Assembly: GCA_937868185.1 (NCBI GenBank)
Contig: CALMMG010000046.1
Location: 1-36,909, forward strand
Reading direction: 5' to 3'
Source of the DNA: an uncultured Pseudomonadota bacterium
GTDB lineage: Bacteria > Desulfobacterota > Desulfobulbia > Desulfobulbales > Desulfurivibrionaceae
DNA length: 36,909 nt
The translations under genes and the position numbers were made by a program. Positions 1 through 36,909 of this stretch are shown piece by piece. The notes below the pieces were generated by a model, which was not told the DNA's origin, ran no database searches, and was given only the letters and a program-made list of their open reading frames with translations. Position 1 is the stretch's first letter. Every line of letters starts with the position of its first letter.

Positions 1-535
1 CGGTGAAGGCCTCGGCCATCTCGATGCCGATGGCGCCGCCGCCGATGACCACCACGTTGCTTACCTCGCCCTTGGCGACCCGTTCCTTGATGGCAATGGC
101 CTTGTGCAGGTCGCTGATGGTGAAGACCCCGTCGAGATCCGCGCCGGGAATGGGCAGGACGTTGGGTCGGGCACCGGTGGCAAGGACCAGATTGTCGTAA
201 GGGATGGACTCCTGCACGCCGGAGGTGAGATCTTCAACGAGCACGAGTTTTTCTTTGCGGTCGATGGCCAAGACCAGGGTGTTGGTTCTGGCCGTGACTC
301 CCTTGGCCTTGAGAAAGAAAGTTTCGTCCCGGGTCATGTGGAAGCTGGTGTTGCGCAGTTCTTTTTCGTCGGAGACATCGCCGGAAACAAAATAGGGGAT
401 GCCGCAGCCACCATAGGAAATCAGACTGTCCTGATCGATGATGGTCACCTCGGCATCGGGCATGAGGCGTTTTACACGGCAGGCTGATTTTGGCCCGGCG
501 GCAACCCCGCCGATGATGACGATTTTTTTACCCAT
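1..535 (-). CDS. FAD/NAD(P)-dependent disulfide-reductase-type oxidoreductase, 3' part missing
   Basis: Only the first 178 codons lie in the window; the gene runs off the left edge. The N-terminus is MGKKIVIIGGVAAGPKSA, a Rossmann FAD-binding motif. It is followed near residue 40 by SYGGCGIPYFVSGDV, which matches the redox-active single-cysteine motif of the CoA-disulfide reductase/NADH oxidase (Nox/CoADR) family. A second nucleotide-binding glycine motif (VVVIGGGAIGIEMAEAF) begins close to the edge, as expected for the NAD(P)H domain. Family members reduce low-molecular-weight disulfides, polysulfide or oxygen with NAD(P)H in the cytoplasm. In a sulfur-metabolising organism, polysulfide/CoA-disulfide reduction is an attractive role but is not shown here. 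It is divergent from the DUF302 gene across a 234-base gap. Family assignment is firm; substrate is unknown. Confidence 0.85.
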   Translation of the reverse strand, partial: MGKKIVIIGGVAAGPKSACRVKRLMPDAEVTIIDQDSLISYGGCGIPYFVSGDVSDEKELRNTSFHMTRDETFFLKAKGVTARTNTLVLAIDRKEKLVLVEDLTSGVQESIPYDNLVLATGARPNVLPIPGADLDGVFTISDLHKAIAIKERVAKGEVSNVVVIGGGAIGIEMAEAFT

Positions 536-674
536 GGTTTTTTTTCCCTTATCGATACATGTTGATCAGGTTGTCTGGTTTTCCGAAGAATGGTGTAACC
601 TATCGCGAAAGAATCTGGGTGTCAAACGTTTCGGCTCGGTATCTTAATATTTTATTGTTTCCTTAAATTCTTAC

Positions 675-704
675 TTGACAGGGTTTGGTTGGTCCTTGTA
701 TTAT
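675..704 (+). promoter_or_regulatory. sigma-70-type promoter for the DUF302 gene
   Basis: TTGACA (675-680), an 18-base spacer and TATTAT (699-704) give a near-consensus housekeeping promoter. Transcription would start about 55-60 bases upstream of the DUF302 start codon. The call rests on motif match only. Confidence 0.6.
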
Positions 705-769
705 GGGTATATGCACATAATTTTTCATCTGCCCCTATAAAAAAATAGATGAGCAAGGAGAGCCGAAGA

Positions 770-1180
770 ATGAAACGAGACAATCTTTTTGCAACAGAAA
801 CCAGCAAGAGCAACAGCCAGTTTGTCAAGGATCTCAGCACGGTGGTCAAAAAGTACGGCTTTATCATCCATAACGAAGAAAACATGGAGATGTCCCAGTC
901 CTTTGGCAAGCATGGGGCAGAGGTTGCCAAGAATTTTGATCTGCATATGATCCAGATCTGCAAGCCGGAAAAGGCGGCCAGAAGTCTTTCCGCCAATCCA
1001 GAGCGGGCGGTGCTGATGCCCAAGTTTATCATGACCTTCACCCAGAACGGTAAAACTCAGATCCGGTTTTTGAGCTACAGCGCCGACAACATCAGGGCGG
1101 TTATTGATGACGAGCAGTTCCCGGCCTCCCTGGCAGAGACATACAAGAAAATAACGGAGATAATTGAAGAAGCGAAATAG
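770..1180 (+). CDS. DUF302 domain protein
   Basis: A 136-residue soluble protein without signal peptide or membrane segment. The stretch KYGFIIHNEENMEMSQSF and the following LHMIQICKPEKAARSL segment fit the DUF302 family, small homodimeric proteins of unknown function often found near thiol or sulfur oxidoreductases. An in-frame ATG exists at 749, but it follows an A-run with no ribosome site. AAGGAG at 755-760 lies nine bases before the ATG at 770, so I use 770. The gene is divergent from the disulfide-reductase-type oxidoreductase and is followed after 56 bases by the membrane transporter, probably on the same transcript. The family call is good; no biochemical role can be given. Confidence 0.75.
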   Translation: MKRDNLFATETSKSNSQFVKDLSTVVKKYGFIIHNEENMEMSQSFGKHGAEVAKNFDLHMIQICKPEKAARSLSANPERAVLMPKFIMTFTQNGKTQIRFLSYSADNIRAVIDDEQFPASLAETYKKITEIIEEAK

Positions 1181-1236
1181 GCTTCGCTGCCGGGAAGGGT
1201 AATCTCCGGGACACAATAAGGAGGGAGAGGTCTGTT

Positions 1237-2223
1237 ATGTGGAATTTTTTGATCAAGATCAACAAGCGGCTGGTGGTGGCCATCCCGGCCATGATGGCGG
1301 TGGGCTATTTGCTGGGAATCACCGCCACCCCGGCGACTTTGAAAAATTTGAAAGCGCTGATCATGCCCCTGACCTTTCTCATGGTCTACCCCATGATGGT
1401 GACCTTGAACATCAAGCACCTTCAGGAGGGGATCAAGAATGTCAGGCTACAGGTGGCTACGCAGTGTATCAATTTTGCCATTATTCCCTTTGTGGCGTTT
1501 TTTCTGGGAAAATATTTTTTTCCGGAACAACCCTATCTGGCTCTCGGATTGTTGCTGGCATCTCTGCTGCCCACCAGCGGCATGACCATTTCCTGGACCG
1601 GTTTCGCGAAGGGAAACCTGTATGCGGCGATCAATATGACCGTGATTGGCCTGACGTTAGGGTCGCTGGCAACGCCTCTTTATGTGCAGGTGCTCATGGG
1701 CGCCAAGGTTGACGTGGATCTGATGCTTGTGGTCAAGCAGATCATGATGATTGTTTTTCTGCCCATGGCTCTTGGCTATGTCACCAGGCAGGTGTTTTTG
1801 AAAAAATATGGGGTGCAGGAATTTAAAAAGACCTGGGCCCCCCGTTTCCCCTCCCTGTCCACGGTGGGGGTGTTGGGTATCGTTTTTGTGGCCATTGCTC
1901 TGAAGGCCAGGGGGGTCGCCGAAAATCCGGCCATTCTGGGTAGTATTTTTGTGCCGTTGTTGATTATTTATGCCTTTAATTATGCCCTGAGTACCGTGAT
2001 CGGCAAGCTGTTCTTCGCGCGTGGGGATGCCATTGCCCTGGTGTACGGTACGGTCATGCGCAATCTCTCCATCGCTCTCGCCATTGCCATCAACGCCTTC
2101 GGGAGCAAGGGGGCGGATACCGCGCTGATCATTGCACTCTCCTATATCATCCAGGTGCAGTCTGCGGCCTGGTATGTGAAATACACCGACAGAATTTTTG
2201 GCCCAGCACCGAGTACAGAGTAA
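1237..2223 (+). CDS. Bile acid:sodium symporter / Acr3-like family transporter
   Basis: A 328-residue, very hydrophobic protein with about ten membrane segments and the glycine/proline-rich layout of the BASS/Acr3 superfamily (LIMPLTFLMVYPMMVTL near residue 40; LLPTSGMTISWTGFAKGN near 110). In arsenite exporters of the Acr3 type the segment equivalent to LPTSGMTISW normally carries a conserved cysteine. Here Thr stands at that place, so arsenite export is doubtful and another anion or organic substrate is possible. AAGGAGG at 1219-1225 precedes the ATG by 11 bases. No arsR or arsenate reductase gene is nearby. The NifX-like gene follows after 49 bases and may be cotranscribed. The transporter class is well supported; substrate is unknown. 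Confidence 0.75.
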   Translation: MWNFLIKINKRLVVAIPAMMAVGYLLGITATPATLKNLKALIMPLTFLMVYPMMVTLNIKHLQEGIKNVRLQVATQCINFAIIPFVAFFLGKYFFPEQPYLALGLLLASLLPTSGMTISWTGFAKGNLYAAINMTVIGLTLGSLATPLYVQVLMGAKVDVDLMLVVKQIMMIVFLPMALGYVTRQVFLKKYGVQEFKKTWAPRFPSLSTVGVLGIVFVAIALKARGVAENPAILGSIFVPLLIIYAFNYALSTVIGKLFFARGDAIALVYGTVMRNLSIALAIAINAFGSKGADTALIIALSYIIQVQSAAWYVKYTDRIFGPAPSTE

Positions 2224-2272
2224 AGAACAAATAATAAACTCAAACACGTTGTAAAACGGAAGGGGAAATATC

Positions 2273-2677
2273 ATGGAGAAGAAACGGATAGCGGTACCAT
2301 CAAACAATCCAGGCGGACTAGAAGGCGGCCGTTCCGAGCATTTCGGGCATTGTGACCTGTTTACCCTGGTTGATTTGGAAAACGGCAAGGTTGTTGGGGT
2401 GAATACGGTTCCCAGCGTCGCGCATGGCGCAGGCGGCTGCATGGAGCCGGTGGGCGTGCTGAAAGAGCATGGTGTGCACGCCATTCTCGTGGCGGGGATG
2501 GGGGCGAGACCGCTCCAAGGCTTCGCTCAGGTCGGTATTGAGGTCTACTTTGCTGCCCGGCATGCTTTCGAAACGGTTGCCGATGTTGTGTCCGGGATGG
2601 TTGAAAACAAGCTGATCCTGATGGAGCCCACCCAGGCCTGCAAGGGGGGCGGCAACTGTCACGGTGAGGGGCACTGA
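2273..2677 (+). CDS. NifX/NifB-type dinitrogenase iron-molybdenum cofactor family protein
   Basis: A 134-residue protein with the fold signature of the NifX/NafY/NifB C-terminal family: RIAVPSNN at the start, SEHFGHCDLFTLVDL near residue 22, GAGGCMEPVGVLKEHGV in the middle, then ILVAGMGARPLQGF and GIEVYFA. These proteins bind iron-sulfur or iron-molybdenum cofactor precursors, but many members, including those of sulfate reducers, occur without nitrogenase. The C-terminus adds a Cys/His-rich tail (CKGGGNCHGEGH) that could bind metal. No nif genes are in the window. It is convergent with a DUF134 regulator that begins only two bases away; NifX-like and DUF134 genes are a recurrent pair in anaerobes. 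Function likely concerns metal-cluster handling, but this is inference. Confidence 0.85.
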   Translation: MEKKRIAVPSNNPGGLEGGRSEHFGHCDLFTLVDLENGKVVGVNTVPSVAHGAGGCMEPVGVLKEHGVHAILVAGMGARPLQGFAQVGIEVYFAARHAFETVADVVSGMVENKLILMEPTQACKGGGNCHGEGH

Positions 2678-2679
2678 GC

Positions 2680-2985
2680 TCACCCCTTAATTTCTTCCTG
2701 GGGTGTGGGGCTGTCTTCAATAATAAGGGCAGCGCCCTCCACCAGAGCCTGGGCTACCTTGCGTCGGGCCGTGGTCAGAATTCTCTGCACCGTTCCCCGT
2801 GATATTCCCATGCTGCCTCCGGCCTGTTCCTGGGTCAAGCCCTGCAAGTCGCAAAGCCGCAAGGTTTCCAGCTCATCCTGGAGAAGAGGGATGTGCTGTA
2901 ATTCCGCCAGGGGGATGCGGGTGGGCTTGAAGGCCTTGCCGCATCTGGCGCCTTCACAATGGCGTATTTTCTTTGGTCTTGGCAC
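2680..2985 (-). CDS. DUF134 (UPF0251) family DNA-binding protein
   Basis: A 101-residue protein beginning with MPRPKKIRHC. It has a helix-turn-helix related to sigma-70 region 4 (LRLCDLQGLTQEQAGGSMGISRGTVQRIL, residues about 42-70), which is the DUF134/UPF0251 signature. N-terminal cysteines at about residues 10 and 15 may bind metal. Translation starts at GTG (2985-2983, minus strand), preceded by GAGGA with seven bases of spacing. It is convergent with the NifX-like gene and divergent from dsrA across 465 bases, so it could act on either. It probably regulates metal-cofactor genes; no target is shown. Confidence 0.85.
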   Translation of the reverse strand: MPRPKKIRHCEGARCGKAFKPTRIPLAELQHIPLLQDELETLRLCDLQGLTQEQAGGSMGISRGTVQRILTTARRKVAQALVEGAALIIEDSPTPQEEIKG

Positions 2986-3450
2986 AGGAGCTTCCTCGCG
3001 GGTAAATCATCGTAACAAAATAACCTTGGCGTCGTCTGGATAGTAAGAGTGGCTTGACGTTAAGGGATGGCTCCACTGTACAGGAAAAAAAAGAGGAGAT
3101 AAACACCTTCGTGCGCGTGCCGGTTTGGGAGGAAAAAACGTATCAAATGGGGAGGGAGCCAGCGTCGGATTGTCTTTGGAAAAAAGACCGGTAACGCCCG
3201 TGAGATAAAGGAAAAGAACAAAAATCCGCAGAGATAAAAACGTGGACTGAAAGCATGTCATTTTTTATTGACAAAGAGTGCGGCAATGGCTATGGTCCTC
3301 TGACTGAATGACTGTTCACATTTTGCAAGTAGTTACAATCGCTCCGCCTCGAAAGCCCCTCTAGTGCTACGAGTGGGAAATAATGGTGCGGGGCGAACTG
3401 TTTATTTATTGGAAACCTATTAATTTACCTTAGTAAGGGAGGAATCGACA
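2986..3450. other. 465-base intergenic region upstream of dsrA
   Basis: This is the longest gene-free stretch in the window, between the divergent DUF134 and dsrA genes. It holds the dsr promoter near 3268-3296 and a leader of roughly 150 bases before the dsrA ATG. The 2986-3260 part shows no convincing gene: the one open frame on the minus strand (3007-3261) has composition and sequence unlike a protein. I see no repeat, tRNA or known riboswitch here. Confidence 0.6.
3268..3296 (+). promoter_or_regulatory. Predicted promoter of the dsrABD operon
   Basis: TTGACA (3268-3273), a 17-base spacer and TATGGT (3291-3296). The T-run before the -35 box could act as an UP element. Transcription from here would give a leader of about 148 bases before dsrA. 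The 15-mer TTTTTTATTGACAAA around the -35 box recurs upstream of the ferredoxin gene at 12370. Confidence 0.55.
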
Positions 3451-4731
3451 ATGCCGAAGCATGATACGCCTTTGTTGGACGAGCTCGAAAAAGGCCCGTG
3501 GCCGAGTTTCGTCACTGACCTGAAGCGTCAGGCAGAGAAAAAACCCGAATGTTTTGACATTCTGGGTCAGCTTGAGCTGTCTTTCAGAGACAAGATTACC
3601 CATTGGAAACACGGCGGCATCGTTGGTGTTTTCGGATACGGCGGCGGTATCGTTGGCCGTTACTCTGACGTTCCGGATCGGTTTCCCGGCGTGGCCCATT
3701 TTCACACCGTACGTTTGAACCAGCCTTCCAGTAAGTTTTACAGCGCCGCGAAACTTCGCGACATCTGTAACCTCTGGGAGAAATATGGTTCCGGTATGAC
3801 CAACATGCACGGTTCCACCGGCGACCTGGTTCTCCTCGGCACCACCACCCCGAACCTGGAGCCCCTGTTCTACGACCTGACTCACAACCTGAATCAGGAT
3901 CTCGGCGGTTCCGGCTCCAATCTGCGGACCCCTGAGTGTTGCCTCGGGCGGGCTCGTTGCGAATGGGGTTGCTACGACACCCAGGATCTCTGCCACACTC
4001 TGACCATGCATTACCAGGACGAGATCCATCGTCCGGCTTTCCCTTACAAGTTCAAGTTTAAATTCTCCGGTTGTCCCAACGACTGCGTTGCCGCCATCGC
4101 CCGTTCCGACTTTGCTGTTATCGGCACCTGGCGTGATGACATCCGCATCGACCAGGCTGCGGTTCAGGGCTACATCAAGGGCGAGTTTGCTCCCAACGCT
4201 GGTGCACATTCTGGCAAGGATTGGGGCAAGTTCGACATCAAAGCTGAAGTTCTTGATCTCTGCCCCACCGGCTGTATGTGGATGGAAGGCGATACCCTCA
4301 AGATCGACAACTCCGAATGCACCCGTTGCATGCATTGCCTCAACGTAATGCCCCGCGCACTGCGTCCCGGCCTCAAGCAGGGTGCAACCATCTGTGTTGG
4401 TGCTAAGGCCCCGATTCTTGACGGTGCTCAGTTCGCCACCATGACCATTCCCTTCCTTGAGATCAACAAGGATACCGAGTACGCAGAGGTTATCGAAGTT
4501 ATCGAGAAGATCTGGGATTGGTGGATGGAAGTCGGCAAAAACCGCGAGCGTGTTGGTGAGACCATCATGCGTATCGGGCTGCCCACCTTCCTGAAGGTTA
4601 TGGATGTTACGCCTGTGCCGCAGCATGTGAAAGAGCCCCGTTCCAACCCCTATGTATTCTGGCAGGAAGACGAGGTTGAGGGCGGCTTTGAGCGTGATGT
4701 TGTTGAATTCCGTAAGCGTAACGCCCAGTAA
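3451..4731 (+). CDS. dsrA: Dissimilatory sulfite reductase, alpha subunit
   Basis: A 426-residue DsrA of normal length. DsrAB reduces sulfite in the cytoplasm, with DsrC as partner, as the last step of dissimilatory sulfate or sulfite respiration. The siroheme-[4Fe-4S] ligands are visible as Cys164-x5-Cys170 and Cys208-x3-Cys212 (SGCPNDC). The inserted ferredoxin domain near residues 270-300 has Cys271, Cys275 and the CTRCMHC motif at 290-296. A strong AAGGGAGGA ribosome site precedes the ATG. Codon use is biased toward T/C-ending favoured codons compared with neighbours, as expected for one of the most highly expressed genes. dsrB follows after 66 bases. The presence of dsrD indicates the reductive type; reduction and disproportionation cannot be separated from sequence alone. 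Confidence 0.98.
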   Translation: MPKHDTPLLDELEKGPWPSFVTDLKRQAEKKPECFDILGQLELSFRDKITHWKHGGIVGVFGYGGGIVGRYSDVPDRFPGVAHFHTVRLNQPSSKFYSAAKLRDICNLWEKYGSGMTNMHGSTGDLVLLGTTTPNLEPLFYDLTHNLNQDLGGSGSNLRTPECCLGRARCEWGCYDTQDLCHTLTMHYQDEIHRPAFPYKFKFKFSGCPNDCVAAIARSDFAVIGTWRDDIRIDQAAVQGYIKGEFAPNAGAHSGKDWGKFDIKAEVLDLCPTGCMWMEGDTLKIDNSECTRCMHCLNVMPRALRPGLKQGATICVGAKAPILDGAQFATMTIPFLEINKDTEYAEVIEVIEKIWDWWMEVGKNRERVGETIMRIGLPTFLKVMDVTPVPQHVKEPRSNPYVFWQEDEVEGGFERDVVEFRKRNAQ

Positions 4732-4797
4732 GGTGCGTGGCTGTTGTTTGATACTACATTGAACTTATCTGATTTCACGATATAAGGAGGAATTATC

Positions 4798-5928
4798 ATG
4801 GGTTACGATCCAGCGAATCCGATGGCCGACAGAATCACAGACATCGGTCCGCCACACTACGAGCAGTTTTTTCCGCCGGTAGTTAAAAAGAACTACGGCA
4901 AATGGCTGTACCACGAGATCATTCAGCCCGGCGTTTTGATGCATAAGGGTGAGAGCGGCGACGAGTGCTACACCGTCCGTGTTGGTGCAGCCCGTCTTAT
5001 CAGTATTGAATTGATCCGTGAGATCTGCGACGTTGCCGATGCGCATTGCGATGGCTTCGTTCGTTGGACCACCCGGAACAATGTTGAGTTCATGGTTGAC
5101 TCCAAGGCCAAGGTTCAGCCTTTGCTGGACGATCTGAAGGGCCGCGGCAACCGTTTCCCCGTTGGCGGTACTGGCGCATCTGTCAGCAACTGCGTACACA
5201 CCCAGGGCTGGATCCACTGCCATACTCCGGCTACCGACGCTTCCGGCGTTGTTAAGGCGGTTATGGATGAGCTGTTCGACTACTTCGTCAGCCACAAGCT
5301 GCCGGCTCAGGTTCGTGTTGCCTTGGCTTGCTGCCTGAACATGTGCGGCGCGGTTCATGCTTCCGACATCGCCATCCTCGGCGTGCATCGTAAACCGCCG
5401 ATGATCGACCACGATGCGATCAGCGGCCTTTGCGAGTTGCCCCTGGCTATCTCCGCATGTCCTCTGGGTGCGGTAAAGCCTGCCACTGCGAAGAACAGCA
5501 AGGGTGAGGACGTCAAGTCCGTTAAGGTAAATGCCGAGCGTTGCATGTTCTGCGGTAACTGCTACACCATGTGTCCGGCCATGCCTTTGGCTGATCCGGA
5601 TGGTGACGGTATCGCAATCCTGGTTGGCGGTAAGGTTTCCAACTCCAGGTCCATGCCGATGTTCTCCAAGCTGGTTATTCCCTTCCTGCCCAACACTCCG
5701 CCCCGTTGGCCTGAGACCGTTGCCGCAGTGAAGAATATCCTTGAGACCTATGCCAAGGATGCTCGTAAGTATGAGCGTGTTGGCGAGTGGGCCGCTCGGA
5801 TCGGTTGGGAGAAATTCTTTGAAAAGACCGGTATTCCCTTCACCATCAAGTCCGTTGACGATTATCGTCTGGCCTATGATACTTGGAGAACTACCACTCA
5901 GTTCAAGTTCACCAGCCACATCAAGTAG
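4798..5928 (+). CDS. dsrB: Dissimilatory sulfite reductase, beta subunit
   Basis: A 376-residue DsrB that forms the alpha2beta2 core with DsrA and carries the catalytic siroheme. Visible landmarks are [18 protein letters not shown] near residues 133-150 and [13 protein letters not shown] at 178-190, which supply the cysteines for the siroheme-linked cluster. A ferredoxin domain contains [15 protein letters not shown] near residue 250. TAAGGAGG lies just before the ATG. Codon choice matches dsrA and suggests high expression. It is the second gene of the operon; dsrD follows after 117 bases that can form RNA hairpins. Confidence 0.98.
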
Positions 5929-5929
5929 T

Positions 5930-5986
5930 GTGAACGCTGTTCACTAGAATCGGGGTCAGTGGTTCCTTTGTCCTGTGAACTACTGG
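5930..5986 (+). promoter_or_regulatory. Two hairpins between dsrB and dsrD
   Basis: Just after the dsrB stop, GTGAAC-GCT-GTTCAC (5930-5944) is a perfect six-base inverted repeat. Further on, TCAGTGGTTC (5956-5965) pairs along all ten bases, with two wobbles, with GAACTACTGG (5977-5986) across an 11-base loop. No long U-run follows, so the structures look less like a terminator than like a processing or stability element that could set the dsrD:dsrAB ratio. The role is inference. Confidence 0.45.
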
Positions 5987-6045
5987 CCTTGTTCTTTTGG
6001 TTGTAGATGTGCTTGCGTAAAACCTTATTGAAAGGAGTAAGTACC

Positions 6046-6279
6046 ATGGCATTAAGCAAAGACGAGTTGAAAGCAGCTATCCTTGAAAAAGCGATGACTG
6101 CTCCCAAGCCCCAGCTCTATGTTAAGGATTTTTATGCCTGCGATCCCGACGCCAAGCCCCGTGACGTAAAGAACGCGGCCAACGACCTGGTCAAGGAAGG
6201 CAAGATGGACTTCTGGTCCAGCGGCAGCACCACCATGTACGCTGCAAAAGGTCGGGCCAAAGACGAAGAACATCGTTAG
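6046..6279 (+). CDS. dsrD: DsrD, activator of dissimilatory sulfite reductase
   Basis: A 77-residue protein, the usual DsrD length (about 78), with a winged-helix-like fold. The N-terminus MALSKDELKAAILEKA and the motif GKMDFWSSGSTTMY near the C-terminus are diagnostic. DsrD is known to be an allosteric activator of DsrAB and marks reductive sulfite reductase systems. The open frame extends upstream to 6007, but AAAGGAG at 6031-6037 with correct spacing and the conserved N-terminus fix the start at 6046. It is the last gene of the dsrABD transcript and is followed by a strong terminator. Confidence 0.96.
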   Translation: MALSKDELKAAILEKAMTAPKPQLYVKDFYACDPDAKPRDVKNAANDLVKEGKMDFWSSGSTTMYAAKGRAKDEEHR

Positions 6280-6305
6280 TTTTTTTGTTTTTCAGCTGGG
6301 ATATG

Positions 6306-6339
6306 AAAAATGCAGAGGGTTTCCTCTGCATTTTTTTTT
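6306..6339 (+). terminator. Intrinsic terminator of the dsrABD operon
   Basis: TGCAGAGG (6311-6318), a GTTT loop and CCTCTGCA (6323-6330) form an eight-base GC-rich stem. It is extended by an A5/T5 stretch and followed by nine T. It sits 26 bases after the dsrD stop and should separate dsrABD from the following gene. Confidence 0.9.
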
Positions 6340-6379
6340 GTGATGTTTCTGCTAGCTTTTTTGGGAGGGGAGGCTGATC

Positions 6380-6964
6380 ATGCTCAATGATTTGGACACA
6401 CTCTTTATCGCCATTGATCAGGCATTTGAGGCTGTGCGTCAGGCGCATCCCGAGGCGATCACCTGCGGGAAGGGGTGCGCGGATTGTTGTCAGGCTGTTT
6501 TTGATGTCTCGCTTGTTGAGGCGGTCAATCTGCAGGGACATTTACAACGGTTGGATTCAACGGTGCGGGAAGAGATAGCGGTTGCGGCGCATGAAGCACG
6601 GCAAACCTGGGAGCAGATTATGGCTGCGGGTCTTGATCCGGCCGTGGCTAGGATCAGGTGTCCGCTTCTTGATGGACAAGGGTTCTGTCTCTGCTATGAA
6701 GCACGCCCGGTAAACTGCAGGACTTACGGGATTCCCACGGTAATTGACGGCAAGGGGCATGTCTGCGGTTTTTCCGGATTTGAGCCGGGAAAAACCTACC
6801 CCACGGTCAATCTTGCCTCCCTGCAGCGGATACTCCACAATCTTTCCGTTCAGTTGGCAGGAGAAGAAAAGGGTGCAAGACGCTGGCCCATCGCTGCGGT
6901 GATTCTTGAGCCGTCTGTATTCAGCGCTTTTGCTGCCCCCCTCATTGCTGCAGGGGAAAAATAG
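6380..6964 (+). CDS. YkgJ-family cysteine cluster protein
   Basis: A 194-residue cytoplasmic protein with the YkgJ/CxxxCxxCC metal-binding signature: Cys29, Cys33, Cys36 and Cys37 (CGKGCADCC). A second set follows at Cys94, Cys103, Cys105 and Cys113 (GFCLCYEARPVNCRTYG). The family is predicted to chelate zinc or iron, and its function is not established. A GGGAGGGGAGG ribosome site precedes the ATG. It lies directly downstream of dsrABD but behind the dsrD terminator, so it is either read-through expressed or has its own weak promoter. Its position between dsrD and the TPR/HEAT operon suggests a role in cluster assembly or maturation, which is inference. Confidence 0.85.
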   Translation: MLNDLDTLFIAIDQAFEAVRQAHPEAITCGKGCADCCQAVFDVSLVEAVNLQGHLQRLDSTVREEIAVAAHEARQTWEQIMAAGLDPAVARIRCPLLDGQGFCLCYEARPVNCRTYGIPTVIDGKGHVCGFSGFEPGKTYPTVNLASLQRILHNLSVQLAGEEKGARRWPIAAVILEPSVFSAFAAPLIAAGEK

Positions 6965-6997
6965 GATTGTATTCGCGGGGAAATCTCCCCGCGCTCT

Positions 6998-7570
6998 TTA
7001 GCCCTTCTCGGTTTCCTCTGCTTTTTGCAGAAATTTCTCCGCATGGCGGTTGTGTTTGAAGCTTGTGTGGATCGCGGCTATTGTCCGGTATGCATCCGCC
7101 GCTTTGCTCTTTTCCCCCTTGGCTAGATAGATTTCCGCCAGAGTCTCCAGCGTATCCACTGAGCCCTGGGGATTGCGCAGGGCGCCGTATTCATCCAGGA
7201 CCTCGCTATAGAGGCGGATGGCCTGGTCGTAGTCTTTGGCGTCATACATAAGCTTGGCTTTTTTCTTTTCGATGGAAAAAAGGCTGAAGCGATCCGTGTG
7301 TTTCTGGCAGATGGCATAGACCCGGTCATAATGGCTCATGGCCGTTGCTACATCTCCGCGTTTCGCGCAGATATCGCCCAGTTTGTCCGCTGCATTGGCA
7401 ATGCCGTTTTCATTGCCTTCGAGTTCAAAGGCGATGAGGGCATTGTGAAAGGCATTGGCAGCCTGGGCCGGTTCGAGGTTCTTGAGAAACTCCTGTCCGG
7501 CCTCGTAGTCGAGTTGGGCCTGGCTTTTTTCTTCCTTCACTTCCTGTTTCTGCTTTTCCTGTTCAGTCAT
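6998..7570 (-). CDS. Tetratricopeptide-repeat protein (last gene of TPR-HEAT-TPR operon)
   Basis: A 190-residue soluble protein starting MTEQEKQKQEV. A charged N-terminal segment of about 25 residues is followed by TPR-type helical hairpins: AGQEFLKNLEPAQAANAFH, GIANAADKLGDICAKRGD, YDQAIRLYSEVLDEYG and ETLAEIYLAKGEKSKAADAY. TPR arrays are protein-protein interaction surfaces. The frame is open for 29 more codons upstream, but those lie inside the preceding gene. The ATG at 7570 overlaps the stop of the HEAT gene by eight bases, typical of translational coupling. It has no signal peptide and no enzymatic motif. Together with the next two genes it forms a minus-strand operon inside the dsr region. 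The partner is unknown. Confidence 0.8.
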   Translation of the reverse strand: MTEQEKQKQEVKEEKSQAQLDYEAGQEFLKNLEPAQAANAFHNALIAFELEGNENGIANAADKLGDICAKRGDVATAMSHYDRVYAICQKHTDRFSLFSIEKKKAKLMYDAKDYDQAIRLYSEVLDEYGALRNPQGSVDTLETLAEIYLAKGEKSKAADAYRTIAAIHTSFKHNRHAEKFLQKAEETEKG

Positions 7571-8711
7571 TTTTGGGCTCTTTTGCTTTGTGCAGCCGGG
7601 CGAGTGCTTCCCTGGCAAGTTCCGCCACGGTGGTGTGCACGGGTTGCCCCTGCTCATAAATGGTTAATTCGGCGTCATCGCCGGTCAATTTTTCAATCTC
7701 GCTTTCCACCTCGGTGGCGGTAATCCGTCCCATAAGCCGGACTGCGTGTCCTCTGGTAATAGCCTCTGGGTGGGTGACAAAGGGAAAGAGGCTGTAGAAC
7801 GGCGTGGCGCGAACAAGGTCCGGCCTTTTTTCCGCCAAGGTGCCCAAGGCCCACAACACTTGAACCCTGGTGGAGGCAACTCCCCGGTGCATGAGCAGGT
7901 GCCTGGCAAAGGCGCCGAAGATGTCGGGACGCGCCGCGATGATGGAGCCGATGGACTCCAGCAGCCCCCAGTGAGCGGCGGCTGAGTCGGAACAGGCCTC
8001 GTACAAGCGATGCAGCAGGTCGCTCACGGCTCCAGGTTTTCGGGTGGAGAGCCGTCGACAGACCTGGCCCAGGATATGGGCGCATTGCCAGCGTTTGCCC
8101 TCATCCGGATCATAGAGCAATCGCTGGATGAAACGCAGGGTCTTGAGATCGTCGAAGGCCAGGTCAACCAGGCCGTCGATGTCTTGGTTCCACACCATTC
8201 TGGTGACTGTGACCTTGTCGGCCAGCTTCTTCTTGCGTTTGGGGTCGCGGGCTGGTTCCATGGGTGGGAGGTCGCTTGCTGGATCTTCCTGGCAAAGAGC
8301 GCTGTCCTTCGCATTCTTGTCCGTGTGTAGCCGATTGGCAAGGGTGGCCAGCTCCCGGTTGAGTCGGACAAAATAGAGGACCCCTGACACCTTGCGGCCA
8401 TCGACATTCTTGGTTTCGAAGACCTGGTGGGTCTGCTCGTCGTAGTTGTCGATCCGACCCGTGAGATAATCCTCATCAGGAAGCAGTTCCCAGGCCAGGT
8501 CCCAGTTGTCGTCGCAGGCATGGACTATGGCTTCGACCATGGCTGCTCCCACATTGAAGCCGGTGGGATCGCAGGTGTAAGTCGCGCCGCACTGGCATTC
8601 GCCCACGGTGAATTCGTCCAGCTTGCGCTGCACCGGTTCCTTGGGGCGTCCTACATCCTGGCCGCAGAAAGGGCACCAGGGCCGGAGCTTTATCTGTGCG
8701 TCTTTTGCCAT
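7563..8711 (-). CDS. Zinc-ribbon/HEAT-repeat protein (DVU0298-like)
   Basis: A 382-residue cytoplasmic protein. The N-terminus has a zinc-ribbon-like set of cysteines (Cys13, Cys16 in CPFCG; Cys39, Cys41 in CQCG). A middle domain of about residues 50-160 is followed by an all-helical HEAT-type region from about 190 on, with repeats such as GKRWQCAHILGQVCRR, AAHWGLLESIGSII, STRVQVLWALGTLAEKRP and ITRGHAVRLMGRITA. From memory it resembles a family conserved in sulfate reducers (DVU0298-like); I could not verify this. It sits two bases after the upstream TPR gene and overlaps the downstream one, so all three are made together. It has scaffold or adaptor character and no catalytic motif. Confidence 0.75.
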   Translation of the reverse strand: MAKDAQIKLRPWCPFCGQDVGRPKEPVQRKLDEFTVGECQCGATYTCDPTGFNVGAAMVEAIVHACDDNWDLAWELLPDEDYLTGRIDNYDEQTHQVFETKNVDGRKVSGVLYFVRLNRELATLANRLHTDKNAKDSALCQEDPASDLPPMEPARDPKRKKKLADKVTVTRMVWNQDIDGLVDLAFDDLKTLRFIQRLLYDPDEGKRWQCAHILGQVCRRLSTRKPGAVSDLLHRLYEACSDSAAAHWGLLESIGSIIAARPDIFGAFARHLLMHRGVASTRVQVLWALGTLAEKRPDLVRATPFYSLFPFVTHPEAITRGHAVRLMGRITATEVESEIEKLTGDDAELTIYEQGQPVHTTVAELAREALARLHKAKEPKND

Positions 8712-8713
8712 GA

Positions 8714-9337
8714 TTACAGCTCGTTCTCGATGGCCTCGACCAGGCGCGGATCAACCGCATAGCCGAGCTCCTTCGCCTTGGTCAGCGACTTTTTAGCCGC
8801 CAGGAAATCATTGTTGTAATAGAGCGCCACTGCGAGATTGTTGTGGGCCATGGGGATGTCTGGTTCAAGCTTCACCGCTTCCTTGGCCGCTTTGACCGCA
8901 AGCGCAAAATTGCCGGCCATGACCTGGGCTGAGGCCAGATTGATCCAAGCCATGTGCATTTTCGGGTCGTTCATGGTGGCCATGGTATAGGCCTCGATGG
9001 CCTTGTCGGTTTCGCCTTTCTGTTGCCAGATGAGGCCGATGTTGTTGTGGGGCTGGGCCAGGGCCGGATTGACCTGCACCGCTGCTTGGTTTGCGGCCAG
9101 TGCCTTGTCCAGGTCGCCCTGTTCAAAATGCATGGCGCCGATGTTGATCAGGGCCTCCACGGCATGCGGGTCGATTTCCAGGCATCTTTCCAGTGAGCGC
9201 ATGGCATCGGCAGTTCTTCCTGCCTTGCGGTAGACGAGGGCCAGATGGTGGTGGGCCACGATATTGTCCGGGAGTTCAATGCATTTTTGTTCCAGCTCTT
9301 CAATGATCTTGCTCAGATCTTCTTGTTGGGCAGACAT
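8714..9337 (-). CDS. Tetratricopeptide-repeat protein (first gene of TPR-HEAT-TPR operon)
   Basis: A 207-residue protein with at least five canonical TPR units from residue 25 on. Examples are NIVAHHHLALVYRKAGRTAD, AVEALINIGAMHFEQGDLDK, AQPHNNIGLIWQQKGETDK, MHMAWINLASAQVMAGNF and PMAHNNLAVALYYNNDF. It has no signal peptide and no membrane segment. The ribosome site AAGGATGAGG precedes the ATG. It heads the three-gene minus-strand operon and is divergent from dsrN across 309 bases. TPR and HEAT proteins encoded side by side suggest a multiprotein scaffold. The position between dsrABD and dsrN suggests service to sulfite reduction, but the sequence does not prove it. Confidence 0.85.
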   Translation of the reverse strand: MSAQQEDLSKIIEELEQKCIELPDNIVAHHHLALVYRKAGRTADAMRSLERCLEIDPHAVEALINIGAMHFEQGDLDKALAANQAAVQVNPALAQPHNNIGLIWQQKGETDKAIEAYTMATMNDPKMHMAWINLASAQVMAGNFALAVKAAKEAVKLEPDIPMAHNNLAVALYYNNDFLAAKKSLTKAKELGYAVDPRLVEAIENEL

Positions 9338-9646
9338 GGGGAGTCCTCATCCTTCAAAATGGTTGAAAATCGTAAATCCGCTTTGTAATCTCGAAAAAAA
9401 GCAGATGGCGTTTCAGAAAAAAAAGGCTTGGTACGGAAAGTACCGGCAAACAGCCAAAGTGGGATATATATAAGCATGGCTGTGGCGGTGTGCAAGTGGG
9501 TCAAAGTACCATATGGTGAAAACTTCGTCAAAATCTTTGCCGGACTCGATTGTTGCCGTAACTGGTCTGGCGCAACCGCTTGACAGCAGAAGCACCAGAT
9601 GGTTTCCTGTGCGCGGGATGATCAAAATGTGGATTTAGGGGAGACG
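9338..9646. other. 309-base divergent region between TPR operon and dsrN
   Basis: This holds the promoters of both divergent units. An AT-rich TATATATAAGC stretch near 9465-9475 could supply a -10 region for the minus-strand operon. A TTGACA at 9580-9585 points toward dsrN but has no acceptable -10 box at the right spacing. I see no riboswitch, tRNA or repeat. Confidence 0.4.
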
Positions 9647-11065
9647 ATGACTACGGGAGGGAAGGGCTTGGCCGCAGAGCAAGGATATTCAGCAAAGGGT
9701 CTGGTGGTGGCCGGGTTGGGAGGCGGCTCGGGTAAAAGCGTAGTCGCGGTGGGACTGGCAGCAGCCTTTGCCGAGCAGGGGCGGCAGGTTGTGCCTTTCA
9801 AAAAAGGGCCGGACTACATTGACGCCGGCTGGTTGGCCCTGGCTGCCGGCTATCCCTGCTACAATCTTGATCCCTATCTCATGGCCCCGGAAGCACTCAG
9901 CCATTCTTTCCGCACCCATGTGTACGGGCGGGAGTTGGTTATTATTGAGGGCAACCGAGGCCTTTATGACGGGGTTGATGCCGAGGGAACTTTCAGCACG
10001 GCCGAGCTTGCCAAGGCCTTGGCTCTGCCGGTGCTGTTGGTAGTTGACTGCACCAAGACCACCCGCACTGTGGCGGCCCTGGTGTTGGGCTGCCAGCAGT
10101 TTGATCCGGAGGTGAAAATTGGCGGGGTGATTTTGAATCGGGTGGGCACACCCCGGCACGAGGCCCTGGTCCGGCAGGCGGTGGAACAGTATACCGGGAT
10201 CCCGGTTCTGGGTGCCATGCCCCGTTCCAAAGAAGACGCCTTCCCGCAGCGGCATCTGGGGATAACTCCTTGCCCGGAGCATGCGGGAGCCGAGGTGGCG
10301 GTGCAGACCCTGGCCGGGAAGGCTGTGCAATATTTGGATCTTGTCGGGATAGAAAAGATGATGGCTCCCTGCGCCAGCGAGCGGGACGTGCCGCGCCAAG
10401 GGCTGAATGGAGCAGAAGAGCCGGTGCGGATCGGTATCCTGAAGGATGCGGCCTTTCAGTTCTATTATGCGGAAAACCTGGAGGCGCTGGTCCGTTGCGG
10501 CGCCCAGCTGGTGGAGATCAATGCCCTGACCGCCCCGGTGCTGCCGCAGCTTGATGGTCTCTATATTGGCGGGGGTTTTCCGGAAACCAGTGCCGGAGCG
10601 CTGTCCACCAATGTCTCCTTTCGGACCTCCCTGAAAAGAGCAGCCGAGGCCGGGCTGCCCATCTACGCTGAGTGTGGCGGCCTGATCTATCTTGGCGAGA
10701 GCATGGTGCTTGGAGAGGAGGTTTTCCCCCTGGTGGGCCTTTTCCCGGTGCGGTTCGGCCTGAGGAAAAAACCCCAGGCTCATGGCTATACTGTGCTGAA
10801 GGCTGAGGGGGAAAATCCGTATTATTCCGAGGGGACCGAGATCAAGGGACACGAGTTCCGCTACAGCCGGGTGGAAGAGTGGAGCGGCGAGGCTGCCCAT
10901 CTTGCCCTGCGGATGGAGCGCGGAGTGGGGTTTAGCGGTGGCCGCGATGGGTTGGTGTTCAAAAATGTGCTGGCGCTGTATACCCATATCCACGCGTTGG
11001 GCACTCCGGCCTGGGCTCCCGCCCTCGTGGCGAGGGCGCGGGAGTATCGCGCGGTGCGGGATTAA
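9647..11065 (+). CDS. dsrN: DsrN-type cobyrinate/siroheme a,c-diamide synthase
   Basis: A 472-residue CbiA/CobB-family amidotransferase. The N-terminal ATP domain shows a P-loop (GLGGGSGKS, residues 23-31) and FKKGPDYIDAGW (51-62). The C-terminal class-I glutaminase half has the nucleophile Cys343 in AECGG and a catalytic-type His449 in THIHALG. In sulfate reducers the CbiA homologue near dsrAB is called DsrN and is thought to amidate siroheme for DsrAB; CbiA proper acts in cobalamin synthesis. No other cobalamin gene is in the window and dsrABD is 3.4 kb away, so I favour DsrN. The frame opens at 9599, but the GGGGAG site before the ATG at 9647 decides the start. A strong GC hairpin occurs in the coding end (11016-11044). 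Confidence 0.85.
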   Translation: MTTGGKGLAAEQGYSAKGLVVAGLGGGSGKSVVAVGLAAAFAEQGRQVVPFKKGPDYIDAGWLALAAGYPCYNLDPYLMAPEALSHSFRTHVYGRELVIIEGNRGLYDGVDAEGTFSTAELAKALALPVLLVVDCTKTTRTVAALVLGCQQFDPEVKIGGVILNRVGTPRHEALVRQAVEQYTGIPVLGAMPRSKEDAFPQRHLGITPCPEHAGAEVAVQTLAGKAVQYLDLVGIEKMMAPCASERDVPRQGLNGAEEPVRIGILKDAAFQFYYAENLEALVRCGAQLVEINALTAPVLPQLDGLYIGGGFPETSAGALSTNVSFRTSLKRAAEAGLPIYAECGGLIYLGESMVLGEEVFPLVGLFPVRFGLRKKPQAHGYTVLKAEGENPYYSEGTEIKGHEFRYSRVEEWSGEAAHLALRMERGVGFSGGRDGLVFKNVLALYTHIHALGTPAWAPALVARAREYRAVRD

Positions 11066-11150
11066 GGTCGGTGCCGCCCTGTGTTGAGGGCCATTCTGGA
11101 TATGTCCACTCGCAGGCTGATTTTTTATCAAAAAAATGGAGGGGGTGCAA

Positions 11151-11642
11151 ATGCAACAGGGATTACGGGCGGTTGTTTTGGGATTGGCGGCGGTCTTGCT
11201 CTTGGCAGGGGCGGCAGGCGCCGCGGATGGTATCCGTGAAGGCAAGTGGGAGTTTACTTCTGAGATGCAGATGGAAGGAATGCCGCAGATGCCTGCCCTG
11301 CCTCCGGGAGTGAAGCTGCCTCCGGGGATGTCGGTCTCCACCCGGGCGAATACCATGCGTTCGACGGTGGTCAAATGTATCACCAAGGACGATCTGGTCC
11401 CCGCTTCGGATCAGAAAACCGAGAGTAAGTGCAAGGCAACCAAGATGGAACGCAAGGGCAACACGATTACCTGGAGCACCGTTTGCGATGATGGAGGGAT
11501 GAAAATTAAAGGGGACGGGGTTGCCACTTACACCGGCGAGGTCATGGACAGTACCATGACCATGACAACCCAGGGGCAAGGACAATCCACGAAACAGGTG
11601 GTGAAGACCAAGGGGAAATACCTCGGGGTGTGCAGTAAATAG
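11151..11642 (+). CDS. Secreted DUF3617 domain protein
   Basis: A 163-residue protein with a clear Sec signal peptide (RAVVLGLAAVLLLAGAAGAA, cleavage expected near AGA-AD around residue 25). The mature part begins with GIREGKWEFTSEMQMEGMP, typical of DUF3617, a periplasmic or outer-membrane-associated family of unknown function. A proline-rich loop (PALPPGVKLPPG) follows. Four cysteines (CITKDDLVP; CKATKME; STVCDDG; LGVCSK at the end) are spaced as in the family and may form two disulfides. An in-frame ATG at 11136 lies 15 bases upstream, but GGAGGGGG at 11138-11145 sits five bases before 11151 and decides the start. It stands alone downstream of dsrN. Confidence 0.85.
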   Translation: MQQGLRAVVLGLAAVLLLAGAAGAADGIREGKWEFTSEMQMEGMPQMPALPPGVKLPPGMSVSTRANTMRSTVVKCITKDDLVPASDQKTESKCKATKMERKGNTITWSTVCDDGGMKIKGDGVATYTGEVMDSTMTMTTQGQGQSTKQVVKTKGKYLGVCSK

Positions 11643-11709
11643 CCTGCCCCCCGCCACTGCTGGCTGGGGAGTTGTGGTGATTTTCAGCCGATAAGCGCTA
11701 AAGGCTTGG

Positions 11710-12072
11710 TCAGTGGCTGGTGTAACTGCCGAGAACCTTGGCCTCGATCTTCATTCGGGTGGCGCCATCGGGCATGGGTTCCTGCCAGTGGATGAATTGG
11801 GTCGTCACTCTGGCAAAGGCGCCGTTGTCTTCTTTGCACGCCTCGCAGATGCTCTCGGCCTCATCCCGGTAGATGATCACCTTGCTGGCGGGTTCCCCCT
11901 TGCAGTCAACTGCCGCCATTTTCCGGCAGCCGCATTCCAGGCGGATAACGGCCACCCCGACCCCGTCGGGACTCCCTTCCAGGATGCCAGCAATCATGGC
12001 CTCTTCATTTTTCTGGGCCTTGAGTTCCGGGCTTGGGGTGGTCTTTTTCTTTATTTTTGGTTTGCTGCTCAT
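11710..12072 (-). CDS. Small cysteine-motif protein of unknown function
   Basis: A 120-residue protein that I do not recognise. It starts with a lysine-rich tail (MSSKPKIKKK). The central part has a possible metal site made of Cys47, Cys49 (ECGCR), Cys57 and the CEAC pair at 76-79. It ends with a beta-rich segment (RVTTQFIHWQEPMPDG, ARMKIEAKVLGSY-like). No signal peptide or membrane segment is seen. The frame is open 21 codons further upstream, but those residues look non-coding. The chosen ATG at 12072 has only a weak AAAGG site. It is divergent from the ferredoxin gene across about 300 bases, and could be an electron-transfer or regulatory partner of it, which is a guess. Confidence 0.6.
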   Translation of the reverse strand: MSSKPKIKKKTTPSPELKAQKNEEAMIAGILEGSPDGVGVAVIRLECGCRKMAAVDCKGEPASKVIIYRDEAESICEACKEDNGAFARVTTQFIHWQEPMPDGATRMKIEAKVLGSYTSH

Positions 12073-12228
12073 AACAATGGGCCTTTTTGGGACAGTTTTG
12101 AGGATAATACCAGGGAAACGCCTGCAAAGAAACAACGGCTGGTATCCTAAAAGATCAGAGCAAACTGGTCAACCTGAATCGTCTTTTTCCCTCGTGTTCT
12201 CCTTGATTGTGGCGCGGATTCTTTTTTA

Positions 12229-12256
12229 TTGACAAAAAAATGGTGGTGCATTAGAG
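12229..12256 (+). promoter_or_regulatory. Predicted promoter of the ferredoxin gene
   Basis: TTGACA (12229-12234) embedded in TTTTTTATTGACAAA is followed after 16 bases by TTAGAG (12251-12256), a weak -10. The 15-mer is identical to the one around the dsrA -35 box. The leader would be about 105 bases and contains a GGGAAA/TTTCCC hairpin (12262-12282). Confidence 0.45.
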
Positions 12257-12369
12257 GGAAAGGGAAATTTGTGTCTTTTCCCGGAAGCAATGGGCTCGAT
12301 ATTCTGCCCCGTTTTGTGGCAGTGCGATCTTGTTTATCAATTTTTTAAACCTTATATGGAGGAAGTACT

Positions 12370-12555
12370 ATGTGGCAGATTGACATTGATAAGGACAAAT
12401 GTGCCGGTGATGCAGAGTGCGTAAACGCTTGCCCCGCGCAGGTGTATGAGATGGTTGACGGCAAGGCCGAAGCTGTGAATGCTGACGAGTGCCTGGGCTG
12501 TGAGACCTGTGTAGAGGTTTGCCCCGAGGGTGCAATCACCGTCACCGAGGTGTAA
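12370..12555 (+). CDS. Ferredoxin with two cluster motifs, first one with Asp in place of Cys (7Fe/8Fe type)
   Basis: A 61-residue soluble ferredoxin. The second cluster motif is complete: Cys41, Cys44, Cys47, Cys51 (CLGCETCVEVCP). The first reads Cys11-x2-Asp14-x2-Cys17-x3-Cys21 (CAGDAECVNACP), with Asp where the second cysteine should be. In Desulfovibrio africanus ferredoxin III and Pyrococcus furiosus ferredoxin this pattern gives a cluster that converts between [3Fe-4S] and [4Fe-4S] and can bind other metals. The surrounding sequence also resembles the D. africanus protein, as I remember it. GGAGGAAG precedes the ATG. It is a monocistronic gene, bounded by hairpins, likely highly expressed. 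It probably carries low-potential electrons in the sulfur pathway; partner not shown. Confidence 0.95.
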   Translation: MWQIDIDKDKCAGDAECVNACPAQVYEMVDGKAEAVNADECLGCETCVEVCPEGAITVTEV

Positions 12556-12565
12556 TGTAAAATAC

Positions 12566-12612
12566 AGGAGCCGTTACGTATAGCTTTTTTGAGTCATTTC
12601 GTTACGGCTCCT
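12566..12612 (+). terminator. Long hairpin after the ferredoxin gene
   Basis: AGGAGCCGTTACG (12566-12578) pairs with CGTTACGGCTCCT (12600-12612) through 12 of 13 positions across a 21-base loop that contains a T6 run. It starts ten bases after the stop codon. There is no strong U-run after the stem, so it may stabilise the 3' end of the message as much as terminate it. Confidence 0.55.
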
Positions 12613-12671
12613 TATTCTGTTGTCCTTGTTCTGCGAGGGGCAACGGCGTACAGAACATTTGCTGAAGTGTG

Positions 12672-12710
12672 TAGGCCTATTCCCACGATTGGGGATAGGC
12701 CTATTTATTT
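12672..12710 (+). terminator. Second hairpin/terminator after the ferredoxin gene
   Basis: TAGGCCTATTCCC (12672-12684) pairs with GGGGATAGGCCTA (12691-12703), a 13-base stem with one wobble and a six-base loop, followed by TTTATTT. It is a good intrinsic terminator candidate and separates the ferredoxin from the following membrane-protein gene. Confidence 0.75.
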
Positions 12711-12761
12711 GCGGGCGACGGGCGGGTTCAGTATGGGGTGGCAAACTCGAAGAGGGAAAGG

Positions 12762-13196
12762 ATGAACTGGCTGAAACGTTTGAAGCCAGGGGCAAGCACT
12801 CGCACCAATCTCTTGGTTGCCGCCCTGATGTGGAGTTGCATCGGTCTGTTTCTGATGGCGCGGGGCTATTTCCTGGTCGAGGCTGTGCCTTGGGTATTTT
12901 TAGGACTGGCCCTTGGGGTTGGCACGCTGAAAGCCTTTCTGGTTATTGAGCGGGCGGCCCGGAAGAATATCGCCCGTATCTTGGCGCGCCCGGATGGGAT
13001 GTGTCTTGGTGGAGTATACTCTTGGCGGATGTGGGGGATGGTTGGCTGCATGATGCTTGGTGGTCGCCTGTTGCGTAATTCCTCCGTGCCTCATCTGGTG
13101 GTCAGTGTTATATATATTGCGGTTGGTTGGGCGCTTTTGTTATCGAGCAGGCTCATCTGGCAGGAATGGAATGCGCGAAGCTCTTCGCTGCGATAA
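12762..13196 (+). CDS. Small integral membrane protein of unknown function
   Basis: A 144-residue protein with about four membrane segments, near residues 16-38, 40-60, 86-105 and 112-130. A basic N-terminus (MNWLKRLKPG) suggests a cytoplasmic start. I see no catalytic or binding motif and do not recognise the family. An upstream GTG at 12738 is in frame, but GAGGGAAAGG directly before the ATG at 12762 favours that start. The gene is immediately followed by the alanine racemase gene, 13 bases apart or overlapping depending on the alr start, so the two are cotranscribed. Confidence 0.6.
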   Translation: MNWLKRLKPGASTRTNLLVAALMWSCIGLFLMARGYFLVEAVPWVFLGLALGVGTLKAFLVIERAARKNIARILARPDGMCLGGVYSWRMWGMVGCMMLGGRLLRNSSVPHLVVSVIYIAVGWALLLSSRLIWQEWNARSSSLR

Positions 13197-13209
13197 CGGG
13201 TTGCTTGGT

Positions 13210-14343
13210 ATGGGAACACCTTCCTGGAATAGGGTGGAGATTGATCGTGCCGCCTTGCGCCATAATTTTCGGCAGGTGCGAAAACTGGTCGGCCCGGCGG
13301 TGGGTATTTTGGCGGTGGTCAAGGCCGATGCCTACGGGCATGGCCTCATCCCTGCCGCCCAGGCCTTTGCCGAGGCAGGAGCCACATCCTTTGGCGTGGC
13401 AGAGGTCGAAGAAGGAGTGCAGCTGCGGCAGGCCGGGATAACCGGGCAGATCGTGGTCATGCTCGGGGTTGACCGGCAGGGCGCGGCGGAAGCGGTGGCC
13501 CATGATCTCACCCCGGTGGTCTATACCCTTGAGGCCCTGGAGGCCCTTGCCGCGCAGGCGGCAAAGGGTGGTTGCCGGAAAGGGGTGCAGATAAAGGTTG
13601 ATGTCGGTATGGGGCGCCTAGGTCTTTTGCCCCACGAAATTGAACCATTTCTGGCTGCCTTGCGTCGGTTTCCCGAGCTCTATCTTGCTGGGATCGCCAG
13701 CCATTTTCCCAAGGCCGATGTGGACGGAGATGCTACCACGGAAGAGCAGTATGGATTGTTTCAGGAACTGTTGAGTCGGGTGCAAGGCGGTGGGGAGGGA
13801 CGGGTCAATCATATTGCCAATTCCGCCACCCTGATGCGCTACCCCCAGATGCGCTGTGATCTGGTACGACCGGGTATTTCTCTCTATGGCTGTTATCCTG
13901 CTGACTGGTTGGGGCAGGCTTCCGCCCTGGAGCTGCGGCCGGTCATGCGTTTTGCCTCCACGGTGCTTCAGGTGAAGGAGGTCCCTGCAGGGCAGGGGAT
14001 CAGTTATGGCCACAGGTATGTGACTGAACGGCCGACCCGGTTGGCGGTCTTGCCGGTGGGTTACGACGATGGCTACTTGCGGAGAATGGCGGGCAAGGCG
14101 GAGGTATTGCTGGCTGGGCAGCGGGCGCCGGTTCGTGGTATGATCTGCATGAATGCCTGCATGGTCGATGTGACGGATATTCCTGGAATTAAAGCAGGGG
14201 ATGAGGCGGTGCTGCTTGGTTGTCAGGGGGCAGGGGAGATCAGGGTTGAGGAGATCGCTCGCTGGTCTGACACCATCAATTATGAGATTCTCTGTCTTTT
14301 TGGCTCTTGCAATCGTCAGGTGTATGTTGACAGTGTGAGCTGA
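13210..14343 (+). CDS. alr: Alanine racemase
   Basis: A 377-residue PLP enzyme that interconverts L- and D-alanine for peptidoglycan. The PLP lysine is Lys38 in VVKADAYGHG. The C-terminal-domain catalytic tyrosine is Tyr266 in GISYGHRY. RPGISLYG (220-227) and NSATLM are further family motifs. Length matches the family with the ATG at 13210, which has a poor ribosome site. An alternative ATG at 13171 (390 residues) follows AGGAATGGA and would overlap the upstream membrane-protein gene, so the true start is uncertain within 13 codons. It heads the alr-argS-SPOR run. Confidence 0.95.
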   Translation: MGTPSWNRVEIDRAALRHNFRQVRKLVGPAVGILAVVKADAYGHGLIPAAQAFAEAGATSFGVAEVEEGVQLRQAGITGQIVVMLGVDRQGAAEAVAHDLTPVVYTLEALEALAAQAAKGGCRKGVQIKVDVGMGRLGLLPHEIEPFLAALRRFPELYLAGIASHFPKADVDGDATTEEQYGLFQELLSRVQGGGEGRVNHIANSATLMRYPQMRCDLVRPGISLYGCYPADWLGQASALELRPVMRFASTVLQVKEVPAGQGISYGHRYVTERPTRLAVLPVGYDDGYLRRMAGKAEVLLAGQRAPVRGMICMNACMVDVTDIPGIKAGDEAVLLGCQGAGEIRVEEIARWSDTINYEILCLFGSCNRQVYVDSVS

Positions 14344-14378
14344 ACAGGTACAAAAATATTTTCTGGATTAGAAATACG

Positions 14379-16037
14379 ATGATCAAGACACGCCTGAAAA
14401 CATTGATAGATCACTGCTTTACCCAAGGGGTTGAGGCTGGATTCTGGTCCGACGCCGCGGCGGGCGGTTATTCCCTGGACGAACCCAAGCATGCGGGCCA
14501 GGGCGATCTGGCCACCAATCTGGCCATGGTGGTGGCGGGCAAAGACAAGAAGAACCCCCGGACCCTTGCGGCCCAGTTGGTGGAGATGCTTGCCCCCCAT
14601 ACTGATCTGTTGGACAAGGTGGAGATCGCTGGGCCGGGGTTTGTCAATTGTTACATCAACAAGTCCGTCTGGCAGTCCGTGCTGCCCGAGGTTTGTGGTC
14701 AGGATGCAACCTTTGGCCGAAGTAAGATCGGGCAGGACAAGAAGGTGCTGGTTGAGTTTGTCAGCGCCAACCCTACCGGCCCTTTGAGCGTCGGGCATGG
14801 GCGGCAGGCGGTTTTAGGTGACGCCATCGCCAGCCTGCTTGCCGCCACTGGCCATCAGGTAACCAGAGAGTATTATTATAACGATGCTGGGCGACAGATG
14901 CGGGTGTTGGGCGAATCCACCCGAGCCAGGTATCTTGAAACGCTGGGGTTGCCCTTTACCTTTCCGGAAGACGGCTATCAAGGCCAGTATATTCGCGATA
15001 TCGCTCAATCGCTCATCGATGAGCAGGGCGATGCTCTCAAAGATGAACCGGATGTTATGGTATTCAAGCGCAAGGCCGAGCAGGTTATTTTTGCCGATAT
15101 CAACGGTACTCTGCAACGCCTGGGCATTATCTTTGACAACTACTACAACGAACATTCCCTCTACGAAAACGGCCTGGTTGATGATGTGGTCGCCTCCCTG
15201 CGGGAAAAGGGGCTGGCCTACGATCAGGACGGTGCAGTCTGGTTCAAGGGCACTGAGTTCGACTTGCCCCAGGACCGGGTGATCATCAAGTCCACCGGGG
15301 AGCCGACCTATAGGCTGCCAGACATGGCCTATCACCGGGAGAAATTCCGTCGGGGCTTTGACTGGATGGTGGATATCTTCGGTTCCGACCATATTGCCAC
15401 CGTGCCGGATGTGTTGGCCGGGGTCAAGGCCCTGGGCTATGATCCGAGCAAGGTGACCGTGGTCCTGCACCAGTTTGTCACCCTGCTGCGCGATGGGCAG
15501 CAGGTGAAGATGTCCACCCGCAAGGCCAATTTTGTGACGGTAGACGAACTGCTCGACGAGGTCGGCCCGGATGTGGCCCGGTTCTTCTTTCTCATGCGCA
15601 AGGCGGACAGCCAGCTGGAGTTTGATCTGGACCTGGCCACCAAGACCAGCCAGGAGAACCCAGTCTACTATGTCCAGTACGCCCATGCCCGGTTGCACAG
15701 CATCCGCAGGCAGGCTGAGGCCAAGGGGATTGTTGTGGGGAATTTGGCGGATGCGCCGCTCGATAGACTCATCCTGGATGACGAGACCAATTTGCTCAAG
15801 GCCATGGCCGCCTTTCCTGCTCTGGTGGAGGGCGCGGCCCTTGATCTGGCTCCGCACCGGCTTGTTTTCTTTCTCCAGGATGTTGCCGGGCAGTTCCACA
15901 GTTACTACAATAAGCACCGGATTGTTTCCGAGGATGAAGAATTGAGCCGCGCCCGTCTCTGGCTGGCCATGGGATTGCGGGTTGTCTTGCGAAATGGTCT
16001 TGCCCTGATTGGGGTGAGCGCTCCGGAATCCATGTAG
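14379..16037 (+). CDS. argS: Arginyl-tRNA synthetase
   Basis: A 552-residue class-I aminoacyl-tRNA synthetase of usual length. The HIGH motif appears as VGHGR (138-142) after the ArgRS-typical VEFVSANPTGPLS. The KMSKS equivalent is KMSTRKANF near residue 375. The N-terminal additional domain contains GDLATNLAMV, and the C-terminal DALR anticodon-binding region ends with FHSYYNKHRI and GLRVVLRNGLALIGV. It lies 35 bases after alr with no visible terminator, so probably cotranscribed. Confidence 0.97.
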   Translation: MIKTRLKTLIDHCFTQGVEAGFWSDAAAGGYSLDEPKHAGQGDLATNLAMVVAGKDKKNPRTLAAQLVEMLAPHTDLLDKVEIAGPGFVNCYINKSVWQSVLPEVCGQDATFGRSKIGQDKKVLVEFVSANPTGPLSVGHGRQAVLGDAIASLLAATGHQVTREYYYNDAGRQMRVLGESTRARYLETLGLPFTFPEDGYQGQYIRDIAQSLIDEQGDALKDEPDVMVFKRKAEQVIFADINGTLQRLGIIFDNYYNEHSLYENGLVDDVVASLREKGLAYDQDGAVWFKGTEFDLPQDRVIIKSTGEPTYRLPDMAYHREKFRRGFDWMVDIFGSDHIATVPDVLAGVKALGYDPSKVTVVLHQFVTLLRDGQQVKMSTRKANFVTVDELLDEVGPDVARFFFLMRKADSQLEFDLDLATKTSQENPVYYVQYAHARLHSIRRQAEAKGIVVGNLADAPLDRLILDDETNLLKAMAAFPALVEGAALDLAPHRLVFFLQDVAGQFHSYYNKHRIVSEDEELSRARLWLAMGLRVVLRNGLALIGVSAPESM

Positions 16038-16070
16038 GACACCGGGGCTGTCCTGTTAATGATTAGCCTG

Positions 16071-16101
16071 AGGAGGCGTTGCCTGGTGTTCCCTGGCAAC
16101 G
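16071..16101 (+). promoter_or_regulatory. Displaced ribosome site and hairpin before the SPOR gene
   Basis: A perfect AGGAGG (16071-16076) lies 37 bases upstream of the annotated ATG at 16114. Immediately after it CGTTGCC (16077-16083) pairs perfectly with GGCAACG (16095-16101). A 15-codon open frame starting ATG at 16059 runs through it. Folding could bring the site closer to the start or mask it. Confidence 0.3.
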
Positions 16102-16113
16102 GGTAATCCGCTT

Positions 16114-16692
16114 ATGAGTGCACCGAAACAGAAAGGCAGATTTGTTGTCCGTTTTGAGCTGGGGTTGTTGGGGATGTTCAGTCTGACCCTGGTCACCGGC
16201 TGCATCTTTTTCTGGATGTTCATTATCGGCATCTGGGCCGGACAGACCATCCTCCAGCCGACCCCGGGTCAGGAGAAATCCCCGCTGGCAAAGCTTGCTG
16301 GGGCGCTGCAACCGGGAAACCCCGCCACCGTCGTGTCCCCCGTCTCTCCTGAGCAAAAGAAAAATATGACGCCGGAAGCGGGAGCACCGCCGGCTTCGGC
16401 CCCTGCTTCCGAAACGGAATGGGCAGAGGCTGAGCCTTCTTTTTTTGCCATCCAGGTTTCTGCGGTTAAGGATCAGGAGCGGGCGCAACAGGATGTGGCT
16501 CAGTGGCGTGGTCGAGGCTATGAGGCTTTTTCCGTGCCGCCCGAGGACAAGGACGACCCCTTTATCCGGGTCTATGTGGGTAAGTTTGATAAGCTGGCCG
16601 AGGCCAATCAGCTTATCGCCAAGCTGGAAAAAGAGGAAAAGGTCAAGGCCTACATCGCCCTGTTGCCTGCTTCCCGCCTTCAGGCCCCCTGA
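16114..16692 (+). CDS. SPOR-domain membrane protein
   Basis: A 192-residue protein with a short basic cytoplasmic N-terminus and one membrane anchor (about residues 17-42, GLLGMFSLTLVTGCIFFWMF). A Pro/Ala-rich periplasmic linker follows, then a C-terminal SPOR domain (about 112-185: FFAIQVSAVKDQERAQQDV, PFIRVYVGKFDKLAEANQLI). SPOR domains bind denuded glycan strands at the division septum, so the protein is probably recruited to the divisome. It follows argS by 76 bases, a common argS-SPOR pairing in proteobacteria. Family assignment is firm, the individual role is not. Confidence 0.88.
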   Translation: MSAPKQKGRFVVRFELGLLGMFSLTLVTGCIFFWMFIIGIWAGQTILQPTPGQEKSPLAKLAGALQPGNPATVVSPVSPEQKKNMTPEAGAPPASAPASETEWAEAEPSFFAIQVSAVKDQERAQQDVAQWRGRGYEAFSVPPEDKDDPFIRVYVGKFDKLAEANQLIAKLEKEEKVKAYIALLPASRLQAP

Positions 16693-16894
16693 TTCTTTTT
16701 TGTGGAAGCCGTTGTAATAACAAAATAATGTTTTCATCTGGCGGGGTAGAACGGCATAAGAATCCGTATCGAACGGGGCAAGATGACATAGATTATTTCG
16801 TGACGGGTCCTAAATCTTTTTCTTTGCGGGGAGTTATGGTAGAACGAACGGGGTCCAGCCAACTGGGGTGGACCGAAAAAATTGTGAGGCCATC

Positions 16895-17365
16895 ATGATT
16901 CGTGATGCCAGGATGGACGATGTGAAGGTGATGTATGCCTTGTTGCAGCATTTTGCCAACAAGGGCTTGCTGTTGGGTCGTTCCTTGAGCTCCCTCTATG
17001 ACCAGCTCCGGGATTTCAAGGTTTTGGTCAAGGACGGTGCGGATGATTCTTCTGCCGGGCAGATTCTCGGTATTTGCGCTCTGCATGTCTGTTGGGAAAA
17101 CCTGGCGGAGATCCGTTCCCTGGCGGTGGTGGAAGAAGCACAGGGCCAGGGGTTTGGGCGGCAGCTGGTCGAGGCTTGCCTGGCCGAGGCTGATCATTTC
17201 GGTATTACCAGGGTCTTTACCCTGACCTATCAGCCCACTTTTTTTGAGCGGCTTACGTTCCGGCCCATCGATAAAAACGAACTCCCCCACAAGGTGTGGA
17301 GTGATTGTATTCAATGTCCGAAATTTCCGGATTGCAACGAAGAAGCCTTGGTCTGGGAAAAATAA
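16895..17365 (+). CDS. GNAT acetyltransferase, short ArgA (N-acetylglutamate synthase)-like
   Basis: A 156-residue GNAT protein. The acetyl-CoA loop is QGQGFGRQLVEACL (83-96). The C-terminal segment PHKVWSDCIQCPKFPDCNE (131-149) carries three cysteines and is typical of the short ArgA-type N-acetylglutamate synthases that lack the kinase-like domain. It would make N-acetylglutamate for arginine synthesis. argJ, whose product recycles the acetyl group, lies just beyond secA, which supports the call. An upstream GTG at 16868 is in frame, but TGAGG five bases before the ATG at 16895 decides. The alternative is a general GNAT of other substrate. Confidence 0.75.
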   Translation: MIRDARMDDVKVMYALLQHFANKGLLLGRSLSSLYDQLRDFKVLVKDGADDSSAGQILGICALHVCWENLAEIRSLAVVEEAQGQGFGRQLVEACLAEADHFGITRVFTLTYQPTFFERLTFRPIDKNELPHKVWSDCIQCPKFPDCNEEALVWEK

Positions 17366-17432
17366 AAAATGATGATCGCGCCGGGGTGTGCCTTGCGGCA
17401 TGCCGGCGGTGTTGACCTTCTGGAGTGCAAAT

Positions 17433-19982
17433 ATGGTCGGTTCTGTTTTGAGAAAGATTTTTGGCAGCAAGAACGAACGGGTTCTTAAATCCATTCAGCC
17501 CTTGGTGGAGGCGATCAATCATCTGGAGCCCGAGATTCAGAAGCTCGATGATGCCTCTCTCGTGGCGAAGACCGTCCTCTTTAAGGAGCGACTCGCTGCC
17601 GGAGTGCCTCTTGACAATCTGTTGCCCGAGGCCTTTGCCGTTTGTCGGGAGGCGGCTTGGCGGGTTTTGGAAATGCGTCATTTTGATGTGCAGCTTATCG
17701 GCGGCATAATCCTCCATCAGGGCAAGATTGCCGAGATGAAAACCGGTGAGGGAAAAACCCTGGCCGCCACCCTGCCGGTATATCTTAACGCCCTTACCGG
17801 TCGTGGTGTGCATGTGGTCACGGTTAACGACTATCTGGCCCGGCGCGATGCCGAATGGATGGGCAAGCTCTACACCTTTCTCGGTCTCAGTGTTGGTTCC
17901 ATCCTGCATGACATGGATGATGCGGCTCGCCGCGAGGCCTATGCCTGCGATATCACCTACGGGACCAACAACGAATTCGGTTTTGATTATCTGCGCGATA
18001 ATATGAAGTTTGACCTCAAGGATTTCTGTCAGCGCGAGTTCCACTTCGCCATAGTCGATGAGGTGGATTCTATCCTGATTGACGAGGCGAGAACCCCCCT
18101 GATTATTTCCGGACCGGCAGAGATGTCCACCGAACTGTACGAGAAGGTGGACAAGCTTATCCATAAGTTCAAGGTTGACGAGCATTACACCTTGGATGAA
18201 AAGGTCCGGTCGGTCTCGCTTACCGATGAAGGGGTGACTTTGGGCGAGAAGCTGCTTGGGGTGGAGAATCTCTATGATCCCCGGAATATTGAGTGGTTGC
18301 ACCATCTGAACCAGGCCTTGAAGGCCAATGTCCTTTTCAAACGGGATGTGGATTATCTGGTGCGGGACGGTCAGGTGGTGATCGTGGACGAGTTCACCGG
18401 CCGGGCCATGCAGGGCCGGCGTTTCAGTGACGGCTTGCACCAGGCCTTGGAGGCCAAAGAACGGGTTAAGGTCGAGCAGGAGAATCAGACCCTGGCCTCC
18501 ATCACCTTTCAGAATTACTTCCGCATGTATGAAAAGCTCTCCGGCATGACCGGCACCGCGGATACCGAGGCGGCGGAGTTTAAGAAGATTTACAATCTCG
18601 ACGTGGTGATCATGCCCACCCACAACACCATGATCCGTAAGGATTATGCCGATGTCATCTATAAAAATGCCGCAGCCAAGGATCGTGCCATTATCCGCGA
18701 GATCCAGGAGTTGCACAAGAAGGGCCAGCCTGTGCTGGTCGGCACCATCAGCATCGATGTTTCTGAGAAGATCTCCGCCATGCTCAAGAAGGTGGGGGTG
18801 CCCCATGAGGTGCTCAATGCCAAGCAGCATGAACGGGAGGCAGAGATTGTCGCCGATGCCGGGCAGAAGGGCCATGTGACCATCGCCACCAACATGGCGG
18901 GCCGGGGGACCGATATCAAGCTGGGTGAGGGGGTAACCGAGCTGGGCGGTCTGCATATCCTGGGCACCAGCCGCCACGAGAGCCGCCGAATCGACAACCA
19001 GCTGCGTGGCCGTTCCGGTCGTCAGGGTGATCCTGGCTCCTCCCGTTTCTATCTCTCCTTGGAGGATGATCTGCTGCGGATCTTCGGTTCTGACCGCATT
19101 GCCGGGATTATGGACAAGTTGGGTATGGAAGAAGACGAGCCCATCGAACACACCATGATCAGTCGGGCCATCGAAAACGCCCAGCGCAAGGTGGAGGGGA
19201 ATAATTTCGACATCCGCAAGCACCTGCTTGAGTATGATGACGTGATGAACAAGCAGCGCGAGGTTATCTACCGCCAGCGCCGTGAGGTGCTGGGCTCGGA
19301 TGATATCCATGAGGTTATTACCGATATGTTTCCGGAAATGGCTGACCTGGTGGCGGGCGAGTTTGTTGATCCGCGGACCCCTTCGGAGGAGTGGGATTGG
19401 GCTGGGGTTTCCGAAAGGATGCATGCCCTGTTTGGCTTTTCCGGGGAGTGGAGTGAGGAGCAAAAAAAGGATCTTGATCTTGCCTCCTTTGCCGCCTTGA
19501 TCCTCGCGGTGTTGAATGATCGCTATGCCAATCGGGAACAGGAAGTCGGTGACCTGAATCTGCGTCACCTGGAACGGGTGGTTCTGCTGCAGATTGTCGA
19601 TCACCACTGGAAAGAGCACCTGCTCAACATGGATCACCTGAAGGAAGGCATTGGCCTCCGCGGCTATGGCCAGAAGAACCCCCTGGATGAGTACAAGAAG
19701 GAAGGGTTCAATATGTTCGGGGACATGATTGGCAGGGTGAAGACCCAGACCGTCAGCACCCTGTTTCGGCTTCAACTGGTGCGGGAAGAGGAAGTGGCCG
19801 AATTGGAGCGCGAACAGCGGGAGCAGCGGCAGCCCATGCAGTTGAGCCGTGGCGCCGATGAGGATCAAGAGCATAAGCCCTTTGCCCGCGAGAGTGACAA
19901 GGTGGGGCGGAACACCGACTGCCCCTGCGGCAGCGGGCAGAAATACAAACGATGCTGCGGCAAGAGCGGCGGGAAGAAATAA
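17433..19982 (+). CDS. secA: Preprotein translocase ATPase SecA
   Basis: An 849-residue SecA. Walker A is MKTGEGKTL (102-110). The [19 protein letters not shown] segment (Walker B and following) and [16 protein letters not shown] are typical, and the helicase-like second domain includes [13 protein letters not shown] and [17 protein letters not shown]. The C-terminus ends in a zinc-binding SEC-C tail ([14 protein letters not shown]), which binds SecB or ribosomes. The frame opens at 17388, but GGAG (17422-17425) and the conserved [16 protein letters not shown] fix the start at 17433. The stop is one base before the argJ ATG, so argJ is translationally coupled. Confidence 0.97.
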
Positions 19983-19983
19983 G

Positions 19984-21183
19984 ATGGCGGGAGAAAACCT
20001 TGCAGTTCAGGGCTATAAGGCGGCGGCGGTAAATTCTGGAATCCGGGGTAAGGATCGGTTGGATCTTGCCCTGATAGTGAGCGACAAACCTGCCTCCGTG
20101 GCCGGGGTCTTCACCACCAGCCTGGTTAAGGCGGCGCCGGTGCTCCTTGATATGGAGCGGTGCAAAACCGGCAAGGCCCAGGTTATTTTGGTTAATTCCG
20201 GCATCGCCAATGCCTGTACCGGCGAGGAAGGCATGCGTCTGGCCCGGTTGACCACGGCCATGGCTGCGGATGCCTTGGATATTGCCCCGGAGCTGGTGCA
20301 GGTTTGCTCCACCGGGATCATCGGTCAGCAACTGGAGCTGGCCTGTTTTCAGCGGGGGATCCCCAAGGCGGCCAAGTCTCTTACCGTCGATGGTCTTGGT
20401 GATGTGGCTCAAGCCATCATGACCACTGATACCTTCCGGAAGATCGCGGTGCGCACCGCCCTTATCGATGGTAAGCCCGTCAAGCTCCTGGGCATGGCCA
20501 AGGGCGCGGGCATGATCATGCCCAACATGGCCACCATGCTTTCCTTTATTCTTACCGATGCTAAGATTGAGCATGATCTGCTTCAGAGTCTGTTGAAAAA
20601 GGCGGTAGCAAAAACCTTCAACGCCATAACCGTGGACGGCGACACCAGCACCAACGACACGGTGCTTATTTTGGCCAACGGTCTGGCGGCACACCCGCCC
20701 ATTGCCGAGGATCGGCCTGAGGCGCTCTCTGCCTTTGTTGCCGCTTTGGTGGATCTGTGCAAGGAACTGGCCCTGATGATCGTCCGAGACGGGGAGGGCG
20801 CGACCAAGCTGGTGACCATTAGGGTTCAGGGTGCGGCTTCGGAGGCGCAGGCTGATCAGGCGGCCCGGACGGTGGCCAACTCCAATTTGGTCAAGACCGC
20901 CTTTTTTGGCGAGGATGCTAACTGGGGCAGGATTATTGCCGCCCTAGGCCGCTCCGGCGCACAGTTTGATCAGCACAAGGTTGACATCGCCTTTGACGAT
21001 GTGTTCATGGTAAGAAACGGCCTGGGTCAGGGCGCCGAGGTGGAGGGTCGTGCCACCGCAGTGCTGAAAAAGCCGGAGTTCGTGGTCACTATCGATCTGC
21101 ATGTCGGTGAGGGGAGCAAGGATATCTATACCTGTGATTTTTCCCTGGATTATGTGAAGATCAACGCGGATTACCGATCATAG
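19984..21183 (+). CDS. argJ: Bifunctional ornithine acetyltransferase / N-acetylglutamate synthase
   Basis: A 399-residue ArgJ. It transfers acetyl from N-acetylornithine to glutamate in the arginine pathway. The autoprocessing site is visible: KGAGMIMPNMA followed by Thr184 (TMLSFILTDA), where the precursor splits into alpha and beta chains. GDTSTNDTVLILANG and the conserved GEDANWGRI near the C-terminus are further signatures. The start directly after the secA stop has only a weak ribosome site (GGGAAG), so coupling with secA is likely. The frame is open into secA but those codons belong to secA. Confidence 0.96.
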   Translation: MAGENLAVQGYKAAAVNSGIRGKDRLDLALIVSDKPASVAGVFTTSLVKAAPVLLDMERCKTGKAQVILVNSGIANACTGEEGMRLARLTTAMAADALDIAPELVQVCSTGIIGQQLELACFQRGIPKAAKSLTVDGLGDVAQAIMTTDTFRKIAVRTALIDGKPVKLLGMAKGAGMIMPNMATMLSFILTDAKIEHDLLQSLLKKAVAKTFNAITVDGDTSTNDTVLILANGLAAHPPIAEDRPEALSAFVAALVDLCKELALMIVRDGEGATKLVTIRVQGAASEAQADQAARTVANSNLVKTAFFGEDANWGRIIAALGRSGAQFDQHKVDIAFDDVFMVRNGLGQGAEVEGRATAVLKKPEFVVTIDLHVGEGSKDIYTCDFSLDYVKINADYRS

Positions 21184-21264
21184 GGCGAGACGGCCTTTTT
21201 TCTCCATGTTTCCGTCGTCCCGCAGACCCCTGAATGAAACACGATTTATCTCGGCGGTGGCGGT

Positions 21265-22398
21265 TTGCGTAAAATTCTTTTTTCTGCCTTACTCCTTTCT
21301 GTCGTAGCCATCGGCCTGCTCCATCTTTTTACCCCCGGCGATTATCTCTTTTATCACAATACCTACCGGCGGCTCAGTTATTTCCCCATCGTCTTGGGTG
21401 GCCTCTGGTTTGGAGTTCCCGGCGGCCTAGGGCTGGCTGTGCTTTCCTCCATTGCCTTTATCCCCCATGTCCTTCTCTATGTCGGTCACGGAACCCAGGC
21501 TGTAAGCGAGTTGATGGAGATTGTTCTCTATCTCGCTGCCGGTCTGCTGGTTGGGGTGATCTCCGGGCGGCAGACCCGGCTCCGCGAACGGTACCAGCAG
21601 TTGTCCGAGAAATTACAGATCTCCTATGTCCAGCTTCAAGAAGAAACGGCCCAGCTCATCGAGGCGGAAACCAGGCTGGCAGCGGCGCAGAAATTTTCCG
21701 CCCTTGGCAGGCTGTCCGCTTCCCTGGCCCATGAAATAAAGAATCCCCTCGCTTCCATCAAGGGTACAGCGGAGATTCTCCGCGATGAATTTCCTGGGGA
21801 TCATCCCAAAAGGGAGTTTGTGGATATTCTGTTTAAAGAAACAGGGAGATTGCAGGACACGGTGGAGGAAATTCTTCATTACTCGAAGGGGCACCCCCAG
21901 GAAAGGGAAGAACATCTTGAGCCGTTGCCTGCGGTTGCCAAGCACGTTGGCGCCTTGCTGGAAAGGCAGTTGCGGGAAAAGAAGGTCCACTTTATCCTGC
22001 CAGAAAATGGTGAGGGCCAACATCTGCTGGTGGAAAGCGCCAAGTTTTCCCAGGTCCTTTTGAATCTAGGTCTTAACGCCTTGGACGCGGTCCAGCTCGG
22101 CGGCCATATTTGGCTGAGGGCTGAAGGCGGTGCGGATGGGGGGTGGCGGATCGCTGTCTGCGACGATGGGCCGGGCGTGCCGGAAGCGGAAAAGGAACGA
22201 ATCTTCGAACCGTTTTATTCCGGCAAATCTGAGGGTACCGGCCTCGGGCTACTGATCAGCCGGAAGATCGTGGAAAGCTACGGCGGCAGCCTCAGGGCTG
22301 CGGACCGTCCGGGAGGCGGGGCTTGTTTTGAGATTCACCTTCCCAGTAAAAATGGCGTGGACCTTGGTCATCCAGGGGTAAGGGCAGAGGCGAGTTGA
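21265..22398 (+). CDS. Membrane sensor histidine kinase (NtrB/ZraS-like)
   Basis: A 377-residue kinase. The first 100 residues hold about four membrane segments (1-22, 40-55, 57-75, 85-100) with hardly any periplasmic loop, so it probably senses within the membrane or through a partner. A coiled coil at 105-140 leads to the H-box LAHEIKNPLASI with phospho-acceptor His156. The ATPase domain shows the N-box (LNLGLNALDAV), DDGPGVP and GTGLGLLISRKI. I see no better start than TTG at 21265, preceded by a GGTGG-rich stretch; this is unusual. The stop overlaps the ATG of the response regulator by one base (TGATG). Confidence 0.92.
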   Translation: MRKILFSALLLSVVAIGLLHLFTPGDYLFYHNTYRRLSYFPIVLGGLWFGVPGGLGLAVLSSIAFIPHVLLYVGHGTQAVSELMEIVLYLAAGLLVGVISGRQTRLRERYQQLSEKLQISYVQLQEETAQLIEAETRLAAAQKFSALGRLSASLAHEIKNPLASIKGTAEILRDEFPGDHPKREFVDILFKETGRLQDTVEEILHYSKGHPQEREEHLEPLPAVAKHVGALLERQLREKKVHFILPENGEGQHLLVESAKFSQVLLNLGLNALDAVQLGGHIWLRAEGGADGGWRIAVCDDGPGVPEAEKERIFEPFYSGKSEGTGLGLLISRKIVESYGGSLRAADRPGGGACFEIHLPSKNGVDLGHPGVRAEAS

Positions 22399-23741
22399 TG
22401 AAACCCCGGATACTTCTGATTGATGATGACGCAAGCCTGCTGCGGGTTACCGAGTACAACTTGAGCAGTGCCGGTTTCAGCGTGTTCAGCGCAGCCTCGG
22501 GCCAGGAAGGGTTGGCGCTCTTTCGCAAGCACGACCCGGATCTGGTGATCACCGATGTGCAGCTCGGAGATATGAATGGTTTGCAGATTCTGGCGGCGGT
22601 GAAAAAGGAATCACCCGTGACCCCGGTATTGGTGATTACGGCCTTCGGGTCCATTGAACTGGCGGTCAAGGCCATGCAGGAAGGGGCCTTCACTTTTTTG
22701 GCCAAACCCTTTGATCGGGAGGCCCTGCGCCTTTCTTGTCGGAAAGCGTTGGAAATGCGGCAGCTGCATGAGCAGAAACAGCAGCTGAGCGGCGAAGTCA
22801 ATAAGCTTACGGGCACAGAGGGCATGGAAACTGCTAACTCGGCCATGGCTGAATTGCTCGATACGGCAAGGCGGGCGGCCAACAGCGAGGCCACCATCCT
22901 GATTGCCGGAGAATCGGGGACCGGCAAGGAGGTGCTGGCCAGGCTTATTCATCAGTACAGTCCCAGAGCCCAGGGGCCCATGGTGGCGGTGAACTGTGCC
23001 GCCATCCCAGAGAACCTTTTGGAAAGCGAACTCTTTGGTCATGTTAAAGGCGCTTTTACCGGGGCGGTGAGCAATCGCAAGGGGAGGTTTCAATCTGCCG
23101 CAGGCGGCACTCTGTTTCTCGATGAGATCGGCGAGTTGCGTTTGGACCTGCAGGCTAAGCTGCTTCGCGCCATTCAGGAAAGGGTGGTGGCACCGGTTGG
23201 CGCGGACCAGCCGGAACCGGTGGATGTCCGTTTGATTGCCGCTTCCAATCGGGATCTCTACGCGGCCATTGGCCAGGGGACTTTTCGGGAGGATCTCTAC
23301 TACCGGCTGGGGGTTATTCTCCTGCATCTCCCGCCCTTGCGGGAACGGCGGGAAGATATTCCCGGTCTGGTTGCCCATTTCCTCCTTAAACTGGGTGCTC
23401 CCGCCGGGGTGTGTTTTTCTGCCGGGGCCTTGTCTCGGCTCAAAGCCCATTCCTGGCCCGGCAATATCCGTGAGCTGCAGAACATTGTCGAGCGTGCAAT
23501 TATCCTGCGCAAGGGGCTGCTCATCGAGGCGGATGAACTCCAGCTTGGTGTTGTATCCCCGTCTGCAACACCAAACGGTCTTCCGGAAATCCCGGATGAG
23601 GGGTTGTCCCTGGAGTTAGTGGAGCAGGGCTTGATTAAAAAGGCCTTGGCCAAGGCAAACGGCAATCGCTCCGAGGCTGCCCGTCTGCTTAAGATCCCGC
23701 GTCACGTTCTGATCTATCGTCTGGAAAAATTCAAGATTTAA
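22398..23741 (+). CDS. NtrC-family sigma-54-dependent response regulator
   Basis: A 447-residue three-domain activator. The receiver domain has the acidic pair at 9-11, phospho-acceptor Asp53 and Lys103 (LAKPFD). The AAA+ domain has Walker A GESGTGKE (171-178), GAFTGA (218-223, the sigma-54 contact loop), LFLDEIGEL and RLIAASNRDL. The C-terminal Fis-type helix-turn-helix ends in GNRSEAARLLKIPRHVLIYRL. It is cotranscribed and translationally coupled with the kinase. A sigma-54 promoter and possible upstream binding sites lie between its stop and the next operon, so that operon is the obvious candidate target. Confidence 0.95.
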   Translation: MKPRILLIDDDASLLRVTEYNLSSAGFSVFSAASGQEGLALFRKHDPDLVITDVQLGDMNGLQILAAVKKESPVTPVLVITAFGSIELAVKAMQEGAFTFLAKPFDREALRLSCRKALEMRQLHEQKQQLSGEVNKLTGTEGMETANSAMAELLDTARRAANSEATILIAGESGTGKEVLARLIHQYSPRAQGPMVAVNCAAIPENLLESELFGHVKGAFTGAVSNRKGRFQSAAGGTLFLDEIGELRLDLQAKLLRAIQERVVAPVGADQPEPVDVRLIAASNRDLYAAIGQGTFREDLYYRLGVILLHLPPLRERREDIPGLVAHFLLKLGAPAGVCFSAGALSRLKAHSWPGNIRELQNIVERAIILRKGLLIEADELQLGVVSPSATPNGLPEIPDEGLSLELVEQGLIKKALAKANGNRSEAARLLKIPRHVLIYRLEKFKI

Positions 23742-23756
23742 TCTCATGTCTTCGTT

Positions 23757-23794
23757 GGAGAGTATTCTCTAAGCTCCTTGGTGAATATTCTTCA
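23757..23794 (+). promoter_or_regulatory. Possible upstream activator sites for the sigma-54 regulator
   Basis: Two short dyads lie 90-130 bases upstream of the sigma-54 promoter, at the distance usual for enhancer sites: GGAGAGTATTCTC (23757-23769) and GTGAATATTCTTC (23781-23793). They share the core TATTCT about 24 bases apart, which would place them roughly on the same DNA face. The dyads are short, so this is a suggestion only. Confidence 0.3.
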
Positions 23795-23879
23795 TTGTCA
23801 GCTGGTTTCCTTCCCGCTCATTTTTGACTTTATCCTGTAAACGCTGCCAGGCAAAGGGTTGCTATCTTTGGTCTTTGGG

Positions 23880-23895
23880 TGGCATGGTGCTTGCT
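23880..23895 (+). promoter_or_regulatory. Sigma-54 (-24/-12) promoter
   Basis: TGGCATG, four bases, TTGCT matches the sigma-54 consensus (TGGCAYR-N4-TTGCW) at every fixed position, with GG at 23881-23882 and GC at 23893-23894 ten bases apart. It lies 138 bases after the stop of an NtrC-type activator and 40-60 bases before the following operon, exactly where a regulated promoter would be. Confidence 0.8.
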
Positions 23896-23955
23896 TTATC
23901 TCTATGCGTTGAAAGGGGATGGTACGCAAGAATGGATGCAAGAAACGGGAGCGTG

Positions 23956-24138
23956 ATGCGATATATTTCTGGAGCATTGGTGCTTATTGGCATCCTGGCA
24001 TTGATTGCGTGGGGTTTTAGCAAACCGCCTTCTCTTGTCGGAGACCCAACGGCGCGGGTTTGCTTGCATTGCGAGCAAAATGGTTGCCCGGCAACAACGG
24101 CATCCTGGCGGGAGCTTTTTGAAAAATATTGGCGGTAA
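23956..24138 (+). CDS. Small membrane-anchored cysteine protein, first gene of sigma-54 operon
   Basis: A 60-residue protein starting MRYISGALVLIGILALIAW, one membrane segment or uncleaved signal anchor. A short periplasmic part contains CLHCEQNGCP, three cysteines that could bind metal or heme or form a disulfide. The start is set by GGGAG four bases upstream; an ATG at 23935 (67 residues) is also possible. The longer open frame back to 23824 overlaps the sigma-54 promoter and is unlikely to be translated. I do not recognise the family. It is the first of five closely spaced genes. Confidence 0.6.
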   Translation: MRYISGALVLIGILALIAWGFSKPPSLVGDPTARVCLHCEQNGCPATTASWRELFEKYWR

Positions 24139-24170
24139 TATTCCTAAAAAACGAAGCAAGGAGAATCGTG

Positions 24171-24635
24171 GTGAAAAAAATATCTGTAGTGGTTGCGGCG
24201 GTGGCGATGTCTGTGGTGTTGGTTGGTACGGCCATGGCGGGTTTTTGGGGAGATAAGATTCCCACCCTTACCCCGATCAAGGGTAGGCTGGAAATCCCGG
24301 TGGCTTCTGTCAATGACGGCAAGGCCCATCATTTTAAGGTTCAGGCCACCGATGGTGTCATGGTGACGTTCTTTGTCCTGAAAAGCAGCGACGGCGTCAT
24401 TCGGACGGCTCTGGACGCCTGCGATGTATGCTACCGGGCAGGCAAGGGGTATGAGCAGAGCGGTGATGATATGGTCTGTCAAAATTGCGGCATGCGTTTT
24501 CCCTCAGCCAAGATCAACGAGGTGAAAGGCGGCTGCAACCCGGCTCCTTTGACCAGAGTGATTGAAGGGGACAAGCTGGTGATCGCCATGGCCGACATCG
24601 ACCAGAACAGTTGGTATTGCAAATTTAAAAAGTAA
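24171..24635 (+). CDS. Periplasmic DUF2318 (Fe-S-containing-like) protein
   Basis: A 154-residue exported protein. The signal peptide MKKISVVVAAVAMSVVLVGTAMA is cleaved near residue 23. The DUF2318 core shows DACDVCYRAG (Cys84, Cys87), GDDMVCQNCGMRF (Cys103, Cys106) and Cys122 in GGCNP, plus histidines 53-54. In other bacteria DUF2318 domains occur beside p19/FTR1-type iron permeases and FtsX-like ABC transporters, where they are thought to handle iron or electrons. GTG start at 24171, with AAGGAG seven bases upstream; the frame is open to 24129 without a ribosome site. It is the second gene of the operon. Confidence 0.85.
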   Translation: MKKISVVVAAVAMSVVLVGTAMAGFWGDKIPTLTPIKGRLEIPVASVNDGKAHHFKVQATDGVMVTFFVLKSSDGVIRTALDACDVCYRAGKGYEQSGDDMVCQNCGMRFPSAKINEVKGGCNPAPLTRVIEGDKLVIAMADIDQNSWYCKFKK

Positions 24636-24650
24636 GGAGCAACACCACGG

Positions 24651-25091
24651 ATGGTTTACGATCTCGAAAAATACCGGGAAAAACGGGAGCGGGTTTTGGG
24701 GGTGAAAAAACGGGGGTTGGGCTTCGGTCGGGTGGCGGCCCTTGTCTCACTCGCTATTTTACTTGGTCTGGGGCTGGTGGTTATCCCCAAGTCCATCGCC
24801 TTTCTGCAAAACCGCCAGCTTGAAGATGCCATTTACAAACTGAACGGGGAGCGATCCGAGTCGGAACAGGCGCTGGCGGAACTCAAAAAGCAGGAGGGGG
24901 TGCGCGAGGTGGTGGTGGACGGGCACGGCTCGCGGGTTGTCGTTACGTACAACACGGGCGTGCTTGATACGGCAAGGATTTCCGCCTTTTTCCTGAAGCA
25001 GGGCGCACCGGCGGTGCTTCTCAATGAAGTGGGGCACAGCCAGCGGATGCACACCATGAAAAAGGAGGCTGCGGCGACCGGAGGCCAGTAG
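24651..25091 (+). CDS. Single-span membrane protein with heavy-metal-associated-like fold
   Basis: A 146-residue protein with a charged cytoplasmic N-terminus (VYDLEKYREKRERVL), one membrane segment (about 25-50) and a coiled stretch (RQLEDAIYKLNGERSESEQAL). The C-terminal region (about 75-125: LKKQEGVREVVVDGHGSRVVVTYNTG, ARISAFFLKQGAPAVLL) has the beta-alpha-beta pattern of HMA-type domains. It lacks the metal-binding CxxC, but histidines (DGHGS, VGHSQRMH) are present. The HMA likeness is my reading of the pattern and needs structure prediction. It sits 15 bases after the DUF2318 gene and before the ABC permease. Confidence 0.55.
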   Translation: MVYDLEKYREKRERVLGVKKRGLGFGRVAALVSLAILLGLGLVVIPKSIAFLQNRQLEDAIYKLNGERSESEQALAELKKQEGVREVVVDGHGSRVVVTYNTGVLDTARISAFFLKQGAPAVLLNEVGHSQRMHTMKKEAAATGGQ

Positions 25092-25118
25092 CCCGACCGG
25101 ACTGCGCGGAAAAAATAG

Positions 25119-26276
25119 ATGAAGCTCTATAATATCTCATGTAACAACCTCAAGCGCCGCAAGGGAAAGGTGATCTTTCTCGTCCTCGGTCTGGTGCTGG
25201 GAATATCCACCATTGTTACCCTCTTGTCCATTACGGAAAGTATGACCCGCGATATCGAGGACAGACTGGATCGGTTTGGCGCTAACATTGTCATGGTTCC
25301 TAAAAGCGAGAACCTTGCCCTGAGCTATGGCGGTATCACCGTGGGCGGGGTGAACTATGCGGTTCAGGAGTTTGCCGAAAAAGACATCGCCGGGATTCGG
25401 GAGATTGAAAACCGTGAGAATCTTGGCGCGGTGGCCCCCAAGGTTCTTGGCGCGGCCCAGGTCATGGGTAAACAGGTGCTCCTCATGGGGGTTGATTTTG
25501 CGGTGGAACTCCCGCTGAAAACCTGGTGGCATCTGGACGGCGCCGCTCCAGCTTCCCCGGGTGATCTGATCGTCGGCGCCGAGGCGGCGACGGCCCTGGA
25601 TCTTGCCATCGGCAATACTGTGCCCCTTGGCCGTCGGACCTTTACGGTGGTCGCCATCCTTCAGCCCACCGGGGCGGCGGAAGACAGCATGATCATCGGC
25701 GATCTCCATGCCGTGCAGGAGGTGTTGGGCAAGAAAGGCATTATTTCCCTCGTTGAAATCGCTGCCTTCTGTCGGGATTGCCCGATTACGGAGATGGTCT
25801 TGCAGCTTGCTGAGAAATTTCCCGGCGCCAAGGTGACGGCGCTCAAGCAGGCGGTGATGGCCAAGATGCAGTCCGTCGAGTTGTTCAAGGCCTTCAGTTA
25901 CGGCATTGCCGGGCTGGTGATCTTTATCGGCTCGCTTCTGGTTTTTGTCACTATGATGGGGGCGGTGAACGAGCGGACCCGCGAGATCGGCATTTTTCGG
26001 GCCATCGGTTTCAGGCGGGGCCATGTCATGCAGATCATCCTCCTTGAGGCCATCGTGGTCGGGTTTCTGGGCGGCTTTCTGGGGTTTGTCTGCGGCAATT
26101 TTATTGCCTGGGCGGTGCTGCCCCTGGTTATCCCCAATGGCACCTTTGTCGGAGTCAATCTTTCTCTCGGGGCCCTGGCCATCCTGCTTTCCATTTCCCT
26201 CAGCCTGCTGGCCAGCTACTATCCTGCCAGGAAGGGCAGTAGTCTTGATCCCAGCGAAGCGCTGCGGGCCTTGTAA
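25119..26276 (+). CDS. FtsX/MacB-type ABC transporter permease
   Basis: A 385-residue permease. N-terminal membrane helix at about 18-40, then a large periplasmic MacB-PCD-like domain (about 45-255). Three more helices follow near 262-285, 308-335 and 355-375, giving the four-helix FtsX layout. MMGAVNERTREIGIFRAIGFRRG is the coupling-helix signature and YYPARKGSSLDPSEALRAL is the typical end. Such transporters couple ATP hydrolysis to periplasmic work or export rather than classical import. Homologous permeases accompany DUF2318 and iron genes in other anaerobes. No MacA-like adaptor is present, unlike macrolide exporters. Confidence 0.92.
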   Translation: MKLYNISCNNLKRRKGKVIFLVLGLVLGISTIVTLLSITESMTRDIEDRLDRFGANIVMVPKSENLALSYGGITVGGVNYAVQEFAEKDIAGIREIENRENLGAVAPKVLGAAQVMGKQVLLMGVDFAVELPLKTWWHLDGAAPASPGDLIVGAEAATALDLAIGNTVPLGRRTFTVVAILQPTGAAEDSMIIGDLHAVQEVLGKKGIISLVEIAAFCRDCPITEMVLQLAEKFPGAKVTALKQAVMAKMQSVELFKAFSYGIAGLVIFIGSLLVFVTMMGAVNERTREIGIFRAIGFRRGHVMQIILLEAIVVGFLGGFLGFVCGNFIAWAVLPLVIPNGTFVGVNLSLGALAILLSISLSLLASYYPARKGSSLDPSEALRAL

Positions 26277-26285
26277 GGAGCACCT

Positions 26286-26981
26286 ATGCAAAGAAAAGAA
26301 AACGGAGTGCGTCATCTCATCGAAATCAGGGATATCGGCAAGGATTACCAGGTCGGGGCGAACACGGTGAGCGCCATCCGGCACATGAACTTTCAGGTGG
26401 ACGACGGGGAGTTCATCAGCATCATGGGGCAGTCCGGCTCCGGGAAAAGCACCCTGCTGGCCGTGTTGGGCGGGCTCAACCATCCCAGTCGGGGGCAGAT
26501 TTTGGTCGATTCCCTGGATGTTTATGGCCTGAGTAGCGAACAGCGGGCGGATTTTCGCAGCGAATATATCGGTATTATTTTCCAATCGTTCCAGCTCATT
26601 CCTTACCTGACGGTGCTGGAAAATATCAAGCTGCCCATGGCCATCACCGGGATTTCTGCTAAGGAGCAAGATGGTATGGCCCGTTCGGTTCTCGAAAAAG
26701 TGGGGCTTGGCCCCAAGGCGGAACGGTTGCCGGATCAGCTTTCCGGCGGTGAGCAGGAACGGGTCGCTATTGCCAGGGCCATTGTCAACCGGCCCCCCAT
26801 CCTGCTGGCTGACGAGCCCACCGGCAGCCTTGACAGTGAGACGGCTGAAGGGGTCATGGCCCTACTGCGTCAGCTGAACGAGGAAGGGTTGACCATCATC
26901 ATGGTGACTCATAACCCGGACGCTTGCCGCCATGGTGATCGGACCATCCTGGTTCGGGACGGTCTCTGTCTGACGCAGTAA
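26286..26981 (+). CDS. ABC transporter ATP-binding protein (LolD/MacB type)
   Basis: A 231-residue ATPase. Walker A is GQSGSGKST (48-56), Q-loop near 100 ([18 protein letters not shown]), signature [14 protein letters not shown] (152-165), Walker [13 protein letters not shown] (172-183), H-loop MVTHNPD. It pairs with the preceding FtsX-type permease, nine bases away. AAGGAG precedes the ATG with normal spacing. It is the last gene of the putative sigma-54 operon. Confidence 0.95.
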
Positions 26982-27014
26982 TTTTCCCAAAAAACAAACA
27001 AAGGACAATTATCT

Positions 27015-27044
27015 TTGACAGTATTCTCCTGAAAATTATACAAT
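27015..27044 (+). promoter_or_regulatory. Predicted promoter of the PhnD-like/MCP pair
   Basis: TTGACA (27015-27020) followed by either TATACA (27037-27042, 16-base spacer) or TACAAT (27039-27044, 18-base spacer). It gives a leader of about 135 bases before the binding-protein gene. Confidence 0.5.
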
Positions 27045-27186
27045 AAATACTGTGTGAGTATTACTACCTATGCGATTGTGTTTTCGGTGCAGCCCTTGGT
27101 TTGTACCGGAATGTCTCTTGTCGTTTCTGTCTGGGGGCCCGGATTATCTGGGAAAAACAGGAAACAATACAGCAAGGAGAAGTACT

Positions 27187-28080
27187 ATGGGAAGCAGGAT
27201 GAAGAAGATCGGGATGATGGGTATGGCCATTGTGGCCAGTGTCATGTTTGTTGCTGCGGCTCAGGCGGAAATTAAGATCGGCATTCTGGCTCTGCGGGGT
27301 GCGCCCAAGGTCATGGAGGAATGGGGTGCGACCGGAGAGTACCTTACCGGTAAGATGGGAGAACCGGTTACCATCATGCCCCTGGAATTTGCCGCTATTG
27401 AGCCTATGTTGAAAGACGGCAAGATTGATTTCGTGCTGGCAAATTCCGCTTTTTATGTGGAGATGGAAAAACTTTACGGTGCCAAGGCTATTGCCATGCA
27501 AGTCAACTCGGCCGGCGGCAAGCCGGTCAAGGAGTTCGGTGGGGTAATCTTCGTGCGTAAGGACAGCCCCATTAATACTCTTGCAGACCTCAAGGGCAAG
27601 AAGTTCATGGTGGTGAAGGCCTCTTCTTTCGGCGGCGGCCAGATGGCCCTGCGGCTTTTGCTCCAGAACGGCATTGATTACAAAAAAGATTTTGCCGAGT
27701 TCAAGGAAGGTGGTAAGCATGATAACGTGGTTCTCGCCGTGAAGAACGGGGCCATGGATGCTGGCACCGTGCGCACCGATGTTATGGAGGCTATGGAAAA
27801 GGAAGGCAAGATCTCCATGTCCGAGTTTAAAATTATCAACCAGGTCAAAGACAGCTTCCCATTTGTACACAGCACCGAGTTGTATCCCGAGTGGCCCATG
27901 GCTGCGGCAAAGCATGTTGATGCTGCCAAGGTCAGTAAACTCGCCGAGGCCCTTATCGCGGTAAAGCCTGATTCCGAAGCGGCAAAAAAAGCCGGAATCC
28001 TTGGCTGGGCGCAGCCTGCCGATTTCAAAAACGTGCGGGAATGTCTGAAGGCGCTTAAGTATGGGGCCTTTGCCAATTAG
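27187..28080 (+). CDS. PhnD-type periplasmic substrate-binding protein
   Basis: A 297-residue exported binding protein. Signal peptide with AQA-EI cleavage near residue 27. The mature start EIKIGILALRGAPKVMEEWG, the segment IDFVLANSAFYVEM and LADLKGKKFMVVKASSFGGGQ place it in the phosphate/phosphonate (PhnD) binding family. No transporter permease or ATPase of the Phn type is near, and the next gene, 19 bases on, is a chemoreceptor. This suggests sensing of a ligand rather than uptake. AAGGAG just before the ATG at 27187 fixes the start; the upstream frame extension from 27070 lacks protein character. Ligand unknown. Confidence 0.88.
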   Translation: MGSRMKKIGMMGMAIVASVMFVAAAQAEIKIGILALRGAPKVMEEWGATGEYLTGKMGEPVTIMPLEFAAIEPMLKDGKIDFVLANSAFYVEMEKLYGAKAIAMQVNSAGGKPVKEFGGVIFVRKDSPINTLADLKGKKFMVVKASSFGGGQMALRLLLQNGIDYKKDFAEFKEGGKHDNVVLAVKNGAMDAGTVRTDVMEAMEKEGKISMSEFKIINQVKDSFPFVHSTELYPEWPMAAAKHVDAAKVSKLAEALIAVKPDSEAAKKAGILGWAQPADFKNVRECLKALKYGAFAN

Positions 28081-28099
28081 GGTATCCGGGAGATCGTGA

Positions 28100-29725
28100 A
28101 TGGCTTTGAAGAAAAGAGGGATTGCTGCTAAGTTTATTCTCATCGTTTCGATTCTGGCGCAGGGGTTGATGGTCGTGCTGGCGGCGGTGGCCATTTACAC
28201 CGCCAGCCATTCCCAAAGTAAGCAGGCAGAAGGATTTGTCAGTCGACTGAAGTCTGAACAGGCAGAGCAGGAAAAGCTGCTGTCCGGTGAGTTGAGAAAA
28301 AAGGGGGGTTCCATCGCGGCTCTCCTGGCCCAGACGGGTTCGGCCCTGATCATTGGCTATGATTTTGATTCGCTGACCAAGCTTGCGGACAACGCCAAGA
28401 ATGATGAAGATATTGTCTCGGTGGTGTTTTACGGCAAGGACAAGAAGGTGCTTGCCCAGGCCAAGGATCAGAAGGAAGCCAAGGAGACTCTGAGCAAGGA
28501 TATTCTGCTCGATGGTAAGGCTATTGGATCTGTCGAGGTGGGCTTAAGCTTTGCCGGGGTAGAGAAAAATTCCGATGAAGTTTCCCGCCGCATCGAGGAA
28601 CAGCTGCGGACAACCCAGGAGGAATTGACAGCGGCTTCTTGGCGGCTGGGGATTATCATCCTTCTCGCCATCGGCGGGGTGGTGGTGTCTCTCTGTTTTG
28701 TTGTGTACGGGTGTCTTTCTCGCTTTGTTATAACCCCGGTTGGTGGGATCATTGCCGGGCTGGAGGACTGCGCTACCCAAGTGACTTCTGCCTCGGCGCA
28801 GCTTTCCGGTTCGTCCCATCAACTGGCCGAAGGCGCTTCCGAGGAGGCTGCCTCCCTGGAAGAGACTTCTGCCTCTTTGGAAGAGGTCTCGACCATGGCT
28901 CGGCGCAATGCCGACAATGCTGCCGAGTGCAATTTGCTTATGCGTGAGGTGAACACGGTGATGGGCAAGGCCAATCAGTCCATGGCCGCGCAAACAGTGG
29001 CCATGGGGGAAATATCCAAGGCCAGCGAACAGACCTCGAAGATCATCAAAACCATTGATGAGATCGCCTTCCAGACCAACCTGCTGGCCTTAAACGCCGC
29101 GGTCGAGGCGGCTCGGGCTGGTGAGGCCGGGGCGGGGTTTGCCGTGGTGGCTGACGAGGTTCGTAATTTGGCCATGCGGGCGGCAGAAGCGGCCCGCAAT
29201 ACTGCGGATCTTATCGAAGGCACCGTGAAAAAGGTGAAAGAGGGTGAGGAGCTGCTGGTCAGAACCAATGATGATTTCTGTGAGGTTGCTGAGGTGGCGG
29301 CCAAGGTTGGCAGTCTGGTGGATGAAATCGCCATTGCCTCCAATGAGCAGACCACGGGACTTGACCAGGTCAATGCAGCCATTGCGGAGATTGACCGGGT
29401 AACCCAGCAGACTGCGGCCAGTTCGGAAGAGGCGGCCAGTGCTTCGGAAGAGCTGAGTGCCCAAGCAGAATATATGAAAAATTATGTGGAAGATCTGGCT
29501 GTGCTGGTCAGCGGTGGGGTAACATCTGGCGCTGGCACGGAAAAATCTGGGGCAGCGCCGAAAACGGGGCGACCGGTGAGCAGGAAGTCCGGGTCAGCTC
29601 TAACTGCACCTCCCGTTGCAAAGGCGGTAGGCAAGAAGCCCAAAGCTATTGCGGCTCCTGTTTCTGGGAAGAAAACGGGCAAGGACGTTATTCCCTTTGA
29701 CGAGGATGCATTCGAGGATTTTTAG
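28100..29725 (+). CDS. Methyl-accepting chemotaxis protein with CheR-tether-like tail
   Basis: A 541-residue chemoreceptor. Membrane helices at about 11-34 and 183-205 flank a periplasmic sensor of about 150 residues ([31 protein letters not shown]). A cytoplasmic coiled-coil follows, with the signalling tip [21 protein letters not shown] and [17 protein letters not shown]. The C-terminus has a 60-residue Lys/Ala/Pro-rich linker ending in AFEDF, which fits the [HFYW]-x2-[HFYW] pattern of the CheR-docking pentapeptide. It is coupled to the PhnD-like protein, its probable ligand-presenting partner. Chemotaxis toward an oxyanion is plausible but unproven. Confidence 0.92.
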
Positions 29726-29742
29726 AAGAAGGAAGAGGACTG

Positions 29743-29790
29743 AACACAAAAGAAGGCCGGGAGCATCAGCTTCCGGCCTTCTTTTGTGTT
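29743..29790. terminator. Bidirectional intrinsic terminator between MCP and ribF
   Basis: AACACAAAAGAAGGCCGG (29743-29760) pairs without mismatch with 29773-29790, and two more pairs close an eight-base loop. The A-rich base of one arm and T-rich base of the other allow termination in both directions, serving the convergent MCP and ribF genes; it overlaps the ribF stop codon by two bases. Confidence 0.9.
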
Positions 29791-30763
29791 AGCGGTTGTA
29801 TTTTTCTTCGCAGGACAGCCTGATTTCCTGCTGGGCATCCGCGAGAACCTCCTTGGCGTCGGCCACGTCCATGGCAATTTGCCTGGCCAGTTCTTCCGGA
29901 CCGGAAAACTTTTTCTCTCCGCGCAAGAAGCGGAGCAGGTTTATCTTGATCGGTTTGCCGTAAATGTCCTGGTTGAAATCAAAGATGTGGGTTTCGGCGG
30001 AAAGATGTTGCCCCTCGAAGGTCGGGTTGTAGCCGATGTTGAGTACCCCGCCGTAGCATTTACCGTCGTAGATTACCTGGGTGACATACACTCCGAGGTG
30101 CGGGCAGAGATCCTCCTCGGCAATGGTGAGGTTGGCGGTGGGAAAGCCCAGTAGCGGGCCGCCACGCTGTTTGCCAATTTTGACCTCGCCCCGGATCTGG
30201 TAGTAACGTCCCAGGAGTTTCTTGACATCGCGCATTTTGCCTTCAGACACCAGCTCCCGGATTTTGGTGCTGCTGGCCAGCATGCCGTCAACATAATACG
30301 GTTCCACCACCGAGACCGAGAATCCTTTGGCCTTGCCCAGCTCTTGGAGAAAGGGGATGTCACCCTGGCGGCTCTTGCCAAAGGCGTAATCGTATCCCAC
30401 CACCAGATCCTGGACGCCGATGGTCTTGCGCAAGACTTGATCTACAAACGTTTCAGCCGGGGTGTTGGCAAATTCCCGGGTAAAGGGGAGGATGATCAGC
30501 ACATCAATATTGGCTAGGGCGATGAGCTCTTTTTTCTGTTCGGCGGTGGAGATGAGCTTGAGGCCGATGTCGGGCCGGACTACCTTGAGTGGATGCGGCT
30601 CAAAGGTGACGGCCACGCTGGTTCCTTGGTTCCGGTAGGCGCGGCTCACCACCTCGGAGAACAGGATCTGATGCCCCAGATGGACGCCGTCAAAGTTTCC
30701 GATAGTGACTGCGGCCTTAGGGAAAGGGCCAGGTATGTCGCTGATGTTCGTGTATATATCCAT
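29789..30763 (-). CDS. ribF: Bifunctional riboflavin kinase / FAD synthetase
   Basis: A 324-residue RibF that phosphorylates riboflavin to FMN and adenylates it to FAD. The N-terminal adenylyltransferase motif is TIGNFDGVHLGHQ near residue 18, and STAEQKKELIA follows. The C-terminal kinase domain has KIGKQRGGPLLGFPTANL and GVLNIGYNPTF. AGGA lies 11 bases before the ATG at 30763; another ATG four codons upstream is also possible, and the frame stays open to 30823. The gene is a single unit on the minus strand, ending in the shared terminator. Confidence 0.95.
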   Translation of the reverse strand: MDIYTNISDIPGPFPKAAVTIGNFDGVHLGHQILFSEVVSRAYRNQGTSVAVTFEPHPLKVVRPDIGLKLISTAEQKKELIALANIDVLIILPFTREFANTPAETFVDQVLRKTIGVQDLVVGYDYAFGKSRQGDIPFLQELGKAKGFSVSVVEPYYVDGMLASSTKIRELVSEGKMRDVKKLLGRYYQIRGEVKIGKQRGGPLLGFPTANLTIAEEDLCPHLGVYVTQVIYDGKCYGGVLNIGYNPTFEGQHLSAETHIFDFNQDIYGKPIKINLLRFLRGEKKFSGPEELARQIAMDVADAKEVLADAQQEIRLSCEEKYNR

Positions 30764-30967
30764 GGCGATGGGCATCCTGATTGTGTGTGCCCACACAATA
30801 GGCGACAACCATGAAAAGGTCAAGCTACCGTCCGGAGAGTTTTTTTGTGGAGACTTAGGTTAGCTGTTGTCACAAAAGATGACTATTGAAATAAAGAGAA
30901 CGCATAATGAGCCGCAATGAAATGGCCAAGAAAGTACATGTTATTTTGTGGTGGCGCCTAAATTGTC

Positions 30968-30997
30968 TTGACAAACACCACCCGAAAAAATTATTAT
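30968..30997 (+). promoter_or_regulatory. Promoter of tRNA-Leu
   Basis: TTGACA (30968-30973), an 18-base spacer and TATTAT (30992-30997) lie 16 bases before the mature tRNA start, a strong housekeeping promoter identical in boxes and spacing to the one at 675-704. Confidence 0.75.
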
Positions 30998-31013
30998 CGC
31001 CTCTCATTGATGT

Positions 31014-31100
31014 GCCGAAGTGGCGGAATTGGTAGACGCGCTAGGTTCAGGGCCTAGTGGGGGTTTCCTCGTGGAAGTTCGAGTCTTCTCTTCGGCACCA
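31014..31100 (+). tRNA. tRNA-Leu (anticodon CAG)
   Basis: An 87-base class-II tRNA. Acceptor arm GCCGAAG pairs with CTTCGGC, the anticodon stem is CTAGG/CCTAG around loop TTCAGGG (anticodon CAG), a long variable arm follows, and the T-loop is TTCGAGT. The 3' ACCA is encoded. It reads CUG codons. Confidence 0.97.
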
Positions 31101-31129
31101 TCTTGAAAATGTTTAGCGGTGAAAAATCT

Positions 31130-31158
31130 GGTCATGCTTCGGCATGGCCTTTTTTTTT
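31130..31158 (+). terminator. Terminator of tRNA-Leu
   Basis: GGTCATGC (31130-31137), a TTCG tetraloop and GCATGGCC (31142-31149), an eight-base stem with one wobble, are followed by nine T. It lies 30 bases after the tRNA. Confidence 0.9.
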
Positions 31159-31238
31159 GCTGTGCGCCACGGTTTGGCATGCGTGGATGTCAGTACCGCC
31201 GGGTGTTTCGGCCTCTGCGGCATCCGCCTCTCTTTTTG

Positions 31239-31269
31239 TTGACCTGGGATGGGGGAACCGTGCTATAAT
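31239..31269 (+). promoter_or_regulatory. Predicted promoter of motAB
   Basis: TTGACC (31239-31244) and a perfect TATAAT (31264-31269) with a 19-base spacer, slightly long. Transcription would start about 36 bases before the motA ATG. Confidence 0.5.
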
Positions 31270-31312
31270 ACAGGCATTTCCCCTTGGATAACTCAACGGA
31301 GTCCCACAGCAT

Positions 31313-32092
31313 ATGGATATAGCTACCCTTATCGGCCTGGTTATGGGCTTCGGAGCCGTGATTGGCGGCCAGCTTCTTGAAGGGGGCCACATCGATGCCC
31401 TAATCCAGCCTACTGCGGCCCTTATTGTTTTGGGGGGGACGTTTGGGGCAACTTTTGTTTCTTTTCCCATTCAGGATCTGATGCGGGCCTTCAGTAGCGC
31501 TGCCACAGCCTTTTTCCCTCAAGAGGAAGACCCGGAGGATTTGATTGGTAAGCTGGTTGGTTTTGCCAGTACTGCCAGGAAGAACGGCCTGATCACCCTG
31601 GAGCAGGATGCGCAGCGGGTTAAGGATCGCTTTCTCGGCCAAGGGCTGGAAATGGTGGTGGACGGGATGGACCCTGAGGAGGTCATGGCGGTTTTGCAGA
31701 TCGAACTCACCAATTTTGAGGAGCGCCACAAGGTCAGCGCCGAGGTGTTTGAGGCCGCTGGCGGTTTTGCCCCGACCATTGGCATCATCGGGGCGGTTTT
31801 GGGATTGATCCATGTAATGAACAATCTTTCCGATACCTCCAAACTTGGCGCAGGAATCGCCGTGGCGTTCGTGGCCACGATCTATGGTCTGATGACCGCC
31901 AATATAGTCTGTATTCCCATCAGCACCAAACTCAAGAAGAGATTGAAGGAGCAAATTCTCCAGCGGGAAATAGTGATCGAGGGCCTTCTTGCCATCCAGA
32001 AAGGCGAGAATCCTAGGATGATCGAAAAACGGTTGCGGGGCTTTACTCTAACCAGCGGGGTCCTGATTTACAGCCGAGGCGGGGGGGGGTGA
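31313..32092 (+). CDS. motA: Flagellar motor stator protein MotA
   Basis: A 259-residue MotA/TolQ/ExbB-family protein. Helices at about 5-22, 33-50, 152-172 and 180-202 flank a large cytoplasmic loop that includes ARKNGLITLEQDA (88-100), with the charged residues that contact the rotor. Prolines in GFAPTIGIIG (154) and IPIS (202) match functional MotA prolines. With MotB it forms the ion-conducting stator. Its last four codons lie in or next to a G9 run (32081-32089) and it overlaps motB by one base (TGATG). Confidence 0.95.
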   Translation: MDIATLIGLVMGFGAVIGGQLLEGGHIDALIQPTAALIVLGGTFGATFVSFPIQDLMRAFSSAATAFFPQEEDPEDLIGKLVGFASTARKNGLITLEQDAQRVKDRFLGQGLEMVVDGMDPEEVMAVLQIELTNFEERHKVSAEVFEAAGGFAPTIGIIGAVLGLIHVMNNLSDTSKLGAGIAVAFVATIYGLMTANIVCIPISTKLKKRLKEQILQREIVIEGLLAIQKGENPRMIEKRLRGFTLTSGVLIYSRGGGG

Positions 32093-32886
32093 TGGGCAGA
32101 CCGAAAAGAAAAAAAGCGCATGAGAAGGAGCCGAATCTGGAGCGTTGGCTTGTGTCCTACGCGGACTTTATCACCCTGCTTTTTGCCGTTTTTGTAATGC
32201 TCTATGCCATGTCCATCGTGGACCAGAAAAAAATGGAGCAGGTGCAGGCCTCCATCCAATCCTCCTTTTCTCATGACCAAACTTCATCCCCTGCGCTTAA
32301 GGTTATCGGCTCCAAGGATTTTGGTCTGATCCCCGAAGTGCTCGATCAACCGGTGCCGCCCCAGCCCCAGGAGGAGGTTTCCGCCGCCGCCGAGGCCCAG
32401 GAGTTCAGCCAGATCAAAAAAGAGGTTCAGGACAATCTCCAAGGATATGGCGCCAAAAATGAGGTGCAGTTAACCATCAACGAGCGTGGTCTGGTTATCA
32501 GCCTGAAAGAGGCGGGATTTTTCCCCTCCGGCACTGCCAAGGTGGATGCGCAAGCCCTCCCTTTGCTGGACAAGATCGCCACCTCCATCTCCCACTATGC
32601 CAATACCATTCGCATCGAAGGCCATACCGATAATGTTCCGGTCAACTCCCCGGCCTTCCCCTCGAACTGGGAACTTTCCACAGCCCGGGCCAACAGCATT
32701 GTTCATTATCTCATCGATAAGCACGGTTTCAAGGGGGCCAAGCTGTCCGTGACCGGATATGGCGAATACCGGCCCATTGCCGATAATGCCACCGATGCCG
32801 GACGGAAGCTCAATCGGCGGGTTGATATTGTCATGCTTTCTCGCAAAGGAGCCCAGGGTGAGGCGCTGAAATTCGGCGGAGAATAG
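32092..32886 (+). CDS. motB: Flagellar motor stator protein MotB
   Basis: A 264-residue MotB. A basic N-terminus precedes the membrane helix SYADFITLLFAVFVMLYAMS (23-42) with the ion-carrying Asp25. A plug/linker region follows, then an OmpA-type peptidoglycan-binding domain with RIEGHTDNVPVNS and ELSTARANSIVHYLI. The ATG overlaps the motA stop, with the G9 run serving as a very G-rich ribosome site. I cannot tell H+ from Na+ coupling with certainty. The rhomboid gene follows almost directly. Confidence 0.95.
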   Translation: MGRPKRKKAHEKEPNLERWLVSYADFITLLFAVFVMLYAMSIVDQKKMEQVQASIQSSFSHDQTSSPALKVIGSKDFGLIPEVLDQPVPPQPQEEVSAAAEAQEFSQIKKEVQDNLQGYGAKNEVQLTINERGLVISLKEAGFFPSGTAKVDAQALPLLDKIATSISHYANTIRIEGHTDNVPVNSPAFPSNWELSTARANSIVHYLIDKHGFKGAKLSVTGYGEYRPIADNATDAGRKLNRRVDIVMLSRKGAQGEALKFGGE

Positions 32887-32920
32887 CGGATGGCTGTGTA
32901 CCCCGGGGGGGCGGTCTTCT

Positions 32921-33823
32921 GTGCGCGGGCATGACGACCAGTCTGGGTGGGTTTCTGTTGGGGAGACTCCGGAGACGGAGGGTGCCCATCTTTGGTCCCT
33001 GGTCTTGCATGCTGCGGATATCGAGCATGGCTTGCGGCGGGGTCAGGCGGGTTGGCAGCTGCTGGTTTTAGAGGAAGACCTTCCCCGAGCCAGGGAAGAG
33101 CTGCGGCTTTTTAGCGAAGAAAACCATAACTGGCCCCCGGAACGGGCAATACGATCCGAGCGGGAGGGTGTTGTCGAAAAATCGCCGTCCGTGCTGCCGG
33201 TTCTTGGCGCCCTGGTTGTTTTCCACGGCATTACCGGCGGATGGGCGGGCCACAGTCTCTGGTTTGTCAGCGGCGATCTCGACAGGGTCCGGGTGATGAG
33301 CGATGGGCAGTGGTGGCGACTGATTACCGCTCTGACCCTGCACGCGGACAGTGTGCATCTTCTTGGGAATGTTTTTTTCGGCGGCCTGCTGGTCTATTAT
33401 CTCTGTCGGCATCTTGGTAGCGGCATTGCCTGGTTTTTGGTGCTGCTCACCGGCGTTCTTGCCAATGCCATCAATGTCTTTTTTCACGATGATCTCTATC
33501 ATTCCATTGGGTTTTCCACTGCGGTTTTTGGCATGGTCGGCATGTTAAGCGGCATGCGTCTGCGTCGGATCGGTGGTTGGCAGGAGGTGGTCCTTGCCTT
33601 GGGCAGCGCGGCAAGTCTGCTGGCACTCATGGGTTCTTCTGGAGAGAAAACCGACTTGGGCGCACATTTCTGGGGAGTCGGTGTTGGCCTCCTGGTCGGG
33701 ATGATCCTTGCCACCCTTGGGCTTGCCGGGAAGCGAATTCTTCCTCCGGTCGGGCAATGGCTGCTCTTTTTTGGTACCATGACCATGGTGTTCGGCTGCT
33801 GGGTATACGCCCGTCCTCTATGA
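32921..33823 (+). CDS. Rhomboid-family intramembrane serine protease (start possibly disrupted by G7 run)
   Basis: A 300-residue protein from GTG at 32921. A cytoplasmic domain of about 90 residues (LLVLEEDLPRAREEL, LFSEENHNWPPER) precedes about seven helices. Rhomboid motifs are LHADSVHLLGNVFFGG (His146, Asn150), the active serine in HSIGFSTAVFGMVG (Ser199) and the partner histidine in LGAHFWGVGVG (His249). The GTG start lacks a good ribosome site. The ATG at 32890, with GGAG eight bases upstream, runs out of frame only because of the seventh G in the run 32905-32911. With six G it would encode MAVYPGGRSSVRGHDD joined in frame. It may be a pseudogene start, a phase-variable switch or a sequence error. 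Confidence 0.85.
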   Translation: MRGHDDQSGWVSVGETPETEGAHLWSLVLHAADIEHGLRRGQAGWQLLVLEEDLPRAREELRLFSEENHNWPPERAIRSEREGVVEKSPSVLPVLGALVVFHGITGGWAGHSLWFVSGDLDRVRVMSDGQWWRLITALTLHADSVHLLGNVFFGGLLVYYLCRHLGSGIAWFLVLLTGVLANAINVFFHDDLYHSIGFSTAVFGMVGMLSGMRLRRIGGWQEVVLALGSAASLLALMGSSGEKTDLGAHFWGVGVGLLVGMILATLGLAGKRILPPVGQWLLFFGTMTMVFGCWVYARPL

Positions 33824-34088
33824 ATGAGACCCTCATTATCGGCGGGGCAGGGTGGTGACCTGGGGAAACGGTCCCTGTGTTTGAAGAGTTAAGCAGGAAA
33901 TGGTTGGGGCTCGCAAGGCAATGAGCAAATATTATATATTGAAAACAATGAGATAGACAGATAATTTGCACTTCACCCTTGAACCGCTCTGGGAAGACTG
34001 TTAGGGTCACTGGTCAAAGTTGGGTATGGGGCTGTTGCCCATGCTGCATGCAAATCCGGTAAGAATTTTTTAAAAAGGAGTCGCGCCC

Positions 34089-35222
34089 ATGGCCTGGGAT
34101 GATCAGGATCAGCAATCCCCTTGGGGCAAGAAAAAAGGCCCGCAAACCCCGGAAGAGCTTATTGCTCTCTTGCTCAACAAGCTCAAGGAGTTCTTTGACG
34201 GCGGAATCGGCGGGGGGAAGAAGGGTGGATCCGGCACCGGTGATAGTCCAACGCCGGGTGGCTCCAGTCCGGGGCTCTTGGGTGGCCTCGGCAGGTTCGG
34301 CCTGGTCATCGGCATTCTTTTCTTGCTCAATATCGTCTATTCCGCTTTTTACACCATCGCTCCAGGGGAAAAGGGCGTGGTGTTGCGTTTTGGCAGATAC
34401 GTCAAAACCACCTCTTCTGGCCTCAATTTCAAGCTGCCGCTCATGGACGAGGTCATCAAGGTCGATGTGGAAAACGTCCGCAAGGAAGAGTTTGGCTTCC
34501 GAACGAAGGTCCCGGGGCAGCGTACCGAGTATCAGAAGACCGGCTTTGACGCCGAGTCGCTCATGCTCACCAGCGACCGCAATGTCATCGACCTGGAGTG
34601 GATCATCCAGTACAAGGTGCAGGATCCCATCCTTTTTGCCTTCAAGGTCAAGGATGTCAAGCAGGCGGTTCGGGATAGTTCCGAGGTTGCCTTGCGCCGT
34701 ATCGTCGGCAACATGACTTTTGACTATGTGCTCAGCAACCGGGAAATGCTGGCAGCAGGCACCCAGCGAGAGGTTCAGGCCTCTCTGGACCGATACCAGG
34801 CCGGGGTCAAGATCGTCACCGTCCAGTTGCAGGATGTGAATCCCCCGGAAAAGGTGAAACCTGCCTTCAATGAGGTTAACGAGGCGGATCAGGATATGAA
34901 GCGGCTGGTGAACGAGGCGGAGGAAGCCTATAACCGGGAGGTGCCCAAGGCACGGGGCGATGCGAAAAAAATGCTGGAAGAGGCGCAAGGCTACGCGGTG
35001 GAGCGGGTGAATCTGGCCCAGGGCGAGGCCTCCCGTTTTCTGGCCATCCTCAAGGAATACAAGGGGGGACCGGATGTAACCCGCAGGCGGATGTATCTGG
35101 AAACCATGCAGGAGGTTCTTCCCAAGGTCACCGAGATCTACGTGGTTGACGGAAACAAGGGGGGTATCCTGCCGTTTCTCGATGTGAGGGGCGAGTCCAA
35201 GGGTACTCCGAAGGCGCCCTAA
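34089..35222 (+). CDS. hflK: Membrane protease modulator HflK
   Basis: A 377-residue SPFH (prohibitin/stomatin-type) protein. A Gly/Pro/Ser-rich cytoplasmic head of about 65 residues precedes the helix at 70-90 (FGLVIGILFLLNIVYSAFY). The SPFH domain starts with TIAPGEKGVVLRFGRYV, and a long coiled coil follows (EVNEADQDMKRLVNEAEEAYNREV). HflK and HflC form a large periplasmic-facing vault around FtsH and modulate it. AAAAAGGAG precedes the ATG. Confidence 0.95.
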   Translation: MAWDDQDQQSPWGKKKGPQTPEELIALLLNKLKEFFDGGIGGGKKGGSGTGDSPTPGGSSPGLLGGLGRFGLVIGILFLLNIVYSAFYTIAPGEKGVVLRFGRYVKTTSSGLNFKLPLMDEVIKVDVENVRKEEFGFRTKVPGQRTEYQKTGFDAESLMLTSDRNVIDLEWIIQYKVQDPILFAFKVKDVKQAVRDSSEVALRRIVGNMTFDYVLSNREMLAAGTQREVQASLDRYQAGVKIVTVQLQDVNPPEKVKPAFNEVNEADQDMKRLVNEAEEAYNREVPKARGDAKKMLEEAQGYAVERVNLAQGEASRFLAILKEYKGGPDVTRRRMYLETMQEVLPKVTEIYVVDGNKGGILPFLDVRGESKGTPKAP

Positions 35223-35301
35223 TAAAATCCGGAGATTTCGTTCGTCAGGAATCACTACGGGCCGAAGCAGCACAGGCCAAGAAAAAAGATAGGGGAAGCC
35301 A

Positions 35302-36228
35302 GTGAATAAGATACTGCGTGGTGTTGGGATAGCGGTGGTGATTGCGGCGGGAGTGGCGCTGTTCAATGCGTTTTTTATTCTGCCCGAGGGGCAGCAGGTG
35401 GTGATCACCCAGTTCGGCCGTCCGGTGGGCAAGCCCATCACCGAGGCTGGTTTGCAATTCAAGATTCCCTTTATCCAGGATGTGACTTTTTTTGATAAAA
35501 GGATTCTCATCTGGGACGGGGATCCCAATCAGGTTCCAACCAACGACAAGACCTTTGTCTATCTGGATGTCACTGCCCGCTGGCGCATCTCCGATGCCCT
35601 GGTTTTCTTGCAGGCGGTCAACAACGAGCAACGGGCCCAGACCATTCTCGATGATATTATCGATGGCACGGTTCGGGATCTGGTCAACAAGAACGACCTG
35701 GTTGAGATTATCCGCAGTTCGGATTGGGATCCGGAAGGCATGGGTTTTGGGCCTGCGGGTAAAGAAGATCAGATCCACTATGGACGGGATAAGATTACGG
35801 CCCTGATCCACGCCAACGCCTCCAAAGTCACGCCCAAGTATGGTATCGAGCTGGTGGATGTGATGTTCAAGCGGGTCAACTATATCGACACGGTCCAGCA
35901 GCGCGTGTATGAGCGGATGATTTCCGAGCGGAAACGGATCGCGGCGGAAAAGCGCTCCACCGGGGAGGGGCTGAAATCGGAGATTCTTGGCAAGCTTGAG
36001 CGGGAATTGAAGGAGGTGAGCTCCCTGGCTGTCCGCGAAACCCAGAAGATCAAAGGCAAGGCAGACGGCGAAGCCTCCAAGATTTATGCGGAGGCCTACA
36101 ATCAAGATCCCGAGTTCTACGCCTTCTCCAAGAGCATGGATGCCTACCGGCTCACCATGGGGCAAAACACCCGGCTGGTGATATCCCCGGACTCGCCGTT
36201 TTACCGGTACCTAAAAACGCTCAAATAG
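35302..36228 (+). CDS. hflC: Membrane protease modulator HflC
   Basis: A 308-residue SPFH protein with an N-terminal helix (about 6-25) followed by LPEGQQVVITQFGRPVGKPI and a coiled region with YERMISERKRIAAEKRSTGEG and EREIKEVSSLAVRETQKIKG-like repeats. It is the partner of HflK. Start GTG at 35302 with AGGGGAAG upstream. The 79-base gap after hflK has no terminator, so they form one operon. Confidence 0.95.
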   Translation: MNKILRGVGIAVVIAAGVALFNAFFILPEGQQVVITQFGRPVGKPITEAGLQFKIPFIQDVTFFDKRILIWDGDPNQVPTNDKTFVYLDVTARWRISDALVFLQAVNNEQRAQTILDDIIDGTVRDLVNKNDLVEIIRSSDWDPEGMGFGPAGKEDQIHYGRDKITALIHANASKVTPKYGIELVDVMFKRVNYIDTVQQRVYERMISERKRIAAEKRSTGEGLKSEILGKLERELKEVSSLAVRETQKIKGKADGEASKIYAEAYNQDPEFYAFSKSMDAYRLTMGQNTRLVISPDSPFYRYLKTLK

Positions 36229-36232
36229 ATGA

Positions 36233-36901
36233 TTATTCCAGGTCGAGCGGGGTAATGGGATAGGCGGGCCGGTGTTCCTCGGCTGAGAAGGGGAGCCTCC
36301 CCTTCTTGTTGAGCAGGGCTAGGAGCTCTTCAAGCTGGGTTTCGCTTTTTAGGTCCGATTTGCCCAGCAGGGTGAAGCGGCAACCGCAGGAGGTCAGCTG
36401 CCCTTGGCACCAGGGGCAGATCTCCACCGGGCAGCCTAGAATGTGGAACTCGCCGTCCGCCACATGGCAGAACGGACAGAGATCGTGGTGGAGATGGGCC
36501 GGCACATAGACTGGAACGGTGCTCAGGTCCGCAAACTTTTTGAGAAAGGCTTCGCGGCCTTCAAGGTTGAAAAAGGCCAGTACCTCCTCCTCCCAGATGC
36601 CCTCCGCAAGGGGACCCAGGAATTCGGCCTGTTCGCCGGTGGCCAGATAGAGATAGTCGGATTGGGCGGTGGTGGCGCAGATCAGGAATGTTCCCTGTCT
36701 GCGGTCCAGCAGACGGAGGACGGTGATTGCGTCTTCAATGCCTTCTGGTAGATAGCTGTAAAAGGCGTGAAAAATGTTCAGACCTACGCTGTCTGTGGAG
36801 TGTTTTTCCACTAGGGCAGTGGCCGTGGCCAGATCAGTCGGGGGCACAGCGTATTGCATGAGCAGCTTGATGTCGGCGAGTCGTTGGTCAAGAGTGGGCA
36901 C
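36233..36901 (-). CDS. Uncharacterised zinc-ribbon protein, 5' end near window edge
   Basis: A 222-residue protein that I do not recognise. The first 140 residues look like a mixed helical domain (LADIKLLMQYAVPPTDL, AITVLRLLDRRQG). Residues 142-174 hold seven cysteines: CPFC (142-145), Cys157, CPWC (162-165), Cys172 and Cys174, enough for two metal sites of rubredoxin/zinc-ribbon type. It has no signal peptide or membrane segment. GTG at 36901 can serve as start, but no stop codon is seen in the eight bases beyond, so the gene may be longer. It is convergent with hflC, four bases apart. Confidence 0.6.
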   Translation of the reverse strand: MPTLDQRLADIKLLMQYAVPPTDLATATALVEKHSTDSVGLNIFHAFYSYLPEGIEDAITVLRLLDRRQGTFLICATTAQSDYLYLATGEQAEFLGPLAEGIWEEEVLAFFNLEGREAFLKKFADLSTVPVYVPAHLHHDLCPFCHVADGEFHILGCPVEICPWCQGQLTSCGCRFTLLGKSDLKSETQLEELLALLNKKGRLPFSAEEHRPAYPITPLDLE

Positions 36902-36909
36902 AGGTTCTT

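Follow-up and report, generated by a model that had tools for sequence, protein, structure and literature searches.

Within the window (the whole 36,909-nucleotide stretch of DNA analyzed here), genes for a sensor histidine kinase (HK) and an NtrC-type regulator (RR) are followed by two palindromes, a -24/-12 promoter, and five genes, which encode, in order, a small Cys-bearing protein, a DUF2318 protein, an HMA-like protein, an FtsX-type permease, and an ABC ATPase (Table 1). The first-pass annotation of this DNA described a kinase/NtrC pair ahead of five tightly packed genes, and this layout is confirmed by the coordinates, by the family matches, and by intergenic gaps within the operon of 32, 15, 27, and 9 bp.

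TABLE 1 Features of the regulatory pair, its candidate sites, and the five-gene operon
Feature	Position	Strand	Basis or remark
Sensor histidine kinase (HK), HisKA + HATPase, membrane sensor	21265..22398	+	PF00512/PF02518
NtrC-type sigma-54 activator (RR): receiver, AAA+, Fis-type HTH	22395..23741	+	PF00072, PF00158, PF02954
Candidate upstream activator site 1, core GAGTATTC at 23760	23758..23773	.	Pattern and alignment
Candidate upstream activator site 2, core GAATATTC at 23783	23781..23794	.	Pattern and alignment
Sigma-54 promoter (-24/-12), TGGCATGGTGCTTGCT	23880..23895	+	Pattern match, conservation in relatives
Small membrane-anchored protein, Cys-rich tail CLHCEQNGCPATTASW	23932..24138	+	Start codon inferred; 23956 possible too
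DUF2318 (FtrD-like) protein, CxxC-x15-CxxC-x15-C, signal-peptide-like start (by eye)	24171..24635	+	PF10080, E 1.6e-31
Single-span protein, cytoplasmic-type conserved N-terminus, Cys-free HMA-like domain	24651..25091	+	PF00403, E 0.009, below cut-off
FtsX/MacB-type ABC permease (MacB_PCD)	25119..26276	+	PF02687, E 1.2e-18; PF12704, E 4e-14
MacB/LolD-type ABC ATPase	26286..26981	+	PF00005, E 6e-34; LolD/FtsE/MacB-type subfamily matches

The H, N, G1, and G2 motifs were all located in the HK, as were GAFTGA, the Walker A and B motifs, and the phospho-acceptor in the RR; with a receiver, a GAFTGA-bearing AAA+ domain, an HTH, and an adjacent kinase, the pair belongs to the NtrC-type sigma-54 two-component systems. 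The RR falls in a clade with cus-linked regulators, where the HTH is 65 to 97% identical in the 33 further rows, and orthologues of the HK and RR adjoin cus operons in other families. The kinase had been assigned four membrane segments; the hydrophobic peaks of its N-terminus fit three to four, which is compatible with that number without proving it. Three His residues (H32, H43, and H80 in the numbering of the orthologue at L052; residues 20, 31, and 68 in the window protein, as deduced from motif starts) are retained in 29 of 29 aligned orthologues (rows of more than 300 bits and 330 aa), cus linked and DUF2318 linked alike.

Besides the promoter, neither strand of the window contains a match to TGGCA[CT]N5TTGC[AT]. 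The first-pass annotation called it a perfect consensus match; the match itself stands, but "perfect" is slightly too strong because a T, the usual letter among close relatives, replaces the C of the general -24 consensus, TGGCACG. Upstream, the dyads GAGTATTCTC (starting at 23760) and GAATATTC have starts 23 bp apart and a 15-bp spacer. Site 2 is unchanged in all rows of a 14-row alignment, in which column identity averages 0.92 and 1.00 for the dyads and 0.89 for the promoter, compared with 0.67 between these elements and 0.56 after them (the rows were excised by promoter match, so that the promoter identity is partly by construction, whereas the dyad identities are not). The presence of two dyads upstream of the promoter is confirmed.

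Defined as a site pair with a promoter at 60 to 150 bp, this arrangement stands ahead of 19 of 28 HMA-bearing operons, including all 15 from the window's own family (the window among them) and 4 of 13 from outside it, and at 1 of 21 DUF2318 loci without an HMA-like gene; it occurs in 0 of 896 other 1300-bp tiles and in 0 of 1400 mononucleotide shuffles, so that its frequency at these operons exceeds chance. The nine operons that miss it all lie outside the own family, and no HK/RR orthologue was seen at L062 or L065 within the stretch examined. Close relatives have therefore kept the motif, which supports the earlier proposal that the regulator controls the operon, as it very probably does through the sigma-54 promoter. 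Exact site pairs in this order number 60, in 51 of 252 genomes (1 genome for the reversed-pattern control): 24 are by HMA/DUF2318/FtsX genes (two of these, at L071 and L133, between divergent HMA-side and cus operons), 23 are by cus genes, 1 is by a regulator fragment only, and the remaining 12 are elsewhere or in neighborhoods that were not fetched. All 13 loci from the genome-contig scan are in MAGs. A wide distribution of the exact pair in the phylum was considered and rejected, the pair occurring in 10 of 395 genomes and the reversed pattern in 3 of 395.

By following the YtkA gene, we located GAATATTC-N12-GGATATTC and TGGCATGCTCCTTGCT in the window's own genome, upstream of YtkA-OMF-CusB-CusA (L150/L161). 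A single-pattern search of this genome (14-bp spacer, at most 3 mismatches) returned no further sites because the spacer of the window pair is 15 bp and that of the cus pair 12 bp. Upstream sequence was sufficient at 11 of 13 YtkA loci of the own genus, and all 11 carry two cores 20 to 22 bp apart (at most 1 mismatch each), 10 of them with the promoter and one, L155, without a promoter match; of the 14 cus loci scanned in families f6, f7, and f13, 12 have a best -24/-12 match that is not clearly above those of shuffles. The CusA of the own genome scores 1064 bits against Escherichia coli CusA and 467 bits against ZneA, matches TIGR00914, and has Met aligned at all three positions of the Cu(I) Met triad. 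Shared sites, at which binding is predicted, together with the Met triad and the linkage in relatives, apparently connect the regulator to a Cu/Ag-type CusCBA pump.

That the operon handles a metal, as the first-pass annotation proposed, is supported in general and is probable. We think it fairly likely that the operon answers stress from soft monovalent metals of the copper/silver type, is switched on by its own sigma-54 two-component system, and encodes an ABC-powered periplasmic metal-handling complex. Gene order, common sites and promoters, regulator orthology, and the absence of matches to iron permease genes are direct observations. Several points count against copper: the operons that miss site and promoter, the two loci (L062 and L065) at which no HK/RR orthologue was seen, the cus promoters that do not stand out or, at L155, do not match, the 12 of 60 site pairs without such a neighbor or not fetched, and the capacity of HMA and HME-RND proteins to take other metals as well. 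So does the response of D. alaskensis to Cu(II), in which genes for RND efflux and for metal P-type ATPases are lowered rather than raised (PMC8836040).

Among own-genus copies of the small protein, the HMA motif is kept in 5 of 13 and lost in 8, and the Cys tail is kept in all 13. Copper proteins rank best among the matches to the HMA-protein profile, which include Cu-ATPases (six-repeat ATP7B, 8.9e-61) and CopZ (1.2e-9); proteins for mercury and zinc rank lower. The window protein is an apparent remnant of a periplasmic copper-chaperone-like HMA protein, and the tail is suggested as a functional element because it persists while the HMA protein shrank to it. The loss of the metal-binding HMA domain from the window protein also counts against copper.

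Two alternatives were weighed next. In the first, the machine would serve not to detoxify copper but to supply it to an enzyme of the periplasm or membrane. HMA chaperone-like proteins and an ABC pair recall the theme of Nos-type maturation, and the operon is separate from that of the efflux pump; we nonetheless consider copper supply unlikely, since the activator sites are the same as at the efflux pump, pointing to excess rather than shortage, and a cuproenzyme family is absent among the operon genes and the two genes after them. Second, the true signal could be Zn, Cd, Hg, or Pb, as for the sigma-54 system ZraSR. Models of AtoS/ZraS and AtoC/ZraR are matched by the kinase and the regulator, respectively (below the ZraS and ZraR equivalog cut-offs, at 157 versus 479 and 376 versus 760 bits), and a Metal_resist gene (ZraP type) adjoins a site pair at the f8 locus L068. 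This, too, seems improbable, as both its score and its Met triad place the linked CusA with the Cu/Ag type, and the HMA profile ranks copper proteins above those for mercury and zinc.

The first-pass annotation favored iron as the metal. The DUF2318 protein of the window is free-standing (154 aa) and has no PDB relatives at E 1. The Cys spacing is x15/x15 in 52 of 54 loci, plus the window. FTR1 (the FetM-type permease) and P19/FetP (PF10634, the P19 family) were each found in 0 of 27 own-family genomes at E 0.001; the window DUF2318 does not have the FetA architecture (fusion to membrane helices and YHS, with CxxC-x13-CxxC-x14,15-C), and the genes of 21265-29725 include one FtsX gene, rather than the two permeases of Fet-type systems, and no thioredoxin match. 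Two DUF2318 copies have x13/x14 spacing, both inside proteins of 424 to 495 aa and in agreement with the Campylobacter jejuni spacing given in PMC6083913. One is at L088, a Fet-type locus from the same order (FTR1, DUF2318+YHS, two FtsX genes, an ATPase, and a thioredoxin-like gene), in whose genome the exact site pair is absent.

A reduced or altered Fet (FetMP-FetABCDEF) acquisition module, along the lines of the first-pass annotation, would share its core of DUF2318, FtsX-type permease, and ATPase with the window. Published work states that DUF2318 genes almost always map with an iron system and are read as a mark of iron uptake (PMC6083913) and that C. jejuni fetA, fetB, fetC, and fetD mutants grow poorly at low iron, the biochemical function of FetA, their DUF2318 protein, being not known (PMC10783030). 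That the homologous C. jejuni module serves iron uptake (PMC10783030) counts against copper. For the window, however, a Fet-like module is quite unlikely: the family searches, the Cys-spacing class that differs from L088, the single permease, and control apparently shared with a CusCBA-type operon all argue otherwise, as does the small protein, which looks like a shrunken HMA protein of the copper-chaperone type. Iron is probably not the operon's metal, and it was rejected as first choice on the FTR1 and P19 searches and the Cys spacing.

The weak HMA match of the single-span protein lacks the conserved Cys. Its profile has ATP7A/B-type, MerP, and CopZ-type proteins as best PDB matches (E 0.002 to 0.5), and its profile-profile alignment with periplasmic HMA proteins is collinear and not significant (probability 1.1); this weak homology, again, counts against copper. 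The PDB relatives of the permease are MacB, LolC/E, and other FtsX-type permeases, and the ATPase has Walker A, LSGGE, Walker B, and the His switch. Although the pair is thus of the MacB/Lol/FtsX type, an envelope-stress role as a MacB-like export or lipoprotein/peptide machine, with an incidental link to metal, is very unlikely, given that permease and ATPase are separate genes without a MacA adaptor gene in the operon, that HMA and DUF2318 proteins accompany them, and that the common sites adjoin metal-pump genes.

In the copper/silver reading that we prefer, the kinase would sense Cu(I) or Ag(I) outside the cytoplasmic membrane via its conserved His residues, and the phosphorylated regulator would bind the two palindromes as dimers and activate E-sigma-54 at both the window operon and the unlinked cus operon. 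The operon would yield a periplasmic/membrane machine that includes an HMA chaperone (in the own lineage cut to a membrane-anchored Cys-rich tail), a thiol-rich DUF2318 protein, and, taking the position of a MacA adaptor, an HMA-like subunit that lacks Cys and is anchored in the membrane. The FtsX/MacB-type pair would most likely power conformational release or transfer of periplasmic metal, feeding efflux rather than iron import. We infer the metal, the phosphorylation-dependent binding, and the work of the ABC pair from sequence. More tentatively, the complex (HMA chaperone, free DUF2318, membrane-anchored Cys-free HMA-like subunit, and FtsX/MacB motor) may represent a novel type of ABC-powered machine that handles Cu(I)/Ag(I) in the periplasm in parallel with CusCBA. 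A copper two-component system of the NtrC/sigma-54 type, sensing at the membrane through histidines, would control it, and DUF2318-FtsX-ABC would then be a general metal redox/transfer module, with iron uptake as one use.

In uncultured relatives of sulfate reducers, one sensor-regulator pair appears to switch on a Cu/Ag pump and a five-gene machine via the same sites, which suggests that these bacteria use, for copper-like metals, a protein module otherwise assigned to iron uptake. According to PMC8836040, it is not known how sulfate reducers maintain copper homeostasis; a concrete regulator, a DNA site, and two operons are offered here for testing. In the literature covered, outside of which most subscription papers fall, we found no description of DUF2318/FtsX genes together with a copper regulator that acts through sigma-54. 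A DUF2318 protein apparently wired to a copper-type pump, with different Cys spacing and HMA partners, provides a way to test the general role of DUF2318-FtsX-ABC.

Several known systems resemble parts of this one. FetMP-FetABCDEF of C. jejuni likewise unites DUF2318, an FtsX-type permease, and an ABC ATPase, whereas the window system has one permease and no FTR1, P19, or thioredoxins, has an unfused DUF2318 (no membrane helices or YHS) with x15/x15 spacing, and adds HMA proteins and sigma-54 two-component control apparently common with cus. MacAB/Lol-type mechanotransmission systems share the FtsX/MacB_PCD permease and MacB/LolD-type ATPase, but the window operon has a single-span HMA-like protein instead of a MacA or TolC partner. 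ZraSR-ZraP of E. coli, a metal-responsive kinase and NtrC-type activator with a periplasmic metal-binding protein, is similar in these components and in its sigma-54 promoter; the window kinase, however, has hardly any periplasmic domain, the target genes are others, and the scores are well below the cut-offs. In E. coli, CusCBA mediates copper-silver efflux under the two-component system CusRS, and a CusCBA-type pump is here, too, apparently under two-component control, by the same kind of sites as the window operon; unlike the OmpR-type CusR, the window regulator is of the NtrC/sigma-54 type, and an extra DUF2318-HMA-FtsX-ABC operon is present.

The genes, spacings and motifs of the first-pass annotation were all found as described. 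The window's promoter, TGGCATGGTGCTTGCT, is the sole match to TGGCA[CT]N5TTGC[AT] on either strand, and the two palindromic dyads ahead of it have the cores GAGTATTC and GAATATTC, which start 23 bp apart, the first of them 120 bp before the promoter start. When the region was aligned across relatives, as had been proposed, the conserved blocks were the palindromes and the promoter, in a set of 14 upstream regions that had been cut out by their promoter match. Judged from sequence, the claim that the NtrC-type regulator controls the operon through this sigma-54 promoter holds up well.

DUF2318 (PF10080) exceeds its cut-off in 15 of the 27 genomes from the family Desulfurivibrionaceae and in 63 of the 257 from the order Desulfobulbales, and 54 stretches around it were fetched for comparison. 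The order kinase, regulator, small or HMA protein, DUF2318, HMA-like protein, FtsX and ABC ATPase recurs in the family and in several others, with up to about 6 kb between regulator and DUF2318 (L073 and L074); no kinase or regulator orthologue was seen within the stretches fetched for L062 and L065, and most loci of families f6 and f7 consist of DUF2318-FtsX-ABC without the HMA-like gene or an orthologue of either regulatory gene. We scanned up to 1,300 bp 5' of DUF2318 for a site pair, allowing no more than one mismatch in either core and two in total, followed 60 to 150 bp later by a -24/-12 match in which one mismatch was tolerated, taking one HMA-bearing operon per genome and counting the window. 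Set aside beforehand were L054 (from L147's genome), L058 (short of upstream sequence), L071 (DUF2318 lacking HMA-like or FtsX neighbors), the short contigs L084 and L087, and the Fet-like L088 and L097. Pair and promoter precede 19 of 28 HMA-bearing operons (15/15 in the family, 4/13 outside, where f2 loci with a clear TGGCACA-type promoter and no qualifying pair were scored as misses), 1 of 21 other DUF2318 loci, 0 of 1,400 mononucleotide shuffles, and 0 of 896 other tiles. At the single other locus (L068, in an f8 genome), a solitary DUF2318 gene lies behind the pair, and a Metal_resist-family gene immediately precedes it on the same strand.

The regulators themselves form a family. In a midpoint-rooted tree of 55 rows, including some distant receivers on very long branches, the window's regulator and ten linked to cus (CusCBA-type efflux) operons fall into a group of 34 rows (support, 91/99, unstarred by the program), separate from NtrC paralogues. 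Their recognition helix, RHVLIYRLEKF, is almost invariant in window-type and cus-linked members, and helix-turn-helix identity to the window is 65 to 97% across the 33 other group rows, compared with 18 to 47% for seven NtrC-type rows outside the group. Three histidines of the kinase sensor region are conserved in 29/29 orthologues (selected by a score of >300 bits and a length of >330), and this region has no second match in the genome that the window comes from (86% complete).

A cus operon emerges as a probable second target. The cus-linked kind of YtkA gene occurs in 13 of 17 genomes of the window's genus, and the complete YtkA-OMF-CusB-CusA row was read in five loci (L123, L124, L125, L126, and the own genome's L161). 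More than 350 bp of upstream sequence is available at 11 of the 13 (L157 has 170 bp and L160 has 1 bp), and all 11 carry two cores at a distance of 20 to 22 bp, neither with more than one mismatch (among them exact pairs at L148, L153, L154, L158, and L159 and one with a single mismatch at L151); a -24/-12 match, one mismatch being allowed, is present at 10, the exception being L155. The own genome (G000:C165) reads GAATATTC-N12-GGATATTC, then TGGCATGCTCCTTGCT. Its CusA, assigned by NCBIfam to the CusA/CzcA family, scores 1,064 bits against Escherichia coli CusA versus 467 bits against ZneA, and in the displayed part of the alignment it has Met opposite each methionine of the Cu(I) triad (M573, M623, and M672). 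Promoters are weak at the 14 cus loci scanned in f6, f7, and f13. At just two of them, L114 and L142, is the score attained by at most 1 of 300 shuffles, and several others retain GG/GC-type remnants roughly 130 bp away from the site. This speaks against claiming sigma-54 control uniformly for f6, f7, and f13.

Two exact copies of GAATATTC 13 to 16 bp apart occur at 60 sites in 51 of 252 order genomes searched, and the reversed pattern in 1; the pair in the window contains one mismatch and is not counted in these 60. Forty more stretches were fetched, and neighbors were sorted by phmmer and by eye. By this tally, 24 pairs adjoin periplasmic HMA, DUF2318, or HMA-like-FtsX-ABC genes, including two between divergent HMA-side and cus operons (G040 and G216), one beside just the HMA beginning of a long reading frame (G047), and one beside DUF2318 alone (G215:C65). 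Another 23 have neighbors from cus operons alone (in G011, just a YtkA gene at the end of a contig), 1 adjoins a regulator fragment, and 12 have no such neighbor or were unfetched (G156, G167, and G208; G104 offers just 3 kb). Pfam searches of representative neighbors returned outer membrane efflux, YHS, and YtkA proteins and CusB-type adaptors with and without the heavy-metal-binding domain. Across the phylum at large, few genomes contain the exact pair (10/395; reversed-pattern control, 3/395). Outside the order, the pairs of L163 and L166 adjoin related NtrC regulators and that of L165 adjoins DUF2318 and FtsX, hinting at a regulon that reaches further.

In relatives, the gene at the small protein's position encodes an exported-looking product that combines one or two CxxC-bearing HMA domains with a C...CxATxxSW-type tail. 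The HMA CxxC is present in 5 of 13 own-genus rows and lost in 8, the window included; in another family, L074 has likewise lost the domain and kept the tail. Of 34 distinct proteins, 24 match the tail expression; the 10 that miss it all belong to f8 genomes, whose two HMA proteins end in variant forms. A profile of the intact protein matches the HMA domains of copper ATPases best (8.9e-61 for six-repeat ATP7B) and CopZ at 1.2e-9, with MerP and zinc and cadmium ATPase domains further down the list. In four of six HMA-less DUF2318-FtsX-ABC operons read (L082, L085, L090, and L096), a small, Cys/His-rich, exported-looking protein comes first; the two tested had no Pfam match, and it is possibly a parallel metal-binding partner. 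The single-span HMA-like protein has no conserved cysteine among 13 aligned relatives and a conserved start, KYR.KRE.VLGV..R; its HMA-like part matches ATP7B, MerP, and CopZ weakly, and its match to the periplasmic HMA proteins is collinear and insignificant.

Coordinates of features (window unless a locus is named)
Feature	Coordinates	Remarks
dsrA-like and dsrB-like (sulfite reductase) genes	3451-5928	upstream; by eye
Small protein gene	23932-24138	
Single-span HMA-like gene	24651-25091	
PhnD-type binding protein gene	27187-28080	PF12974; also TtrS sensor domain-like
Methyl-accepting chemotaxis protein gene	28100-29725	
Solitary DUF2318 locus	L068:8974-10080	
HMA-less, tail-bearing protein	L074:8588-8842	reversed-locus coordinates

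The PhnD-type and chemotaxis genes, retained next to the operon in several own-family genomes, possibly encode a binding-protein/chemoreceptor pair.

As to the metal, the first-pass annotation favored iron. According to the excerpted text of PMC6083913, DUF2318 genes almost always map with an iron system, and the Campylobacter jejuni protein is spaced CxxC-x13-CxxC-x14,15-C; fetA-D mutants have growth defects at low iron (PMC10783030, in part). The cysteine spacing is x15/x15 in the window and 52 of 54 loci, and x13/x14 in L088 and L097, where DUF2318 lies within a protein of 424 to 495 amino acids; L088 is a Fet-type locus, with FTR1 (E value, 1.2e-30), DUF2318 plus YHS, two FtsX proteins, an ATPase, and a thioredoxin-like protein; no P19 was noticed there. 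FTR1 and P19 had no match in any of the 27 family genomes, 12 of which have a completeness of 90% or more and a contamination of 5% or less. The operon's metal is most likely copper or silver rather than iron.

Within the literature searched, we recognized no paper describing the present system. The main text of the Desulfovibrio vulgaris sigma-54 regulome (PMC4641369) lacks copper, heavy metal, efflux, FtsX, GAATATTC, and ZraR, and the excerpted text of PMC11247825, which covers nickel in cable bacteria, contains neither FtsX nor CusA. PMC8836040, in the portion available, calls the mechanism of copper homeostasis in sulfate reducers unknown and reports that RND and P-type ATPase genes of Desulfovibrio alaskensis go down with Cu(II), so that, on that portion, a simple copper-induced pump is not favored there.
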